Below are positions 1 to 64,000 of a DNA stretch of 64,000 nucleotides, piece after piece (position 1 is the stretch's first letter; the number at the start of each line of letters is the position of its first letter). Made by a program: the position numbers and the translations under genes. This DNA comes from Thermococcus sp. 21S9 (GTDB lineage: Archaea > Methanobacteriota_B > Thermococci > Thermococcales > Thermococcaceae). The stretch spans positions 1-64,000 of the forward strand of contig NZ_SNUS01000001.1 of assembly GCF_012027635.1 (NCBI RefSeq), in the 5' to 3' direction. The notes under the pieces were generated by a model. The model did no database searches. It was given only the letters and a program-made list of their open reading frames with translations, and was not told where the DNA came from.

Positions 1-631
1 CTTTCAATTCTCCTCGAGTCTTATTGCAACGGCATGGCCTTAGGCCTGAGGCCTTTCCGGTTAAGCTTTCAATTCTCCTCGAGTCTTATTGCAACCTTAG
101 AAGGCGCAGTAGACCTAAACGAAGCGTTCATCTTTCAATTCTCCTCGAGTCTTATTGCAACACGATGACCTTATTCCTGACCCTAACCACCCGGTTTCCT
201 TTCAATTCTCCTCGAGTCTTATTGCAACCATGTCAAGCAGGAAAAAGAAGGAGAAGAAGCCTGAGCTTTCAATTCTCCTCGAGTCTTATTGCAACGCTCT
301 GGTGCTGGGGAATTATCTTATCTACGTCCCTGCTTTCAATTCTCCTCGAGTCTTATTGCAACTGGCCTCTACTCTCCACTCTACGGACGGCCTGGTGTTT
401 ACTTTCAATTCTCCTCGAGTCTTATTGCAACAGGACGCGCCGGAGGAGCCGACCGTAATGGTGATAAGCTTTCAATTCTCCTCGAGTCTTATTGCAACAG
501 CTCTTCAGGAACCTCAAGGCCATAGATGGTTGCGTCTTTCAATTCTCCTCGAGTCTTATTGCAACTCCGAGTAACTGTGAGTGGCCGCGTAGAGTGAGAC
601 GCTTTCAATTCTCCTCGAGTCTTATTGCAAC
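1..631 (-). CRISPR. CRISPR array 1 (right end; continues beyond the window)
   Basis: Ten identical 30-base repeats start at 1, 66, 132, 199, 266, 333, 402, 469, 536 and 602, each opening CTTTCAATTCTCCTCGAGTC and closing TTATTGCAAC on the + strand. Nine spacers of 35-39 bases separate them. The repeat is the Thermococcales type that reads GTTGCAATAAGACTC on the minus strand. The array touches the left edge, so more repeats may lie outside. The leader with a TATA box is on the right, so transcription and new spacer acquisition run from right to left. All repeats carry the central CTCGAG variant. No cas gene lies in the window. Confidence 0.98.
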
Positions 632-700
632 AGGGCGCGAAATTCATTCTTTCGCCCAACAAAGGAAAGAGAACCTCCCAATATTTAAGCCTTTCTGGAG
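632..700 (-). promoter_or_regulatory. CRISPR leader and promoter of array 1
   Basis: The first 29 bases after the last repeat are identical to those after array 2 (22611-22639). They contain an interrupted inverted repeat, GGGCG..AAA with TTTCGCCC. A minus-strand TATA box (CTTAAATAT, 681-689) sits 50 bases from the repeat, exactly as in array 2, so transcription should start about 25 bases before the first repeat. CTTTCTGGAGA follows the TATA in both leaders. Confidence 0.8.
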
Positions 701-1083
701 AACCCCGTTAATGCCTTAGAGCCTCGGCCATCTCCCGGGCACTCGGAATCCCGGAATATAAGTTTAAAGGCAATCATGACGGCCTTTTGAAAATTAATCC
801 GACTTTGATAGGATTTCAGCCAGATAAAGCCCTTTGAAAGGTCTATTGCATTCGTTCGAAAAAATTTCGTCACATTGTTAGTGGTTCATTGGCACAAATT
901 GTCATGATTTTTGAAGCCCAATTTTCAATTTCAAAACCCCTCTCAGACCAGAGCTCCACAAAATCTGGCTGGATAATACAGAATTTCAGCAATAAAGGTG
1001 TTTTGGCGTGCTGAGGACTGAAGTTGCTTGCCACGCGTCATCTCGGGCTTTAAACACGCGCCCGTCAAAATCCCCGCCAAAAA
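701..1083. other. AT-rich intergenic region, no gene seen
   Basis: About 380 bases between the CRISPR leader and the phosphoribosyltransferase promoter. It is visibly richer in A and T than the coding DNA. The only open frames here are short minus-strand ones with no ribosome binding site and no recognisable product. It may be the distal part of a long leader. I see no tRNA or other RNA gene in it. Confidence 0.6.
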
Positions 1084-1084
1084 C

Positions 1085-1093
1085 CTTAAATAA
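1085..1093 (+). promoter_or_regulatory. TATA box of the phosphoribosyltransferase gene
   Basis: CTTAAATAA lies 33-41 bases before the ATG at 1126, preceded by an A/C-rich BRE-like AAACC. This predicts a transcript start near 1112-1115 and a very short leader. The only ribosome-binding-like sequence is AAGGGAAA. Confidence 0.55.
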
Positions 1094-1125
1094 AAGGTTG
1101 TTTTTGCTCCGTTAAGGGAAATCCA

Positions 1126-1773
1126 ATGAAGAAGTTTCCGGCGTATCTCGCTTCTTGGGAGGACATTGAAAGGTGGGCCAAGGAAGGGGCCTGGAAGGTT
1201 CTGGAAGACGGCTGGAGACCGGACGTGATAGTCGGACTCGCCCGCGGTGGCTGGGTTCCGGCGAGGCTCTACTGCGACTACCTCGGCGTCAAGGACCTGG
1301 TAAGCCTGAAGGTCGAGCACTGGGGAGTAACTGCAACCCCGGACGGCAAGGCCAGGCTCAAGTACGGTAGCAACTACAACCTTGAGGGCAAGAAGATCCT
1401 CATCGTCGACGACATCAGCGACACCGGCGAGAGTTTAACTTTGGCCAAGAACTACGTCGAGAGCCAGAAGCCGGCCGAGATAAGAACCGCCACGCTCCTG
1501 ACAATCAAGGGCTCGCGCTTCAAGCCCGACTACTTCGGCGAGGAAATCGACTGGGCGTGGATAGTCTTCCCCTGGAACTTCGTGGAGGACATGATTAACC
1601 TCGTCGGCAACATCCTTGAGGAGAAAGAAGCGGTGAGCACAGACGAGATAGTTGAACTATTCAAGGAGCTCCACGGCATGGAGGTTCCCAAGGGCAAGCT
1701 CGAGGAAGCCCTCAGGATGGCCGAGCGCAGGAAGGTTTTTAAGTTCCGCGACGGGAAGTGGCGCAAAGCCTGA
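1126..1773 (+). CDS. Phosphoribosyltransferase (hypoxanthine/xanthine-guanine type) with C-terminal helical extension
   Basis: Predicted cytosolic purine-salvage enzyme that would transfer phosphoribose from PRPP to a purine base. The PRPP-binding motif ILIVDDISDTGES lies at residues 91-103, and the DVIVGLARGGWVPA segment at 33-46 is the usual early strand-loop of type I phosphoribosyltransferases. Length is 215 residues, longer than a minimal enzyme of about 150. The extra C-terminal 55 residues (from VSTDEIVELF) are helical and resemble a winged-helix unit, which is unusual. The next gene follows after 12 bases. Family assignment is firm; the exact base used cannot be read from the sequence. 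Confidence 0.85.
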   Translation: MKKFPAYLASWEDIERWAKEGAWKVLEDGWRPDVIVGLARGGWVPARLYCDYLGVKDLVSLKVEHWGVTATPDGKARLKYGSNYNLEGKKILIVDDISDTGESLTLAKNYVESQKPAEIRTATLLTIKGSRFKPDYFGEEIDWAWIVFPWNFVEDMINLVGNILEEKEAVSTDEIVELFKELHGMEVPKGKLEEALRMAERRKVFKFRDGKWRKA

Positions 1774-1785
1774 GGGTGTGGTAGC

Positions 1786-2094
1786 TTGGATAGGGAAAAG
1801 AAGGTCAGGGAAATCAAAAACCACAGCGTCTACGCGCAGGAAATTTACAACATGCACAGCGAGAGCATCGATAGGGTTATCGACGACTACGAGAGCCTGA
1901 AGGAGGACTACCTCAGCGACCACTCGCGGGCGAGAATCGTCCGCATCGTCTTCAACGAGGACAACGGCCTTCCCCTGGCCATTGAGTTCAACAGAAAGGA
2001 CGACAGCTTCAAGGGCTTCACCATAGCCATCGGCAAGCCCCACATAAAGAGCAACGGACTCAGGGAAAAGGAAAGTCAGGAAGAGGCCGACTGA
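1786..2094 (+). CDS. Conserved hypothetical protein, 102 residues
   Basis: I do not recognise a family. The protein is charged, soluble, lacks Cys and has no signal peptide or membrane segment. It begins with a TTG codon preceded by GAGGGTGTGG, which serves as ribosome binding site; no better in-frame start exists. It follows the phosphoribosyltransferase by 12 bases, so the two are probably co-transcribed. A run from about residue 45 (RIVRIVFNEDNGLPLAIEF) looks like a beta hairpin. Its last 19 bases overlap the end of the converging secreted-protein gene. Confidence 0.7.
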   Translation: MDREKKVREIKNHSVYAQEIYNMHSESIDRVIDDYESLKEDYLSDHSRARIVRIVFNEDNGLPLAIEFNRKDDSFKGFTIAIGKPHIKSNGLREKESQEEAD

Positions 2095-3878
2095 ACGTAG
2101 AACCCCATCTCCACTTCTTTTCCCGTGTAGATTTCGTAACTGCTGAGGTAGTACGTCGGGTTCGTGAAGAGCGCCGTTAAATTCCTGTTCTCACCGGCAA
2201 CCCAGACGAGGTAGTTGCTCTCGTTGTAGGGGTTCCTAATCGCCATGAGGACGCTCGCGTTGGCAACGTTTCCGAGGTTTCCGAGGGCGACGCTCACGTT
2301 TCCGTAAATCCTCCTCCAGGGGCTTTTCTCGTCGAGGAGGACGAAGCTCGTGACGTTCTCGGCGTGAGTTAACACCCACGTTCCATTGACCTTTTTGAAG
2401 CGGAGCGGGAACCTACCATCGAGCTCCCTCACGAGCCGGTTCGAGACGGGACCACCGACGAGGACGACGACCCCTTCAAGGTCAGCGTCCGTGACGTTAA
2501 CGTCCGCTTTCACCACGACGTCCACAGGCTCGACCCACTGGGAGTAGAACCGCCTCAGGTTCTCCGCTATCTCCTCGGCCGTCTCCTTATCCTTCTCCGT
2601 CCCGGTCGGGTCCGGGTTTGCCGTCCCGTAGACGATGACAACCCTTCCCAGCTCCGCACCCCTATCAAAGGCCCTCAGCGGGGTGACAGGAACCTCGCGG
2701 GAGTAAACCTCACTGACGTTTTCCGGCGAGGCAAAGTTCCTCATTTCATCGAGGATGCTCCAGACGTAGTCCGAGAAGGGTTTGCCCGTTTGCCTGCTCA
2801 GCTCTGAATAGTAGATGGTCCTGTTGAGGAGCCACCCAATCCAGAACTCGCCCCAGGCCTTCTGCATATTGATTGCCAGGAGCGTGTAGTTCTCGTTTAT
2901 CCGGCTTATCGCGTAGTCCTCCCACGCGTCGGCGAAGCCCTCGTAGAGCATTCCGGTTTTGCTCCAGAAGTGCATATCGTAGCGCGCCAGGTAGGGCATG
3001 TCGCTCCTTATGGCGTCAACGAAGTAGGTGAGGTTGTAGAGGCCACTGTAGGAATAAATTGACGGAACCGTAATGTCGTGGCCGAGCTCATGGTAAATGA
3101 AGCCGAGGTAGAGGAGCTCGTCAAGGTTCATGCTCACTATGTAGTCCCTGTTCAGTGGGAGCCCAAACATCGTGTCCCTTGCGGTTTTGTAGCTCCACAG
3201 CGTTCTCTGGGGCGTCCTCCTGACGAGGGGGAGCATTCCACCGGCGCCCCAGATTTCCGTGCCGTTAAGGGTCGGGCTGAAGCTGTGACCGTGTATCGCG
3301 ACGAGGTATGGGTGGAGGAACTCGTAGGTGATGTTCTGAATCCCAGCGTTCTCGGCCATGAACTCGTCGGGAGGGAGCATTTTGAGGGCGTTCTCGTATA
3401 TTCTAAGGTCTTCGTCGTAGTAGCTCATGTGGCTCTCGTAGAAGTCCATGAAGTCGCTCTCTCTCGCGAACTCCCGTAGTGCCGGCAGGAACTCGTTCTC
3501 AAACCAGGGGTAGTCAAGGTTAGTCAGGGGCTCGAGCTCCGGTGGATTTGAGCAGAGGAGCGTGTAGTACTCGAGGTTGAGGAGCAGGTAATCCTTCTCC
3601 GGAACGCTCCTCCCCTGGGACATGTACGACTTCAGCAGGAGCACCGCGGTCGAGTTTCTGAACCTTCCGAAATGGGCCTCAACGTCATCCAGGTAACTTC
3701 CCCGGTCGATGACGAATGGGTCCTTCCCGAAGGCAAGGTAGTAAACGATTCCAATGAGCTCGGCGTTGGGGCTTATCTCCACACTCACGTGGGAGTCGAT
3801 TTTAACCGCCGACGCCCCGGGAACCGATGAAGCCAGCAGGATGCCTGCAAGTGTTACCCACGCAAGGAGGCGCTTCAT
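2076..3878 (-). CDS. Secreted DUF4932-like protein with HELGH metallopeptidase motif
   Basis: 600 residues with a clear signal peptide (residues 1-24, ending GASA), so exported. Residues 263-267 read HELGH, an HEXXH zinc-binding motif, in the context LGFIYHELGHDIT. A glutamate in EGFADAW at 313-317 is a plausible third zinc ligand, which would make it a gluzincin-like peptidase. The fold of the first 420 residues matches what I recall of the DUF4932 family. The C-terminal 180 residues look like a separate beta-rich domain with many N-x-S/T sites. It stands alone on the minus strand. Peptidase activity is inferred only from the motif. Confidence 0.7.
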   Translation of the reverse strand: MKRLLAWVTLAGILLASSVPGASAVKIDSHVSVEISPNAELIGIVYYLAFGKDPFVIDRGSYLDDVEAHFGRFRNSTAVLLLKSYMSQGRSVPEKDYLLLNLEYYTLLCSNPPELEPLTNLDYPWFENEFLPALREFARESDFMDFYESHMSYYDEDLRIYENALKMLPPDEFMAENAGIQNITYEFLHPYLVAIHGHSFSPTLNGTEIWGAGGMLPLVRRTPQRTLWSYKTARDTMFGLPLNRDYIVSMNLDELLYLGFIYHELGHDITVPSIYSYSGLYNLTYFVDAIRSDMPYLARYDMHFWSKTGMLYEGFADAWEDYAISRINENYTLLAINMQKAWGEFWIGWLLNRTIYYSELSRQTGKPFSDYVWSILDEMRNFASPENVSEVYSREVPVTPLRAFDRGAELGRVVIVYGTANPDPTGTEKDKETAEEIAENLRRFYSQWVEPVDVVVKADVNVTDADLEGVVVLVGGPVSNRLVRELDGRFPLRFKKVNGTWVLTHAENVTSFVLLDEKSPWRRIYGNVSVALGNLGNVANASVLMAIRNPYNESNYLVWVAGENRNLTALFTNPTYYLSSYEIYTGKEVEMGFYVQSASS

Positions 3879-3970
3879 AACATCACCCCGTAGTAGTCAG
3901 GGGAATGGGTTATAAGGGTTGCGGGAGAGCTTTAAAAGGCAAAGGCTAAGGAGAATTAGGGTGACCTAAG

Positions 3971-4951
3971 ATGAAGAGGCTCGCGCTCATAATCCTGCTA
4001 ACGCTCGCGCTGGTTCCGCTCAACGGCGTCTCGGCTCAGGAGAACGTCACGGTGGTGGCGACGATAGCGCCGATAGCGTCAATAGTTCAGGAGGCATTCC
4101 CGGGAGTTAAGGTTGAGGTGATAGTTCCGCCCGGGGTTGACCCGCACGACTATCAGCTGACGGCCCAGCAGGTCGAACTGCTCTCGAAGGCCCGGGTCAT
4201 AGTGACAACCGGAGGGCACCTGCCCGTTGAGAAGAGGATTGCGGAACTTGAGCAGGAAGGCACCGTAACGGGAAAGGCCCTCTTCGTGGACGACTACATG
4301 AAATACGGCTTCCACTACGCCAAGGAATACTGGTACAACGGCAAGGACAACCCTCACGGCGTCTGGCTTGACCCATACAACGCCATAGCCATAGCGAAAG
4401 CCACCGAGAAGGCCCTAATCGAGGAGGACCCGGCGAACGCGGTGACCTACGAGAGGGACTTTGAGAGGTTCCGCGAGAGGGTTCTTGCGATAGTCGAGGC
4501 CTACAAAGCCCTGGCTCCGAAGAACGCGACCGCAGTAATCCAGATGCCCCCCGACGAGTACGCCCTCGACTGGCTCGGGATTAAGGCGGTGGCCTCGATA
4601 AAGCCGGAGGAAGAGGTTCCTGCCATAGGAGTTGACCAGCTCGTCCCGACCGCAAAGAAGAGCTCGCTGGTAGTTTACGGCTCCGACAGCCCGGAACAGC
4701 TCAAGAAGGCCTCAATTGAGCTCGCCCAGAAGAGCGGGAAGCCCCTTGCGGAGATAACCGTTTTCTGGGCCTCGGGGAACTACACCAACTGGCTAATCAA
4801 AAACACCGCCTCGATAATGAAGGCACTCTTGACCCCCGAGAAGCCTGAGAAGCCGAGCAATGCAGAGAACACAGCCGTTACGTACGCTTTCCTGGCGCTC
4901 GTTACCGGAATCGTTCTGGGAACCGCGCTGGGAGTAATATTGAAAAAATGA
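3971..4951 (+). CDS. ZnuA-like metal ABC transporter substrate-binding protein
   Basis: 326 residues. Signal peptide 1-22, then a cluster A-I binding protein of the ZnuA/TroA family: VVATIAPIASIVQ near residue 28, candidate metal ligands His59 (DPHDY), His83 (GGHLP) and His129 (NPHGVWLDP), and the long helix typical of the family. Residues about 303-324 form a C-terminal membrane anchor instead of an N-terminal lipid, so it should sit on the outer face of the membrane. No permease or ATPase gene is adjacent, so its partners must be elsewhere. TATA-like CTTTAAAAG lies at 3930-3938. Zinc or manganese specificity is not visible. Confidence 0.85.
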   Translation: MKRLALIILLTLALVPLNGVSAQENVTVVATIAPIASIVQEAFPGVKVEVIVPPGVDPHDYQLTAQQVELLSKARVIVTTGGHLPVEKRIAELEQEGTVTGKALFVDDYMKYGFHYAKEYWYNGKDNPHGVWLDPYNAIAIAKATEKALIEEDPANAVTYERDFERFRERVLAIVEAYKALAPKNATAVIQMPPDEYALDWLGIKAVASIKPEEEVPAIGVDQLVPTAKKSSLVVYGSDSPEQLKKASIELAQKSGKPLAEITVFWASGNYTNWLIKNTASIMKALLTPEKPEKPSNAENTAVTYAFLALVTGIVLGTALGVILKK

Positions 4952-4956
4952 AAGGG

Positions 4957-5868
4957 TCACTCGCGCTTGTAGGGCCTGCCGTCCCACTTGGGTGGCCTTG
5001 CCCTTCCTATTATTCCCGCGACCACTATGAGGGTCACGACGTACGGCAGGGTCGCTATGAACTGCCAGGGTATCGTTCCCGCGAGCCACGGGTTGTTCTG
5101 GATGTAGATGGCGAAGTTGTCGAAGAATCCGAAGAGGAACGCTCCGCCGAGGGCTATCAGCGGGTTCCAGCCACTGAAGACCATGTTCGCCAGGGCGATG
5201 AAACCCCTTCCGGCCGCTATCGTCTTCGTTACGGTTCCGAGCCAGTCGACGCTGAGGTAGGCACCCGCGACACCCGCTAAGGCGCTCGCTATGAGGACCG
5301 CCGTGAAGCGGTAGAGCTCGACGTTTATTCCAAGGGCATCTGCAGCTTCGGGGTTCTCACCGACGGCGCGAATTCTCAGCCCGAATGGCGTCTTGAAGAG
5401 CACCCACCAGGCTATTATGGCGACCGCTATGGTTATCGGCACCATCGGACTGAGGGAGTTACCAAAGGCGTCCATCCACAGCGGGCTAATCTGGGCGTTG
5501 CTTGGAACCTGGTGCTGGCCGGCGGTTCCCCAGTAGGCCCTTATTCCGAAGGCGACTGCACCGTAGCCGAGGAGGTTGAGGCCTATACCTGGAATGACGT
5601 GGTCTCCCTTGAGGTAAACCGTTAGAACGCCGTGAAGGACGCCGAACAGCAGTCCTACGAATGCCCCACCGAGAATGCCGACCCAGCCGTTTCCTGCCAG
5701 CTCTGCAAACATCGCCCCGAAGAACGCCGCGAACATTAGGATTCCCTCGTAGCCGATGTTGACGACACCGGCTCTCTCGCTTATCACCGCACCTATGCTC
5801 GTCAGCGCTATCGGAACCATCGCCGCGAGTGAACCGAGGAGCAGACTGATTACCATTGCCTCGTTCAT
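4957..5868 (-). CDS. BMP-type nucleoside ABC transporter, permease 2
   Basis: 303-residue integral membrane protein with about eight to nine hydrophobic segments, of the BPD_transp_2 class (NupQ/YufQ-like). ERAGVVNIGYEGIL near residue 31 and GENPEAADALGIN near 170 are characteristic; the latter is the coupling loop that contacts the ATPase. It is the last gene of a four-gene operon and its ATG overlaps the stop of permease 1. A strong GGAGG site precedes the start. Substrate is most likely a nucleoside or related compound, by analogy with the BMP systems, but could be a sugar. Confidence 0.9.
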   Translation of the reverse strand: MNEAMVISLLLGSLAAMVPIALTSIGAVISERAGVVNIGYEGILMFAAFFGAMFAELAGNGWVGILGGAFVGLLFGVLHGVLTVYLKGDHVIPGIGLNLLGYGAVAFGIRAYWGTAGQHQVPSNAQISPLWMDAFGNSLSPMVPITIAVAIIAWWVLFKTPFGLRIRAVGENPEAADALGINVELYRFTAVLIASALAGVAGAYLSVDWLGTVTKTIAAGRGFIALANMVFSGWNPLIALGGAFLFGFFDNFAIYIQNNPWLAGTIPWQFIATLPYVVTLIVVAGIIGRARPPKWDGRPYKRE

Positions 5869-6911
5869 GCCTCCCCCCTCCTGAAGAGCTTGGCGAAGAG
5901 GTCTAGCAGTCCCGGAACGGCGACGGCTATGATGATTATTCCTTCAATGACCTTAATCATCTCCAGCGGAACGTGGGCGTGCTGCTGCATCGCGGTCGCT
6001 CCGGCACTCAGAGCTCCGAAGAGGATTCCCGCGAAGATTATTCCGAGCGGGTGGTTCCTGCCGACGAGGGAGACACCTATTCCGTCGAAACCGTAGCCGT
6101 AGACGTTTGCCAACCCCTGGGTTATAGCGTAACTCGGCGGGGTCCCCATGACGATGCCTGCCCCGGCCAGTCCGGCGGTCATTCCACCGATGACGAACGA
6201 CCATATGGCCGAGCGCTTGGGGTTAATTCCTCCGTACTCAGCCGCCCGCGGGTTCTGTCCGCTGGTTCTAAGCTCGTAGCCGAGCTTGGTGTGCCACATC
6301 ACTATGAAGACGATTATCGCCGAGAGGATTGCCACTATGAACGCCCAGGAAAGGCTCGTGTTCTTAACAAGGAGCGGAAGTCTGGCCGATGGTGGAACGG
6401 GGAGGGTGCTGTTGGGGTCCTTTGGGTTGTAGTAGACGCTGACCGCGAGCCAGCTGACGAGGAAGAATGCTATCCAGTTGAACATTATCGTGGATATGAC
6501 CTCGTGGACTCCCCTGTAAACCTTGAGAACTGCCGCTGGAAGGGCCCACAGGGCTCCGATGAGAAGGCCAGCGAGGAGGCCCGCTATCGGGTTCTGGAGG
6601 TACTGGGTCACTATTATCGCCGCTATAGCGCCGAAGTAGACGGTTCCCTCGGCGCCGATGTTGAAGAGGCCCGTTCTCGCACCTATGGCGAAGGTTATGG
6701 CCGTGAGGATTAGCGGAGCGGACTTTGCGAGGGTCTCGGCGATGCCGTCTGTGGAGCCCAGTGAACCCCTGATAAGCCAGTAGTAGGCCTCAAACGGACT
6801 GTACCCGCTGAACCAGAGGACGAGGGCACCTATGAACGCTCCAATGAGTATCGCCAAAACGCTCTCGGCCACGGGTTTGGCGTATCCCCTGAGCTCATTT
6901 TTGAGGTTCAC
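5865..6911 (-). CDS. BMP-type nucleoside ABC transporter, permease 1
   Basis: Membrane permease of the NupP/YufP type with about ten hydrophobic segments. ARTGLFNIGAEGTVYFG lies in the first third, and SGQNPRAAEYGGIN is the coupling loop. I place the start at GTG 6911, because the upstream GTG at 6920 is inside the GGAGGTG ribosome binding site. The gene overlaps the ATPase gene by 17 bases and permease 2 by 4 bases, so translation is coupled. It pairs with permease 2 to form the heterodimeric channel. Confidence 0.88.
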   Translation of the reverse strand: MNLKNELRGYAKPVAESVLAILIGAFIGALVLWFSGYSPFEAYYWLIRGSLGSTDGIAETLAKSAPLILTAITFAIGARTGLFNIGAEGTVYFGAIAAIIVTQYLQNPIAGLLAGLLIGALWALPAAVLKVYRGVHEVISTIMFNWIAFFLVSWLAVSVYYNPKDPNSTLPVPPSARLPLLVKNTSLSWAFIVAILSAIIVFIVMWHTKLGYELRTSGQNPRAAEYGGINPKRSAIWSFVIGGMTAGLAGAGIVMGTPPSYAITQGLANVYGYGFDGIGVSLVGRNHPLGIIFAGILFGALSAGATAMQQHAHVPLEMIKVIEGIIIIAVAVPGLLDLFAKLFRRGEA

Positions 6912-8430
6912 CCTTAACACCTCCCATCATGAGTCCAATCTGCTCCTCGGTAACCTCGTCGGGCTTGACTATTCCCATGAACTGGCCTTCGTACATTATC
7001 GCCATTCTATCGCTGAGCTGGAGAACCTCATCCAGGTCGGCAGAGACGAGCAGGACGGCCTTGTCCTCGTTCCTCAGCTTGACGAGGTAGTTCCTGATGT
7101 ACTCGGTCGAAGCGACGTCAACACCGCGCGTTGGCTGTGCCGCTATGATGAACTCGGGCTTCTTGCTGACTTCCCTAGCCACGATGAGCTTCTGCTGGTT
7201 TCCACCGCTCAGGCTCTTCACAGGTGATTTTGTTCCCGGCGCGCTGACCTCAAATTCCTCTATGAGCCTCTTCGCGTGCTCCTCAACTTTGTCCCAGTCG
7301 AGTAGGAAGCCCTTCGAGAACTCCTTCCTCCAGTGCATTCCCAGAATGGAGTTTTCCATCACGCTCATCTCAAGGATTAAGCCCATGTGAGTCCTGTCCT
7401 CGGGAATGTGTGCCATCCCCATGTCGTAGAGCTCCCTCGGCTTTTTACCGGTGATGTCAACGCCCTTGAGGTAAACTTTGCCCTTCTCGACCTTCCTCAG
7501 GCCGGCTATGGCCTCTATCAGCTCGCTCTGGCCGTTGCCCTCAACACCGGCTATGCCAAAAATCTCACCCGCGCGAACCTCGAAGGTAAGCCCTCTGACG
7601 GCGTCCTCGCCCCTGTCTCCCTTCACCCATAGGTCTTCGACGCGGAAGACGACGTCACCGGGCTCCTTCGGAGGCTTCTCAATCCTGAGAACGACGTCCC
7701 TGCCCACCATCATCCTCGCGAGGAGCTGGGGCGTTGCCTCACTCGTCTTGACGGTTCCGACGACCTCACCTTTCCTTATGACCGTGACGCGGTCGGTTAT
7801 CTCCATTACCTCGTTGAGCTTGTGGCTGATGAAGATTATCGTCTTCCCTTGCTCCTTGAGCTTTCTGAGAACCGCGAAGAGCTCTTTGACCTCTATAGGG
7901 GTAAGAACAGCGGTAGGCTCGTCCAGGATGAGTATGTCGACGTCGCGGTATAGCATCTTGAGGATTTCAATCCTCTGCTGGACGCCGACTGGGAGGTTTT
8001 CGACGGGGACGTCAAGGGGAACCTGGAAGTTGAGCTCGTCCATCAGCTTCTGGAGCTTCTTTCTCGCGTTCTCGACGTCAATCTTGGACAGCAGGCTGTG
8101 CCCCTCCATTCCGAGGATGATGTTCTCGAGGGCGTTGAAGACCTCAACGAGCGTGAAGTGCTGGTGAACCATTCCGATTCCGTTCGCTATTGCATCAGCG
8201 GGGCTCTTGAAGCGGACTTCTTTGCCCCTGAGAAAAATCTTGCCCTTCGTGGGCTTGAGCATTCCAAAGAGAATCTTCATCAGCGTCGTTTTTCCGGCAC
8301 CGTTCTCACCGAGGAGGCCAAGGATTTCGCCCTCGTAGACCTTAATCGTGACGCCTTTCAGGGCCTTTGTGCCGTCCGGGTAAATCTTCACGATATCACG
8401 CATCTCGAGCACTGGAGTCCTCTCTTCCAT
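6895..8430 (-). CDS. BMP-type nucleoside ABC transporter, duplicated ATPase
   Basis: About 511 residues with two ABC cassettes, the RbsA/NupO layout. The first has Walker A GENGAGKTT and Walker B ILILDEPTAVLT; the second has the degenerate Walker A GVEGNGQSE and signature SGGNQQK, with AAQPTRGVD in place of Walker B. This asymmetry is normal for sugar and nucleoside importers of this class. I choose ATG 8430 because AGGAGGTG ends eight bases upstream. It lies between the binding-protein gene and permease 1 in a single operon. Confidence 0.92.
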   Translation of the reverse strand: MEERTPVLEMRDIVKIYPDGTKALKGVTIKVYEGEILGLLGENGAGKTTLMKILFGMLKPTKGKIFLRGKEVRFKSPADAIANGIGMVHQHFTLVEVFNALENIILGMEGHSLLSKIDVENARKKLQKLMDELNFQVPLDVPVENLPVGVQQRIEILKMLYRDVDILILDEPTAVLTPIEVKELFAVLRKLKEQGKTIIFISHKLNEVMEITDRVTVIRKGEVVGTVKTSEATPQLLARMMVGRDVVLRIEKPPKEPGDVVFRVEDLWVKGDRGEDAVRGLTFEVRAGEIFGIAGVEGNGQSELIEAIAGLRKVEKGKVYLKGVDITGKKPRELYDMGMAHIPEDRTHMGLILEMSVMENSILGMHWRKEFSKGFLLDWDKVEEHAKRLIEEFEVSAPGTKSPVKSLSGGNQQKLIVAREVSKKPEFIIAAQPTRGVDVASTEYIRNYLVKLRNEDKAVLLVSADLDEVLQLSDRMAIMYEGQFMGIVKPDEVTEEQIGLMMGGVKGEPQK

Positions 8431-8472
8431 TGCTTTCACCTCCTAAAAGGAAGAAGAACAAAGGGAAGGAAA

Positions 8473-9774
8473 TCACTGCTTGTGGTTCTTGTAGTAGTCG
8501 AGGGCCCAGTAGGCACCGAAGCGGTAACCGCCCTCGAACTTGTAGAGAACCGGAATCTCCATACCGAGGACGATACCGATGGTGTCCTTGTGGTCGTTGA
8601 GGGCTATCAGAGCGGCGAGCGCTCCGGCCAGGGCTGAACCCTCGTTCTCCTTAAAGAGAACCATCTGAACGTTGTGTGGCATCTCCGGGTCGTAACCGTC
8701 GATGATGACGAACCTCTGGTTCGGGTACTCCTTGGCGACCTGCTTGACGGCGTTGGTCATCATGAAACCGACGGCGATGATTATGTCGTACTCACCGCTC
8801 TTGGCAAGGCTCCTGAGGTTCGGGAGGTAGTCGTTCTCGCTGTTGCTCTGAAGTTCGGTAAGCTGGAGGCCGAACTCCTTCGCGGCCCTCTCGGCACCCA
8901 TGTAAGCCATATCGTTAAAGCTGAGGTCACCCCTACCACCGACATCGTAAACGATGGCTATCTTCTTGGTGTTCTTCCTCTCGTTGAGGGTCTTGTTGAA
9001 GTAGGTCTCGGGCTTGGGCTCCTTGGCCGCCCACTCCTTGGCGTACTGCTCCATAACAGTCCAGTTCTGGGCCTTCCTGAGGAGCTCAATCTGGTCCTTC
9101 GAGGTGGCCTTCGGGACGATTATCTGACCGCTGATTATCTGCTTCTGAAGGTCATCAACGGCCTGCCAAATCCAGTCGGGAACCTGCTTCCTGGTCTGCT
9201 CGAGGAACTGGATGAGCTGGTCTTCATTCTCAAATCCAAGGTCCTTGAGCTTCTTCTCCCTGACGTCAGCGGGGAGGGAGTCGAACATTGCCTTAACGTC
9301 ATCTATGGTTGAGAGCTTGACACCGCCCTCCTTGAGACCGAGCTCAACAACACCGCCCTTGAACTGGTTCTCCTCGGCCTCCTTGACGGCGTTGTAAACA
9401 CCGACGTCAACGCGCTTCATCATGCTCGCGATTATAACACCGGGCTTAATCCAGTCCTGGGCTGAGTCAACGCCTATAGCGAACGGCGGACCCATCTTCT
9501 TGTTGTTGGCCTTCAGATAGTCACCAACGGCCTCGAAGACACCGAGACCGGTACCGCCGGCAACCTGGTAGATAACCCAGGCACCCTGCTGAAGCTGGGC
9601 CTGAGCGGCCTGCTTACCCTTGGCAGGGTCGCCGAATGACCCCGTGTAGGTGTAGAGGATGTTTATTTTAGTTTGGGTCTCAGTGCTGCTGCTGGAGCTA
9701 CTACTTATACAGCCGCTGGCCACGATGCTAAGGGCCATCAGGCCCACCAACAACAAACCGAACAGCTTTCGCAT
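8473..9774 (-). CDS. BMP-family substrate-binding lipoprotein with swapped (circularly permuted) halves
   Basis: 433 residues, first gene of the importer operon. Lipobox VASGC places the lipidated Cys at 22, followed by a Ser-rich tether. The order of the BMP fold is unusual. Residues 36-143 (YTGSFGDPAKGK, GGTGLGVFEA, AIGVDSAQDW, MMKRVDVGVY) normally form the C-terminal half, whereas residues 271-433 (IAIVYDVGGRGDLSFND, SNSENDYLPNL, FKENEGSALAGALAA) normally form the N-terminal half. A helical linker (144-270) joins them. The total length is normal and the frame is intact, so it should fold as a permuted protein. Predicted role: capture of nucleosides outside the cell. Confidence 0.85.
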   Translation of the reverse strand: MRKLFGLLLVGLMALSIVASGCISSSSSSSTETQTKINILYTYTGSFGDPAKGKQAAQAQLQQGAWVIYQVAGGTGLGVFEAVGDYLKANNKKMGPPFAIGVDSAQDWIKPGVIIASMMKRVDVGVYNAVKEAEENQFKGGVVELGLKEGGVKLSTIDDVKAMFDSLPADVREKKLKDLGFENEDQLIQFLEQTRKQVPDWIWQAVDDLQKQIISGQIIVPKATSKDQIELLRKAQNWTVMEQYAKEWAAKEPKPETYFNKTLNERKNTKKIAIVYDVGGRGDLSFNDMAYMGAERAAKEFGLQLTELQSNSENDYLPNLRSLAKSGEYDIIIAVGFMMTNAVKQVAKEYPNQRFVIIDGYDPEMPHNVQMVLFKENEGSALAGALAALIALNDHKDTIGIVLGMEIPVLYKFEGGYRFGAYWALDYYKNHKQ

Positions 9775-9823
9775 CGCCTAACACACCCCGTCTTAGTTTG
9801 TAAAAGCTTATTCTTTTGGGCCC

Positions 9824-9832
9824 GATAAATAC
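9824..9832 (-). promoter_or_regulatory. Promoter of the BMP importer operon
   Basis: On the minus strand TATTTATCG, preceded by A/G-rich sequence, lies about 50 bases before the ATG at 9774. It is the only good TATA box for the operon in the 129-base divergent region shared with the gene at 9904. Confidence 0.45.
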
Positions 9833-9903
9833 TTTGCGGTGAGCTTTAGTGTGAAAAATCCCGAAAAAGATTTAACTGTGATGTAAAAGTTAAAGGGAGG
9901 CAT

Positions 9904-10383
9904 ATGCTGAGGGAGATACTTACGCTCGAATCCGGAACGGTGATGATTTCTGGCGGAGGTAAGAGGCTCGCAAGGCTCTACTTCCAATCGTGGGCTAAAA
10001 GAAAGGGAAGAGCACTGGCGGAAGAACTTCCGTTCCCTGTCGAGGGAGAAATCTACGTCGGCAACCCCTTCAAGGCGGACTTTCCCGTTTACCTCGTCGT
10101 CAACCCCCTCTCTCGAAAGGGAGCAGAGCGCGAGAAACTACTCCGCTGGCTCGATGAGAAGAGGAGAGAAGATAAGCTCGTCCTCCTCTACGAGGAGCGC
10201 TACGTTGGAGATTCGATAACCCGATACAAAATCAGAAACCACCTCGACTACCTCATAGCTTACAAAAGGGAGACTATGGGAGCCGAGCTATTGAAGGTTT
10301 ATAAGCTCGAAGACGGTCGCGTCGTTGAGAGGAAGACCTACGTAAGGCGCCCGATGACGAGTGGCTTCGGGTCTGAGCGGTGA
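9904..10383 (+). CDS. Conserved hypothetical protein, 159 residues
   Basis: I do not recognise this family. The protein is soluble and basic, with no signal peptide. It has a glycine-rich ISGGGKRLARLY segment near residue 16 and a beta strand PVYLVVNPLSRKG near residue 60, with many Arg/Lys residues suggesting nucleic-acid or nucleotide contact. AAAGGGAGG precedes the ATG. It diverges from the BMP operon. The last twelve codons overlap a candidate C/D-box guide RNA on the same strand (10349-10406), so the C-terminus may be shaped by the RNA rather than by protein function. Confidence 0.65.
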   Translation: MLREILTLESGTVMISGGGKRLARLYFQSWAKRKGRALAEELPFPVEGEIYVGNPFKADFPVYLVVNPLSRKGAEREKLLRWLDEKRREDKLVLLYEERYVGDSITRYKIRNHLDYLIAYKRETMGAELLKVYKLEDGRVVERKTYVRRPMTSGFGSER

Positions 10384-10406
10384 TGACACCAGCTATCGCC
10401 GAGGGC
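10349..10406 (+). ncRNA. Candidate C/D-box 2'-O-methylation guide sRNA
   Basis: The order is C-like box GATGA (10353), 15-base guide, D' box CTGA (10373-10376), three bases, C' box GTGATGA (10380-10386), 12-base guide, and D-like box CCGA (10399-10402). GCCC at 10349-10352 can pair with GGGC at 10403-10406, and TTTT follows. The D' guide ends CTTCGGGT, complementary to ACCCGAAG; ACCCGAA is the conserved helix-35 sequence of 23S rRNA as I remember it. The terminal C and D boxes deviate from RTGATGA and CTGA in the same way as in the second candidate at 23670. It overlaps the end of the preceding gene. Confidence 0.5.
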
Positions 10407-10445
10407 TTTTTATAGGCCTTCCCCCTCTTTTCTCCGGGTGAGAGC

Positions 10446-11429
10446 ATGTTCGGAAAGCTCAGGGAGAAGCTCAAGAAGTTCACCAGGCAGGTCGAGGAGA
10501 AGATTGAGGAGGAAGAGAAGAAGGTCGAAAAGACCGAGCCGGAAAAGAAGCCCGGCCTCATGGAGAGACTTCTCCAGGTCGAGATTAAGGAGAAGGACGT
10601 TGAGGAAGCTCTGGACGAACTGGAGCTTGAACTCCTCGAGGCGGACGTTGCCCTCGAGACCGTCGAGGCCCTGAGGGAGAAGATTAAGGAGAAGCTGGTC
10701 GGAAAGAAGGTCCGCATCGGAACAAACAAGGGCAAGCTGATAGAGGAAGCGCTCCGCGAGGCAATCCTCGAAATCCTCACTCCGGAGAAGAAGATTGACC
10801 TCCTCGAGATGATTCGCTCCAAGGAGGAGAAGCCCTTCGTGATAGTCTTCGTCGGCTTCAACGGCTCGGGGAAGACGACAACTATAGCCAAGCTCGCCAG
10901 CTGGCTCAAGAAGAACGGGCTAAGCGTCGTCATAGCGGCGAGCGACACGTTTAGGGCTGGAGCGATAGAGCAGATAGAGGAGCACGCGAAGCGCGTTGGG
11001 GTTAAGGTGATAAAGCACGACTACGGAGCGGACCCAGCTGCCGTTGCATACGACGCAATCCAGCACGCCAAGGCAAGGGGAGTTGATGTAGTTCTCGTGG
11101 ACACCGCCGGGAGGAACGAGCTCAACAGGAACCTCATGGACGAGATGAAGAAGATAGTCCGCGTCACCAAGCCCGACCTAGTAATCTTCGTTGGCGACAG
11201 CCTGAGCGGAAACGCCGTTGTGGAGCAGGCCAAGCAGTTCAACGAGGCCGTCAGGATAGACGGCGTAATCCTCACCAAGCTCGATGCGGACGCGAGGGGT
11301 GGAGCGGCTTTGAGCATAAGCCACGCGATTGGCGCGCCGATACTCTTCGCCGGCGTCGGCCAGGGCTACGACGACCTAAAGCCCTTCGACGAAAAGTGGT
11401 TCGTGGACAGGATTTTCGGGGAGGATTGA
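10446..11429 (+). CDS. ftsY: Signal recognition particle receptor FtsY
   Basis: 327 residues, the GTPase that docks SRP-bound ribosomes at the membrane for co-translational insertion. An acidic and basic charged N-terminal region (1-60) is followed by the helical N domain and the G domain: [15 protein letters not shown] (G1), [10 protein letters not shown] (G2 region), DTAGRNE (G3) and [10 protein letters not shown] (G4 area). There is no membrane span, as expected. The start follows GGGTGAGAGC. The 62-base gap before it holds most of the candidate guide RNA and its T tract. Confidence 0.97.
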
Positions 11430-11442
11430 CTTCTCTCTTTTC

Positions 11443-11895
11443 TTACACGCTGACCGCAAGTTTCATGCGAACCACACTCCAGACCGCGAGGAAGCTCAGG
11501 ACGGTCGAGATGGCCCATATAAGTTCCTCGTTTCTACCGGGTTGTACCTCCAAAACCTTCTCTCCAGCCCACTGGAGTAGGGGAGTAAGGAGCAGAACGG
11601 CAAGCAGGGCGATTCCCTCGTCAACGGTTAGAAGTACTGTTCCGGCAAGCACGGCAACTCCCGCGAAACCCGAGAGCAGGGCGGTTTCTCCCTGCTTCCT
11701 CCAAAGGGCGTAAACTGTAAGAATGAGGAATGGAAGCGCAACGGCAAGGAAAAAGATTGGTGATGGAGAAAACTCAAAGGAGCAGGCTGGAGGATTCCTC
11801 GACCAGCAGACGGCCTTTATGCAGTCTTCCCACGGGACGACAAAAGCGAGCGCGAACTCGACGGAGGGAATGAAGATAGGAAGCAGTCGTTTCAT
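11443..11895 (-). CDS. Small membrane protein, function unknown
   Basis: 150 residues with four or five hydrophobic segments (about 5-22, 47-65, 73-90, 93-110, 125-147) and two Cys in an external-looking loop (WEDCIKAVCW). I do not recognise a family. It converges on ftsY with only 13 bases between them and lies 7 bases downstream of surE on the same strand, so it may be the last gene of the abrB-vapC-surE unit. Confidence 0.65.
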   Translation of the reverse strand: MKRLLPIFIPSVEFALAFVVPWEDCIKAVCWSRNPPACSFEFSPSPIFFLAVALPFLILTVYALWRKQGETALLSGFAGVAVLAGTVLLTVDEGIALLAVLLLTPLLQWAGEKVLEVQPGRNEELIWAISTVLSFLAVWSVVRMKLAVSV

Positions 11896-11902
11896 TGTGC
11901 CC

Positions 11903-12688
11903 TCAACTTTTCAATGTGCTCCCCAGTAGCCTCGCCAACTCTTCAAAATCTACCCTCGCTGTCATGTCGATGTTTATAGGCGTGACGCTGACCTTCCTCT
12001 CGACCTTCAGGGCATGGGCGTCTGTCCCCGGCTCGAAGTCCTGAACGAGCCTGCCGACAATCCAGTAGTAGGGGTTGCCCTTGGGGTCAATTCTTTCCTC
12101 AATCGTTGGCGAGTAGCGCTTTCTCGCGAGTCTGGTGATTGCTATCTTGGTCCTTTCGGTCGCGTCGCTCGGAACGTTGACGTTGAGCATGTCAACGCCC
12201 TCGGGAAGGCCCCTCTCGAGGACAGCACCGGCTATTCTCCTGAGGAAGTGCGCCGAGACCGAGAAGTCAACCCCTTCACCCTCTCCGAGGGTCTTCTTCC
12301 ACTCCACCTCGAGGCTAATCGCTATACTCGGAATCCCGTGGGTGGAAGCCTCTATAGCGGCTGAAGCCGTTCCGGAGACGGTTATCTCGGTGCTCAGGTT
12401 CTCACCGAGGTTAATCCCGCTCACAGCTAAGTCGAAGCCACCGAAGCGGGCCAAGGCGAAAATCACACAGTCTGTTGGGGTTCCATCTATTCCGTAAGCC
12501 ACTTTCGCACCGGGAACATTGAGACGCTTGGCCCTTATCGGCCTGTGGAGCGTCATGGCCCTACCGCTCGCGCTCCTCTGGAAGAGCGGGGCAACGACGT
12601 AAACTTCGCCGAGCTCGCCCAGCGCTTTCACCGCCGAACGAAGTCCATTGGAGTATATTCCATCGTCGTTGGTGAGGAGGATTCTCAT
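11903..12688 (-). CDS. surE: 5'/3'-nucleotidase SurE
   Basis: 261 residues, a metal-dependent nucleoside monophosphate phosphatase. The N-terminal MRILLTNDDGIYSNGL contains the paired Asp residues that bind the divalent metal. VAPLFQRSASGRAMT and GIDGTPTDCV are further family signatures, and SGINLGENLSTEITVSGTASAA carries the active-site Asn and Ser. Its ATG overlaps the stop codon of the upstream PIN-domain gene by four bases, so the two are translated together, although a functional link is not obvious. Confidence 0.96.
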   Translation of the reverse strand: MRILLTNDDGIYSNGLRSAVKALGELGEVYVVAPLFQRSASGRAMTLHRPIRAKRLNVPGAKVAYGIDGTPTDCVIFALARFGGFDLAVSGINLGENLSTEITVSGTASAAIEASTHGIPSIAISLEVEWKKTLGEGEGVDFSVSAHFLRRIAGAVLERGLPEGVDMLNVNVPSDATERTKIAITRLARKRYSPTIEERIDPKGNPYYWIVGRLVQDFEPGTDAHALKVERKVSVTPINIDMTARVDFEELARLLGSTLKS

Positions 12689-13101
12689 TCGTTCACCACC
12701 CTAACATCGAGCTTTTCAAAGTCCCTGTCGAACGTATAAATCTCCTCTATGTCGAACTCTTTCATCTTAACGTAGGCCAAAGCGTCGTTCACGCCGAGGT
12801 TTTTCTCCTCGGCTATGAGAGTTGCCTTCAAGTAATCACTGGGAGAAACCGGAAGAACTTCAATGTTCTCACTCGTTAAAACCGCCAGAGTGACCTCAAC
12901 GGCCTTCTTCTTTCCTCCCCTGCTCTCGACGACGTTGGCAACCTCGCTCAGGTGGACGACCGTAGTTACAACACGCTCGCCATCGCTCACCCTTGCAAGT
13001 ATCGCCTTGGCCCGCTCCTTGATTTCCTTAACGTTCTCCGGAGGCTCCTTCTTCGGCCTTAGAAACGCGTATATGAAGACGTTGGCATCAATGAACCTCA
13101 T
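12685..13101 (-). CDS. vapC: PIN-domain toxin VapC
   Basis: 138-residue PIN ribonuclease. The start MRFIDANVFIYAF carries the first acidic residue; the others are Glu in HLSEVAN, Asp in LGVNDALAY and Asp in IYTFDRDFEKL, giving the four-acid active site of VapC nucleases. I use ATG 13101, which overlaps the TGA of the antitoxin gene by four bases, in preference to the longer frame from 13134. It pairs with the AbrB-type antitoxin upstream. RNA target unknown. Confidence 0.9.
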   Translation of the reverse strand: MRFIDANVFIYAFLRPKKEPPENVKEIKERAKAILARVSDGERVVTTVVHLSEVANVVESRGGKKKAVEVTLAVLTSENIEVLPVSPSDYLKATLIAEEKNLGVNDALAYVKMKEFDIEEIYTFDRDFEKLDVRVVNE

Positions 13102-13316
13102 TCCATCCACAGCTCCTTCTTGAGCTCCTCCCACTCCTTCAGCTCATCAATCTCAACACTGTCGAAGAACCTCTTCAGGTCCACCCTTTTCCTCGGAAGG
13201 AGCTCCACCCTGTCCCCAAGGTCGACTATTATCACCTCATCGCCGAGCCTCTCCCTAATCTCGCGGGGAATGAGAAGCCTGCCCTGGGAGTCGAGACGTT
13301 TCACCACTATTTCCAT
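13098..13316 (-). CDS. vapB: AbrB/SpoVT-type antitoxin
   Basis: 72 residues. The N-terminal half (MEIVVKRLDSQGRLLIPREI) is a swapped-hairpin AbrB DNA-binding domain; the acidic C-terminal tail (DELKEWEELKKEL) would wrap around and block the toxin. GGTGAGG lies just before ATG 13316, so the longer open frame from 13394 is not needed. The AbrB domain presumably represses its own promoter. Overlaps vapC by four bases. Confidence 0.88.
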   Translation of the reverse strand: MEIVVKRLDSQGRLLIPREIRERLGDEVIIVDLGDRVELLPRKRVDLKRFFDSVEIDELKEWEELKKELWME

Positions 13317-13412
13317 ATCCTCACCATTTTTTGGATTCACTACCACCCTTAAATACGTTTTGACATGGCCTACCTTTAAAAACCCCTGTCCCAACGCCCC
13401 TCAGGTGAGAGC

Positions 13413-14387
13413 ATGACCTACTGGACGAGCGAGGACAACGTTGCCGGAGAGCCGGGAACGGCGCTCTTCATAATCCTGCCCACGATAGGTTGCTACCGCT
13501 TCAGAATAGGGAAGGCCTGCTACATGTGTGCCTACCCCACCTCGGCCCCCAAAGTCAAGTGGAGTCAAGATGCCATAGTTGACTACGTGAGGGAAGCGCT
13601 AAAGAAAATCAGAGGTAAAAAAGGTCCTTTCGCGGTCAGAATGTTCACCTCCGGCTCTTTCCTCGACAACGGCGAGCTGAAGCCCGAGACGAGGAGAAAA
13701 ATCTTCGAGCTTCTGGCGGAGATGGAGAACGTTGAGGAAATCGTCATTGAGAGCAGGAGCGAGCTGGTTCGCTACGACGCGGTTAAAGAGCTGGCCGAGA
13801 TAGTCCCGGATAAGCACTTCGAGGTTGCCATAGGGCTGGAAACCGCCAACGACGACGTCGCCGACGTCTCGATAAACAAGGGCAACACCTTCGAGGACTT
13901 CGTGAGGGCCTCGGAGATAACGAGGAAGGCTGGAGCGAAGGTCAAAACTTACCTCCTGCTGAAGCCGATTTTCCTGAGCGAGAAAACGGCCATCGAGGAC
14001 GTCAAGGAGAGCATAATCAAGGCCGAGCCCTACACGGACACCTTCTCGATAAACATCACCGACATCCAAAAGGGGACGCTCTACGAGAGGCTCTGGGAGA
14101 AGAACGAGTATCGCCCACCGTGGCTCTGGAGCGCGGTTGAGGTTCTTATCTGGGCAAAGAAAAAGTTCCCGGACAAGAGAATCCTGAGCGACCCCGTTGG
14201 AGCGGGCTCGAAGAGAGGCCCTCACAACTGCCTGACCGACTACGACAGGGTCATCGGCAGGGCTATAAAGAAGTTCTCGGCGACGCAGGATTTGAGATAC
14301 ATCGAAAACCTCAAGCCGGAGTGCAGGGAGAGGTGGAGCTACATCGTCGAGAACGGGCTTTTGGACTGGCAGTTGATTACGTGGTGA
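13413..14387 (+). CDS. raSEA: Archaeosine synthase radical SAM subunit RaSEA
   Basis: 324 residues. Cys27, Cys36 and Cys39 form an unusual CX8CX2C cluster (GCYRFRIGKACYMC) that binds the [4Fe-4S] of this radical SAM family, instead of CX3CX2C. The family acts with ArcS to turn the lysine adduct of preQ0 at tRNA position 15 into archaeosine. AIGLETANDDVADVSINKG is a typical central segment. GGTGAGAGC precedes the ATG. The gene is monocistronic. The PTPS/QueD homologue at 21241 may serve the same deazaguanine pathway. Confidence 0.88.
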   Translation: MTYWTSEDNVAGEPGTALFIILPTIGCYRFRIGKACYMCAYPTSAPKVKWSQDAIVDYVREALKKIRGKKGPFAVRMFTSGSFLDNGELKPETRRKIFELLAEMENVEEIVIESRSELVRYDAVKELAEIVPDKHFEVAIGLETANDDVADVSINKGNTFEDFVRASEITRKAGAKVKTYLLLKPIFLSEKTAIEDVKESIIKAEPYTDTFSINITDIQKGTLYERLWEKNEYRPPWLWSAVEVLIWAKKKFPDKRILSDPVGAGSKRGPHNCLTDYDRVIGRAIKKFSATQDLRYIENLKPECRERWSYIVENGLLDWQLITW

Positions 14388-14459
14388 TTCTTCGAAAGCC
14401 CCCTGCCTTCTCCAAAACTTTTACCCCGATGCACGTTTGCCCTCGAATGAACCTTTTTT

Positions 14460-14493
14460 GGACATCAATGTCCCCCCGCGAAAGCTTTAAATG
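14460..14493 (+). promoter_or_regulatory. kor operon promoter with upstream dyad
   Basis: A perfect 6-base inverted repeat GGACAT-CA-ATGTCC (14460-14473) sits 11 bases before the TATA box CTTTAAATG (14485-14493). The transcript should start near 14515, 17 bases before the korD ATG. The dyad touches or nearly touches the BRE, so a bound regulator could either recruit or exclude TFB. Confidence 0.5.
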
Positions 14494-14531
14494 TTGACAA
14501 ACGTAAAAGGCCACGTCGAGAGGTGGTCCCG

Positions 14532-14801
14532 ATGGCCGAAAACGCGAACACCGTTGTTGAAAAAAACGGCTATCTTGTCGTCGGAAAGGCGGAAGGAATC
14601 GTTGAGATTGACGTTGATACATTTCTCTGCAAGGGCTGTGGAATTTGTGTCGAGATGTGCCCGAGAAAGGTCTTCGAGTGGAGCAAGGAGCTGAGCGAGA
14701 AGGGTGTCCATTATCCGGTTCCGGTCCACGCGGAGAAGTGCGTCAAGTGCAAGCTCTGTGAACTGCTCTGCCCGGACTTCGCCATCGCGGTAAGGTGGTG
14801 A
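14532..14801 (+). CDS. korD: 2-oxoacid:ferredoxin oxidoreductase delta subunit (KorD)
   Basis: 89-residue ferredoxin-like subunit. Two CX2CX2CX3C clusters, CKGCGICVEMCP and CVKCKLCELLCP, hold two [4Fe-4S] centres that pass electrons from the thiamine site to external ferredoxin. The start is ATG 14532, five bases after AGGTGG. First gene of a seven-gene operon. By order and sequence it belongs to the 2-oxoglutarate (KGOR) enzyme; the second alpha-beta-gamma set downstream has no delta gene of its own. Confidence 0.93.
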   Translation: MAENANTVVEKNGYLVVGKAEGIVEIDVDTFLCKGCGICVEMCPRKVFEWSKELSEKGVHYPVPVHAEKCVKCKLCELLCPDFAIAVRW

Positions 14802-14803
14802 CC

Positions 14804-15994
14804 ATGATAATCCGCGGTGACGAGCCGGAGCAGATTAGGCTCCTCAGGAAGCTCTACAAGCCCGGCAACTACTTCATGCAGGGCAACGAGGCCGTAGCTT
14901 ACGGCGCCCTGTTTGCGGGCTGTCGATTCTACGCTGGCTACCCGATAACCCCGTCGAGCGAGATAGCGGAGACAATGGCGAGGGAGCTTCCCAAGCTCGG
15001 TGGCTACTACCTCCAGATGGAGGACGAGATTGGAAGCATCGCCGCGATGGTTGGAGCATCTTGGACGGGCTTCAAGGTCATGACCGCAACGGCTGGCCCG
15101 GGCTTCTCGCTGATGCAGGAGAACCTTGGCTATGCGGTGATGACTGAAACGCCCCTCGTCCTTGTTGACGTCCAGAGGAGCGGGCCTTCAACGGGTCAGG
15201 CCACGAAAGGTGCTCAAGGTGACTTCTTCCAGGCCAGGTGGGGAACGCACGGCGACCACCCGATTGTTGCGGTTTCACCGACGAGCGGGCAGGACGCCTT
15301 CTGGGAAATCATCAGGGCATTTAACATCGCCGAGAGGCTCAGAACGCCGGTGGTGTTCCTCTTCGACGGTGTTTTAGCCCACACGCGCGAGCTTGTGAAG
15401 ATTCCCGACGTTGATGAAGTGGAAATAACCTACCGCAAGCTTCCTCAGAATGAGGAGGAAGCGAAGCTCCCCTTCGGCGACCCACACGGAGACGGAGTAC
15501 CACCGATGCCCCTCTTCGGTCACGGATACTTCACCCACGTGACCGGCTCGACCCACAAGGAGAACGGCCTGCGCGATGTTTACACGCCGGAAGTCCACGA
15601 CAGACTCGTGAGGAGGCTCCACAGGAAGATAGAGAAGAACAGGCACGTTTACGAGAAGTACGAGGAGCACTTTACAGATGATGCCGAAATACTCGTCGTC
15701 AGCTGGGGCGTTACGGCAAGACCTGCTCTCGGAGCTGCCTTGAAGGCAAGGGAAGAGGGAATAAAGGTCGGCCTCTTCGTGCCGAAAACTGTTCACCCGT
15801 TCCCTGGAGAGAGAATGAAGGAGCTCGGAAAGCGCGTTAGGGCAATACTCGTCCCGGAGATGAACCTCGGCCAGATGATTCTTGAAGTTCAGCGCTTCGT
15901 AAACGACGACGTTCTGCTCAAGGGCGTGAACAAGATTGGTGGCGTTCCCTTAACCGTTGAGGAAATCCTGCGCGAGATAAGGGGTGTTGCCTGA
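14804..15994 (+). CDS. korA: 2-oxoacid:ferredoxin oxidoreductase alpha subunit, set 1
   Basis: 396 residues. The family signature GYPITPSSEI (near 40), the QMEDEIGSIAAMVGASWTG segment and TATAGPGFSLMQENLGYA match the pyrimidine-binding and domain II regions of KOR alpha subunits. ATG 14804 follows AAGGTGGTG. It binds KorB to form the thiamine diphosphate site that decarboxylates 2-oxoglutarate to succinyl-CoA. An 80-base tract (15431-15510) is nearly identical to one in the paralogue downstream. Confidence 0.93.
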   Translation: MIIRGDEPEQIRLLRKLYKPGNYFMQGNEAVAYGALFAGCRFYAGYPITPSSEIAETMARELPKLGGYYLQMEDEIGSIAAMVGASWTGFKVMTATAGPGFSLMQENLGYAVMTETPLVLVDVQRSGPSTGQATKGAQGDFFQARWGTHGDHPIVAVSPTSGQDAFWEIIRAFNIAERLRTPVVFLFDGVLAHTRELVKIPDVDEVEITYRKLPQNEEEAKLPFGDPHGDGVPPMPLFGHGYFTHVTGSTHKENGLRDVYTPEVHDRLVRRLHRKIEKNRHVYEKYEEHFTDDAEILVVSWGVTARPALGAALKAREEGIKVGLFVPKTVHPFPGERMKELGKRVRAILVPEMNLGQMILEVQRFVNDDVLLKGVNKIGGVPLTVEEILREIRGVA

Positions 15995-16845
15995 TGCCCG
16001 AGATTTATTCCAAGTACCCGATGGTTAAGTACCTCCGCAAGGAGGCCCTGCCGACAGCTCTATGTCCCGGCTGTGGCGGTGGAACTGTGCTGAACGCCTT
16101 CGCCAACGCGATTGACCAGCTCAAGCTCGACCCGAGGGATTTGGTGGTCGTGAGCGGAATAGGCTGTTCCGCGTGGATAGCCTCCCCCTACTTCCTCGCG
16201 GACACGCTCCACACGACGCACGGAAGGGCGATAGCCTTTGCGACCGGCGTGAAAGTCGGTTTGCCGGACAAGAAGGTCGTCGTTATAAGCGGTGACGGCG
16301 ATTTGGCGAGCATAGGCGGAAACCACCTGCTCCACGCCGCGAGGAGGAACATCGACATAACGGTGATTCTCGTCAACAACTTCATCTACGGAATGACAGG
16401 CGGACAGGTCGCCCCGACGACGCCCTTCGGGGCCAAAACTACCACCACGCCCTACAGGAACATCGAGCACCCGCTCCAGATTTCCGAGACGATAGCGGCC
16501 GCTGGAGCCTCATACGTTGCCCGCTGGACCACAGCCCACGTTTACCAGCTCATCGAGAGCATCAAGAAGGCTTTGCAGGTTAAGGGCTTCTCCCTCGTCG
16601 AGGTCATCTCGCAGTGCCCCGTCCAGTTCGGAAGGAGGAACAAGATGAAAGAGCCGGCAGAGATGCTCCGCTGGTTCCTGAAGAACAGCGTCCCAATAAG
16701 CAAGGCGAAGAAGATGTCGCCGGAGGAGCTTGAGGGCAAGTTCGTCATCGGCGAGTTCGTCAACAGGCAGAGGCCGGAGTTCGTGAGCGAACTCAACAAG
16801 CTGATTGACGAAGTTCAGGAGCACTTCGGGCTTAAGGAGGTGTGA
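15994..16845 (+). CDS. korB: 2-oxoacid:ferredoxin oxidoreductase beta subunit, set 1
   Basis: 283 residues, the thiamine diphosphate-binding subunit. CPGCGGGTVL near residue 25, GIGCSAW, THGRAIAFATGVK and the thiamine/Mg motif GDGDLASIGGNHLLH followed by NNFIYGMTGGQ are all present. The start codon overlaps the korA stop by one base, so translation is coupled. Belongs to the KGOR set. Confidence 0.94.
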   Translation: MPEIYSKYPMVKYLRKEALPTALCPGCGGGTVLNAFANAIDQLKLDPRDLVVVSGIGCSAWIASPYFLADTLHTTHGRAIAFATGVKVGLPDKKVVVISGDGDLASIGGNHLLHAARRNIDITVILVNNFIYGMTGGQVAPTTPFGAKTTTTPYRNIEHPLQISETIAAAGASYVARWTTAHVYQLIESIKKALQVKGFSLVEVISQCPVQFGRRNKMKEPAEMLRWFLKNSVPISKAKKMSPEELEGKFVIGEFVNRQRPEFVSELNKLIDEVQEHFGLKEV

Positions 16846-16847
16846 AC

Positions 16848-17360
16848 ATGCAGATTAGGCTCGCCGGAATCGGCGGTCAGGGAGTTGTTCTCGCTGGGGT
16901 AATCCTCGGCGAGGCCGCCGCGATTGAGGGTTTGAACGTTCTTCAGACCCAGGACTACAGCTCCGCGAGCAGGGGAGGCCACTCCATAGCGGACGTCATC
17001 ATCTCGAAGGAGCCGATTTACGACGTTATGGTCACAAAGGCGGACGTTCTCGTCGCGCTTCACCAGCTCGGCTACGACACGGTTAAGAACTCGCTGAAGG
17101 AGGACGGGCTTTTAATCATCGAGACCGACCTTGTAAAGCCCGATAGGGACTACGTCGGTGCGCCCTTCACAAGAATCGCCGAAGAGACAACCGGACTCGC
17201 CCTGACGGTCAACATGGTCGCGCTCGGCTACCTTGTTGCGAAAACCAATGTCGTGAAGAAGGAGAGCGTTGAGGAAGCCATTAGAAGGCGCGTTCCTAAA
17301 GGAACCGAGGAGATAAACATCAAGGCCTTCAGGGCCGGTTATGAGGAGGGATTGAAATGA
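16848..17360 (+). CDS. korC: 2-oxoacid:ferredoxin oxidoreductase gamma subunit, set 1
   Basis: 170 residues, domain III of the KOR family. GIGGQGVVLAGVILGEAA at the N-terminus and QDYSSASRGGHSIADV are signatures. It helps form the CoA-binding region. AAGGAGGTG precedes ATG 16848. It ends four bases inside the start of the second korA copy. Confidence 0.93.
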   Translation: MQIRLAGIGGQGVVLAGVILGEAAAIEGLNVLQTQDYSSASRGGHSIADVIISKEPIYDVMVTKADVLVALHQLGYDTVKNSLKEDGLLIIETDLVKPDRDYVGAPFTRIAEETTGLALTVNMVALGYLVAKTNVVKKESVEEAIRRRVPKGTEEINIKAFRAGYEEGLK

Positions 17361-18505
17361 GGTACCCGTTTCCGGTCGGCAAGTCCGACTTCATTCAGGG
17401 TGATGAGGCCATAGCGAGGGCGGCAATTTTAGCAGGTTGCAGGTTCTACGCCGGCTACCCGATAACCCCGGCGAGCGAGATATTCGAGGCGATGGCCCTC
17501 TACATGCCCCTCGTCGATGGGGTTAGCATACAGATGGAGGACGAGATAGCGAGCATAGCGGCGATAATAGGCGCTTCCTGGGCTGGAGCGAAGGCGATGA
17601 CTGCCACGAGCGGTCCCGGTTTCTCTCTGATGCAGGAAAACCTCGGCTACGCCGTGATGACTGAAACGCCGATTGTGGTCGTTGACGTCCAGCGTGGAGG
17701 TCCTTCGACGGGCCAGCCCACTTTACCGGCCCAGGGCGACATAATGCAGTCCATCTGGGGAACGCACGGCGACCACATGCTGATAGTCCTCTCCCCGTCA
17801 ACCGTTCAGGAAGCGTTTGATTTCACGATTAGGGCCTTCAACCTGGCTGAAAAGTACAGGACGCCGGTCGTTCTGCTCACCGATGCGGAGATAGCCCACA
17901 TGCGCGAGCGCGTTTACATTCCGAAGCCGGAGGAGATTGAGACCATCTACCGCAAGCTTCCTCAGAATGAGGAGGAAGCGAAGCTCCCCTTCGGCGACCC
18001 GCACGGAGACGGAGTACCACCGATGCCGATTTTCGGGAAGGGTTACAGAACCTACGTTACCGGCCTAACGCACGACGAGTACGGCCACCCGAAGACCGTC
18101 GATGCCGAAATCCACGAGAGGCTCATAAAGAGGATTTTCAGGAAGATACTCGACCACAAGGACGAGATAATCAGCAGAGAGGAGTTCATGCTCGAAGACG
18201 CAGAAATCGCAATAGTCACGACCGGAATAGTTTCGCGCTCAGCAGTGAGGGCAGTTAAGATACTCCGCGAGAAGGGAATTAAAGCCGGCCTGCTGAAGCT
18301 CAACACGATATGGCCCTTCGACTTCGAGTACATTGAGGAGCTGGCAGAGCGCGTGCGGAAGATATACGTGCCGGAGATGAACCTCGGACAGCTCTACCAC
18401 CTCGTCAAAGAAGGCGCCAACGGAAAGGCGGAGGTCGAGCTCATAGCCAAGATAGGCGGTGAGGTGCACACGCCGATGGAGATAGTCGAAAGGGTGGTGG
18501 GATGA
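17357..18505 (+). CDS. 2-oxoacid:ferredoxin oxidoreductase alpha subunit, set 2
   Basis: 382-residue paralogue of the upstream korA, with GYPITPASEI, QMEDEIASIAAIIGASWAG and the same FGDPHGDGVPPMP stretch. The genes are clearly an old duplication, since most of the sequence has diverged, but 17948-18027 differs from korA1 at a single base in 80. Substrate probably differs from 2-oxoglutarate; in Pyrococcus the equivalent second set is given as a further 2-oxoacid oxidoreductase of unclear specificity. Overlaps its neighbours by four bases on both sides. Confidence 0.88.
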   Translation: MRYPFPVGKSDFIQGDEAIARAAILAGCRFYAGYPITPASEIFEAMALYMPLVDGVSIQMEDEIASIAAIIGASWAGAKAMTATSGPGFSLMQENLGYAVMTETPIVVVDVQRGGPSTGQPTLPAQGDIMQSIWGTHGDHMLIVLSPSTVQEAFDFTIRAFNLAEKYRTPVVLLTDAEIAHMRERVYIPKPEEIETIYRKLPQNEEEAKLPFGDPHGDGVPPMPIFGKGYRTYVTGLTHDEYGHPKTVDAEIHERLIKRIFRKILDHKDEIISREEFMLEDAEIAIVTTGIVSRSAVRAVKILREKGIKAGLLKLNTIWPFDFEYIEELAERVRKIYVPEMNLGQLYHLVKEGANGKAEVELIAKIGGEVHTPMEIVERVVG

Positions 18506-19350
18506 TGTACCTGAAGTCCGCTTACGAAATCCGCGATAAATACCTGAGAAAGGACATGCTACCCACGATATTCTGTCCGGGCTGTGGAATCGGTAGCGTT
18601 CTCCAGTTCACCCTAAGGGCCATAGACGACCTCGGTCTCAACCAGGACGAGATAGTCTGGGTGAGCGGAATAGGCTGTTCCTCCCGCGTTCCCGGATTTG
18701 TGAACTTCGACGGCCTCCACACAACGCATGGAAGGGCCTTAGCATTTGCCACCGGTATTAAGCTCACTAATCCAGACCTCAAGATAATCGCCTTCATGGG
18801 CGATGGTGATGCCGCGGCAATAGGCGGAAACCACTTCATCCACGCCATCAGGAGGAACCTTGACGTTACGGTAATCCTCATCAACAACTTCACCTACGGA
18901 ATGACCGGCGGACAGGTCGCTCCGACCGCTCTAAAGGGCCTGCGCGGAACGACCGCTCCCTACGGCCAGTTCGAGAACCCATTCGACATAGCCAACCTGG
19001 CGGTTTCCGCCGGAGCCAACTACGTGGCAAGGTGGACTGTCTTCAACTACCTCCAGGGAATCAACAGCATAAAGAAGGCTCTCCAGAAGGAGGGCTTCAC
19101 GCTCGTTGAGTTCTTAAGCCCGTGTCCGATAAGCTTCGGAAGGAGGAACCGGATGAAGACGGCACCAGAGCTAATCCGCTGGTACCAGAAGATAACTGTT
19201 CCGCTCGCCAAAGCTAAGAAGATGAGCGAGGAGGAGCTTGAGGGCAAGATAGTAATCGGCGAGTTCGCGGACAGGGACAGACCCGGCCTCGTGAGGGAGT
19301 ATCAGGAGTACATAAAGAGGGCGAAGAAGATGATGGGGTGGGAGCAATGA
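18502..19350 (+). CDS. 2-oxoacid:ferredoxin oxidoreductase beta subunit, set 2
   Basis: 282 residues. CPGCGIGSVLQ, GIGCSSRVPGF, THGRALAFATGIK and the thiamine/Mg motif GDGDAAAIGGNHFIH with NNFTYGMTGGQ are conserved. It forms the catalytic core with the second alpha subunit. Four-base overlaps before and after show one transcript for the entire kor cluster. There is no delta gene in this set, so electrons must leave through the shared KorD or another ferredoxin-like protein. Confidence 0.9.
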   Translation: MMYLKSAYEIRDKYLRKDMLPTIFCPGCGIGSVLQFTLRAIDDLGLNQDEIVWVSGIGCSSRVPGFVNFDGLHTTHGRALAFATGIKLTNPDLKIIAFMGDGDAAAIGGNHFIHAIRRNLDVTVILINNFTYGMTGGQVAPTALKGLRGTTAPYGQFENPFDIANLAVSAGANYVARWTVFNYLQGINSIKKALQKEGFTLVEFLSPCPISFGRRNRMKTAPELIRWYQKITVPLAKAKKMSEEELEGKIVIGEFADRDRPGLVREYQEYIKRAKKMMGWEQ

Positions 19351-19898
19351 GGAAGGAGGTGCTCTTCAGCGGTTTCGGCGGTCAGGGTGTCATTCTGGCG
19401 AGCGTCATCCTCGGAAGGGCCGCCGCTGTCTACGAGAACCTCTACGCCGTCCAGACCCAGAGCTATGGACCGGAGTCAAGGGGCGGTGCGAGCAGGGCCG
19501 AAGTGGTTATAAGCGACGAGCCGATTGACTACCCTAAAACAATCCACCCCGACTACGCGGTCTTCTTCTCGCAGGAAGCCTACAGCAAGTACCTCCACAC
19601 CGTGAAGGAAGGCGCCACCGTAATAGTCGAGAAGGACCTCGTTCCCCACCGCGACGAGGAGTTCGAGAAGAAGCTCAACGTCATCGCTTTGCCCCTGACG
19701 GAGATAGCCGAGGAAACCACCGGATTAAGCCTGACGATGAACATTCTAACACTTGGCATACTCGTCGGCGTGACAGGGATAGTGAGCAGGGAAGCGATAG
19801 AGAAGGCCGTCCGCGACGCCGTTCCGCGGGGAACAGAGGAAATAAACGTCAGGGCCCTCAAGAAGGGCTTTGAGATAGCGGAGGAACTCAGGAGCTGA
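19347..19898 (+). CDS. 2-oxoacid:ferredoxin oxidoreductase gamma subunit, set 2
   Basis: 183 residues. GFGGQGVILASVILGRAA and QTQSYGPESRGGASRAEV mark it as KOR domain III. The start is ATG 19347, overlapping the beta stop codon, with GGGGTGGGAG just upstream; the longer GTG frame begins inside that site. It closes the operon and converges with the prefoldin genes, overlapping by 11 bases at the 3' ends. Confidence 0.9.
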   Translation: MRKEVLFSGFGGQGVILASVILGRAAAVYENLYAVQTQSYGPESRGGASRAEVVISDEPIDYPKTIHPDYAVFFSQEAYSKYLHTVKEGATVIVEKDLVPHRDEEFEKKLNVIALPLTEIAEETTGLSLTMNILTLGILVGVTGIVSREAIEKAVRDAVPRGTEEINVRALKKGFEIAEELRS

Positions 19899-20178
19899 GC
19901 TTTGAGAGCTTCTCCATTATCTCCTTCTCTTTCTCCTTGAGCCTTTCGAGTTCCCTCTTGTAGGCCAGGCGCATTCTCTCGATGTGCTCGATTGCCTCGT
20001 CCTTCGTCACCTCGACGAGCAGGTCGGCGAAGGCCCTGTAGAGCTTCCTCTCGGCCTTGGTTGCCGTTATGATTCCCTCGGCGTATTCAAGTTCCTTCAT
20101 CTTGAGCTCTATCGCCTTCCTGAGCTCCCTAACCTGTCTGAGCTCAAGTTCGAGCTCGTAAGCCTTCACTGCCTCCAC
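19888..20178 (-). CDS. Prefoldin beta-like subunit (second type)
   Basis: 96 residues, two long coiled-coil helices joined by a short hairpin. The centre, KLYRAFADLLVEVTKDEA, matches the prefoldin beta pattern YKxVGxLLVxxTKExA. The start is GTG 20178, directly after GGGGTGAGAGC. It lies 35 bases downstream of a prefoldin alpha gene. Thermococcus kodakarensis is known to carry two prefoldin alpha/beta pairs, and this tandem pair resembles the less common one. It would form a hexameric jellyfish chaperone that passes unfolded proteins to the chaperonin. Confidence 0.75.
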   Translation of the reverse strand: MEAVKAYELELELRQVRELRKAIELKMKELEYAEGIITATKAERKLYRAFADLLVEVTKDEAIEHIERMRLAYKRELERLKEKEKEIMEKLSKLSS

Positions 20179-20213
20179 GCTCTCACCCCCTAAAAAAGAA
20201 TGGCCGAGGAGGG

Positions 20214-20639
20214 TCACTCCTTCTTGGGGCTCATCTCCTGGAGCTCCTTGAGGAGCTCGTTGACCTTCCTGGTGTCCTCCTCAATCTTCCTCAGCAGGGC
20301 CAGGCGGAGGTTCATGAGGGCGTTAATCCTCTTCTCGATGTTCTCCCTGGCCTCGTCGATTGTGGCCCCGACGAGGATTCCAGCTCCAACGTCCATGATG
20401 ACGTCGTCGGGGTTCTCAATCTTGCCCTTTATCGCTATGCCACTTCCGAGAGGGATGTAGATTGCCTTGCCCTCACCCTTGTCCTTGATGTAGGCAAGGG
20501 TGGCGTCAACGGTTCTGAGGTCGGCAATGGTAGCGTCTATCGCTCCAACCTGGCTCCTGAGGTACTCGATTTCACCGAGGTAGCTCCTAATCTCGTCCTG
20601 AATCTGCTCAAGGGTCCTAACCTTCTTCTCCTCGGCCAT
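20214..20639 (-). CDS. Prefoldin alpha subunit (second type)
   Basis: 141 residues with the alpha layout: an N-terminal coiled coil, beta hairpins in the middle (AIYIPLGSGIAIKGKI and DVIMDVGAGILVGATIDEA) and a C-terminal coiled coil. The start is ATG 20639 after GGGGGTGGG; the longer frame from 20666 is upstream of that site. The beta-like gene follows. The sequence differs clearly from the housekeeping archaeal alpha subunit as I know it, so I take it as the paralogue. Confidence 0.85.
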   Translation of the reverse strand: MAEEKKVRTLEQIQDEIRSYLGEIEYLRSQVGAIDATIADLRTVDATLAYIKDKGEGKAIYIPLGSGIAIKGKIENPDDVIMDVGAGILVGATIDEARENIEKRINALMNLRLALLRKIEEDTRKVNELLKELQEMSPKKE

Positions 20640-20737
20640 TCCCACCACCCCCTTCCCGTTTTCCATATTTTAGTTACCTTTTGTGTTTAAAAGTTTTTCG
20701 CCGGCAGGCTTATTAAGATGAGCCCCAAGCATCGAAC

Positions 20738-21208
20738 ATGATAATCAACGAGACGAAGGGCAGGGTCTGGCACGGGCGTGTTGAGCTCGCGGATACCTTC
20801 TTCAAGCGCTTCAGGGGATTAATGCTTGTGGGCAATGTAAGTTATGCCCTCGTTTTTGTACTCCCCGTGGAAAGCCGGCTCAACGCTTCAATTCACATGC
20901 TCTTCATGCTGAGCGACATCGACGTAATCTGGCTCGACTCAACGAGGAGGGTGGTTGACTTCAAGAGGGCAAAGAAGTGGCGCGTTTACGCTCCGAAGAA
21001 ACCGGCCAAGTACATCATAGAGGGACCCGTCGGCCTCATCAGGGCCCTTGACGTGGAAGAAGGGGATTTAATAAGCTGGCAGGTCAGCGAGGAGAAGGGG
21101 AAGAGCGTTCCCGTCAGGGTCTCGCTCCCCGGTAAGGTCTCCTTTGACAAGGCCAACGGCTTCGCCATGGCGGAGAGCGTTAAGGAAATGAAAGCCAAGA
21201 GGAATTAG
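20738..21208 (+). CDS. DUF192 family protein
   Basis: 156 residues. [11 protein letters not shown] near residue 20, followed by a strand with VLPVES, then [15 protein letters not shown] and the [10 protein letters not shown] segment form the DUF192 core. The family has no settled role; in some bacteria it is secreted, but this copy has no signal peptide and should be cytosolic. The region before it is short and has no strong ribosome site, so the transcript may be nearly leaderless. The C-terminal 35 residues are charged and variable. Confidence 0.8.
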
Positions 21209-21240
21209 TTCCGTGCAGTGAGTTTTTGCCAGAAGAATTC

Positions 21241-21588
21241 TCAGAACTCCAGTTCGACCCCGTTCTCGTCTCCCTCCCAGAGTGTCAACCGCTTTAGGGA
21301 AACGCCCTCCGGGAGCTTCGCGTTAACCTGCTCAGCAATCCAGAGCGCGACGTTCTCCGTCGTTGGGTTCTCGAAGAGGGAGTTGAGGTTCCTGTGGTCG
21401 AGCCTTCCGATGATTTCCTCCACAATGCGCCTCAGCTCGACGAAATCAATCACGTAGCCGTTTCTGAGGGGCCCCTCAACCGCAATCTCAAGCCGGAAGG
21501 TGTGCCCGTGAATCTCCTCCGGCTTTCCGTCGATGAGAACCGCGTGAGCGGATTCAAACCGGAAGCGTTCAATCACCCTAGCCTTCAT
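21241..21588 (-). CDS. 6-pyruvoyl-tetrahydropterin synthase / QueD family protein
   Basis: 115 residues. FESAHAV and EIHGHTF hold the three zinc-binding His residues (14, 28 and 30 by my count), VIDFVEL and LDHRNLN follow, and TLWE near the end binds the pterin. The catalytic Cys seen in QueD and classical PTPS is missing; the position before HGH carries Glu (KPEEIHGH), as in the PTPS-III branch. It probably makes a pterin aldehyde or carboxypterin for folate-like cofactors or for the deazaguanine of archaeosine. It ends the unit just before CRISPR array 2. Confidence 0.82.
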   Translation of the reverse strand: MKARVIERFRFESAHAVLIDGKPEEIHGHTFRLEIAVEGPLRNGYVIDFVELRRIVEEIIGRLDHRNLNSLFENPTTENVALWIAEQVNAKLPEGVSLKRLTLWEGDENGVELEF

Positions 21589-21641
21589 TCAAACCACCGA
21601 GATAAGAAAACCTCCACGGCTGATAAGGGTTTCCCAGGTGG

Positions 21642-22610
21642 CGTCCAATTCTCTTCGAGTCTTATTGCAACAAAAATAGACAATAAAGAGACTGAAACCA
21701 AATATAGACTTTCAATTCTCCTAGAGTCTTATTGCAACGCTTAAACTTAAACTTCGCGTGCGGACCCACCAGGCTTTCAATTCTCCTAGAGTCTTATTGC
21801 AACTAACCGCGACGGGCTTTGGCTGTTCAGTCGCCTTTCGCTTTCAATTCTCCTAGAGTCTTATTGCAACAGTAACGACGCTTTACCTGCCGGCTGAGCT
21901 CATAGAAACTTTCAATTCTCCTAGAGTCTTATTGCAACATAAGCCGCCTTAGCCTCCGCCGTCCTCGGACCACTCCTTTCAATTCTCTTCGAGTCTTATT
22001 GCAACACTCCGCATTGATGTTGTTGGTGCTTAGACGATTGACTTTCAATTCTCTTCGAGTCTTATTGCAACACTCCGCATTGATGTTGTTGGTGCTTAGA
22101 CGATTGACTTTCAATTCTCTTCGAGTCTTATTGCAACTTGTCGGAGAGCTTGAACGCTGGTGAGATGGTCTCTGTCTTTCAATTCTCTTCGAGTCTTATT
22201 GCAACACATAAATGCCCCGCTACGTTCTACACTTTTTCCTTAGCTTTCAATTCTCTTCGAGTCTTATTGCAACAGTCAATAAGAACCGTCCCAGCTCCCA
22301 GGAGGAGGAGCTTTCAATTCTCTTCGAGTCTTATTGCAACGACATTGTGAAGGTTCTTACTGATGTCTTCAAGAAGACTTTCAATTCTCTTCGAGTCTTA
22401 TTGCAACATGAAGAAGCTCACCGATGCGGGACTTGTTGTTAGTTTTCTTTCAATTCTCTTCGAGTCTTATTGCAACAGAGTAAGGACTACTACACCATTG
22501 CTAAACGCCATGTCTTTCAATTCTCTTCGAGTCTTATTGCAACCCCTGCAGGTCTTAACGCCTCTGCTGGTTGCTATCCTCTTTCAATTCTCTTCGAGTC
22601 TTATTGCAAC
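21642..22610 (-). CRISPR. CRISPR array 2, two repeat variants, one duplicated spacer
   Basis: Fifteen 30-base repeats start at 21642, 21709, 21774, 21841, 21909, 21976, 22042, 22108, 22176, 22244, 22311, 22378, 22447, 22514 and 22581. Spacers are 35-39 bases. The leader-distal repeat (21642) is degenerate at two of its first four bases and is of the CTTCGAG type; the next four carry CCTAGAG; the other ten carry CTTCGAG. The spacers at 22006-22041 and 22072-22107 are identical. Leader on the right, so transcription runs leftward, as in array 1. Confidence 0.98.
22006..22107. repeat. Tandem duplication of a CRISPR spacer-repeat unit
   Basis: The 36-base spacer after the repeat at 21976 (opening ACTCCGCATTGATG) recurs base for base after the repeat at 22042. 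The duplicated unit is 66 bases. It most likely arose by unequal recombination between repeats rather than by two acquisitions. Confidence 0.95.
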
Positions 22611-22680
22611 AGGGCGCGAAATTCATTCTTTCGCCCAACGAAGAAAGAAGGATTACCGGATATTTAAGACTTTCTGGAGA
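22611..22680 (-). promoter_or_regulatory. CRISPR leader and promoter of array 2
   Basis: Shares 29 identical bases with leader 1 immediately after the repeat, including the interrupted GGGCG/CGCCC dyad. The minus-strand TATA (CTTAAATAT, 22660-22668) lies 50 bases from the repeat. CTTTCTGGAGA follows. Beyond that point the two leaders have drifted apart. Confidence 0.8.
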
Positions 22681-23065
22681 TTTCCCAAAAAGGAGCCACC
22701 TGAGCCCGTGAATTAAAACTCCCGTAAGGGAAATAGGAGCGTGTAGAGGTTCAACGGGCACTCAAAAACTTCTCCCCCATTGAGAATAATTAGTTTTTCA
22801 GAGCCAGAATAAGCCAGCAAATTTAAGACAAACCCAACTAAGAAGGCCAAACCCAGAGAAACATGATTTCGTCAGGTTTTGGCCAAATCCATAGACTCCC
22901 GGGGCTTTGTTCAGCATTTCGAAGAAAATTAGTTACATTAAATGGCATAAAGTATTACAAGAGGCAACACCAATGAAAAAGCAAAAATCAATTCCCAAAC
23001 TCCACAGGACAGATTAAAACTGAAATGGGAGCAAGATATGCCCACACTTCAAAAACCCACCCGCT
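22681..23065. other. AT-rich intergenic region downstream of CRISPR leader 2, no gene seen
   Basis: About 385 bases with strong A+T bias between the leader and the end of maf. No open frame with a ribosome site and no tRNA-like or C/D-box structure was found. It resembles the 701-1083 region in composition and position, so it may be the distal leader. Confidence 0.6.
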
Positions 23066-23626
23066 TCAGCGTGATAACACATCAAAACCGAGCTCCCGGA
23101 GCTTCCATATTATCTCCATCGGGAAGCCGACGACGTTGTAGTAGTCGCCTTTAATCCACTCGACGAAGAGGCCCGCCTTTCCCTGGATTCCATAGGCCCC
23201 GGCCTTGTCCATCGGTTCGCCGGTTCTTATGTAGGCCCAGATTAGCTCGTCATCAAGGTCTCTGAACTTGACTTCCGTCGTCACGGAGCCGGTTATCTCT
23301 CTTCCCTCGTGGATTATGCAGTAGCCGGTAGTAACGCGATGAACCCTTCCGCTGAGGAGCTTGAGCATCTCGTAGGCTTCTCTCTCATCCTTCGGCTTTC
23401 CAAGAATCTTTCCGTCGATGCTAACGACTGTGTCAGCGCCGATGACCGTTCCGCCGGTCCGGGAGTAAACCTCCCGCGCCTTCAGCCCCGCAAGCTCGAC
23501 GGCGCACTCCTCTGGAACAGTGCTGGAACACCTCTCCTCGGCGTTGCTCGGGATTACGTGAAAGTCAGCGATGAAGCGCGACAGTATCTCCCGTCTCCTC
23601 GGTGAAGCCGACGCCAGAACGAGCAT
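23066..23626 (-). CDS. maf: Maf-like nucleotide pyrophosphatase
   Basis: 186 residues. LASASPRRREIL at the N-terminus is the Maf signature, VIGADTVVSIDGKILGKP carries the catalytic Asp, and DKAGAYGIQGKAG completes the active site. The family hydrolyses dTTP, UTP and modified pyrimidine triphosphates (house-cleaning). I start at ATG 23626, preceded by GGTGGGCGA, rather than at 23662. Monocistronic by position. Confidence 0.92.
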   Translation of the reverse strand: MLVLASASPRRREILSRFIADFHVIPSNAEERCSSTVPEECAVELAGLKAREVYSRTGGTVIGADTVVSIDGKILGKPKDEREAYEMLKLLSGRVHRVTTGYCIIHEGREITGSVTTEVKFRDLDDELIWAYIRTGEPMDKAGAYGIQGKAGLFVEWIKGDYYNVVGFPMEIIWKLRELGFDVLSR

Positions 23627-23669
23627 TCGCCCACCCCCAAACGTTAAAAGGAAAGCGCCCAAGTTGAAC

Positions 23670-23727
23670 GGGCGATGACGACAATTTCGCTAGCTGAACC
23701 GTGATGAGTACCCTCGCAACCGAGCCT
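23670..23727 (+). ncRNA. Candidate C/D-box 2'-O-methylation guide sRNA
   Basis: Fills the 99-base gap between two minus-strand genes. C-like box GCGATGA (23672-23678), 15-base guide, D' box CTGA (23694-23697), three bases, C' box GTGATGA (23701-23707), 12-base guide, D-like box CCGA (23720-23723). GGGC before GATGA can pair with GCCT after CCGA. The D' guide contains AATTTCGCTA, the complement of UAGCGAAAUU in the universally conserved helix-71 region of 23S rRNA; the fifth base before D' pairs with C in UAGCG. Layout and spacings are the same as in the candidate at 10349. Confidence 0.55.
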
Positions 23728-24094
23728 ACTCGAGGCACTCCTCTATTGCCTCAACTATGCACTCAACGTCCCTCTCGAACTCGAGAACCGAACAGCGGTT
23801 CCCGTCCACCGGCGGGCAGTTCTCGGCTATTCTCCTCAGCTTGACGTGGACGATGCCCTTCCTGCCGTCCTTCTCGAGCGTGTACTTTCTGTAAAGAACG
23901 TCGCAGTCCTCGCCCTCAAGCTCCTCGACGCTCGCGTTGAAGTTAGCCCTTATGACCCTGTCAACGCCGTTCACTATCTCCATCGCTATGTCGTAGCTCC
24001 TGTCCCCGATGACCATCGGGGGGCAGATGTGCTCCATATTGTGCTTGTCGAACTTGTGGAAGCTCTCCGGAATGATAACGACGTCGTACTTCAT
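23726..24094 (-). CDS. Cys-containing hypothetical protein, 122 residues
   Basis: I do not recognise a family. Seven Cys residues occur, including HICPP near residue 27, GEDCD, ENCPP, NRCS, ECIV and EECLE, too many for a cytosolic archaeal protein by chance, so metal binding or disulfides are likely. No signal peptide. The start is ATG 24094 after GGTGGTG; the longer frame from 24106 has no better site. It lies 48 bases downstream of the PINA gene on the same strand and may share its transcript. Confidence 0.65.
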   Translation of the reverse strand: MKYDVVIIPESFHKFDKHNMEHICPPMVIGDRSYDIAMEIVNGVDRVIRANFNASVEELEGEDCDVLYRKYTLEKDGRKGIVHVKLRRIAENCPPVDGNRCSVLEFERDVECIVEAIEECLE

Positions 24095-24142
24095 GGACAC
24101 CACCAAAAAGAATTGGGAGGGGCATTAAAAAAGCTTTGGACT

Positions 24143-25951
24143 TCACGTGCTGGCCCAGATTGGTATGCCGGCCTGAATGAGCCTCTTGAGTTCCTTGCCT
24201 ATCGGCGTGCTCTTGCTCACCTTGACGAGGCCCTTCTTGCTCGGCGTCGCGGTGAAGACGTACTGCTCGCCGCCGTAGAACTTGAGCGGTTTCTTCGCAT
24301 AGTCGGGCGAAACGCGAAGGACTATCGTTTTCTTCTTCTCCTCGACCTCGACGGGTATCTTCTCCTTGGGCTTCTGCGCCTCCCTCTCGGCGAAGCTCTT
24401 GACGTCTATGCTTATACCTATCTTCCTCTCCAGCTCGGTTATCCTCTTGCCCTTCTTGCCGATGATTGCCGGAATGTCGAACTCGTCGGCATAAATCACG
24501 GCCTTGTGCGGGCTGACTATCTCGACCTCGGTGTAAACATCGGGCAGGAACTTCTTAATTTCCTGCTTGAGCCTCTTCTCGGCGAGCCTCAGGGCAGGGG
24601 CCTTCTCCTCCTTCTTGACGGGGACGACGCTTATCTCCTCGCCGTAGGTGTAGATTTCGTACTCGAGCTCTCCAGTCTCGAAGTCGCGAACCTCTATGAC
24701 GGGCCTCGCGAGGTCCTCTTCCTTCATTCCGCTCGGCACCTTGACGAGGTACTCGAGCGTCAGAACCTTCGCGACCCTTCCGGCCTTGATGAATATCACT
24801 GTGTCGACTATCTGCGGTATCATTCCGAGCTCGACCCTTCCGATGAAGCGCTGAATGGCGTCTATCGGCTTCGTCGCGTGAACCACTCCGACCATTCCAA
24901 CGCCAGCCAGGCGGAGGTCGGAGTAAATCTTGAAGTCGCTCGTCTTCCTCATCTCGTCGAATATCGTGTAGTCCGGCCTGACGAGGAGCAGTATGTCACC
25001 GGTGAGTTCCATCTTGCCGTTTAGAGCGGTGTACTGCGTTATCTCCTCGTTCACCTGCAGGTCCCTCGGCTTCTCCATCGTCTTCACTATCTTGCCCATG
25101 CTCGCGTACCACTCCGCCAAAGCCTGAGCGAAGGTCGTCTTTCCTTCACCGGGTGCACCGGCGATGAGTATTCCCTCGGCCTTGTCCTTGAGCCTCTCAA
25201 GGAGCTTCTCGCTCAGCTCGTAGTCCTCTATGCTCAGCTTCTTGACGGGCCTGACCGCGGTAATCTCAATCCTGTCGGCGAAGGGTGGCCTGGCTATGAC
25301 GATACGGTAGTTCCTGAGCTGGACGACGGTGGCTCCTGGCTCGTCGAGCTCTATGAAGCTGTCGGGTTCTCTCTTCGCCCTCTCAACGATGTCGTCCGCT
25401 ATCTCCTCAAGCTCCTCATCGCTCAGCGGTTCTTCGCGGATTGGGACGAGCCTCCACTCGCCGGGTTTCCCCTTCTTGGCGAGGGGCTTAACCCCGGCCT
25501 TAAGGTGGACGCTCATCGTTGTTTCATCGAAGAAGTCCTCAAGGCGGTGGCGAACCTCCTTCTTGGCGGTTAAATAAATCACATCGATGCCCTTGGCTAT
25601 GGCTATGTCCCTCTGCACCTGGTCGCCGGTGATGAGCGTCGCGTTGAGTTGCTTTGCCGTCTCGCGGACCATGTGATCTATCTCGCCGGCTTTGGCTCGT
25701 CTAATCTGCCAGAGCTCCGGTCTGTCGCCGTAGAACTCGAGGAGTATCTCTCCCCTGTCTGCCATGTCGCGGAGCTTCTTGAGTTCCTCAAGGCCCGTAT
25801 GGCCTATCGCCTTCCCCTCGTTGGCCTGATGCTCTATCTCAGCTATGACCGCTTCCGGAACGACGACCTTGACCTTCTCGTCGAGGGTTGAGAGGAACTG
25901 CGTTAGTCTTCCATCAACTATCACGCTCGTGTCTGGAACGAACACCCTCAT
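24143..25951 (-). CDS. PINA: PIN domain-ATPase-KH protein
   Basis: 602 residues in four parts: a PIN domain (1-150; VFVPDTSVIVDGRL, LITGDQVQRDIA), a linker, a PilT/VirB11-like ATPase (Walker A GAPGEGKT near 270, DYTIFDEMRKTSD as Walker B), and a C-terminal KH-like segment (AIIGKKGKRITELE). The domain order is that of archaeal PINA, a hexameric ATPase reported to drive branch migration of Holliday junctions in Sulfolobus with Hjc. ATG 25951 follows GGTGAGAG. The whole family is single-copy in most archaea. Confidence 0.9.
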   Translation of the reverse strand: MRVFVPDTSVIVDGRLTQFLSTLDEKVKVVVPEAVIAEIEHQANEGKAIGHTGLEELKKLRDMADRGEILLEFYGDRPELWQIRRAKAGEIDHMVRETAKQLNATLITGDQVQRDIAIAKGIDVIYLTAKKEVRHRLEDFFDETTMSVHLKAGVKPLAKKGKPGEWRLVPIREEPLSDEELEEIADDIVERAKREPDSFIELDEPGATVVQLRNYRIVIARPPFADRIEITAVRPVKKLSIEDYELSEKLLERLKDKAEGILIAGAPGEGKTTFAQALAEWYASMGKIVKTMEKPRDLQVNEEITQYTALNGKMELTGDILLLVRPDYTIFDEMRKTSDFKIYSDLRLAGVGMVGVVHATKPIDAIQRFIGRVELGMIPQIVDTVIFIKAGRVAKVLTLEYLVKVPSGMKEEDLARPVIEVRDFETGELEYEIYTYGEEISVVPVKKEEKAPALRLAEKRLKQEIKKFLPDVYTEVEIVSPHKAVIYADEFDIPAIIGKKGKRITELERKIGISIDVKSFAEREAQKPKEKIPVEVEEKKKTIVLRVSPDYAKKPLKFYGGEQYVFTATPSKKGLVKVSKSTPIGKELKRLIQAGIPIWAST

Positions 25952-26020
25952 CTCTCTCACCGCTCTTCGCTGAGGCTAAAGGTTCATAAAGGTTTAGGCC
26001 AACCTTAAAGGGGTGGGATG

Positions 26021-26758
26021 ATGGGCCGATTAATCTCGATTGCGAGCGGGAAGGGTGGAACCGGGAAAACGACCACCACCGCGAACCTTTCTATAGCACT
26101 CGGCAAGATGGGCTACAAGGTTCTAGCGATTGACGCTGACCTAACGATGGCGAACCTGAGCCTTGTTATGGGAATAGACGATGCCGAGACGACGATTCAC
26201 GACGTTCTGGCCGGAACGGCCCAGATTAACGATGCAATCTACGCGACGAGCTACGATAACGTTTACCTCGTTCCCGCGGCCGTTGACTGGGAACACGTCA
26301 TAAGGGCCGACCCAAGGCGTTTGCCGGGCACGATAAAGCCCCTCAAGCCCCACTACGACTTCATTATCATCGATTGCCCGGCGGGGCTTCAGATGGACGC
26401 GATGAACGCGATGATGAGCGGGGAGGAGGTAATCCTCGTCACGAACCCGGAAATCTCGTGCATAACCGACACCATGAAGGTTGGAATCGTCCTCAAGAAG
26501 GCCGGTCTGGCCGTCCTCGGCTTCGTCCTCAACCGCTACGGCAGGAGCGACAACGACATTCCGCCGGACGTTGCCGAGGAGGTCATGGAGGTTCCGCTTT
26601 TGGTTGTCGTTCCGGAGGACCCGAAGGTCAGGGAGGCGACGCTTGAGGGAGTCCCCGTCGTCGAGTACGCCCCCGAGTCAGACGGCGCGAAGGCCTTCTA
26701 CGAGCTGGCCGAGACGGTCGTGAGGATAGCGGGTTTCAAGGCGAGGGTGATGGGATGA
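26021..26758 (+). CDS. minD: MinD/ParA-family ATPase
   Basis: About 245 residues. The deviant Walker A SGKGGTGKTTTTANL at residue 8, the ADLTMANLSLVMG segment and FIIIDCPAGLQMDAMNAM (Walker B region) identify a MinD-type P-loop ATPase. In Thermococcales, which carry several MinD-like proteins, the role in positioning or motility is not settled. No long amphipathic C-terminal helix is obvious. Two ATGs (26018, 26021) follow GGGGTGGG. The stop overlaps the next gene by four bases. Confidence 0.88.
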   Translation: MGRLISIASGKGGTGKTTTTANLSIALGKMGYKVLAIDADLTMANLSLVMGIDDAETTIHDVLAGTAQINDAIYATSYDNVYLVPAAVDWEHVIRADPRRLPGTIKPLKPHYDFIIIDCPAGLQMDAMNAMMSGEEVILVTNPEISCITDTMKVGIVLKKAGLAVLGFVLNRYGRSDNDIPPDVAEEVMEVPLLVVVPEDPKVREATLEGVPVVEYAPESDGAKAFYELAETVVRIAGFKARVMG

Positions 26759-27495
26759 TTCTGGCCTTCATAGGCACCGCCGGGAGCGGGAAGACAACCC
26801 TAACGGCCGAGTTTGGAAAGTACCTCGAGGAGAACGGCTACTCGGTCTCGTACGTCAACCTCGACACGGGCGTTAGAAAGCTCCCCTACCGGCCGGACAT
26901 CGATGTGCGCGACGACGTTACCGCCTGGAAGCTCATGGAAGAAGGTTTGGGCCCGAACGGGGCGATAGTCAGGAGCTACGACCTCCTCGTTCCGAAGGTC
27001 AATGACTACGCCGAAAGAATCCGGGAGCTCGACGGGAGAAGCGACTACGTTCTTATAGACACTCCCGGCCAGATGGAGACCTTCCTCTTCCACGAGTTCG
27101 GGGTAAAGCTCATGGAGGCCTTTCCCGACGCCCTCGGCGTCTACCTCTTCTCCCCGGAGATACTGAGGAAGCCGACCGACTTCTGCTTCGCGCTCTTCTT
27201 CGGCCTCATGATAGACCTCAGGCTCGGCATAACGACCGTTCCGGCGCTGAGCAAAATAGACACGGCCAGCGTTGACGAGCTGAGGAAGTACCTCGACGAC
27301 GTTGAATACCTCACGGCGAGGCTCAAGCTCGAGCCTTCCACCCAAGGACTGCTCGCCTACAAGCTCTGCTCAACGCTTCCGGAGCTGGCCCCACCGACGA
27401 GGGTTCTCTACCTCTCGGCCAAAACGAGGGAAGGCTTCGACGAGCTTGAGACAGTGGCTTATGAGCATTACTGCACCTGCGGAGACCTGACGTGA
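26755..27495 (+). CDS. GPN-loop GTPase
   Basis: 246 residues. Walker A GTAGSGKTT (7-15), the diagnostic Gly-Pro-Asn at 66-68 (GLGPNGA) and DTPGQME (G3) place it in the GPN family, of which the Pyrococcus abyssi protein PAB0955 is the structural model. GPN proteins dimerise and in eukaryotes help assemble RNA polymerase II; archaeal partners are less clear. The start is coupled to the MinD stop by an ATGA overlap. A hairpin with a T tract follows the stop. Confidence 0.92.
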   Translation: MILAFIGTAGSGKTTLTAEFGKYLEENGYSVSYVNLDTGVRKLPYRPDIDVRDDVTAWKLMEEGLGPNGAIVRSYDLLVPKVNDYAERIRELDGRSDYVLIDTPGQMETFLFHEFGVKLMEAFPDALGVYLFSPEILRKPTDFCFALFFGLMIDLRLGITTVPALSKIDTASVDELRKYLDDVEYLTARLKLEPSTQGLLAYKLCSTLPELAPPTRVLYLSAKTREGFDELETVAYEHYCTCGDLT

Positions 27496-27497
27496 AC

Positions 27498-27520
27498 GAG
27501 CGTTCAGGAAACGCTCTTTT
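27498..27520 (+). terminator. Hairpin and T tract after the GPN GTPase gene
   Basis: GAGCGTT (27498-27504), loop CAGGA, AACGCTC (27510-27516), then TTTT. It lies 3 bases after the stop codon. The shape is like an intrinsic terminator; in archaea the T tract alone often suffices. Confidence 0.5.
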
Positions 27521-27591
27521 CCCTGCAAACTCTCCCAAGTGGAAAGGGCGAAGGCTTTTCTCCTCCCTCTCGAAGGAAGATGGGTGAGAGC

Positions 27592-29031
27592 ATGTGCCTT
27601 ATCGCCGGTGGAATCGGTGAGGTCAGGGAGAGGCTCATAAGGATGGCCTTAGCCGGAAAGCACCGCGGGCCAGACAGCTTCGGCGTCTGGACGGACGGGG
27701 GAGTTCTCAAGTCGAACGACTTCTCGAGGCTGGGCGAGGTTCCAGACGGAAAAATAGGCATCCTTCAGTGCAGATTAGCTATGACCGGTTCAAAAACCTT
27801 CACACAGCCCTTTGTTAACGAGTTAGCCCTCGTCCACAACGGCGAAATCTACAATCACATCCAGATTCGGAATTTCCTTGAGGGGAGGGGTGTTTCCTTC
27901 GAGAGCGACGTTGACACGGAGGTGATACTTCGCCTAATCGAGTTTTTGAAGGAAAGGGGTTTGAGCTTCCCCCACTCAGTCAAGGAGGCGATGCGCTGGC
28001 TTGAGGGCGACTACGCGGTGGCCTTCTCCGACGGAGAGAGGATTTATCTGTTCAGGGACCCGGTGGGGATAAGGCCCCTCTACTTCTCGCCCAACGGCTT
28101 CTTCGCCAGCGAGAAGAAGGTTCTCTGGGCGATTGGAGAGAGGGCAATTCCAGTCGAACCCGGTGAACTCGTCGTTCTGGGAGAAGGAATCCGGCGCGCG
28201 AGACTGTTCTCACTGGAGTGCCTGAAGGGAAAGACTCTCTCGGGTGAGAGCGTTCTAAAGGGACTTGAAAACGTCCTTGACTACGCGGTAAAGCTTAGGA
28301 GCTCCCAAAGGACGGGGATACTCTTCTCCGGCGGGCTTGACAGCACGCTCATCGCCTATCTTGCGTCGAGGCACTCGGACGTTGTTCTCTACACGGCAGG
28401 AACCGAGGACAGTCCGGATTTGGAGTGGGCGAGGAAGGTTTCCGACCACTTCGGCTGGGAGCTGAGGGAGAGGGTTTTCGACTTGGACGACGTTGAAGAG
28501 GCCATCAAAAAGGTCATCTTCGCCATAGAGGAACCGAACCCGATGAACCTCGCCATAGGGATTCCCCTCTACTTCGCCACCGGACTCGCTAAAAGGGACG
28601 GCGTAAAGGTTCTTCTGAGCGGGCAGGGGGCGGACGAGCTCTTCGGGGGCTACGCGAAGTACATCGAGAGGCCCGAGCTCATGTGGGAAGACCTGCTCAA
28701 CATAGCCGAGCGGAACCTCGCGCGCGATGACAAGATAGCGATGCTCAACGAGGTCGAAGGGCGCTTCCCGTTCCTCTCGCTCCCGGTCGTCGGCATAGCC
28801 CTAAGGACTCCGGGCGAGCTCAAGATAGCAGGAGGGGAGAGGAAGGTAATCCTCCGGAGGCTTGCTTTAAGGCTCGGAGTCCCGGAGTGGATAGCGAACC
28901 GGGAGAAGAAGGCCATGCAGTACGGTAGCAGGGCGCAGAAGCTCCTTGAAAAGCTCGCGAAGAGGGAAGGACTCTCGCTGAGAGAATTTGCCGAAAAGCT
29001 CTTCCGCGAGACCTTTCCAAACGCTTTTTAA
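27592..29031 (+). CDS. asnB: Glutamine-hydrolysing asparagine synthetase
   Basis: 479 residues. Cys2 (MCLIAGG) is the N-terminal nucleophile of the glutaminase domain, which fixes the start at ATG 27592, preceded by GGGTGAGAG; the frame begins earlier at 27580 but would bury the Cys. LALVHNGEIYNH is the glutaminase signature. The synthetase half has the PP-loop FSGGLDSTLIA near residue 245 and SGQGADELFGGYAKY. Makes asparagine from aspartate and glutamine, or amidates a related substrate. A glycosyltransferase gene follows 21 bases later. Confidence 0.9.
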   Translation: MCLIAGGIGEVRERLIRMALAGKHRGPDSFGVWTDGGVLKSNDFSRLGEVPDGKIGILQCRLAMTGSKTFTQPFVNELALVHNGEIYNHIQIRNFLEGRGVSFESDVDTEVILRLIEFLKERGLSFPHSVKEAMRWLEGDYAVAFSDGERIYLFRDPVGIRPLYFSPNGFFASEKKVLWAIGERAIPVEPGELVVLGEGIRRARLFSLECLKGKTLSGESVLKGLENVLDYAVKLRSSQRTGILFSGGLDSTLIAYLASRHSDVVLYTAGTEDSPDLEWARKVSDHFGWELRERVFDLDDVEEAIKKVIFAIEEPNPMNLAIGIPLYFATGLAKRDGVKVLLSGQGADELFGGYAKYIERPELMWEDLLNIAERNLARDDKIAMLNEVEGRFPFLSLPVVGIALRTPGELKIAGGERKVILRRLALRLGVPEWIANREKKAMQYGSRAQKLLEKLAKREGLSLREFAEKLFRETFPNAF

Positions 29032-29052
29032 CCCTTTTTCCAATCCGGACAC

Positions 29053-30081
29053 ATGAGAATCCTCATGGTCGGCCACTATCCACCTCACGGCGGGGGCGTC
29101 GCGAGGCACCTCGACAACCTCGTCCGGGAGTTGAGAAAGAGGCACGAGGTTCATGTTCTCACCTACGGCCCGGTCAAGCCGAGGGACTTCGAGAAGGACT
29201 TAGTTCATCAGGTCAGGGTTCCGCCGGTTTACGGGCTGAGGGGGACGAGCTTCGCATTCCTCGGCGCGGGGAAGATAGTGGAACTCCACCGGCGCTTCGG
29301 GTTCGATATAATTCACGCCCACTTCGTTGGAACGACCAGCTTCGCCGGCGTTCTGGCGAAGGAGAGGCTCAGCCTTCCGCTCGTGGTCACTGCCCACGGA
29401 AGCGATTTGGAGCACACTGCAAAGCTAACCCTCGGCCGGCTCTATGTCCGGAAGAGCCTTGAGATGGCGGACGCCGTTATAGCGGTCAGCCACTACCTCG
29501 CCAAGCTCGCCCAGAGACTTGGAGCAGAAAACGTCAGGGTAATCCCCAACGGCGTTGAAAGGCTGGAGGAAATCCCGGCGGAGAGGAGGTACATCACCTT
29601 TATCGGGGCATTCAGGGAGTACAAGTCGCCCGAAACCTTCATCGAGCTCGCGAGGCACTTTCCGGGGGAGGAGTTCCTCGTCGTCGGTGACGGTCCGCTG
29701 AGGAAGGAGCTTGAAGAGAACGCCCCGGGCAACGTCCGTTTCCTCGGATACAGGAAAGACGTGGACAGAATCCTGTCGGAAAGCAAGCTTCTCGTCCTCC
29801 CCTCGAAGAGGGAAGGCTTCGGCCTCGTGATTTTGGAGGCCAACTTCCTCGGTCTTCCGGCCATCGGAAGAAGGGTAAGCGCGATTCCAGAGCTGATACG
29901 GGAGGGAAAGAGCGGACTGACCTTTGAGAGCTTTGACGAGCTCGTTGAGGCCGTGAGAACGCTCCTCGAGCCGAAGGTGAACCGGAAGGTCGGGACAATT
30001 GGAAGGCGCGTCGCCCGGTTCTACTCATGGAAGAAGGTCGCGATTGAGGTTGAAGCCCTTTACGAGTCCCTCACGGGATAG
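29053..30081 (+). CDS. Glycosyltransferase family 4 protein
   Basis: 342 residues, GT-B fold. The N-terminal domain opens HYPPHGGGVARHLDNLV, the hallmark of GT4 enzymes, and carries the acceptor-site HGSDLEHT. The C-terminal domain has VIPNGVERL, GDGPLRKELE and the donor-binding PSKREGFGLVILEA with two Glu (E-x7-E). Cytosolic, perhaps membrane associated; it transfers a sugar from a nucleotide donor to a lipid or glycan. Downstream of asnB with no good promoter between, so likely co-transcribed. Confidence 0.88.
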   Translation: MRILMVGHYPPHGGGVARHLDNLVRELRKRHEVHVLTYGPVKPRDFEKDLVHQVRVPPVYGLRGTSFAFLGAGKIVELHRRFGFDIIHAHFVGTTSFAGVLAKERLSLPLVVTAHGSDLEHTAKLTLGRLYVRKSLEMADAVIAVSHYLAKLAQRLGAENVRVIPNGVERLEEIPAERRYITFIGAFREYKSPETFIELARHFPGEEFLVVGDGPLRKELEENAPGNVRFLGYRKDVDRILSESKLLVLPSKREGFGLVILEANFLGLPAIGRRVSAIPELIREGKSGLTFESFDELVEAVRTLLEPKVNRKVGTIGRRVARFYSWKKVAIEVEALYESLTG

Positions 30082-30121
30082 GTTTTTAACGGCTTTTTTA
30101 GGGATTTCCACGGGTGAGAGC

Positions 30122-31141
30122 ATGACGATTGTGATAAACATGCGAGACGGTCTGGATGAGAGGAAGATTAAGGTCGCCGGGAGGCTCATCATAGAGGGAA
30201 AGCTGGTCGCGTTTCCAACGGAGACGGTTTACGGTCTCGGTGCAGATGCGCTGAACGAAAACGCCGTGAGGAGGATTTTTGAGGCCAAGGGTAGGCCAGC
30301 AGATAATCCGCTCATAGTTCACATCGCAGATTTCAACGACCTTAAGAAGCTCGCGAGGGAGATTCCAGAGGAGGCCAAGCTCCTGGCGGAGAGGTTCTGG
30401 CCGGGGCCCCTAACGATGGTCCTGCCGAAGAGGGAAGAGGTTCCGCTCGTTACTACCGGCGGACTCGACACCGTTGCCGTGAGAATGCCGGCCCACCCGA
30501 TAGCGCTCGCACTTATTAGGGCCAGCAAGCCTATATCTGCTCCTTCCGCCAACATAAGCGGAAAGCCGAGTCCAACCCTGGCGGAGCACGTGGTCGATGA
30601 CTTCTACGGCAGGATAGAGGCGATAATCGACGGCGGACCAACGTGGGTAGGTGTCGAGTCGACGGTGATAGACCTAAGCTCCGAGAGGCCGACGCTCCTC
30701 AGACCCGGTGGCTTACCGCTGGAGGAGATTGAGAAGGTCATCGGCCCGGTCGAGATTCACCCTGCAGTTAAGGGGAAGGCCGTTGACCTCGCGAGGGCGC
30801 CGGGAATGAAGTACAGGCACTACTCGCCGAACGCTCCGGTTATAGTTGTCGAGGGGCCGAGGGAAAAGGTTAGAGAGAAGATTGAGGAACTCGTTGCGGA
30901 GTACCGCTCAAAGGGCTACCGCGTCGGCGTTATGGCCACCGAGGAGTTCGAGGCCGACGAGTTCTTCCACCTTGGAAAAACCCTTGAAGACGTTGCCAGA
31001 AACCTGTTCAGAGCCCTTAGGGAGCTCGACAGGCGCGGAGTGGACGTTATAATCGCCGAGGGAGTTGAAGAGCGGAGACTCGGGCTCGCGGTTATGAACA
31101 GGCTAAGGAAGGCTTCGGGTTACCGAATAATTCGCGCTTAG
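30122..31141 (+). CDS. sua5: Threonylcarbamoyl-AMP synthase (Sua5)
   Basis: 339 residues. The N-terminal YrdC domain has VAFPTETVYGLGADA, KGRPADNPLIVHI, SAPSANISGKPSPT and STVIDLS; the C-terminal 120 residues form the Sua5 domain after a linker (KYRHYSP). It makes threonylcarbamoyl-AMP from Thr, bicarbonate and ATP for the t6A modification of ANN-decoding tRNAs, which KEOPS completes. ATG 30122 follows GGGTGAGAGC. A T-rich stretch at 30082-30101 may end the previous transcript and hold this gene's promoter. Confidence 0.95.
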   Translation: MTIVINMRDGLDERKIKVAGRLIIEGKLVAFPTETVYGLGADALNENAVRRIFEAKGRPADNPLIVHIADFNDLKKLAREIPEEAKLLAERFWPGPLTMVLPKREEVPLVTTGGLDTVAVRMPAHPIALALIRASKPISAPSANISGKPSPTLAEHVVDDFYGRIEAIIDGGPTWVGVESTVIDLSSERPTLLRPGGLPLEEIEKVIGPVEIHPAVKGKAVDLARAPGMKYRHYSPNAPVIVVEGPREKVREKIEELVAEYRSKGYRVGVMATEEFEADEFFHLGKTLEDVARNLFRALRELDRRGVDVIIAEGVEERRLGLAVMNRLRKASGYRIIRA

Positions 31142-31202
31142 GCAACGCTTAAATATTGCTTTCGATTAAATCAACCCGATTCGAGTGGGCGGGGTGAGGA
31201 CT

Positions 31203-32384
31203 TTGATTTCGCCGGGTATTGACTCTTCACCTGAGGAACTTGAGGAGCTCGGGTTCAAATACATAGACAATGGTAAAGCCAAGGATGGGCTCAAACTAAT
31301 CCTTAGGGCAGCCAAGGGCTACGAGGCGAGAGGTGATAAGGAGAACGCCGCGAGACTGTACCGTTATCTGGGCTACTTCCTGGCCAAGCGGGCTGGAATC
31401 GAGAAGGCGAGACCTTCACTCCTCAAAAGCGCTTACCTCTACATAGACCTCATCGAGGAAGAGATTTCCAAGCCCGAGGTTGACATAGACGTTCTCGACG
31501 ATTACTGCTTCAGCGTTCTTGAGGTCTTCGCTACCCTCAACGACACCCGCTTGCTTGGCAAGTACGCACTGGAGTTCGCCAGCATATACGAGGACCTCGG
31601 AAACTCCTACGAGGAGGCGAGTGACATACCTCTCGCGATAAGGGCCTACGAGTCGGCGTTCCGCTATTACCGGCTGGCGGGCTCTGAGGAAGAAGCAAGA
31701 AAGGTCGCGGAGAAGCTCATAAGCCTCTACGGCCAGATTGCTGAGGCAAAGCTTGGAGAAGGGGACGCAGGCGCGGCGGCAGATGCGTTTTACGAACTGG
31801 CACGCTACACGAAGGTCATATTCGGTTACGACGCCCACTTCAAGGAGATGATGGACACCGCCGCGAAGAACTACGAGAGGGCCAGCAAGCTGGCCTACTC
31901 CGAAGGAGACCTCGACGGAACCACGAGCTACCTCGTTAAGGCCCAGTACGCTTACCTGCTCGCTGGGAACAGCGGGAGGGCAAAGCTGATAGGCATCAAC
32001 ACCATCAGGATGCTCAACCAGGTCGTCAGCGCCCACCGCGCGTCCGGGGACGATAAGATGGCCTCCCAGAAGCTCATGGAGGTCACAGAGGCACTGATAG
32101 GTGTTGGAAAGGTCGAGGAAGCGATGAACGCCTACAAGAGTGCCCTCGAGTTGATGAGCGGACTTCACCACAGAACCCGGGTAAGGCTCGCGGTTGCGAA
32201 GGTCTACGCCTCTCAGAAAGGCTCAGTGGAGGTTCTCAATGAGGTTGACGTGGTGGAGTTCCACCTTAAGAAAAACAACCTTCCGAAGGCCTTCGAGGTC
32301 GCGGACAAGATACTCGAGAGCAGGGACGAGCTGACGGAGATAAGAAGGAAAATACTTGAAGCAGAGGGCATCACTGAGTTCTGA
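31203..32384 (+). CDS. TPR / alpha-SNAP-like helical repeat protein
   Basis: About 393 residues, almost entirely antiparallel helical pairs. GLKLILRAAKGYEARGDKENAARLYRYL begins the set, and YESAFRYYRLAGSEEEA and AMNAYKSALELM are TPR-like motifs. No catalytic motif is present, so a scaffold role is likely, but partners are unknown. I prefer TTG 31203, which follows GGGGTGAGG, to the GTG at 31185, which would put that site inside the coding sequence. A TATA-like CTTAAATAT lies at 31148-31156. Its end overlaps the converging gene by 14 bases. Confidence 0.75.
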   Translation: MISPGIDSSPEELEELGFKYIDNGKAKDGLKLILRAAKGYEARGDKENAARLYRYLGYFLAKRAGIEKARPSLLKSAYLYIDLIEEEISKPEVDIDVLDDYCFSVLEVFATLNDTRLLGKYALEFASIYEDLGNSYEEASDIPLAIRAYESAFRYYRLAGSEEEARKVAEKLISLYGQIAEAKLGEGDAGAAADAFYELARYTKVIFGYDAHFKEMMDTAAKNYERASKLAYSEGDLDGTTSYLVKAQYAYLLAGNSGRAKLIGINTIRMLNQVVSAHRASGDDKMASQKLMEVTEALIGVGKVEEAMNAYKSALELMSGLHHRTRVRLAVAKVYASQKGSVEVLNEVDVVEFHLKKNNLPKAFEVADKILESRDELTEIRRKILEAEGITEF

Positions 32385-32793
32385 GCTCGGCCCTCGGAAT
32401 CGGAACGTGGTAGGGGAGGCGCATCTCCTTTGCTATTACTATCAGCATCGGCGTGAGTTCCATTGATAGGAAGTTAACGACCTCAACGAGAAGGACGGAG
32501 TCCAGCTTCTTCTCGTCTTCCCACGCAGTAAGGATATCGTCAACCCTGTCCTTCTGGGGGGGCATGTACAGTATCGAGCCCTTTACGGAAGCCCTGGCTA
32601 TCTGGGGGTTGTACTCAATCTGGTAATCGAAGAGAACCTCAATTCCGTTCATCTTCCCGGTTGGGGTCCTTATTTCACCGAGGCGGAGTTCCTCGATTTT
32701 CGGGGAGAGCTTGACCTCAATCTGTCCAGGGGGGATGTTCGACGTCAGCTTTTCCATCTCAACTTTCGTTATGTTGTATCCCAACACCGGCAT
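32371..32793 (-). CDS. Conserved hypothetical protein, possibly SecB-like fold
   Basis: 140 residues, mostly beta strand with a long C-terminal helix (VEVVNFLSMELTPMLIVIAKEM) and a Pro-rich end LPYHVPIPRAEL. The arrangement resembles the SecB chaperone fold seen in some archaeal SecB-like proteins, but the similarity is only by eye and could be coincidental. GGGGTGGTG precedes the ATG. It stands between a TPR-like gene on the other strand and a divergent nucleotidyltransferase gene. Confidence 0.6.
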   Translation of the reverse strand: MPVLGYNITKVEMEKLTSNIPPGQIEVKLSPKIEELRLGEIRTPTGKMNGIEVLFDYQIEYNPQIARASVKGSILYMPPQKDRVDDILTAWEDEKKLDSVLLVEVVNFLSMELTPMLIVIAKEMRLPYHVPIPRAELRTQ

Positions 32794-32875
32794 CTTCTTT
32801 CACCACCCCGAAGTCAACAGGGTTGTATAAAACGCTATCGGTAGGCCTTTAAAAGTTCCCGCCGAAGTTCCGCCG

Positions 32876-33580
32876 ATGCCGAGGGAAAAGGTAGTCCGCG
32901 TCTGGGACGAGAGGGAAATCATCTACACCCCAAAGAGATGGCGCTACCTCTGGGAGAAGCGCGAGAAGGCTTTGAAAATAATGGAGCGCCTGTCCCAGTT
33001 CGACCCCCTGCTCTACGGAAGCGTCGCAAGGGGTGACGTGAGGAGGGACAGCGACATAGACATCTTCATCCCGATTAGAGTTCCGAGCTACCTCATAGAG
33101 CTGGCCCTGGAAGGCCTCGTGAGGAGAAGGAAGATAGTCATGGCGACCCCCTGGCACCTGATAAAGGGCGTGATTGAGATTGACGAGGAAACGACGGTTA
33201 CCTTTCCTCTAATCGAGCCGACCGACAGGGAGCTGGACTTCTACCGCTGGGGAGGGGCCGTTGATTTGTGGGGCGTCAAGACAAAGGAGCGCGTTCCGGG
33301 AGTAAATAAGAAGCTGATTCTGATAATCCCCACCGAAAGGGGACACATCGAGCGCGAAGTCGTTGGAAGGGAGAGCGAGGTGGCGAAAACCCTCGGCGTG
33401 AGCGTTGACATCGTTACCGAGCGCGTCCACGTCCTCACGAGGAGGGACGCGATTGGAAGGACAGGCATCTACCTCAACGAGGAGGTTCCGGACTGGATGA
33501 CCTTTGAGGAGGCCTTGAAGATAATCGCCGACCGCGACCCGAACGTCCGGAGGAAGGTGCGGGAGCGGGGAGGGATTTAG
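32876..33580 (+). CDS. Nucleotidyltransferase domain protein
   Basis: 234 residues. LYGSVARGD followed by DSDIDIFI (near 44-62) is the Pol-beta-type nucleotidyltransferase motif with both Asp residues. The C-terminal 130 residues have no motif I know. The gene has no ribosome binding site: a TATA box TTTAAAA (32848-32854) is centred 25 bases before the ATG, so the mRNA is probably leaderless. It may modify RNA, a protein or a small molecule; the family cannot be resolved. Confidence 0.8.
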   Translation: MPREKVVRVWDEREIIYTPKRWRYLWEKREKALKIMERLSQFDPLLYGSVARGDVRRDSDIDIFIPIRVPSYLIELALEGLVRRRKIVMATPWHLIKGVIEIDEETTVTFPLIEPTDRELDFYRWGGAVDLWGVKTKERVPGVNKKLILIIPTERGHIEREVVGRESEVAKTLGVSVDIVTERVHVLTRRDAIGRTGIYLNEEVPDWMTFEEALKIIADRDPNVRRKVRERGGI

Positions 33581-33623
33581 CAACCCTTATATTCTTCTCC
33601 GAGAAATCAAGAATGGTGGGAAC

Positions 33624-33794
33624 GTGGAGACTGTTGATTTGAAGGTTCCGAAAGAGCTTGAGAGGAAGGTTCGCCTGTACCTCCAGGAACTTGAAAAGAG
33701 GCGGGAGATTCTGAAAAAGACGGCAGGAATTCTGAAAACCCCAAAGCCAGCCAAGGAGCTCAAGGTGGAGCTGTATGAAGAGCTTTATGGTTGA
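33624..33794 (+). CDS. vapB: Small antitoxin upstream of VapC
   Basis: 56 residues starting at GTG 33624, with GGTGGG four bases upstream. The sequence begins VETVDLKVPKELE, a beta strand and helix, followed by a basic helix (EKRREILKKTAGILK) and an acidic tail ending EELYG. This is the size and charge pattern of VapB antitoxins whose tail caps the toxin. It overlaps vapC by 20 bases in another frame, so translation is coupled. The family of the DNA-binding part is not clear. Confidence 0.75.
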   Translation: METVDLKVPKELERKVRLYLQELEKRREILKKTAGILKTPKPAKELKVELYEELYG

Positions 33795-34239
33795 CTCGAC
33801 GATTCTCGTAGAGCACCTGAAGGGAAACCCAGAGGCAACAGAAATACTCGAAGCGATTGTTGAGGAGAACGTGGCTGGATACATCAACGAAACTGTAGCG
33901 TCTGAAGTCATTTTTATCTACCTAAAGTTCACAACGGGCAGGAGTTTTAGAACGCTAAAGAAAAGGCCAGAACTCGTTAAAGCAGTTAGAAAAGAGCCAG
34001 TTTATGAGCTTCTCTCGCTGTTTCGGTTCCTCGAAACTAACGAGTTTATCTTCAACATATCAAAAGAGCTCATTGAGAAGTATGGCCTTTTGCCCAACGA
34101 CGCCCTTATCGGTGCAACAGCGCTCTTCTACAAACTTGACGGGATAATAACCCTTGATGAGGATTTCACGGAGCTTGGCCGAAAAGAGAACCTCCACATC
34201 GTATCCTCGAAAGAGGAACTTTTGGGTCTCTTAGGTTAG
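33775..34239 (+). CDS. vapC: PIN-domain toxin VapC
   Basis: 154 residues. Acidic residues of the PIN active site are seen in FMVDSTILVEHLKG, TVASEVIF, LLPNDALIGATA and ITLDEDFTELG. Predicted site-specific RNase, blocked by the 56-residue protein encoded just upstream. No AbrB-type partner here, unlike the other three VapBC modules of this window. Confidence 0.9.
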   Translation: MKSFMVDSTILVEHLKGNPEATEILEAIVEENVAGYINETVASEVIFIYLKFTTGRSFRTLKKRPELVKAVRKEPVYELLSLFRFLETNEFIFNISKELIEKYGLLPNDALIGATALFYKLDGIITLDEDFTELGRKENLHIVSSKEELLGLLG

Positions 34240-34369
34240 CGCAGAAGCCATTCGGGAGTGTGCCAAATAATAGTCGTGGACTACATACAGTACAGCCCTT
34301 TATGAACCCTTATACCCCACGCCGTTCAAAAAGTAAGAGACTATTAGCAGACAAAAGGAGAAAAGGGAT

Positions 34370-35737
34370 TCAATCCTGACAGCACTTCTCCTTCATGCTC
34401 GCGGGCAGAATCTCCTTGAAGCCCGTGTACTTCCAGAGGGCCTTCGGGAGCTTTACAACGCCTTCCTCCGTCTGGTGGTTCTCGAGTATAGCGACGATTG
34501 CCCTCGAAGTCGCTATCGCCGTCGAGTTGAGCGTGTGGACGAACTTCGGCTTCTCGTGGGTCTTGTCGCGGAAGCGTATGTTAAGCCTCCTCGCCTGCCA
34601 GTCGGTACAGTTGCTCGCCGAAACGACCTCCCTGAACTTGCCCTGGCCCGCCATCCAGGCCTCGATGTCGTACTTCTTAGCTGCAACGTAACCCAAATCG
34701 CCGGTACAGATGTTGACGACGCGGTAGGGAATCTCAAGCTCCTGGAATATCTCCTCGGCGTTGGCTATGAGCTTCTCGTGCCACTCCCAGCTCTCCTCGG
34801 GCCTCGAATAGACGAACTGCTCGACCTTGTGGAACTGGTGCACCCTGAAGATTCCCTTGGTGTCTTTTCCAGCCGTTCCGGCCTCTTTCCTGAAGCACGG
34901 TGAAACGCCGACGTAGAGGATGGGCAAATCTTTTCCGTCGAGGATTTCGTTGGCATGCATTCCGGCGAGCGGGTGCTCTGCCGTCGGAATCAGGTAGAGG
35001 TCCTCGCCCTCAACTTTGTAGATAACGTCCTCGAAGTCCTCGAAGGTGGTGGCACCTTCCTCGACGAAGCGACGCACCATGTAGGGCGGAACGACGGGGG
35101 TGAAACCTTTCTCGATGAGCTTGTCGAGGGCGAAGCGGATTAAAGCCAAATCCAGTATTACCAGCTCGTTGAGGAGGTAGTAGAAGCGCGAACCGCTCAC
35201 CTTCGCGGCCCTTTCAAGGTCCGCACCGCGGAGGAGCTCAAGCATGTCAACGTGGAGCCTCGGCCTCCAGCTCAAAACCTCGTACTCCATCTTTCCGAGG
35301 CTCTGCTCCTTGAAGGTCTCAAGGAAGCCCTCCCAGACCTTGGCCTTGCCCCAGAACCTTATTGGCACGTTGTCCTCGTCGCTTTCACCGACGGGAACGC
35401 TCTCATGGGTGATGTTGGGCAGGCGCCAGAGGTAGTAGTCTATTTTCTTTCTCAGCTCTTCAACTTCCTTCTCAAGCTCCTCAATCTGCTTCACTATCTC
35501 GTTGCTCCTCGCGAGGAGGTCGTCTATCGGCTCTCCAGCCTTCTTGCGCTTGCCTATCTGTATGGCAAGCTGGTTGCGCTCCTTTCTGAGCTGGTTAATT
35601 TTCTTCAGGTTCTCGCGCCACTTCCTGTCGAGTTCAAGGATTTCGTCAATCCATTTGACCTTCTCGGTTTCGCCCCTCTTGATGAGGTCCTTTTTGACGA
35701 CCTCGGGCTTTTCGCGGATGAGCTTTATGTCGAGCAT
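34370..35737 (-). CDS. serS: Seryl-tRNA synthetase
   Basis: 455 residues, class II synthetase. An N-terminal coiled-coil arm (about 25-110, rich in Lys and Glu) binds the long variable arm of tRNA-Ser. The catalytic domain has TAEHPLAGMHANEIL, motif 2 CFRKEAGTAGKDT and motif 3 LNSTAIATSRAIVAILEN. This is the common, not the methanogen-type, SerRS. ATG 35737 follows AGGTG. It ends with an unusual Cys-Cys-Gln-Asp tail. Attaches serine, also for selenocysteine-type substrates if present. Confidence 0.97.
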   Translation of the reverse strand: MLDIKLIREKPEVVKKDLIKRGETEKVKWIDEILELDRKWRENLKKINQLRKERNQLAIQIGKRKKAGEPIDDLLARSNEIVKQIEELEKEVEELRKKIDYYLWRLPNITHESVPVGESDEDNVPIRFWGKAKVWEGFLETFKEQSLGKMEYEVLSWRPRLHVDMLELLRGADLERAAKVSGSRFYYLLNELVILDLALIRFALDKLIEKGFTPVVPPYMVRRFVEEGATTFEDFEDVIYKVEGEDLYLIPTAEHPLAGMHANEILDGKDLPILYVGVSPCFRKEAGTAGKDTKGIFRVHQFHKVEQFVYSRPEESWEWHEKLIANAEEIFQELEIPYRVVNICTGDLGYVAAKKYDIEAWMAGQGKFREVVSASNCTDWQARRLNIRFRDKTHEKPKFVHTLNSTAIATSRAIVAILENHQTEEGVVKLPKALWKYTGFKEILPASMKEKCCQD

Positions 35738-35810
35738 AGCCAACACCTAACCAAAGAACGGGGAGGCCTTTAAAAAAGGTTTCCTAAGCTACACAACCAC
35801 CTACACAAAA

Positions 35811-35854
35811 GCGCTATAAGAGCGCGCGCCGAAGTCCTCGGAGGGGCCGGCGCG
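35811..35854 (+). promoter_or_regulatory. Nested GC-rich dyads over the TATA box and ribosome site of the AAA gene
   Basis: GCGCT-ATAAG-AGCGC (35811-35825) is a perfect dyad centred on the TATA box CTATAAG. Directly downstream CGCGCCG (35825-35831) is complementary to CGGCGCG (35848-35854), which ends at the base before the ATG. The loop between contains the GGAGGGG ribosome site. Confidence 0.55.
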
Positions 35855-36940
35855 ATGAAGGTGGCTTACTCGTCGCTTCTCCACAGGTACGAGCGCCTCT
35901 ACGAGAGGGCCCTTGAGGAGGGCAACGCGGGAAAGGCGCGTTTCTTCGCCCTCCAGTGCGCCGGCCTCTTGAGAAAGCTCGCATCCGAGGAGTTGCAGTT
36001 CTCGCACTACTACCTCAAGCTGGCCGAGGACTGGGAGAAGAAGGCAGAGAACGTCGAGGTTGATGTTAAAAAGCGCTCGAACGGTGTGGAGAGGCTAATC
36101 ACTACCTCCAACGTAACCTGGGAGGACGTCGGCGGGCTGAAAGAAGCCAAAAAGCTCCTCGCCCAGGCCGTCGGAATGACTATGGCGAAGGTTCCAGGAG
36201 GCTTCAAGCCCTGGAGGGGAGTTTTACTCTTCGGCCCACCGGGGACGGGAAAGACGCTCCTTGCAAAGGCCCTCGCCGGCAGTATGAAGGCCACCTTCAT
36301 AGGCGTCAAGGTCAGCGACGTCCTCAGCAAGTACTTCGGAGAGTCGAGCAAGATAGCGTCGTCAATCTACGCCCTCGCGAGGCAGAAGGCTCCAAGCGTC
36401 GTTTTCATAGACGAGTTCGATGCACTCGCAATGAAGCGCTCCTCAATGGAGGACGCCGGGCGGAGGCTCCTGGGAACAATTTTGGCCGAGATGGACGGCT
36501 TTCAGGACTCAGGGGGAGTAATCACGCTCGCCTCGACCAACGCACCCTGGGACCTCGACGAGGCCATGCTCTCCCGCTTCCCGCTCAGGATTTACGTGCC
36601 ACTGCCGGATGAGGAAGGCGCGCGAGAAATCTTTGCAATTCACCTGAGGGGGCTTCCTCTTCGGGTAACGCTGGAATCCCTGGCGAGAGTGGCGGTGAAA
36701 AAGCTCTACTCGGGAAGGGAGATAGCGAACGCCTGCACCTTCGCGGTTCTCCACATGCTGGAGGAAATGAACCCCGAACTGAGCGACCCCCTAAAGGTGG
36801 GCTCGATAGCGGGAAAGGAACTCACGATAAGGCCTCTTGAGGCCAAGGACTTCCGCTACGCCTTCAAAAGGGTCAAGAGCCCCGTCAAGAGGGAACTGCT
36901 GAAGAAATACGAAAGGTGGGCAAAGGAGTACGGCGTTTAG
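35855..36940 (+). CDS. Vps4-like AAA ATPase with MIT-like N-terminus
   Basis: 361 residues. Residues 1-65 form helices (YERLYERALEEGNAGKARF) like the MIT domain of Vps4/CdvC. A single AAA cassette follows: VTWEDVGGLKEAK, Walker [10 protein letters not shown], Walker B VVFIDEFDAL, sensor 1 ASTN and AMLSRFPLRIYVPLPDEE, whose RIYVPLPD wording is Vps4/katanin-like, not CDC48-like. It also keeps the GRE-type helix LYSGREIANACTFAVL. No ESCRT-III homologue is nearby, and the role is unknown. Overlaps the converging moeA gene by four bases. Confidence 0.85.
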   Translation: MKVAYSSLLHRYERLYERALEEGNAGKARFFALQCAGLLRKLASEELQFSHYYLKLAEDWEKKAENVEVDVKKRSNGVERLITTSNVTWEDVGGLKEAKKLLAQAVGMTMAKVPGGFKPWRGVLLFGPPGTGKTLLAKALAGSMKATFIGVKVSDVLSKYFGESSKIASSIYALARQKAPSVVFIDEFDALAMKRSSMEDAGRRLLGTILAEMDGFQDSGGVITLASTNAPWDLDEAMLSRFPLRIYVPLPDEEGAREIFAIHLRGLPLRVTLESLARVAVKKLYSGREIANACTFAVLHMLEEMNPELSDPLKVGSIAGKELTIRPLEAKDFRYAFKRVKSPVKRELLKKYERWAKEYGV

Positions 36941-38139
36941 CCGAAGAAGGTAACCTCAACCTCTTCCCCGGCCTCAAGTATCTCCACGTTCTCAGGAACC
37001 TCGATGAAGCCGTCCGCATCAATGAAGCTCGTGACGGCACCGCTCCCCTTGAGTATCGGAACGGCTTTCTCGCCCTCAATCCTCACCGGGAGGAACTGCC
37101 TCCTGCCCTTCACCGAGAAGACCTTGTGGGCGAGCCTCTTTTTCACCTTCCTGACCTCGCTCTCCCTTCCGATGAGCCTTCTCAGGAGCGGGGCGACGAG
37201 CAGGGTGAAGTTCGTCAGACAGCTCGTCGGGTAGCCGGGGAGGCCGAAGACGGGTTTTCCGTCTATCAGGCCGATTATCGTCGGTTTTCCAGGCTGAATC
37301 GCTATGCCGTGTATCTTAACCTCGCCGAGTTCCTCAATTATCGAGCTGGTCAAATCCCTTATCCCACCGCTCGCACCACCGCTGAGGATTACGATGTCAC
37401 AGCACTCAACGCCCTTCTCTATCAGGGCCTTCAGGCTCTCGCGGTCGTCCTTCGCTATGCCGAGGAAAACCGCTTCACCTCCAAGTTCCCTGACGGCATC
37501 GGCTATGGCCCTCCCGTTGATGTCGTAAATCTGGCCCGGTTTCAACTCCTCGCCCGGAAGAACGAGCTCGTTCCCGGTGCTTATGACAGCAACCTTCGGT
37601 TTCCTGAAGACCGGAACCTCGGCAAATCCAACGGCAGAGAGCAGGGCGGTCTCCTTGAAGCCGAGCCTCGTGCCTTTCTTGAGGAGGAGTTTGCCCTTGG
37701 GTATGTCTGCCCCCGCCTTCATGACGCCCAGCCCTGGGTAGGCGGGCTTGTAGATGATTACCTCGTCGCCGTCCCGGTCAACGTCCTCGAACTGTATCAC
37801 AGCATCGGCGCCCTTTGGTAGGGGCGCTCCGGTGGAGATGTAGACGCTCTCGCCGGGCTTCAGCTCGAAGTCTGGAGAGTCACCCGCGTTCACCTCGCCG
37901 ATTACCTTGAGCCTGACGGGCTCGCTCTCGCTCGCCATGAAGGTGTCCTCCGCTCTAACCGCGTAGCCGTCAACGGTGGCCCTGTCAAAGGGTGGCACGT
38001 TTATCGGCGAAACGATATCTTCTGCAAGAACCCTGCCGAGGGCCTCGCCCAGAGGAACCCTCTCGACCTCAGGCTCGAGCGGAAAGGAGTCTATGACCTC
38101 AAGGGCCTTTTCAAGGGGCACAACCTTCAGGAACGCCAT
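36937..38139 (-). CDS. moeA: Molybdopterin molybdenumtransferase MoeA
   Basis: 400 residues. MoeA inserts molybdate or tungstate into adenylylated molybdopterin. PFDRATVDGYAVRAED near residue 50, the GRAIADAVRELG helix, LSGGASGGIRDLTSSII and GLPGYPTSCL are conserved family segments. In Thermococcales the product serves the tungsten-dependent aldehyde oxidoreductases. The start follows CCGGTGATATA. Other genes of cofactor synthesis are not in the window. Confidence 0.95.
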   Translation of the reverse strand: MAFLKVVPLEKALEVIDSFPLEPEVERVPLGEALGRVLAEDIVSPINVPPFDRATVDGYAVRAEDTFMASESEPVRLKVIGEVNAGDSPDFELKPGESVYISTGAPLPKGADAVIQFEDVDRDGDEVIIYKPAYPGLGVMKAGADIPKGKLLLKKGTRLGFKETALLSAVGFAEVPVFRKPKVAVISTGNELVLPGEELKPGQIYDINGRAIADAVRELGGEAVFLGIAKDDRESLKALIEKGVECCDIVILSGGASGGIRDLTSSIIEELGEVKIHGIAIQPGKPTIIGLIDGKPVFGLPGYPTSCLTNFTLLVAPLLRRLIGRESEVRKVKKRLAHKVFSVKGRRQFLPVRIEGEKAVPILKGSGAVTSFIDADGFIEVPENVEILEAGEEVEVTFFG

Positions 38140-38217
38140 TATATCACCGGGAGAAAAGAAAACGCTGACGTATAAATGGGTTGCGTAAGCGGGAGTGTTT
38201 AACGGGAAAAGAAAAAC

Positions 38218-38358
38218 TCACCACTCGTCCTCATCTTCCCAGTCTTCGTCCTCCCACTCTTCCTCCCAGTCCTCGTCCTCCCACTCCTCCAGCTCGAACT
38301 CCTCGTCGAGGAACTCCTCTTCCTCATCCACCACTTTCTTCTTCTTGGGTGGGTCCAT
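38218..38358 (-). CDS. 46-residue acidic Trp/Glu/Asp repeat protein
   Basis: Short protein on the minus strand, MDPPKKKKVV followed by a tail with E/D in about two of three positions and Trp in a repeating W-E-(D/E)-(E/D) pattern, ending DEDEW. GGGGAGA lies just before the ATG and a TATA box (TTTATAG on the minus strand near 38390) fits a start about 8 bases upstream. No globular fold is likely. Net charge is strongly negative; such tails in archaea bind basic proteins or nucleosome-like surfaces. The plus-strand Ser-rich frames here are its antisense shadows. Confidence 0.65.
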   Translation of the reverse strand: MDPPKKKKVVDEEEEFLDEEFELEEWEDEDWEEEWEDEDWEDEDEW

Positions 38359-38481
38359 ACTCTCCCCTCGCCTGGAATTTGGTTCAATGGCCTATAAACT
38401 TTATTCCAAAAATTTAAAAGGTTCGGATGCTCCCGAGGGCACTTCGAAAAAGGTTTATATCCTCCGGGAGAAGTGAGAACC

Positions 38482-39237
38482 ATGAGGGTTGCGATTGTCA
38501 CAGGGGACGCGAGGGTTTACTACACCGCCACGAAGGTCCTGAGGGAGTACCATATCCCCTTCCTGAGCCTGCGCGTTGGCGAGAGGATTCCCTACGATGT
38601 TGAGGTCGTCCTGACGGGTGAGAGAGACAAGGTGGATTTCCCCGTCAAGGTCATCGTTCACGATGAGAACTTTATAGATGAGCTCCTCGCGAAGCTCGAA
38701 GGCAGGGAGAGGTTTAAGAACGTCTTCATCGCAATAGACCCCGGAGCGAGACCGGGTTTGAGCGTCGTGGCGGATGGAAGGGTTATAGAGGTTCACCGCC
38801 TCGGAAGCCCGAGGGACGTTGAAATCGTTGTTGACCTGCTTGAGAAGTATCCCGGTGCGAGAATAAAAATCGGCCACGGCGCTAAAAGACACAGGACGAT
38901 GACCCTAAAAGCCCTCGGCGAGATGCTCGGCTACGATTACCCTATAATCGTCGTCAACGAGTTCAGAACGACGCCAAAAGTCGGCGGAATCGAAAGCTCT
39001 TCGGTCGTCGATATAGTTGCCTCAATCAACATCGGCCTGAGGGGCGGAAGGGAGACGACAATAGGGGAGCTCCTCGAGGTAAAAGAACCCACGAAAAGGG
39101 AAATCGAGGACATTAAAAGGAGGAGTAGAGAGCTGAGCGGTAACATAACAATTCCCTCAAGCCTCGCGAGGGAGGTTGCCCTTGGGAACCTGACCCTTGA
39201 GGAGGCGATTGAGCTTCACAGGAGGCGTTCAAGATGA
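38482..39237 (+). CDS. Conserved archaeal protein with RuvC/RNase H-like DPG motif
   Basis: 251 residues. The middle, [23 protein letters not shown], has the DPG-x3-G-x-(A/S)-V pattern of the RuvC/YqgF branch of the RNase H fold, [13 protein letters not shown] follows, and an Asp in [14 protein letters not shown] near residue 175 could be the C-terminal acid. This is an inference from pattern; I do not know an assigned role. TATA TTTATAT (38454-38460) is about 25 bases upstream of ATG 38482, so leaderless. It overlaps the CDC48 gene by four bases, so the two proteins are made together. Confidence 0.75.
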
Positions 39238-41747
39238 TATTCGGAAAGGAACCGGAGAAAGTTGATGAGGTTAAGCTCCGGGTTGCCGAGGCCCTGAAGA
39301 GGGACGTCGGCAGGGGCATAGTTCGCTTTGACAGGAAGTATCAGAAACAGCTTGACGTCGAGCCAGGTGACATCGTTGAGCTGGTCGGCGAGAAGACGAC
39401 AGCGGCGATAGTGGCGAATCCGCACCCGGACGACAGGGGACTCGACATAATCAGGATGGACGGTTACATCAGAAGGAATGCCGGCGTGAGCATAGGCGAC
39501 TACGTGACGGTGAGAAGAGCTGAGGTGCAGGAAGCGAAGAAAGTAGTGCTTGCACCGGCCCAGAAGGGGGTTTTCATCCAGATTCCAGGGGATTTGGTCA
39601 AACAGAACCTCCTCGGCAGGCCCGTCGTCAAGGGTGACCTCCTCGTCGCGAGCAACAGGAGCGAGACCTACTACGGCGGTTCTCCCTTTGACGACCTACT
39701 GCGCGGTATATTTGAGGCGATGCCACTCGGCTTCGGCGAACTTAAGTTCGTTGTGGTCAGCACCGTCCCAAAGGGAATCGTCCAGATAACCTACAACACC
39801 GAAGTGGAGGTTCTCCCCCAGGCCGTTGAGGTCCGCGAGGAGAGCATTCCTGAGGTCACCTATGAGGACATCGGTGGCCTGAGCGACGCGATTCAGAAGA
39901 TTCGCGAGATGGTCGAGCTTCCGCTCAAACACCCGGAGCTCTTCGAGCGTCTTGGCATAGAACCGCCGAAGGGGGTCCTCCTCTACGGCCCGCCAGGAAC
40001 CGGTAAGACCCTACTCGCCAAGGCCGTCGCCAACGAGGCAAACGCCCACTTCATAGCTATCAATGGGCCGGAGATAATGAGCAAGTTCTACGGCGAGAGC
40101 GAGGAGAGGTTGAGGGAGATTTTCAAGGAGGCCGAAGAAAACGCTCCGAGCATAATCTTCATCGATGAGATTGACGCGATAGCACCGAAGAGGGAGGAGG
40201 TTGTTGGGGAGGTAGAGAAGAGGGTTGTTTCCCAGTTGCTGACGCTGATGGACGGTCTGAAGAGCAGGGGCAAGGTAATCGTCATCGCAGCAACCAACAG
40301 GCCGGACGCGATTGACCCCGCACTGAGGAGACCCGGGCGCTTCGACAGGGAAATAGAGGTTGGCGTCCCGGACAAGCAGGGCAGAAAGGAGATACTCCAG
40401 ATACACACCAGAGGAATGCCCCTTGAGCCGGACTACGACAAGGCCACTGTCCTCAGGATTCTACGGGAGATGAAATCCAAGGCGTCCTTTGATGGAAAGA
40501 AGCTCGAGTCTCTGATTCGCAGGGTTGAGGATGCAAAGGATGAAAGAGAGGTCAAGGAGGCCCTCAAGAGCGAGGGTGAAGTCTACGCTGAAGTGCGGAG
40601 CAGACTCATCGACAAGATGCTCGAGGAGATTGCCGACAAGACCCACGGGTTCGTTGGAGCGGACCTCGCGGCGTTGGCCAGAGAAGCCGCGATGGTCGTC
40701 CTGAGGAGACTGATAAACGAGGGCAAGATAAGTCCCGAGCAGGAGAAGATACCGCCGGAGGTCCTTCAGGAGCTCCGCGTCAGGAAGGAGGACTTCTACG
40801 AGGCCCTCAAGATGGTCGAGCCGTCGGCACTCAGGGAGGTTCTCATAGAGGTTCCCAACGTCCGCTGGGACGACATTGGAGGTCTCGAAGACGTTAAGCA
40901 GGAGCTCAGGGAGGCAGTAGAATGGCCCCTCAAGTACCCGAAGGCGTTCGAAAGACTTGGCATAACCCCCCCAAGGGGCATACTCCTCTACGGCCCGCCT
41001 GGAACTGGTAAAACGCTACTCGCCAAGGCAGTAGCGAACGAGAGCGAGGCCAACTTCATCGGAATCCGCGGGCCGGAAGTTCTGAGCAAGTGGGTCGGCG
41101 AGAGCGAGAAGAGAATAAGGGAGATATTCAGGAAGGCCCGCCAGGCGGCTCCAACGGTGATATTCATCGACGAGATTGACGCGATAGCGCCCGCGAGAGG
41201 TGCCGAAGGCGACCGCGTTACGGACAGGCTCATCAACCAGCTGTTAACTGAGATGGACGGCATAGAGAGGAACAGTGGCGTCGTTGTTATAGCGGCAACG
41301 AACAGGCCCGACATACTCGACCCAGCCCTGCTGAGGCCCGGACGCTTCGACAGGCTCGTGCTCGTTCCAGCGCCCGACGAAAAGGCCAGGCTGGAGATAC
41401 TGAAGGTTCACACGAGGCGCGTTCCGCTCGCGAAGGACGTCAACCTTGCCGAGCTCGCCAAGAAGACCGAAGGTTACTCCGGAGCTGACATTGAAGCCCT
41501 TGTCAGGGAAGCGGCGCTCATAGCGATGCGCAGGGTCATGCGCGAACTGCCGAGCGAGCTCGTTGAGAGCGAGAGCGAGGAGTTCCTCGAGAAGCTCAAG
41601 GTCTCGAGGAGGGACTTCGAGGAGGCCATGAAGAAGGTCAAGCCCAGCATAACACCCTACATGATTGATTACTACAAGAACTTCGAGGAGGGCAGAAAGA
41701 GGAAGCCCGAGAGGGAGCGCGGGGGTGTGGACTACTATACGTTCTGA
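39234..41747 (+). CDS. CDC48/p97 (VAT) AAA ATPase
   Basis: 837 residues. N-terminal double-psi barrel domain (1-190) for substrate binding, then D1 (Walker A GPPGTGKT near 246, [16 protein letters not shown]) and D2 (GPPGTGKT again near 585, [14 protein letters not shown]), each with an arginine-finger RRPGRFDR or LRPGRFDR. It is the hexameric unfoldase that extracts and hands proteins to the proteasome. An insertion-rich segment (about 410-450) lies between D1 and its C-terminal helical part. No intein. The start overlaps the preceding RuvC-like gene. The C-terminus ends DYYTF. Confidence 0.97.
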
Positions 41748-41845
41748 GTATCTCAGCTAAATGTTTTTACTTATTATAATTTTTGCAGGATTCCTTTGGA
41801 TTAAAAAAGGTTAACGATTTAAGCAAATCTCAACAAATAACAATG

Positions 41846-43285
41846 ATGGATGAAATCAAACTGCTTCGAGGGATTGCTTCAATTGCCATTATAGTCGCTA
41901 TCACCCTTGGGTTAGGGTTTGCTGTCCCGGATATTACCGTCCACACACAACCCATCGGTTACGGGAACTGTTACTTACAAAGCCCAATTTCTTGGGCAAC
42001 GATTTCACTGGAATGGAACAAAACGGGAAGTATAATACAAACCTGGACGTTAGCGGGTGCCACAGTTATATTCTCGAATAATGTCGTTGGAACTGTCAAT
42101 CTCACAGTCAAGCTTGTAATCTATGGGTACAACATAAATACAGGGGGTTTTTCTAACGATACAATACTTGCAACTTTCACTTCAAAAACAGGGGTTAATT
42201 CAGGGACGGTGTATGAGCTCTCCTTAAACTCAACCCCTTCGTACATAGTATCTGCACTCTTTCGCATTCCAGCCCCTCAAGTGAGAAATGCCACGGGAAT
42301 AATTCTCGGTGGAGAAACATCATGTGTTGGAAAGATTGGGGTTGTTATTTCGGGCATTGGAGTAGGTTCCTCAAGCTATGTGCCTCCTCCCGTGAACATA
42401 ACCCAAATCAATGTAACCGTGAACAATACCAACAACCCGGGGCTGAAGGATTACGTAGTGAACTTCACACTATCCCCCCTGTGTATACCCAATATCTCTA
42501 AGGTGTACATAACGGATTCCTCAGGCAACCCTCTGTATTTCTGGGCCTTCAACGATTCAACAAATGGAAAAATTTGGTTTTGGGTAAACTACACAGTCCC
42601 CGCAAACTCCATTGAACAGTTAGTCGTTCACATAAACGGAACAGGCATTAGTCAATATTTTGACCCATATCGCGTGTTCTGGTACTTTAATGACACCCAA
42701 ATATCATTGAGGGGGAGGTTCATTAGAGGACAAACGTATCTTGTAAATTACAATACGTATAACTTCATACAATCGGGATACCCCGGATACGCAATGGATA
42801 CCAATGCCACATTAGGAAAGCCCTCTTTGGGAAGTATAGTTTTACCTACATGGCTTGGCCCATACTTCATCCCCGTCGTAGATAATAATACTGGATACTA
42901 CTACGGATTGGGGGCCACTGGAAATGATTCAATATATGTAGTCCAGGGAAGCACCCCAGACAGTGTTAACAATGGAGGTTCACCGGTGGGAACCCTACCC
43001 TCCTGGGGACCGGGAATTTATTCAATAGTTAACTACCTCTATAATGGCAGTGTGCACACTAAAGTGTATTTTGAAATGTTCGGGTTCATTAATGGTTACT
43101 GGGATAGCAGTCTAAGTTTAAGCCAATACCTTATCCTTGGACAACGTTATGGAGGACCAAGCATATACGACTGGATTGGGTTAAGACCCATAGCAAATCC
43201 CTCCCCAAAAGTTACAATCCCATCTGACTGTGGAGCAAGTATAGGTGGTGGAGAATACACTTTCACTATCTACTTCCGGCCTTGA
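41846..43285 (+). CDS. AT-rich secreted/surface protein, pilin-like signal, DUF2341-like region
   Basis: About 480 residues. The N-terminus DEIKLLRGIASIAIIVAITLGLGFAV looks like a class III (prepilin-type) signal, with Arg-Gly before a long hydrophobic stretch. The rest is beta-rich with many N-x-S/T sites. The region from about residue 205 (DYVVNFTLSP, ITDSSGNPLYFWAF, IWFWVNYTVPANS) resembles DUF2341. Base and codon use are much richer in A and T than in all neighbours, suggesting horizontal acquisition. TTATTATAA at 41771-41779 serves as promoter. Two ATGs (41843, 41846) have no ribosome site. Confidence 0.7.
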   Translation: MDEIKLLRGIASIAIIVAITLGLGFAVPDITVHTQPIGYGNCYLQSPISWATISLEWNKTGSIIQTWTLAGATVIFSNNVVGTVNLTVKLVIYGYNINTGGFSNDTILATFTSKTGVNSGTVYELSLNSTPSYIVSALFRIPAPQVRNATGIILGGETSCVGKIGVVISGIGVGSSSYVPPPVNITQINVTVNNTNNPGLKDYVVNFTLSPLCIPNISKVYITDSSGNPLYFWAFNDSTNGKIWFWVNYTVPANSIEQLVVHINGTGISQYFDPYRVFWYFNDTQISLRGRFIRGQTYLVNYNTYNFIQSGYPGYAMDTNATLGKPSLGSIVLPTWLGPYFIPVVDNNTGYYYGLGATGNDSIYVVQGSTPDSVNNGGSPVGTLPSWGPGIYSIVNYLYNGSVHTKVYFEMFGFINGYWDSSLSLSQYLILGQRYGGPSIYDWIGLRPIANPSPKVTIPSDCGASIGGGEYTFTIYFRP

Positions 43286-44190
43286 TACCACTCCACCGTC
43301 TTCTTAAGTCCCCCTTCGAGGCTCCACTCGGGCTCGAAGCCGAGCTTCTTGATTTCCGTTATGTCAGCGAGACTGTGCCTTATGTCGCCGGGCCTTGGTT
43401 TGTCAAAGACTATCGAGCTCGTCGTCCCGGTTATCTCGATAATTTTCATCGCGAGTTCGAGAATGCTCGTCTGCTTTCCGGTTGCGACGTTGAAGACCCT
43501 TCCATTCGCTTTCTTGCTCTCGGCCACGAGAATGTTCGCCCTAACGACGTCCTTCACGTAGATGAAGTCGCGCGTCTGCTTGCCGTCACCGAAGATTACA
43601 AGGGGCTCTCCGGCCAGGGCCCTGTTGATGAAAATGCTTATCACTCCCGCGTACTGGTTAAAGCCCTGCCTCGGCCCGAAGACGTTGAAGTAGCGGAGAG
43701 AAACCACAGGTAAACCGTAGAGCTTGTGATAAACGCGAAGGTACTCCTCTACCGTCGCCTTAGTCACGCCATAGGGTGAGAGCGGTCTCGGCCGTTCCGT
43801 TTCCTTCAGCGGAAGGTTGGGGTTGTCACCGTAGACCGCAGCCGAGGATGCGAATATCAGCTTTCCGTGCCCATCAAGAAGAGCCCTGAGGATGTTGAGG
43901 GTTCCAAGGACGTTGACTTCCTCTGTGAAAATCGGGTCGCGTATGCTCTCGACGACGCTCACCTGTGCCGCCTCGTGGAAGACGTAGTCGGCGTTGCTTA
44001 TCAGCTCGGCTATCGCCTCGTAGTCCCTTATGTCGGCCTTAACCAGCTTTGCACCAGGCGGGATGTTCTCGGCTTTTCCGGTGTAGAGGTTGTCAATAAC
44101 GATGACATCGTTATCCTTGACCAGCTCCCAGGCTATGTGCGAACCTATGAAGCCGGCTCCCCCGGTGACGACGATTAGCTTGTTCCTCAT
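43270..44190 (-). CDS. galE: NAD-dependent UDP-sugar 4-epimerase
   Basis: 307 residues, extended short-chain dehydrogenase. Rossmann motif TGGAGFIGSH, DNLYTGKAENIP, ASSAAVYG and the catalytic SPYGVTK (Tyr-x3-Lys) are present, as are RYFNVFGPRQ and TSIL. Acts on UDP-glucose/galactose or their N-acetyl forms for glycan precursor synthesis. I use ATG 44190 because GGGG precedes it at a normal distance. Converges on the AT-rich gene with a 16-base overlap. Confidence 0.9.
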   Translation of the reverse strand: MRNKLIVVTGGAGFIGSHIAWELVKDNDVIVIDNLYTGKAENIPPGAKLVKADIRDYEAIAELISNADYVFHEAAQVSVVESIRDPIFTEEVNVLGTLNILRALLDGHGKLIFASSAAVYGDNPNLPLKETERPRPLSPYGVTKATVEEYLRVYHKLYGLPVVSLRYFNVFGPRQGFNQYAGVISIFINRALAGEPLVIFGDGKQTRDFIYVKDVVRANILVAESKKANGRVFNVATGKQTSILELAMKIIEITGTTSSIVFDKPRPGDIRHSLADITEIKKLGFEPEWSLEGGLKKTVEWYQGRK

Positions 44191-44221
44191 GTTCAACCCC
44201 AGGGAAGTAGAACAGGGCCCC

Positions 44222-44518
44222 TTAAGTTTCTTTCTCCGAGTAACTCATCCTGAGCTTCACGGCCTTCATCAGGTCCTCCTTCGTAGGGGGCCTCTCGGGA
44301 ACGTTTGAATAAGCATTAACGAGGTCGTTTATGATAATGATTAGTTTTTCAAGGATGTCCTTGCTCTTGTTCCAGGGCGTTGCGTAGCGGAACTCGATAA
44401 TCTCCGCAAGGTCGTCCAAGGTGAACTCGCAGATTACCTTCTCGCTGGGACACTCAACGAGAAGCAACTTGCCGTTTTCCAGGACAACCTTAACGTCAAC
44501 CTTGGGGGCCTTCACCAT
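44222..44518 (-). CDS. Small hypothetical protein, 98 residues
   Basis: I do not recognise it. The first half is beta strands (KVDVKVVLENGKLLLVEC, VICEF) with two Cys, and the second half is a helix (KSKDILEKLIIIINDLVNAY) and a basic tail. It is separated from the epimerase gene by 31 bases, so it may be in the same transcript. The ATG has only a weak site upstream. The region upstream shares its 155 bases with the purA promoter. Confidence 0.55.
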   Translation of the reverse strand: MVKAPKVDVKVVLENGKLLLVECPSEKVICEFTLDDLAEIIEFRYATPWNKSKDILEKLIIIINDLVNAYSNVPERPPTKEDLMKAVKLRMSYSEKET

Positions 44519-44605
44519 TGGGCATCACATTACTACATTGGGCACCAACGTACTTTAAGGTTGTGCTCCGTAGCGTTGAAACTTCGGGGCCAGGGGAACA
44601 CTAAA

Positions 44606-44641
44606 TTGACATTGTAATGTCAACTTCGAAACCATTATAAG
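44606..44641 (+). promoter_or_regulatory. purA promoter with perfect 8-base dyad
   Basis: TTGACATT-GT-AATGTCAA (44606-44623) is a perfect 18-base inverted repeat, ten bases before the TATA box CATTATAAG (44633-44641). The predicted start is near 44663, with GGTAAGGAG as ribosome site. The position upstream of BRE/TATA suits an activator, or a repressor that blocks TFB. Confidence 0.6.
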
Positions 44642-44673
44642 GCCCTTATTGACTTAAACGTTGGTAAGGAGCC

Positions 44674-45693
44674 ATGCCGAGCTACATCGTTGTTGGCGGT
44701 CAATGGGGAGACGAGGGAAAAGGTTCAATCATAGCATACCTTGCCCTGAAGGACGAGCCCGAAGTCATAGCACGCGGCGGCGTTGGGACGAACGCGGGAC
44801 ACAGCGTTTTTATCAACGGGAAGAAGTACGCGGTGAGACAGCTTCCCACGGGTTTCATGCAAACAAAGGCGAGGCTTCTCGTCGGTGCCGGCGTTCTCGT
44901 TGACCCGGAGGTTTTCTTCCACGAGCTTAAACACCTCAGTGACTTCAACGTCGCCGAGAGGGTTGGAATAGACCACCGTTGCGCGATAATCGAGGAGAAG
45001 CACAAGCAACTCGACCGCTCCAACAGCCACCTACATGAGAAGATAGGAACGACGGGGAGTGGTTGTGGGCCCGCTAACGCTGATAGGGTCATGAGGAAGG
45101 CGAAGCTCGCGAGAGATATTCCGGAGCTCAAGCCCTACCTGACAGACGTCGCCCAGGAAGTGAACGATGCGCTCGACGAGGGGAAGCTTGTCCTCATCGA
45201 GGGAACCCAGGGGTTCGGGCTGAGCCTCTACTACGGCACCTACCCCTACGTGACCTCCAAGGACACCACAGCCTCAGCAATAGCGAGCGACGTCGGAATA
45301 GGCCCGACGAGGGTTGACGACGTCATAGTGGTCTTCAAGAGCTTTCCGACAAGGGTTGGAGCCGGACCATTCCCGACGGAGATGAGCCAGGAGGAAGCGG
45401 AAAAGCTCGGTCTCGTCGAGTACGGAACCGTAACCGGCAGGAGAAGGCGCGTCGGCTGGTTCGATTTCGAGTTCGCCCGCTACTCCGCAAGAATCAACGG
45501 AGCGACGATGCTCGCTTTGACGATGCTCGACAAATACGATAGGGAAGCCTTCGGCGTAACCGATTACGATAAACTGCCGAAGAGGGCGAAGGAGTTCGTG
45601 GAGGAAATAGAGGAGAGAGTTGGAGTTCCGGTTGGACTCATAAAGACCGGGCCCGAGCTGGAGCACATCATCGACAGGCGAGACGTCATTTGA
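44674..45693 (+). CDS. purA: Adenylosuccinate synthetase
   Basis: 339 residues, the short archaeal form, lacking parts of the bacterial enzyme of about 430. [16 protein letters not shown] is the P-loop with the catalytic Asp, [11 protein letters not shown] holds the catalytic His, [10 protein letters not shown] and [20 protein letters not shown] follow. Uses GTP to join IMP and aspartate in AMP synthesis. Strong GGTAAGGAG ribosome site. It converges with the PepSY-like gene with an 8-base overlap. Confidence 0.96.
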
Positions 45694-47737
45694 CGGCGTA
45701 CTTGCCCTCGACCTGGGCCAGCTTGAGCTTTGAGGTGATGCCACTTCCCGGAACGAAATCATGCTCGATTAGCTCCCCTGTGAGGGTGTTGTACTTGCCG
45801 AAGTAGATTCCCCTCCTTCCGACTCCTTTTATTCCCGCGTAGCCCTCCTCAAGGTTGTGCGCTATCCACTCAACCTCTATGGTGTCCCCGTAGCTCTTCT
45901 TCACGAACTCCGTGAAGGCCTTGGTTATGACGCTCTCGATGTACTGGTAGTCAAAGTCGAGGACCTCTCCGCTCGTCCTGTGAACCGTCAGCCGTCCAAA
46001 GGCCTTCACACCGGTAAATTCAACCTCCCAGTGGTCGGACAGCTTGAGGCCTTCAATTGAGGGGCTCGGCTCGACTTCGCGGATTTTGGAGAGCGCAATT
46101 TCCTCAACGACCTCCTTTTTGAGGAAGCGGTCGAGTTCCTGAATTTCGCCGGAGCGGGAGACGAAGACCTTAACGACGTCCCTGTCGCCCTCAAGGGTGA
46201 GTGTAAACCCTTTCTCAACCTCCTCGGTGAAGAGGACACTGTAACGGCGGTACTTCCTGACCGCGAGTTCAACCGCCACACTGGAACCTATTTCAAGGGC
46301 CGTCTCAAGGATTTCCCCGGTCTCACCGTCGTATGCTAAGTACGCCCTGAGGCCGTTGCCTTCAAACTCGGCCCTGACGACCTCGTGGTCCATAACCTGA
46401 CAGGACTTCAGCTCAAGGTCTTTGACGACATCCAAAATTTCACCCGCGGTCTTCCTAAGGAACTCCTCGGGAGAACCCAGGTTCCTTGTGTCAACGATTT
46501 CACCCGTCTTCTGGTCGAGTTTCAGGACGAGAACCCTTCCGTTGGCCAGAATGTCAACGAAGACAGCACTGGGGCGCCTCTCAACGCCTATGACATGCCC
46601 ATCGCTGTACTTTGAAAGAACGACCTCGAGCATTGCCTCCTCGGTGAGGACGGGCTGGAACCTCCTGACGCTTCCGCTGTAAGAGTTCAGCTCTATCTCG
46701 AAGAGATACCTCCTGGCCTTGCCCCTCATCAGGGTAAAGCGTCCCCTGCGGACGATTTCCAGGGTAAGGGGCTCTTCACCGAGTTCAGCCCTGACGCGCT
46801 CCCTCGCCAGCTTAACGAGCTCTTCCTCGCCGAGGGGCTCTCCCTCAGCACTCACGCGACCGACCGTGAAGTCGAAGGAAACCCTAACAGTTCTGGGCCC
46901 AATGGAGAAGAGGATTACCGCGCCCTCGGGCACGTAGGCTTTCCTTGAGTGAAGAACCCGCAGGTCGAGCCATCCCTTTCTAACGGCCTCCTCAACGACG
47001 GGCTTCGTTGGGTCCGTTTCCTCCCCGACCTCCACTTCCGTCGCCAGAACGGTTGCAACGTCCTCCAGGAGAACCTTCATCGCAAGGCCCTTGAGCTCAC
47101 CGTCAACGTTCAGTACGACCTTTTTCCCATCATAAAACGCCTTACCGCTCTCGTTTTCCCTCGACCACGAGACGACGTAGACGGGTTTGAACTTCAGTTT
47201 TAGACCCTCAAGCTTGATTTCCTCCGGCCGAACGCTGAACTTGTAGGACACGACCCGCTTTGCCTCGTCCACGAGCTTTTGGGACGAGACCGGCTCCACA
47301 AGTGGGCCGTCGAGGACAAACTCTTTCAGCTTCTCCGGCCTCTCGCGCTCGGGAAGGAACTTCTCAAGAAGGGTTTTCGGCGGTTCAATCTCGTAGCGGT
47401 TGAAAGCCTCGGCAAGCCATTCGGGTCCGAGCACGGTAACACCGTCGAGACCGTAGTCAAGCCCGTCAAGGGTTATCAGGACAACCCTCCCGTGCCCGGA
47501 CAGTGCCTTTTCAAGCCAGTCCCTCCGGGGTTTTCCGCGCAATAATGCAACGGCAAGCGTTTCCTTTCCGTGGAACGGGTCCTCCCTCTCGCCGGTGACT
47601 ATCACGAGGCGCGATTTACCTCTTCTCTTGTACTCCCTCCCGGTTTCATTAAAGCCGGCCCTGTTAAGGAGCTCGGCAAGGCCTTCCACTATGAAATCCT
47701 CGGGTGCAAGCAGTATTATCGAAGGTTCCCAGGGCAT
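45686..47737 (-). CDS. Large cytosolic protein with PepSY-like repeats
   Basis: About 683 residues, start ATG 47737 after GGGGAGT. There is no signal peptide. Residues 1-150 form an alpha/beta domain opening [18 protein letters not shown]. From about residue 290 onward the sequence is a series of repeats, each a helix ([55 protein letters not shown]) followed by two or three strands with a D-x-x-T-G-E turn ([20 protein letters not shown]), like PepSY domains. PepSY is usually extracytoplasmic, so this is odd. Function unknown; perhaps peptidase regulation. Confidence 0.7.
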
Positions 47738-47805
47738 AGTGACTCCCCGTAAGAATTCGGTGGGGAGGGATAAATAGTTTATGGCACGTAAAAAGGGGTT
47801 AATAA

Positions 47806-48588
47806 TCACTTCGAGTAAGCCCTATCCACGAGCCATCTAACGATTGTCCTGTGAAAGTCATCCGCCCACTCGGGGTCATCGAATATCTCGTGGTAGGCTC
47901 CCTCAAATTCCCGGAGCGTTTTGTCTTTCACCTTAAGCCTTTCAAAGAGCCTTCTTGAGCCTTCAGGGGGCGTTATCACGTCCCCGGTTCCAACGAGCAG
48001 GAGAACCGGGACTTCTATTCTCTCCACTTCAAGGTGCGCCAGCTCCATGTTAACGAAGATGCTCCTTCCGAGCTTCGCCGAAATCCTGTCGTGGACGAGC
48101 GGGTCCTCAACGTACCTCCTCACGGCATCTTTGTTCCTTGAGAGAAGTTCAGGTTTTATGCCGTTGGAGAGAACAAGGCCGGGGGCGACCTTTCCGAGGA
48201 ACTTCGCGAGGGCCACCATAAAGCCCGGCGTTTCCGGACTCTTAGCGAGGGCTGGAGACGAAGCTATTACTCCCCTAATCTTGTCGGGTCTCGTCTCAGC
48301 GTATCGGATAACGGTCAAACCGCCGAGACTGTGGCCGAAGAGAAAAGGCTTCTCACCTAATTCCTCAATTATGTAATCAATTATTTCCATAGCTTCCTCG
48401 ACGCTCGTGTGCCCTCTCTTGCCAGGACTCTTGCCGTGTCCGGGCCAGTCGAAGGTGTAAACCGCGAAGCCGGCCTCGTTGAGCTCCCTAATCAGTCGTT
48501 CGTACCTTCCGCTGTGCTCCCCAAGGCCGTGAACGAGGACGACCCAACCGAGCTCCGGTTCGCCGAACTTTTCCCTGTAAACCTCCAT
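47806..48588 (-). CDS. Alpha/beta hydrolase, monoacylglycerol-lipase type
   Basis: 260 residues. The oxyanion segment HGLGEHSGRY near residue 24, nucleophile elbow FGHSLGGLT (Ser about 90), acid Asp in GTGDVITPPEG and catalytic His in GAYHEIFDD complete the triad. FDWPGHGKSPGKRGH is typical of the lysophospholipase/monoglyceride lipase family described in Thermococcales. Cytosolic, no signal peptide. ATG 48588 follows TAGGTG. The gene nearly abuts the PIN-domain gene at 48590. Confidence 0.9.
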   Translation of the reverse strand: MEVYREKFGEPELGWVVLVHGLGEHSGRYERLIRELNEAGFAVYTFDWPGHGKSPGKRGHTSVEEAMEIIDYIIEELGEKPFLFGHSLGGLTVIRYAETRPDKIRGVIASSPALAKSPETPGFMVALAKFLGKVAPGLVLSNGIKPELLSRNKDAVRRYVEDPLVHDRISAKLGRSIFVNMELAHLEVERIEVPVLLLVGTGDVITPPEGSRRLFERLKVKDKTLREFEGAYHEIFDDPEWADDFHRTIVRWLVDRAYSK

Positions 48589-48589
48589 C

Positions 48590-48997
48590 TCAATCACCTA
48601 GCCAGACCCGTTTAAGGGGGAGAACGTCAAAATCTTCATCTTCACTAACTATCGCTTGGAGACCGTTGTTCTCTATAACCGCAACGTGGAGGGCATCGGA
48701 GGGGCGGAGGTTGTACTGGAAGATAACCCCCTTGGCTGTTAAATAGTCCTGAAACGTTAGTGGAAGAACTCTAACCGCGGGCAGAACGATGTCGTCTATG
48801 AACTCGAGTGTATCCTTGTAAGCTATTCCGTACTTGCGCTTTGAGACGTGGATTAGTTCATCAAGAACCAGCACGTCCGTGTAGAGTTCATGCTTCTGAG
48901 TAAGGTCAGCGTAGAATTCATCGAGCTCGTCGGCGATATCATCTGGAATCCGCGAGTTGAGATAAACGAAAAGGTTTGTATCGATGAAGAGCTTCAT
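48590..48997 (-). CDS. vapC: PIN-domain toxin VapC
   Basis: 135 residues. Active-site acids are in MKLFIDTNLFVYL, VLDELIHVS, LRPSDALHVAV and IVSEDEDFDVL. Predicted RNase of a VapBC pair with the AbrB-type gene, whose stop it overlaps by four bases. It ends just before the lipase start, so read-through to the lipase is possible but need not matter. Confidence 0.92.
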   Translation of the reverse strand: MKLFIDTNLFVYLNSRIPDDIADELDEFYADLTQKHELYTDVLVLDELIHVSKRKYGIAYKDTLEFIDDIVLPAVRVLPLTFQDYLTAKGVIFQYNLRPSDALHVAVIENNGLQAIVSEDEDFDVLPLKRVWLGD

Positions 48998-49269
48998 TCC
49001 TCAATCCCCCAGACCTCGTCAAACTCGTCTTCAAGGCTTATCCCCTTCAGCTCTCCCAGTTTTGCCGGCTTAGTGCCTCTTCGCTTCTCGTGATACTCCT
49101 TGAGCTTTCTAAGGAGTTCCTCTTTGCTCGGTGGTTTTTTGATGACGAGACCTTCCTCCGTAGGCTCAACTATGACTTCCCCGCCCTCCTTTATGCCGTA
49201 GGCCTCGCGAAAAACCTTGGGGATGACAATCTGTCCCTTGGGGCCTACCTTCAAGCGTATGCTAACCAA
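48994..49269 (-). CDS. vapB: AbrB/SpoVT-type antitoxin
   Basis: 91 residues. The N-terminal VSIRLKVGPKGQIVIPKVF is an AbrB DNA-binding hairpin; a second strand VIVEPTEEGLVIKK follows, and the tail is acidic (SLEDEFDEVWGIEE). The start is uncertain: TTG 49269 lies 6 bases after GGGTGAT, while the frame is open to 49326. Neutralises the adjacent VapC and probably autoregulates. Confidence 0.85.
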   Translation of the reverse strand: MVSIRLKVGPKGQIVIPKVFREAYGIKEGGEVIVEPTEEGLVIKKPPSKEELLRKLKEYHEKRRGTKPAKLGELKGISLEDEFDEVWGIEE

Positions 49270-49322
49270 AGGTATCACCCTGTATAACTCGCGGTTCAAC
49301 AAAATAAAGCTTTCGAGAAAAG

Positions 49323-49982
49323 TCAAGAGGAAAACGCGCTCTCCCTGAGCTTCTCGTTGACAAATCGGACGAGCTTCTCAACGTCCCGTTCAATGGTATC
49401 GGGCTCGGGTTTCATGAGGACGTAGAAGACGTTTGTTTTAGGCGTCAGGGAGACGTGCTTGACGTTGTGGGGGTTTGAAAGGCTCTCGACGAGCTCCTTA
49501 AGTTTGATTACGTCCCGCTTCTTCTCGTAGAGTGCCTCGTATTCCTTGCCGGCTATCTCAATTGTCTCTCTCTGGAGAAAGTCCTCGTTCTCGATGTTCG
49601 GGCTGAGCCGGTAGTAGCCCTTCTGGATTAGGTGGGCCTCGCGCTTAATCTCTGCGAAGGGTCTGATGACAAAGTAAATCTTGTCGTGCCTGCTCGTGAG
49701 GAGAGCAACCGGGAAGTAGAGGAGGCTGTGCCTCGGGAGGAGCGTTAGCGTGTACTCGAACTTCCTGATGTTGTCGCGGTTGACCTTATACACCGCCCGG
49801 AAGCCGATGTAGCCACCGAGCCACACGTAGTCCTTGTCCTCGGGCTTTACAACCTCCTCGATTGAGCGGAGGTAGTGTTGCATCAGCTGGAGATTGAGCT
49901 TCCGGCCCTTGTAGAACTGAATCGATGTCAGCGCGGCAACAACCATGAGCGCGAACAGCAGGGTTGGACTTATTTCCATCAT
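49323..49982 (-). CDS. Membrane-anchored protein of the ArsA/DUF59 operon
   Basis: 219 residues with one N-terminal membrane segment (about 5-22) and a soluble domain facing the cytosol or outside. The soluble part has strands such as VYKVNRDNIRKFEYTLTLLPR and KHVSLTPKTNVFYVLMKPEP, and no Cys. I do not recognise the family. The start overlaps the DUF59 stop as ATGA, placing it in the four-gene operon with ArsA. The membrane anchor suggests it could be the receptor or client of the ATPase. Confidence 0.7.
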   Translation of the reverse strand: MMEISPTLLFALMVVAALTSIQFYKGRKLNLQLMQHYLRSIEEVVKPEDKDYVWLGGYIGFRAVYKVNRDNIRKFEYTLTLLPRHSLLYFPVALLTSRHDKIYFVIRPFAEIKREAHLIQKGYYRLSPNIENEDFLQRETIEIAGKEYEALYEKKRDVIKLKELVESLSNPHNVKHVSLTPKTNVFYVLMKPEPDTIERDVEKLVRFVNEKLRESAFSS

Positions 49983-50269
49983 ACATCACCCGGGTAATAC
50001 CTCTGGAGTGTAGTGTCGTCGAGTATTTCAAACTTTCCTATTCCCGCTTCCTCGAGTACCTTCACGATGTCCTTGATTATCCTCGCCTGAACCGGCCAGG
50101 CGAGGGCGCTTGAAACCGGACCTGGAGGAGTGTTCCGGGCGAAGGCGAGGTATATCTGTATCCCCTCCTCATCTTCAATAATCGTCGAAACGAGCCCCTC
50201 GCTCACGATGTCAACCCCGGTGAAGGGGTTCTTAACTGATTTCAGCAACTCAAGAACCTCCTCCTTCAA
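49979..50269 (-). CDS. DUF59 / MIP18-type Fe-S assembly protein
   Basis: 96 residues. LLKSVKNPFTGVDIVSEGLV matches the DUF59 core D-P-x-G-x-D-I-V-x-L-G, with Lys-Asn in place of Asp at the start. The conserved Cys of the family that sits late in the domain is absent here, as far as I can see. Family members bind or hand over Fe-S clusters (SufT, MIP18, N-terminus of Mrp). Overlaps ArsA by 20 bases and the membrane protein by four. Confidence 0.75.
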   Translation of the reverse strand: MKEEVLELLKSVKNPFTGVDIVSEGLVSTIIEDEEGIQIYLAFARNTPPGPVSSALAWPVQARIIKDIVKVLEEAGIGKFEILDDTTLQRYYPGDV

Positions 50270-51251
50270 GAATCATTCCCCCGAGCCTTCTGAGCCAGTC
50301 GAGGCCCCTCGGCTCCTCCGCGAACATCGGGAGCTTTATGACGTCTATGCCCCTGAACTTCCGCTCGACCTCTTCGAGAACCCTCTTCTGGGCCTCCATC
50401 TTGACCTTCAGCTCCGGAACCTCTTCCTTGAGCTGGATTACCTTGTTCACCACTATGAGCCTCAGCGGGACGTTGAACTTCTTCAGGCTCCCGTAGGCCC
50501 TCTCGGTCTCGTAGAGCGGGAGCATCTCGGGGTTCATAACGGCAACGACGCTCGTTTTCTCGGGGTTGGTTATCACCTTCTCGACGAATTCAACTTCCCT
50601 CCTGTACTGGAGGAGCTCCCTCATAACGGGGTCTTCCGCCTCGTCTTTCGGGAGCTTGAACTTCTCCCCGTCTATCTCGTACTCTTCCTCCCCCTTGATT
50701 TTGGCTATCGCCTTCCTCCTCTGGAGTATCTTGCGCCTTATGTCAATCAGCTTGTCTGCCCATATCAGGGAAATCCTCGGAAGGGCGAGAACGCGGAGCG
50801 TTAGGCCCGTGGGAGGAGTATCGAAGACGATAACGTCCCACTTGTCACCTTCGCTCAGGATTTCCCTTATGGCCTCAAGCGTCGCGTACTCCTCGATTCC
50901 CGGGGAGTAGCTGAGGACCTCGAAGTACTTCTCGAGGTTTATGACTGTCAGATAGCGGTACATGTTCTTGAGGTTCTTCTCGAGGTGCTTGAGATAGGCC
51001 TTAATCAGCTTCTCCATGTCGAGTTCGCTCGCGTAGAGGTTGTCGAGGATTCTCTTAGGCTTGTCGTTCAGCTTCTCCATGAGGACGTCGCCGAGGTTGT
51101 GGGCGGGGTCGAGGGACACTATCAGCGTTTTGTATCCCCTCTCGGCCAATCCAACGGCTATTGAAGCGCTCGTCGTGGTTTTGCCGACCCCACCCTTTCC
51201 TATGACAAAAAGGACCCTGAAGCCCTCCTTGGGAACGAGGTACTCCCTCAT
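50250..51251 (-). CDS. ArsA/Get3-family ATPase
   Basis: 333 residues. GKGGVGKTTTSASIA is the deviant Walker A of the SIMIBI class, LIVSLDPAHNLGDVL is switch I, and VIVFDTPPTGLTLRVLALP is switch II. In this family it moves arsenite or, as Get3, tail-anchored membrane proteins. There is no duplicated ATPase half, so a homodimer as in Get3. The CxxC zinc motif of eukaryotic Get3 is not seen. Neighbours (DUF59, membrane protein, 88-residue protein) suggest a membrane or Fe-S carrier role. Confidence 0.88.
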   Translation of the reverse strand: MREYLVPKEGFRVLFVIGKGGVGKTTTSASIAVGLAERGYKTLIVSLDPAHNLGDVLMEKLNDKPKRILDNLYASELDMEKLIKAYLKHLEKNLKNMYRYLTVINLEKYFEVLSYSPGIEEYATLEAIREILSEGDKWDVIVFDTPPTGLTLRVLALPRISLIWADKLIDIRRKILQRRKAIAKIKGEEEYEIDGEKFKLPKDEAEDPVMRELLQYRREVEFVEKVITNPEKTSVVAVMNPEMLPLYETERAYGSLKKFNVPLRLIVVNKVIQLKEEVPELKVKMEAQKRVLEEVERKFRGIDVIKLPMFAEEPRGLDWLRRLGGMILEGGGS

Positions 51252-51260
51252 GCTACCACC

Positions 51261-51527
51261 TCAGTCTATATCGAACATTCCGGCGACTTCAGCGAAGACG
51301 TCGTCGAGGTTCACGGCGCGACTCTCCATAACGCGGATTTCCTTGACCATGTGGGGCATGAGCCTCATGACGAGCGTGGTTGGTGGACTTGGGATTCCCA
51401 CGAACGAACCCATCAGGATGAGCGCGAAGACGTTCTCGAGTTCCCTCAACTCGAACTCTATGTACTCCGTCGATTGATGCTTGAAGGCCTCGCCGAATCC
51501 CTTCAAGAAGTCACGAATCTTCTGCAA
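51261..51527 (-). CDS. 88-residue protein, first gene of the ArsA operon
   Basis: I do not recognise this family. It is helical, with a hydrophobic mid-portion (ELENVFALILMGSFVGIPSPP) that could lie on or in the membrane, and ends VFAEVAGMFDID. The start is TTG 51527, preceded by GGAGGTGAGAGC; the ArsA gene follows nine bases after its stop. The hydrophobic helix could be a binding site for, or a client of, the ArsA-like ATPase. Confidence 0.6.
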   Translation of the reverse strand: MQKIRDFLKGFGEAFKHQSTEYIEFELRELENVFALILMGSFVGIPSPPTTLVMRLMPHMVKEIRVMESRAVNLDDVFAEVAGMFDID

Positions 51528-51566
51528 GCTCTCACCTCCAGAAGGAAAAAGGAAAGAACGAAAGCC

Positions 51567-53381
51567 TCAGCTGGCCATCGCGGCGTACTCCTCGGCCGGC
51601 TTCTTCCATGCCACGTACCAGTCGATGACCAGCATCAGGTTCAGGAGCAGGCCCACGATGGTTATAATGCTGACCCAAGTCTGCCCCTTGGGTATCGAGA
51701 CGTAGACGAGGAACCATATCAGTGCCGCGGTCACTGTAATCCAAAGGAAGAGCGCTGGGATTATCACCGCCCACTTCCAGGTGCCCTTTGGATTCTGGAC
51801 CTTTGCAACCCAGAGAGATGCCGTCATGAGGGCAATGCTGGCGAGCATCTGGTTCATACCGCTGAAGGCCGGCCAGATGATGAGCCAGTTGCCTCCCCAG
51901 GCCATGTAGATTCCGAAGAACACGAGGATTAGTGACGCGACCCACTTGTTCTTGAGAGCCTCTAATATGTTGTTTAGGGTCTTCAGGATTCCTAGTAGTT
52001 TGGATTCTTTCTTCTCCTTTGACTCTCTTAACTTCTGTTCTTCCTCTTTTATCTTCGCCTGGATTCCACCAATGGCCATCTCCATGATTTCCTGCCAGGC
52101 AAAGCGACCGAGCCTCGTCGCAGTGTCGAGCGTGGTCAGGGCGAACGCCGCGACCCAGAGGCTCGCGAAGAGCGCCGCACCCTCCGCGGAGACTCCAAAG
52201 GCGTTGTGGACACCGAGGGCGTAGCTCTTGGCGAAGATTCCGACCTTGAGCTTGTGGGAGACGACCTGAATGGCGTACTGGCTTCCCCAGTTGTCGTAGG
52301 TAACCGGTATCTTGAGGGTCTGGAAGACCTGGAGTCCGTAGACGGCTATGGACGATATAACGAGCGTTGAGAGGAAGCCCTCGGTGAACATTCCACCGTA
52401 GCCGACCATGAGGCCGTGAAGCTCGTTGTCAAGCTGTTTGCTGGTTGTTCCCGAGCCGACGATGGAGTGGAATCCGCTCAGCGCTCCACAGGCGATGACC
52501 AGTGGAATCGTTGGCCAGAACGGTGAGGGCTTGCCACCGACGACGTTGGCGCTCCAGCTGGTGAAGGCCGGTGCCGTGAAGGTTCCGACACCCTTAATTC
52601 CGACGATTATGAAGGCAAGGCCACCGAGAATCAGTCCAAACCAGAGTATGTAGGCGTTGAGGTAGTCCCTGGGCTGGAGCAGAATCCAGACGGGCAGTGA
52701 GGAGGCTATGATGACGTACAGACCGAGGGCGATGAGCCAGGTGTGGGTGCTGGCGTGTATCGGGTACTTGAAGCCGACGTATATTGCACCGATGAGCATC
52801 AGGATTCCTATTACAGTACCAAGCTTGAAGTCAATCTGCCACTTGTAGAGGAGCAGGCCGAGGATTACCGCAACGAGCATGAAGAGCCATGAGGCCGTTG
52901 CCGCTCCAGGAGTGCTGTAGAAGATACCGCTGATGACCGCTCCGAAGGCCGCGACGACGAGCACGAGCGAGAACCAGACGTAGAGCTCGAAGGCCATGCT
53001 AGTCCTCTTGCTCATGAGCTTTCCTGCAATCCACTGGACAGACTTACCATCGTAGCGCACAGATGACATCAGTGCCAGATAGTCATGAACGGCACCGATG
53101 AAGACGTTTCCGAACCAGACCCACAGGAGTCCCGGAAGCCATCCCCAGGCCATTGCAACAGCAGGACCGACGATTGGTCCCGCTCCAGCGATACTGGCGA
53201 AGTGGTGGCCGTAAAGCACTACTGGGTTCGCTGGGACGTAGTCAACGCCATCGTAGAGCTTGTGGGCGGGTGTTGGCCTGTTGGGGTCTGCCCTGACAAC
53301 CTTATTCTGCAGGGCCTTACCGTAGCTAAAATACAAACCGACGTAAATGGCCGCCGCTATCAAGATTATTACAGCCGAGTT
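51567..53381 (-). CDS. cstA: Carbon starvation protein CstA-type peptide transporter
   Basis: 604 residues with about 15-16 membrane segments. FSYGKALQNKVV, HHFASIAGAGPIVGPAVAMAWGW and GVSAEGAALFASLW are CstA signatures. Family members import peptides or pyruvate. GGAGGTG precedes ATG 53381; the frame extends to 53423 but lacks a site there. A TATA box (CATTTAAGT on the minus strand, 53431-53439) has a dyad downstream and another upstream. The cytosolic loop near residue 450 is very rich in Glu and Lys. Confidence 0.93.
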   Translation of the reverse strand, partial: NSAVIILIAAAIYVGLYFSYGKALQNKVVRADPNRPTPAHKLYDGVDYVPANPVVLYGHHFASIAGAGPIVGPAVAMAWGWLPGLLWVWFGNVFIGAVHDYLALMSSVRYDGKSVQWIAGKLMSKRTSMAFELYVWFSLVLVVAAFGAVISGIFYSTPGAATASWLFMLVAVILGLLLYKWQIDFKLGTVIGILMLIGAIYVGFKYPIHASTHTWLIALGLYVIIASSLPVWILLQPRDYLNAYILWFGLILGGLAFIIVGIKGVGTFTAPAFTSWSANVVGGKPSPFWPTIPLVIACGALSGFHSIVGSGTTSKQLDNELHGLMVGYGGMFTEGFLSTLVISSIAVYGLQVFQTLKIPVTYDNWGSQYAIQVVSHKLKVGIFAKSYALGVHNAFGVSAEGAALFASLWVAAFALTTLDTATRLGRFAWQEIMEMAIGGIQAKIKEEEQKLRESKEKKESKLLGILKTLNNILEALKNKWVASLILVFFGIYMAWGGNWLIIWPAFSGMNQMLASIALMTASLWVAKVQNPKGTWKWAVIIPALFLWITVTAALIWFLVYVSIPKGQTWVSIITIVGLLLNLMLVIDWYVAWKKPAEEYAAMAS

Positions 53382-53417
53382 CATGGTTGCACCTCCACTG
53401 GGGTTTTGCACTACAAT

Positions 53418-53460
53418 GTACATATTGTGTACTTAAATGCCTTTCGGCAAAAAGCCGAAA
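53418..53460 (-). promoter_or_regulatory. cstA promoter flanked by two dyads
   Basis: GTACA-TATTG-TGTAC (53418-53432) abuts the TATA box (53431-53439, minus strand) on the downstream side, and TTTCGGC-AAAAA-GCCGAAA (53442-53460) lies immediately upstream of it. Both are perfect inverted repeats. The first is where a repressor would act; the second could be an activator site or the end of the preceding transcript. Confidence 0.5.
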
Positions 53461-53533
53461 ATATTTCGACTTTTCACGGAAAGGAGGAGGAAAAAAGAGA
53501 TTTTCAATGAAGCGGGCTTAACACGACTCCTCG

Positions 53534-55333
53534 TTACCCGAGTTCTACGAGCGGGTCGCCGGTGTTTACGGTGTCGCCTTCCTTCACGTAAAGCTTCTTC
53601 ACAACGCCGTCTTTCGGAGCGGGAATCTCGTTCTCCATCTTCATGGCCTCAAGCACAACCAACCCCTGGCCAGTCTTAACCTCCTGCCCCTCGCTCACGA
53701 GGACCCTGAGAATCTTACCCGGCATTGGAGCAGTAACAGTGTTGGGCGAAGCACCCGCGGGAACCGGCGAAGGAGCCGGAGCACTAACCGGAGCAGGAGC
53801 AGAAACTGATGCAGGGGCTGGAGCAGAACCCGCCGAGGGAGCGCTGACATGAGCCGGAACGGCTCCTCCAACCCCCGACAGGTATCCAAGCGCCTTCAAA
53901 TCAACACCCTCGATGCCGACCTCGAACTCGACGCCGTTGACGTATATCTTCACCTTCGAGGCCTTTTTGGGCGGTTCGACCTTCACCCGTCCCTCAGCCC
54001 TCGCCCTGAAGAACTCGAGGGCGACCTCGGGGAAGAGGCAGTAGGTTAGAACGTCCTCCTCCTTGTGGAGGTAGCCGAGCTCCTCAAGCTTCTTCCTGCA
54101 CTCCTCGAGTTGAGGCTTGAGCAGGCTTCCCGGCCTCTCGGTTATCGGCTCCTCGTCGCCGAGGACGAGCCTTTTGAGTTCCGGGTTTATCTCCGCCGGA
54201 GGCCTTCCGTAGAGGCCCCTAATGTAGTCCTTGACCTGCTGGGTTATCTGCTTGTAACGACCAAAGAGGACGTTGAGAACGGCCTGCGTTCCAACTATCT
54301 GGCTCGTCGGGGTAACCAAAGGAGGCCAGCCGAGGTCTTCTCTAACGCGCGGAATCTCCTCGAGAACCTCATCGAGCCTGTCGAGGGCGTTCATCTCCTT
54401 GAGCTGGGCGATGAGGTTGGAGAACATTCCGCCGGGAACCTGGTACTTGAGGACGTATGGGTTGACCATGAGCGTCTCCTTGTGAAGTAACCCCCAGTAC
54501 TTCTCCTCGAGGAGTTTCTTCAGGTATCGGGAAATCCTGTGGATTAGCTCCCTGTCGAGGTGAGAACCTACGGCCTCGGGAAGGGCGTGCCATATGGTCT
54601 GTATTCCCGGCTGGGCCGTTCCGAAGGCGAGCGGGCTTATGGCAGTGTCGATGTAATCTGCCCCTGCTTCCACCGCCTTCAGATAGGTCGCCACCGCCAT
54701 TCCCGTCGTCGAATGGGTGTGGACGTTAACGGGGACGCCATAGGTCTCCTTTATCTCACTGACCAGCTCGTAGGCCTTCCAGGGGGTAAGCAGGCCGGCC
54801 ATGTCCTTAATCGTTATGACGTCAACGTCGAGCCTTAAGAGCTCCTCGACCTTCTTCATGTAGTACTCCAGCGTGAAGATTTTGCCTGTGGTGTAAGCTA
54901 TCGCCCCCTGAACCTCCGCTCCGACTTCCTTGGCCTTTTTTATGGCCACTTCCATGTTCCTGACGTCGTTGAGGGCGTCGAAGACGCGGAAGATGTCTAT
55001 TCCGTTCTTATGGGCAAGCTCCACGAACTTCTCAACGACATCATCGGGATAATGCCTGTAGCCGACGACGTTCTGACCGCGAAGGAGCATCTGGAGCTTC
55101 GTCTTCCTTATGTGCTCCCTAAGGAGGTGGAGCCTCTCCCAGGGGTCCTCCTTAAGATAGCGTATGCAGACGTCGAAGGTCGCCCCACCCCAGACTTCCA
55201 TCGAGTAGAAGCCTATTTTGTCCATCGTTTCGGCGATTTTCAGCATGTCCTCAGTCGTCATTCTCGTCGCTATCAGCGACTGGTGAGCGTCACGGAAAGT
55301 CGTGTCTATAATCTCGACCCTCGCCAATTCCAT
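53534..55333 (-). CDS. Biotin-dependent carboxyltransferase (oxaloacetate decarboxylase alpha / pyruvate carboxylase B type)
   Basis: 599 residues. Carboxyltransferase domain: IIDTTFRDAHQS near residue 8, metal ligand region VNVHTHSTTGMAV. The conserved Lys of the PYC_OADA part is near ITIKDMAGLL. An Ala/Pro-rich hinge is followed by a biotinyl domain with EAMKMENEI, where Lys is biotinylated. It decarboxylates oxaloacetate with a sodium pump or works as subunit B of pyruvate carboxylase; no membrane partner is in the window. Biotin ligase lies about 1 kb away. The start may be ATG 55333 or TTG 55327, since GGAGGTG directly precedes the former. Confidence 0.9.
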   Translation of the reverse strand: MELARVEIIDTTFRDAHQSLIATRMTTEDMLKIAETMDKIGFYSMEVWGGATFDVCIRYLKEDPWERLHLLREHIRKTKLQMLLRGQNVVGYRHYPDDVVEKFVELAHKNGIDIFRVFDALNDVRNMEVAIKKAKEVGAEVQGAIAYTTGKIFTLEYYMKKVEELLRLDVDVITIKDMAGLLTPWKAYELVSEIKETYGVPVNVHTHSTTGMAVATYLKAVEAGADYIDTAISPLAFGTAQPGIQTIWHALPEAVGSHLDRELIHRISRYLKKLLEEKYWGLLHKETLMVNPYVLKYQVPGGMFSNLIAQLKEMNALDRLDEVLEEIPRVREDLGWPPLVTPTSQIVGTQAVLNVLFGRYKQITQQVKDYIRGLYGRPPAEINPELKRLVLGDEEPITERPGSLLKPQLEECRKKLEELGYLHKEEDVLTYCLFPEVALEFFRARAEGRVKVEPPKKASKVKIYVNGVEFEVGIEGVDLKALGYLSGVGGAVPAHVSAPSAGSAPAPASVSAPAPVSAPAPSPVPAGASPNTVTAPMPGKILRVLVSEGQEVKTGQGLVVLEAMKMENEIPAPKDGVVKKLYVKEGDTVNTGDPLVELG

Positions 55334-55412
55334 CACCTCCGGTGCGCAGAAGAGTACGTAGCTTTAAAAGTCTTACGACGGGAAAAGAAGAAGAATTAGA
55401 CAGCTGTCGAAA

Positions 55413-56258
55413 TCAGAGCAATCCCTCGGCCTTAGCTGCTTCCTCAGGGTCCTCGTTCCTGTGGATTACCCTGAGAAGGGCCTTTATGAAGGGCTCCGGG
55501 TTCTCGCGCTGGAAGATGTTCCTCCCGACGACAGCTCCAGAACCACCGGCCTCTATGACCTCCCATACGAGCTTGAGGAAATCAACTGGGTTTTCCGTCT
55601 TTGCCCCTCCGCTGAGGAGAACGGGAACACCGGCTGCTGCATCGACGACCTTGGCGAAAGTCTCCTTTGAGCCGGTCCAGTAGGTCTTTATCATGTCCGC
55701 GCCACTCTCTGCCGCAGCCCTCGCCCCGTACATGACGACGCGGTAGTCCTCTTTCCGGCCATACTTTTCGTTTATGTATGGTCCGCGTGGATAGGCGAAC
55801 TGCACGACCGGGAAGCCGAGGTCGTGGGCGTAGCTCGCTATCTCCGCGAACTGACGCATCATAACGTCCTCCTGAGGTGAGCCCCAGTAGACGGTCGCCG
55901 CTATCGCGTCGGCGCCGAGCTTGACGGCATCCTCAACGAAGCCGAGCTGGCTCTGGAGGAGCTGTTCCTCCTTGGGGCGGAGGGTGGTCTTGCTGGTGAG
56001 CTTTATCATCAAACCGACGTTGGGCTTGACCTCGTCGCCGGCAATCCTCGCGATTCCGGGGAGCATCATCACGCCGTCTATTCCCGCCCTGACGACCTTG
56101 CGGAGGATTATCCTCGGGTTAACGTGCTCCCAGTGCTCCTCAAAATCGGTCGGCCCGTGCTCGAAGCCGTGGTCCATCGCGAAGATTAACGCCCTTCCGT
56201 CCCTTCTAAAAAACCGCCGGAGTCTCCTCCGGATACCAACGCTCTGGTATGCGTCCAT
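55413..56258 (-). CDS. fba: Class I fructose-bisphosphate aldolase, archaeal type
   Basis: 281 residues of the DhnA family. [11 protein letters not shown] near residue 27 binds phosphate and substrate; DMIKTYWTG near residue 180 carries the Schiff-base Lys; SGGAKTENP and [12 protein letters not shown] close the phosphate site. Cytosolic, cleaves or makes fructose 1,6-bisphosphate in glycolysis and gluconeogenesis. The glycolytic-motif palindrome lies just before the ATG. No ribosome site is obvious, which fits a very short leader. Confidence 0.96.
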
Positions 56259-56261
56259 TTA

Positions 56262-56298
56262 CATCACCGTGAGTGATATATTCAAGGGGGATTTAAGG
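56262..56298 (-). promoter_or_regulatory. TGM operator and TATA box of the aldolase gene
   Basis: The minus strand reads TATCAC-TCACG-GTGATG (56262-56278), one mismatch from the Thermococcales glycolytic motif TATCAC-N5-GTGATA bound by Tgr. It lies just downstream of a TATA-like CTTAAATC (56291-56298), so the regulator would cover the transcription start. In T. kodakarensis, TGM downstream of TATA goes with repression of glycolytic genes in the absence of sugar. Confidence 0.75.
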
Positions 56299-56382
56299 TT
56301 TTCCCTGTGATTATTACCACCCCCAATGGTTTTCCGCAATCGTTTAAATCCCTTTCGACGAACGATGAAGTGGTGTTCAATT

Positions 56383-57096
56383 ATGGAGTGGCGGATAATC
56401 AGGCTCACAGAGGTAAGCTCAACCAATGATTACGCGAGAGAGATAGCGGAGGACGTTCCCGAGGGGACCGTTGTGGTTGCCAAAAGACAGACCTCGGGAC
56501 GGGGCCGAAAGGGCCGGAACTGGGCCTCCCCAGAAGGGGGCCTCTGGATGACGGCCATTCTAAAGCCAAGGTCGAGCCCGGAACACGTCCCGAAGCTGGT
56601 CTTCATCGGGGCTCTTGCTGTCGTTGACACACTCGCAAGGTACGGCATTCCGGCCGAGATAAAGTGGCCAAACGACGTCCTCGTTGATGGAAGGAAGATA
56701 GCCGGAATCCTGAGTGAGTGCAAGCTCAACTCCTTCGCCCTTCTCGGCATAGGCCTAAACGTCAACAACAGGGTTCCAGAAGAGCTAAGGGACAGTGCCG
56801 TTTCAATGGCGGAGTTGCTCGGGGGAGAACCGGAAGTGGAGAGAGTTCTCGACGCACTGCTCAGGTCGCTTTCCTACTGGTACAGTCTCTTCAAGAGCGG
56901 TCGCCACGGGGAGATATTGCGGTCGGTGCGAACCCGGAGCGCGGTTATAGGAAAGGACGTTGTGATACTCGAAGACGGGGAAATTGTGATTAGAGGGCGC
57001 GCCGTTGGGATAGACGATTCCGGGGCCCTCCTGGTGGATACCGGCGAATCCGTGGAGAGGGTACTATACGGCGACGTTTCTCTGCGCTTCCCGTGA
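56383..57096 (+). CDS. birA: Biotin-protein ligase
   Basis: 237 residues. STNDYAREIAED, the ATP/biotin loop GRGRKGRNWASPEGGL and KWPNDVLVDGRKIAGIL mark the catalytic domain, and a small C-terminal beta domain follows. There is no DNA-binding N-terminus, so it is not a repressor. Joins biotin to the AMKM Lys of the carboxyltransferase encoded at 53534. TATA at 56342-56350 gives a leader of about 12 bases. ATG 56383 is chosen over the longer frame for this reason. Confidence 0.93.
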   Translation: MEWRIIRLTEVSSTNDYAREIAEDVPEGTVVVAKRQTSGRGRKGRNWASPEGGLWMTAILKPRSSPEHVPKLVFIGALAVVDTLARYGIPAEIKWPNDVLVDGRKIAGILSECKLNSFALLGIGLNVNNRVPEELRDSAVSMAELLGGEPEVERVLDALLRSLSYWYSLFKSGRHGEILRSVRTRSAVIGKDVVILEDGEIVIRGRAVGIDDSGALLVDTGESVERVLYGDVSLRFP

Positions 57097-57136
57097 ACCT
57101 ATGCTCATATTTTGTCATTTTATCAAAAATTCTGCG

Positions 57137-57188
57137 AAAAAGTTAAAATCATGGTGTCATAAATATTAACCCCGCCGGTTAACTTTTT
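57137..57188 (+). promoter_or_regulatory. Promoter of the aspartate transporter with flanking 10-base inverted arms
   Basis: AAAAAGTTAA (57137-57146) and TTAACTTTTT (57179-57188) are perfect inverted copies 32 bases apart. They flank a TATA-like CATAAATATT (57158-57167), which predicts a start near 57190. Two bound regulators, or one dimer, could straddle the promoter. Confidence 0.5.
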
Positions 57189-57219
57189 GTATATTGCTTG
57201 AATAGCAGGGGGTGAAAAG

Positions 57220-58506
57220 ATGGGCCTACTGAGAAAGTACCTCGACTACCCGGTTCTATGGAAGATACTCTACGGTTTAATTTTGGGTGCGATTTTCGGA
57301 CTCGTGGCGGGTCATTTTGGCTGGACTGACTTCGTGGCGACGTACATTAAACCCTTCGGTGACCTGTTCGTCAGACTGCTGAAGATGCTCGTGATGCCGA
57401 TTATCCTCGCGTCGCTGGTCGTCGGTGCGGCGAGCATAAGCCCCGCTCGCCTCAGTCGCGTCGGTGTCAAGATAATACTCTATTACCTTGCTACGTCCGC
57501 TATGGCGGTGTTCTTTGGCCTCATCGTCGGCAGGCTCTTCAACGTCGGGGCGAACGTCCACCTTGGTTCGGGAACCGGTAAGGCCATCGAGGCCAAAAGC
57601 CCCTCCCTCGTCCAGACCCTCCTCAACATAGTGCCGACCAACCCCTTCGCCTCGCTTTCAAACGGCGCCGTTCTCCAGACGATATTCTTCGCCATAATTC
57701 TGGGAATAGCGATAACCTACCTTATGAACAGGCAGGAGGAGCGCGTTAGAAAGTCCGCAGAAACCCTGCTGAGGGTCTTTGACGGCCTGGCCGAGGCGAT
57801 GTACCTCATCGTCGGTGGTGTCATGCAGTACGCGCCGATAGGTGTCTTTGCCCTTATCGCCTACGTCATGGCCAAGGAAGGATTGAAGGTCGTCGGGCCC
57901 CTCACCAAGGTCGTCGTCGCCGTTTACCTCGGTCTCTTCCTCCAGATTGTCGTGACGTACTTTGCCCTCCTCAAGCTCTTCGGCATCGACCCGATAAAGT
58001 TCATTAAGAAGGCGAAGGACGCGATGCTCACCGCTTTCGTCACGAGGAGCTCAAGTGGAACCCTGCCAGTGACCATGCGCGTCGCGGAGGAGGAGATGGG
58101 CGTTGACAGGGGAATCTACTCCTTCACGCTTCCACTCGGCGCCACGATAAACATGGACGGAACCGCGCTCTACCAGGGTGTCACGGTGCTCTTCGTTGCC
58201 AACGCCATCGGCCACCCGCTCACGCTGAGCCAGCAGTTGATAGTAGTCCTCACGGCCGTTCTTGCCTCGATAGGAACAGCGGGCGTTCCCGGTGCCGGAG
58301 CGATAATGCTCGCGATGGTCCTCCAGAGCGTCGGCCTCGACCTCAGCCCCGGAAGCCCCGTTGCACTCGCCTACGCAATGATTCTTGGCATTGACGCGAT
58401 ACTCGACATGGGCAGAACGATGGTCAACGTTACCGGAGACCTGACTGGAACGACGATAGTTGCCAAGACTGAGGGAGAGCTCGACGAGAGCAAGTGGCGC
58501 GACTGA
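57220..58506 (+). CDS. gltP: Sodium:aspartate/glutamate symporter (DAACS family)
   Basis: 428 residues, about eight membrane spans and two re-entrant hairpins, a trimeric elevator transporter like GltPh and GltTk. [10 protein letters not shown] (HP1), [10 protein letters not shown] (TM7), GVPGAG (HP2) and [12 protein letters not shown] (TM8) carry the sodium and aspartate ligands. The Arg in TM8 (GRTMVN) that binds the side-chain carboxylate is present. It is monocistronic. AGGGGGTG precedes the ATG. Confidence 0.96.
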
Positions 58507-58592
58507 CCCTTTCCTTTAATTTTGGGCAATTTGGGCAAACTTAATATACCCTCTCCCGTTTTTAAGGCCAGGACAACTGGAGGTAAAGTTAC

Positions 58593-59996
58593 ATGAGGAA
58601 GCTTGGATTTTTGGTAGTCGCTCTTCTGCTCGTCGGAATTATCGCGGGAGGAGTTTCAGCATCGAGCGACTACAAAGAGGTTCAGAAGAACGAGTACTGG
58701 GTTTCATGGGACGGAAGCGCCAACGTATCCCTAAAGACAATATTTTACAGTCCTGAGGACATGGTCAACAAGACGAAGCAGAGCATACTTCAGATGGGAC
58801 TCAAAAACGCGACGCAGTTGTTCATAAGCCAGGAACAGCAGGTTCTTTCACAGCTCGGTCTCAGCCTGGAGAACGCAACAGCCCAAATCCTCGGCTACAA
58901 CACAACGGGACCCCTCGTGACCGTAATAAACGGCACCATTCCCAACTTCGCGCGCTACTACTCCTACGATAACGCCTGGGAGATTTCACTTGACGCCCTA
59001 CGCATAGTTGACCTCTCAAGGATTGACCCGACGGCAGTTAACGGCTCGATGTACCTTGAAAACTACTTCACCGTGCACCTTCCACCCGGGGCCAAGATTG
59101 AGAACGTCACCAAGGGCTTCAAAGTTGAGTCCAACGGCAGTTACATCCAGCTGGACGTCAACGTGACCGGGGACACCGTTAGGGCTCACTCGATTATCTA
59201 CCTCAAGAAGGGTATTACAAAGGACGACCTGAAGGTTCTGTACGCCAAGCTTGAGCCCGTGATGATTAAGTACACGGGAAAAGCCGGCGTGGAGAACTAC
59301 ACCACCTGGGAGATGAGAATTTACAACAACATAACCGTCGAAGGCGACAAAACAATCCTCGACACCGTTGAGGAGTACGTTAAGCCGGAGGCATACATTA
59401 ATTACATAAAAGTCCAGTTCGCATACCAGGGACTCCAGCAGGCCGAGCAGAGCATTTACCAGAAGTACGCCCAGATGTTCCAGAGCAAGGGCATAAAGGT
59501 CATCTCCGGCAACGTCTCGATACTCAACGTCAACTCAACTGGGCCGTTGGTGGTGAAATACCACTGGGTTCTCCAGGGATTCGTGAGCAAGGTCAACAAC
59601 ACGTACATCTACGACTACGACCCGAAGCTTGAACTCGGAAACATGAGCTTTCCCTACAGGCTCAACGCTGCCATCAACGAGACGAAAGTTACCAGGATTA
59701 AGCTTCCGGAAGGCTACGAGTTCGTTTCACTCCCACAGAGCATAGACGTCAAAACAAAGGCAGGTAGCGTTGTGATGAAGGTAACCAAGCTCAACGACAG
59801 AGAAGTCCTCATAGAGAGCAACGTGTACATCCGCTACGGCGTCCCAGCCGATGCTTACAAGGCTCTTATGGCGCAGGTCCCAGACAACGTCGAGTTCAAA
59901 TACGTTGTCAAAGCCGAAGAAGGAAACGGCATCTGCGGACCGGCCCTTATAGTTGGCCTCGCCGTTCTGCCACTCCTCCTCAGGAGGAGGCGCTGA
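58593..59996 (+). CDS. CGP-CTERM surface protein
   Basis: 467 residues. Signal peptide 1-23, then a mixed alpha/beta ectodomain with more than fifteen N-x-S/T sequons, and a C-terminal NGICGPALIVGLAVLPLLLRRRR: Cys-Gly-Pro, hydrophobic stretch and Arg tail. This is the CGP-CTERM sorting signal described for Thermococcales, so the protein is probably processed and lipid-anchored at the Cys. The ectodomain is not recognised. It has a weak ribosome site (GGAGG, 58579-58583). Monocistronic. Confidence 0.85.
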   Translation: MRKLGFLVVALLLVGIIAGGVSASSDYKEVQKNEYWVSWDGSANVSLKTIFYSPEDMVNKTKQSILQMGLKNATQLFISQEQQVLSQLGLSLENATAQILGYNTTGPLVTVINGTIPNFARYYSYDNAWEISLDALRIVDLSRIDPTAVNGSMYLENYFTVHLPPGAKIENVTKGFKVESNGSYIQLDVNVTGDTVRAHSIIYLKKGITKDDLKVLYAKLEPVMIKYTGKAGVENYTTWEMRIYNNITVEGDKTILDTVEEYVKPEAYINYIKVQFAYQGLQQAEQSIYQKYAQMFQSKGIKVISGNVSILNVNSTGPLVVKYHWVLQGFVSKVNNTYIYDYDPKLELGNMSFPYRLNAAINETKVTRIKLPEGYEFVSLPQSIDVKTKAGSVVMKVTKLNDREVLIESNVYIRYGVPADAYKALMAQVPDNVEFKYVVKAEEGNGICGPALIVGLAVLPLLLRRRR

Positions 59997-60076
59997 CCCT
60001 CTTTTCTTTCCCCCACGAAAAAGCTTAAAAACGCATTCCCAAAGCATCAACAGGCATTGTGAGGGGAGGTGTGACC

Positions 60077-60232
60077 ATGTCAAGGTACAAGCCACTCGCC
60101 AAGAAGCTCAGGCTCGCGAAGGCTAACAAGCAGAACAGGCGCGTTCCCGTCTGGGTTATCGTTAAGACGAACAGAAAGGTTCTCACCCACCCGAAGAGGA
60201 GGCACTGGAGGAGAACCAAGCTCAAGGAGTGA
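60077..60232 (+). CDS. rpl39e: Ribosomal protein L39e
   Basis: 51 residues, [20 protein letters not shown], rich in Arg/Lys, ending RRTKLKE. It lines the polypeptide exit tunnel of the large subunit. GGGGAGGTG precedes ATG 60077. Too short for the usual gene-length filter. First of the L39e-L31e-aIF6-L18Ae unit. Confidence 0.96.
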
Positions 60233-60242
60233 GGTGATGTAG

Positions 60243-60515
60243 ATGCCGATTAAGCCCGGTCAGGAAGTCATATTCGTCGTTCCCATCAGGAAGATAAAGA
60301 AGCGCGTTCCGCGCTGGAAGAGGGCCCCGAGAGCGGCTCGCTTCGTCCGCGAGTGGATAGCGAGGCACGCCAAGGCCGAGGAGGTCAAGCTCGACCCGGC
60401 CGTCAACGAGAAGCTCTGGGAGCGCGGAGCGGAGAAGCCACCCAACAAGCTCCGCGTTAAGGTCGTCGTCGAGGAAGTTGACGGCAAGAGGGTTGCGAAG
60501 GTCTCCCTGGCCTGA
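60243..60515 (+). CDS. rpl31e: Ribosomal protein L31e
   Basis: 90 residues, large-subunit protein near the tunnel exit. [20 protein letters not shown] and [17 protein letters not shown] are family segments; the C-terminal strands [13 protein letters not shown] complete the fold. Ten bases after L39e, with GAGTGAGGTG as ribosome site. Confidence 0.96.
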
Positions 60516-60542
60516 TTTTAACCACTTTTTAGAGGTGAAGAG

Positions 60543-61229
60543 ATGCACATCGAGAGGCTCGATTTTGAAAACTCTCCATATATCGGCGTTTACGGCTTCG
60601 CCACCGACAGGGTAGCCATCATTAGAGAGGGCCTCGGCGAGAAGAAGTTAGAGACCCTCAGAGAAGTTCTGAAGGTCCCGCTCATCGAGACGAGCGTCAT
60701 GAAGTCGCGCATCGTCGGCATATTCGTTGCCGGCAACTCCAACGCCCTGATAGTCCCCTGGTACATCTGGGACGCCGAGCTCGACTTCATAAACGACCAG
60801 CTCAGGGAGTACGGTATTGACATGGAGGTCGTCCCCTTCCAGAGCAGGCTCACCGCCTTCGGAAACCTGATTCTCGCCAACGACAAGGGTGCTTTAGTTA
60901 GCAAGGACTTCACGATGGAGGAAGCGAGGAAGATTGAGGACATACTCGGCGTTCCGGTTGAGCGGGGAGTCATAGCCGATTACACCGCGGTTGGAAGCGT
61001 CGGCGTCGTTACCAACAAGGGCGGTCTCGTGCACCCCGAGGCGACCGACGAGGAGCTTGAGTGGCTGAGCGACCTCTTCAAGGTCGATATATACGTTGGA
61101 ACCGCCAACATGGGCGTTCCCTTCGTTGGCTCGTGCATGATAGCCAACTCGCACGGCGTCGTCGTCGGACACCTGACGACGGGTCCTGAGATAGTGAAGA
61201 TTGAAGAGGCTTTAGGCTTCCTCGGATAA
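60543..61229 (+). CDS. tif6: Translation initiation factor aIF6
   Basis: 228 residues, a pentein-fold anti-association factor that keeps large subunits from joining small ones. NSPYIGVYGFATDRVA at the start, IVGIFVAGNSNALIVP, TAFGNLILANDKGALVS and VGSVGVVTNKGGLVHP are its repeat units. TTTAGAGGTGAAG precedes the ATG. The conserved grouping with L39e and L31e is typical of archaea. Confidence 0.97.
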   Translation: MHIERLDFENSPYIGVYGFATDRVAIIREGLGEKKLETLREVLKVPLIETSVMKSRIVGIFVAGNSNALIVPWYIWDAELDFINDQLREYGIDMEVVPFQSRLTAFGNLILANDKGALVSKDFTMEEARKIEDILGVPVERGVIADYTAVGSVGVVTNKGGLVHPEATDEELEWLSDLFKVDIYVGTANMGVPFVGSCMIANSHGVVVGHLTTGPEIVKIEEALGFLG

Positions 61230-61274
61230 AGCTTAAAAGTTCACCTTCAAAGGCCCGCTGAAGGAGGGATGGAA

Positions 61275-61508
61275 ATGGAGGTCAAGGTCTACCGCGTTAA
61301 GGGAATCTTCCAGAGGGGTAAGCTCAAACAGCCCTTCACCAAGGAGTACCGCGCTCTCAAGCCGGAGCACGTCGTTGAGCTGGTTTATTCGGAGATAGGG
61401 AGCAAGCACCGCGTTCCAAGGACCAAGATATGGATTGAGAGCATCGAGGAGATAAAGCCGGAAGAGGCCGAGAACCCGATAGTCAGGAGGCTCAGCCTCG
61501 AGCTCTGA
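61275..61508 (+). CDS. rplX: Ribosomal protein L18Ae (LX)
   Basis: 77 residues, [15 protein letters not shown], with [27 protein letters not shown] typical of LX. The first ATG at 61269 touches AAGGAGGG, so the second at 61275 is a better start. In many archaea a prefoldin alpha gene follows; here a converging PP-loop gene overlaps its end by 17 bases. Confidence 0.93.
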
Positions 61509-62106
61509 TTTCTCTTTTCCACCCCAGAACCCTTGACTGATAGTGCCTCTTGGGGAAGATTTTGAGCGGGTCTATGCCATTCTCCCTGAGGAGATACCTC
61601 AGCTCGACCTCGTAGTCTGCCTTTTCAAGCTCCTCGCTCTCCCGGATTTCGACTACAAAGAGCCTCTCGGTCAGCTCGCGTATCGTCTTGTAGCCGAGGC
61701 CGAGGAGGGGCCGAATGTAGGCAACGCCGAAGCGGTCCTCCAGCGACCTCGCTTTAGGCAAATCGAGGAGCGGAACCCTGTCGTCTCTCCGCGTCCCATC
61801 ACTCACCTTTTCCACCTCGGGAAGAGAAGCCAGAGCCTCCAGAGCCCTTTCGTGAATGAACTGTATCGCGTTGTTCGGGTGGCCGTCGCTTATTGCCATC
61901 TCCCCTGCTGTTTCAAGGATTTCACGGGGAAGCTCCAGAACTCTATGCTTGAAGCCGAGCCTTTCAGCGGTCTCCCTCGCGTACCTCCAGTTGTCGAGCA
62001 GGCCGAAGGTGACCGTTACGAGCTCAACCTCGTAGCCGAGCTGGCTTAGAATCCACGCCGACAGACTTGAATCCTTCCCGCCGGAGTAGAGGTGGTGAAC
62101 CTTCAT
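61492..62106 (-). CDS. PP-loop ATP pyrophosphatase-like protein
   Basis: 204 residues. [15 protein letters not shown] (residues 5-19) is the PP-loop of N-type ATP pyrophosphatases that adenylate a carboxyl or amide oxygen. [11 protein letters not shown] is conserved in the archaeal group. It does not have the tRNA-binding or glutaminase domains of ThiI, TtuA or AsnB, nor the two-domain layout of diphthine-ammonia ligase. Function unknown. ATG 62106 follows GGTGATG. Its end overlaps L18Ae. Confidence 0.8.
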
Positions 62107-62183
62107 CGTCATCACCGTCCCGGGCTTATTAGCGACCGCAGGGGTTATTAAGGGTTGAGTGTAATACCATATCGGTGAAGGTA

Positions 62184-62432
62184 ATGCCAGTCGTCACGAA
62201 GAAATACCAGGTCACGATACCCAAGGAGGTTCGGGAGGCGCTTGGAATAAAGGCAGGAGATGAGGTGGTTTTCGTTAGGGAGGGAAATCGTTACGTTTTG
62301 ATGAAGCTTACTGACCTCCTCAAGGAGCTTAGCGAGATAACAAGCGACATAGACGAGACAGTTGAAGAAGTTAGGCAGGGACTGGCGAGGGGTATAGAAC
62401 GCTCTCTGCGCGAGCTGGAGGGAGAGGAATGA
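62184..62432 (+). CDS. vapB: AbrB/SpoVT-type antitoxin
   Basis: 82 residues. MPVVTKKYQVTIPKEVREALGIKAGDEVVFV is an AbrB domain, and the rest is acidic helical tail. ATG 62184 follows GGTGAAGG; the GTG at 62175 is part of that site. It overlaps the vapC start by four bases. Confidence 0.88.
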   Translation: MPVVTKKYQVTIPKEVREALGIKAGDEVVFVREGNRYVLMKLTDLLKELSEITSDIDETVEEVRQGLARGIERSLRELEGEE

Positions 62433-62824
62433 ACGTTGTGCTTGATACCAACGTCTTCAACAACAGGACCTTTCTCGAATGGTTGAGGCACTCAGACCTT
62501 GAGCCAGTAACGAGTTCGGTGGTTTATATGGAACTGCTCTACAAATATGCCAGACGAAAGGGTCTCGCCGAAGCTAGGAGCAAGTTAATGGCCGTTTTCA
62601 ACTCGCTGGCAATTGAGGTTATGGACTTTGATTGGGAATGTGCAGAGCTTGCGGTGGAATCTGCCCTCGGTCGCTGGGACTTCTCGAAGAACGCGAGGGA
62701 CTACATGATAGGCTCATTGGCTCTGAAGCTCAACGCTCCGCTGGTTACCTACAACAAGAAGCACTTCAGCTGGCTTCCCGAGGTTCTAACGCCTGAGGAT
62801 GTCATGGAGAGGTTCGGCAAATAG
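62429..62824 (+). CDS. vapC: PIN-domain toxin VapC
   Basis: 131 residues. Active-site acids occur in MNVVLDTNVFNNR, SVVYMELLYKY, NARDYMIGSLAL and TYNKKHF, where the fourth acid is replaced by Lys-His. The last PIN position is thus changed, which is common in some VapC. Predicted RNase. Confidence 0.88.
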   Translation: MNVVLDTNVFNNRTFLEWLRHSDLEPVTSSVVYMELLYKYARRKGLAEARSKLMAVFNSLAIEVMDFDWECAELAVESALGRWDFSKNARDYMIGSLALKLNAPLVTYNKKHFSWLPEVLTPEDVMERFGK

Positions 62825-62882
62825 CCTTAAAAGGCCAACCTTTTTAAGGCCCTTCCGGGCGAGAGGTTAAGAGGTGAGAGAG

Positions 62883-63293
62883 ATGGAGAAACGCTTACCC
62901 GGTAAAGTGAGGAGAGCTCTGCGCGCGAGATACTACGACATCGAACCGCGAGCGTGGATTGGTAAGAAGGGTCTCGCCGAGAGCGTGATTGAGGAGATTG
63001 AGACACAGCTTGAGAAGGACGGTGTCCTTAAGGTCGAGATAAGGAAGGGAGCGCTCATCTCGACCGGAATGGACAGGAAGGCCATAGCGGAGAAGGTAGC
63101 TGAGCTCACCGACAGCGAGCTGATAGACGTCAGGGGCAAAAGGTTTATATTGTTCAAACCGAGGGAAGGCTGGGAAAGGTATTTAAGGCGCCTTGAAAGA
63201 AAGGCGTCGGCTGAGAGGCGGGAGAAGCCCGTCCGTAAAGTCAGGCTCGACATCGCTAACTTCAGGAAGAAGTTTAGAAAGGGGAGGGATTGA
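62883..63293 (+). CDS. YhbY/CRM-domain RNA-binding protein
   Basis: 136 residues. WIGKKGLAESVIEEIETQLEKDGVLKVEIRKGA is a CRM (CRS1-YhbY) domain, with the GxxG-like loop IGKKG near residue 28; the C-terminal tail is very basic. Bacterial YhbY binds pre-50S subunits, so a role in ribosome assembly fits its place before S19e. ATG 62883 follows GAGGTGAGAG. Confidence 0.9.
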   Translation: MEKRLPGKVRRALRARYYDIEPRAWIGKKGLAESVIEEIETQLEKDGVLKVEIRKGALISTGMDRKAIAEKVAELTDSELIDVRGKRFILFKPREGWERYLRRLERKASAERREKPVRKVRLDIANFRKKFRKGRD

Positions 63294-63296
63294 AAG

Positions 63297-63749
63297 ATGG
63301 CGACTGTCTATGACGTTCCCGGTGACCTGCTCGTCGAGAGGGTCGCGCAGGCACTCAAAGAGGTTGAGGAGATAAAGCCCCCCGAGTGGGCGCCCTTCGT
63401 TAAGACCGGAAGGCACAAGGAGAGACTTCCAGAGCAGGACGACTGGTGGTACTACCGCGTTGCCAGCATACTCAGAAAGGTCTACATCGACGGCCCCGTC
63501 GGAATCGAGAGGCTCAGGACCTGGTACGGGGGCAGGAAGAACCGCGGACACGCCCCGGAGCACTTCTACAAGGCCGGAGGAAGCATAATCAGGAAGGCCC
63601 TCCAGCAGCTTGAAGCGGCCGGTTTCGTCCAGAAGGTTCCAGGAGAGGGAAGGGTCATAACCCCGAAGGGCCAGAGCTTCCTTGACAAGATTGCCACCGA
63701 GCTCAAGAAGGAGCTTGAGGAGCAGATTCCGGAGCTCAAGAAGTACTGA
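63297..63749 (+). CDS. rps19e: Ribosomal protein S19e
   Basis: 150 residues. [18 protein letters not shown] at the start, [32 protein letters not shown] in the middle and a winged-helix end with [13 protein letters not shown] and GRVITPKGQ. Small-subunit protein needed for 40S/30S maturation. Three bases after the CRM gene, so co-translated. Confidence 0.97.
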
Positions 63750-63822
63750 GCTCCCCTTTTCTCACATCCCACCCAATACCTTTTTAACTCCCGCTTCTGA
63801 GCCTGAACCGGAGGTGAGGGGC

Positions 63823-64000
63823 ATGGCCGAGGACATTGAGGAGATTAGGAAGCGCAAGCTCATGGAGCTTCAGAAGAAGTACCTCGAACAGCAGAAGGCC
63901 CAGGAGGAGGCAATAAAGCAGGAGATGGAACTCCAGGCCCAGATTGACGCGATAATGAGGAAAATCCTGACGCCGGACGCGAGGGAGAGGCTCGGTCGCG
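63823..64000 (+). CDS. PDCD5-family DNA-binding protein (partial)
   Basis: First 59 codons before the window ends. It begins MAEDIEEIRKRKLMELQKKY, then a long Gln/Glu/Lys helix, IDAIMRKILTPDARERLGR: the TFAR19/PDCD5 pattern, in which the last segment starts the three-helix core. GGAGGTGAGG precedes ATG 63823. Continues past 64000. Usually follows S19e in archaea. Confidence 0.92.
   Translation, partial: MAEDIEEIRKRKLMELQKKYLEQQKAQEEAIKQEMELQAQIDAIMRKILTPDARERLGR

Follow-up and report, generated by a model that had tools for sequence, protein, structure and literature searches.

The window, a stretch of 64,000 nucleotides from Thermococcus sp. 21S9, very probably encodes a circularly permuted NupD, the binding protein of the NupDABC importer, in a form that arose once and spread together with its ATPase and permeases by replacement at the same locus. 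We propose that the gene encodes a lipid-anchored nucleoside-binding protein with a PnrA/BMP fold, in which a single permutation event would have joined the old termini by a linker of about 23 residues and opened new ones in a loop of the C-lobe. The permuted mature domain, the ATPase and both permeases would then have spread among Thermococcus, displacing the canonical operon at its locus through homologous recombination. The upstream crossovers would lie at or close to the signal peptide or promoter, and the downstream ones close to the TMD2 end.

The ORF at 8473-9774 on the minus strand, placed there already by the earlier note, is uninterrupted and encodes 433 aa. The lipobox VASGC (residues 18-22) is also present in the orthologues, and the protein has the features of a lipoprotein with predicted lipidation. 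PF02608 (Bmp/PnrA) aligns to it as two distinct segments (E 9e-52; 176 bits, the cut-off being 24), the first half of the profile (positions 4-149) aligning to residues 273-421, at the C-terminal end. The match is thus significant, but the family's order of N-half followed by C-half is not observed. Judged from sequence, the protein is a permuted derivative that is homologous to this family and would work like it. In the alignment with PDB 4pev, residues 256-423 match chain residues 39-211 and residues 35-220 match 218-395; since the halves are matched in opposite succession, their order is reversed. Structure alignments based on AlphaFold2 models covered the window protein and related loci. 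The model of the window protein (pLDDT 85, pTM 0.86) contains the expected set of elements, and Foldseek found it colinear with 4pev over just 164 columns (TM 0.35-0.39), whereas a canonical orthologue from Thermococcus, modelled with pLDDT 91, was colinear over 386 columns (TM 0.78-0.80). The chain is truly circularly permuted. The earlier note had described a BMP-family lipoprotein with swapped halves, permuted at a loop of its periplasmic-binding-protein fold, whose lipobox Cys22 and signal were retained at the new front, ahead of the ancestral C-half. This description is borne out, the fold being of type I, and the family alignment and structure modelling that it proposed as checks both gave the reversed order.

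The helix YRFGxxWAxDYY and the strand I(N/D)ILYTYTG flank the C-lobe loop in which the new ends lie. At this site the canonical loop reads ...YRFGVKWAEDYYKQKTGKDVNIDVLYQYTG..., and the permuted chain comes to its end within the loop that reads YYKQKTGKDV-IDVLY in canonical proteins. The last residues of permuted proteins are ...YRFGAYWALDYYKNHKQ, while their first strand, INILYTYTG, comes after the lipobox and a spacer of 10-23 residues. In the window, the C-half contains this strand (INILYTYTGSF), GGTGLGVF, GVDSAQDW and KRVDVGVY, followed by the helical tail of the ancestral C-terminus. On average, it is 68% identical to the corresponding half of canonical orthologues. Canonical C-termini read ...WQEMEQLAK or ...MEELAKQWESSS. 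From this end point, the permuted chain runs about 23 residues further (AAKEPKPETYFNKTLNERKNTKK in the window) into IAIVYDVGG, and this linker is kept in all permuted members and missing from canonical proteins. A long helical linker had been suggested in the earlier note. A linker does join the old C-terminus to the old N-terminus, but most of the proposed stretch is ancestral, since residues ~144-248 are a C-terminal tail that canonical orthologues also have, and only residues ~249-271 are new in the alignment (Table 1).

Table 1. Coordinates of the permuted gene, its operon and the flanking genes in the window.
Feature	Position	Strand	Basis
Signal peptide, residues 1-21	9712..9774	-	ORF, orthologue alignment
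Lipobox Cys22 and Ser/Thr-rich tether, residues 22-36	9667..9711	-	Spacers compared across orthologues
Ancestral C-half, residues 37-248, now in front	9031..9666	-	PF02608, 4pev and orthologue alignments
New linker, residues ~249-271 (AAKEPKPETYFNKTLNERKNTKK)	8962..9030	-	Alignment of permuted and canonical orthologues
Ancestral N-half, residues 272-433 (IAIVYDVGGRGDLSFND ... YRFGAYWALDYYKNHKQ), now C-terminal	8476..8961	-	Profile, structure, alignments, model
ATPase gene of the cassette (ABC type), orthologous to TK0658/NupA	6895..8439	-	ORF, synteny, tree
ABC permease 1 (TMD1), part of the cassette	5865..6920	-	ORF, synteny, tree
ABC permease 2 (TMD2), downstream crossovers near its end	4957..5868	-	ORF, synteny, tree
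znuA-like gene, convergent, flank beyond the cassette	3971..4951	+	Synteny, trees, identity
Upstream flank, divergent, beyond the cassette: ORF 9904-10383 and ftsY 10446-11429	9904..11429	+	Synteny, trees

The gene was found in 90 of 94 Thermococcaceae genomes, normally as one copy per genome, and in 57 of the 61 within the genus Thermococcus; many genomes in this survey are MAGs. The permuted order is present in 22 of the 57 gene-bearing Thermococcus genomes (one of them cut by a contig end). As one of these, G006, carries the canonical form as well, at its native locus, about 21 of 57 species are natively permuted. The remaining Thermococcus carry the canonical form at the same locus, and the other five Thermococcaceae genera are canonical wherever both halves could be ordered. 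Outside Thermococcus, the permuted order was absent from the examined genomes of the phylum, and plasmid matches to the protein, compared by identity alone, were all below 60% identity. The earlier note had held that its reading would fail if the same order were found throughout Thermococcales or in PF02608 itself. Such a shared order is contradicted by the canonical order of most Thermococcaceae. Its statement that known families have the opposite order agrees with most orthologues of the family, but not with the permuted TK0657, described in 2025.

Since the draft assembly of the window genome comprises 84 contigs, the junctions could be thought to come from a chimeric contig or another assembly artefact at 8960 or 9660, and the earlier note had pointed to 8960 and 9660-9670 as places to look for one. 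We practically dismiss this explanation. The examination of other Thermococcus orthologues revealed the same junctions in about 20 other genomes, including the independently assembled single-contig chromosomes G036, G074, G005, G034 and G011 and the nearly single-contig G073. In addition, T. kodakarensis KOD1 was deeply re-sequenced, and mutations of TK0657 were located within its permuted frame (PMC12628685). A two-gene fusion or a paralogue was also rejected, since genomes normally have a single copy, whose signal peptide is common to canonical sisters.

Some individual genomes deserve mention. G006, a MAG with 53% completeness, has a permuted and a canonical copy on separate contigs (L038 and L044) with flanks of different lineages, the canonical copy being at the native locus and the permuted 5-kb contig being flanked as in the window's clade. 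For these reasons it was set aside as a genome with both forms, and its two copies are likely the result of mis-binning, despite the low reported contamination. In G023 (L068, G023:C20), a member of Thermococcus, a Pyrococcus-type BMP operon (47% identity) replaces the type of the genus. The canonical binding protein of G081 (L165) has lost its C-terminal tail, with an apparent frameshift, and ends in ...EEAQAEDHQR.

Trees were built with IQ-TREE and branch supports were computed with treekit. On the host tree (rpoB, rpoA' and rpoA''), the permuted form occupies one wholly permuted core clade, which includes the window genome, and isolated tips or pairs, several of them beside canonical sisters. 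This tree requires at least 10 switches between the forms, and constraining the permuted species to one clade was rejected (p-AU 1.2e-37). Trees of the flanking genes show 11 changes. On the other hand, a single clade (one change, support 100) holds the permuted copies in the trees of the three ABC genes, the whole BMP and the BMP N-half. The N-half tree looked non-monophyletic when rooted on the distant Pyrococcus, and gave one clade without that long branch. None of the five host clades tested is compatible with the ABC genes (p-AU between 3e-6 and 4e-50). Recurrent, independent permutation in several Thermococcus lineages would fit the scattered distribution on the species tree, but we consider it very improbable, since the unpermuted ABC genes travel together with the permuted copies and both BMP halves fall in one clade, as the three ABC genes do. 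The common cut loop, the conserved linker and the single clade in the BMP, ATPase and permease trees indicate that the permutation arose once. No duplicated intermediate of the permutation was found. The direction of replacement is uncertain at some tips, and the pair G021/G095, placed beside G011, could represent reversals to the canonical form.

Both forms are found in Thermococcus at one locus (ftsY - small ORF - BMP - ATPase - TMD1 - TMD2 - znuA-like), with occasional insertions in its flanks, and the upstream flank genes track the species tree. Mean protein identity between permuted and canonical cassette genes is 60-79%, with TMD1 being the most divergent (~60%), followed by TMD2 (67%) and the ATPase (79%). 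In sister pairs with one permuted and one canonical member, the cassette genes are 63-77% identical, against 89-96% for RNA polymerase and 80-90% for the znuA-like flank. In five of these pairs, identity drops from the host level to ~63-77% at the signal peptide/promoter and recovers near the end of TMD2, and because of these borders we conclude that the mature protein and the three transporter genes move as one cassette of ~4.7 kb. The upstream crossovers map to the signal peptide or promoter or close to them, where the blocks of the clearest pairs are 92-98% identical to their canonical sisters (G082 and G077 share 93-98% identity through promoter and signal peptide). In most transfers, signal peptide and promoter remain with the host lineage. 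The genome G025 has the G082-type signal peptide and ~240 nt of common upstream sequence, a likeness that points to a recent transfer between these lineages. The downstream crossovers are near the end of TMD2, with identity rising from ~56-83% to ~80-95% in the clearest pairs. The signal peptide would be a natural crossover point, since it is the last upstream stretch where both forms are still colinear.

These patterns are most simply explained if the permutation happened once and the cassette was afterwards replaced repeatedly by homologous exchange. A different history, in which the operon was duplicated long ago and its copies were lost differentially without transfer, might explain why the divergence between the two operon types is about as large as that between genera (TMD1 has 60% identity between types and 64% to other genera). 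However, both types occupy one locus with crossovers at repeatable positions, and no genome credibly holds both there, G006 being an incomplete MAG with foreign flanks and the second BMP of G082 being a kinase fusion located elsewhere. Moreover, distant permuted pairs are closer in the cassette than in the flanks, as in G005-G036, with 87-92% identity in the cassette versus 62% in ORF9904 and the znuA-like flanks. Duplication and loss is therefore quite unlikely. We only tentatively extend the account of cassette replacement to a reading, which we hold to be somewhat doubtful, in which the genus would have two exchangeable operon alleles, the permuted protein having become co-adapted to its own permeases since its anchor moved to the other lobe. 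Only the full four-gene cassette could then be swapped, as would have been done repeatedly, with crossovers at the signal peptide/promoter and the TMD2 end. The high divergence of TMD1 and TMD2 between alleles is a possible sign of such co-adaptation with the binding protein.

Alignments and motif positions revealed that the nucleoside pocket motifs DVGGxxDxSFND, GF, YxGSFxDxxKG, GGTGxGVF, GVDxxQ and KR are present in the window protein, and since they are kept it would be expected to bind nucleosides and to close in the manner of the canonical proteins. As the signal peptide and lipobox precede the new first strand, the lipid would hold the C-lobe and not the N-lobe. In T. kodakarensis, TK0657 contributes to nucleoside uptake as part of a transporter (TK0657-0660) named NupDABC, and conservation of its pocket has been reported (PMC12628685). 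Its mutations T39M and K117E were found in a nucleoside-using strain, and its deletion in the evolved strain ALE22 abolished growth on guanosine, inosine and cytidine (PMC12628685). The mutation coordinates, 559628 and 559861, fall inside G011:C1:559522-560802, so that G011 is KOD1. T39 is on the strand that is now first and corresponds to window residue 42 in an alignment read by eye, while K117 corresponds to residue 120.

Compared with the canonical binding protein, the permuted one has diverged more from other genera (N-half 73.4% versus 80.5% identity for the canonical; C-half 67.2% versus 71.3%), while for the ABC genes this is not clearly so (ATPase 80.1 versus 80.2, TMD1 63.6 versus 64.4, TMD2 69.3 versus 71.0). 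At the sequence level, the binding protein of the permuted lineage may thus have undergone additional change, although exchange among canonical lineages could contribute. It might also be taken as a mark of a protein that is degenerate or has changed its function, which seems very improbable to us in view of the open frame, the mean identity of 83-90% across permuted species, the preserved pocket motifs and the requirement of ALE22 for TK0657.

TK0657/NupD is the direct orthologue of the window protein, colinear with it at 84% identity over residues 3-433 and found in the same locus and operon. Its "flipped domain arrangement" relative to PnrA was seen in an AlphaFold3 model in October 2025 (PMC12628685), and the permuted protein was therefore already known. 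That paper deals with one species and is silent on the distribution, the exact breakpoints, the single origin and the exchange with the canonical form. We found no report of the distribution, single origin or cassette exchange of the permuted form in the open-access literature, and these appear to be new. The canonical PnrA/BmpA proteins (PF02608; PDB 2FQW, 6Y9U, 7X0R, 6SHU, 4PEV) have homologous halves, pocket motifs and operon type, whereas the window protein has swapped halves, a new linker and, as modelled, a tether on the other lobe. The canonical Thermococcus orthologues (for example G015, G077 and G021) share its locus, operon and signal peptide and have the canonical order. MglB-2 of T. 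pallidum (Tp0684; "cluster Bc", PMC4990184, 2016) is likewise a naturally permuted, lipid-anchored type I ABC binding protein. However, it binds sugar, is cut in the N-lobe with an extra (fourth) hinge crossing and has a poorly conserved permuted part (PMC4990184), and it is not known to alternate with a canonical form inside a genus. With its cut in the C-lobe, the window protein would work like cluster Bc but is no member of it.

Natural circular permutations are usually noticed only across large evolutionary distances. In Thermococcus, permuted and canonical forms (~70% identical) occupy one locus in sister species, and since KOD1 is genetically tractable, the effects of the permutation on fitness and transport would be testable at the native locus. 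The repeated replacement of the whole cassette is also a way to ask if topology and lipid anchor must match the permeases.

The second copy in G082, which has the canonical order, was set aside, since it is a BMP-kinase fusion and does not belong to this operon. This 1071-aa frame (L051:7296-10511, G082:C1) contains a BMP/PnrA domain in canonical order, 68-75% identical to the operon binding protein. According to Pfam, it consists of a signal peptide, BMP/PnrA, a Ser/Thr-rich stretch, one transmembrane segment, DUF7662 and a Ser/Thr protein kinase, and is apparently an archaeal receptor kinase with a putative nucleoside-type sensor. Its kinase portion belongs to a multi-copy family present in 45 of the 94 Thermococcaceae genomes.
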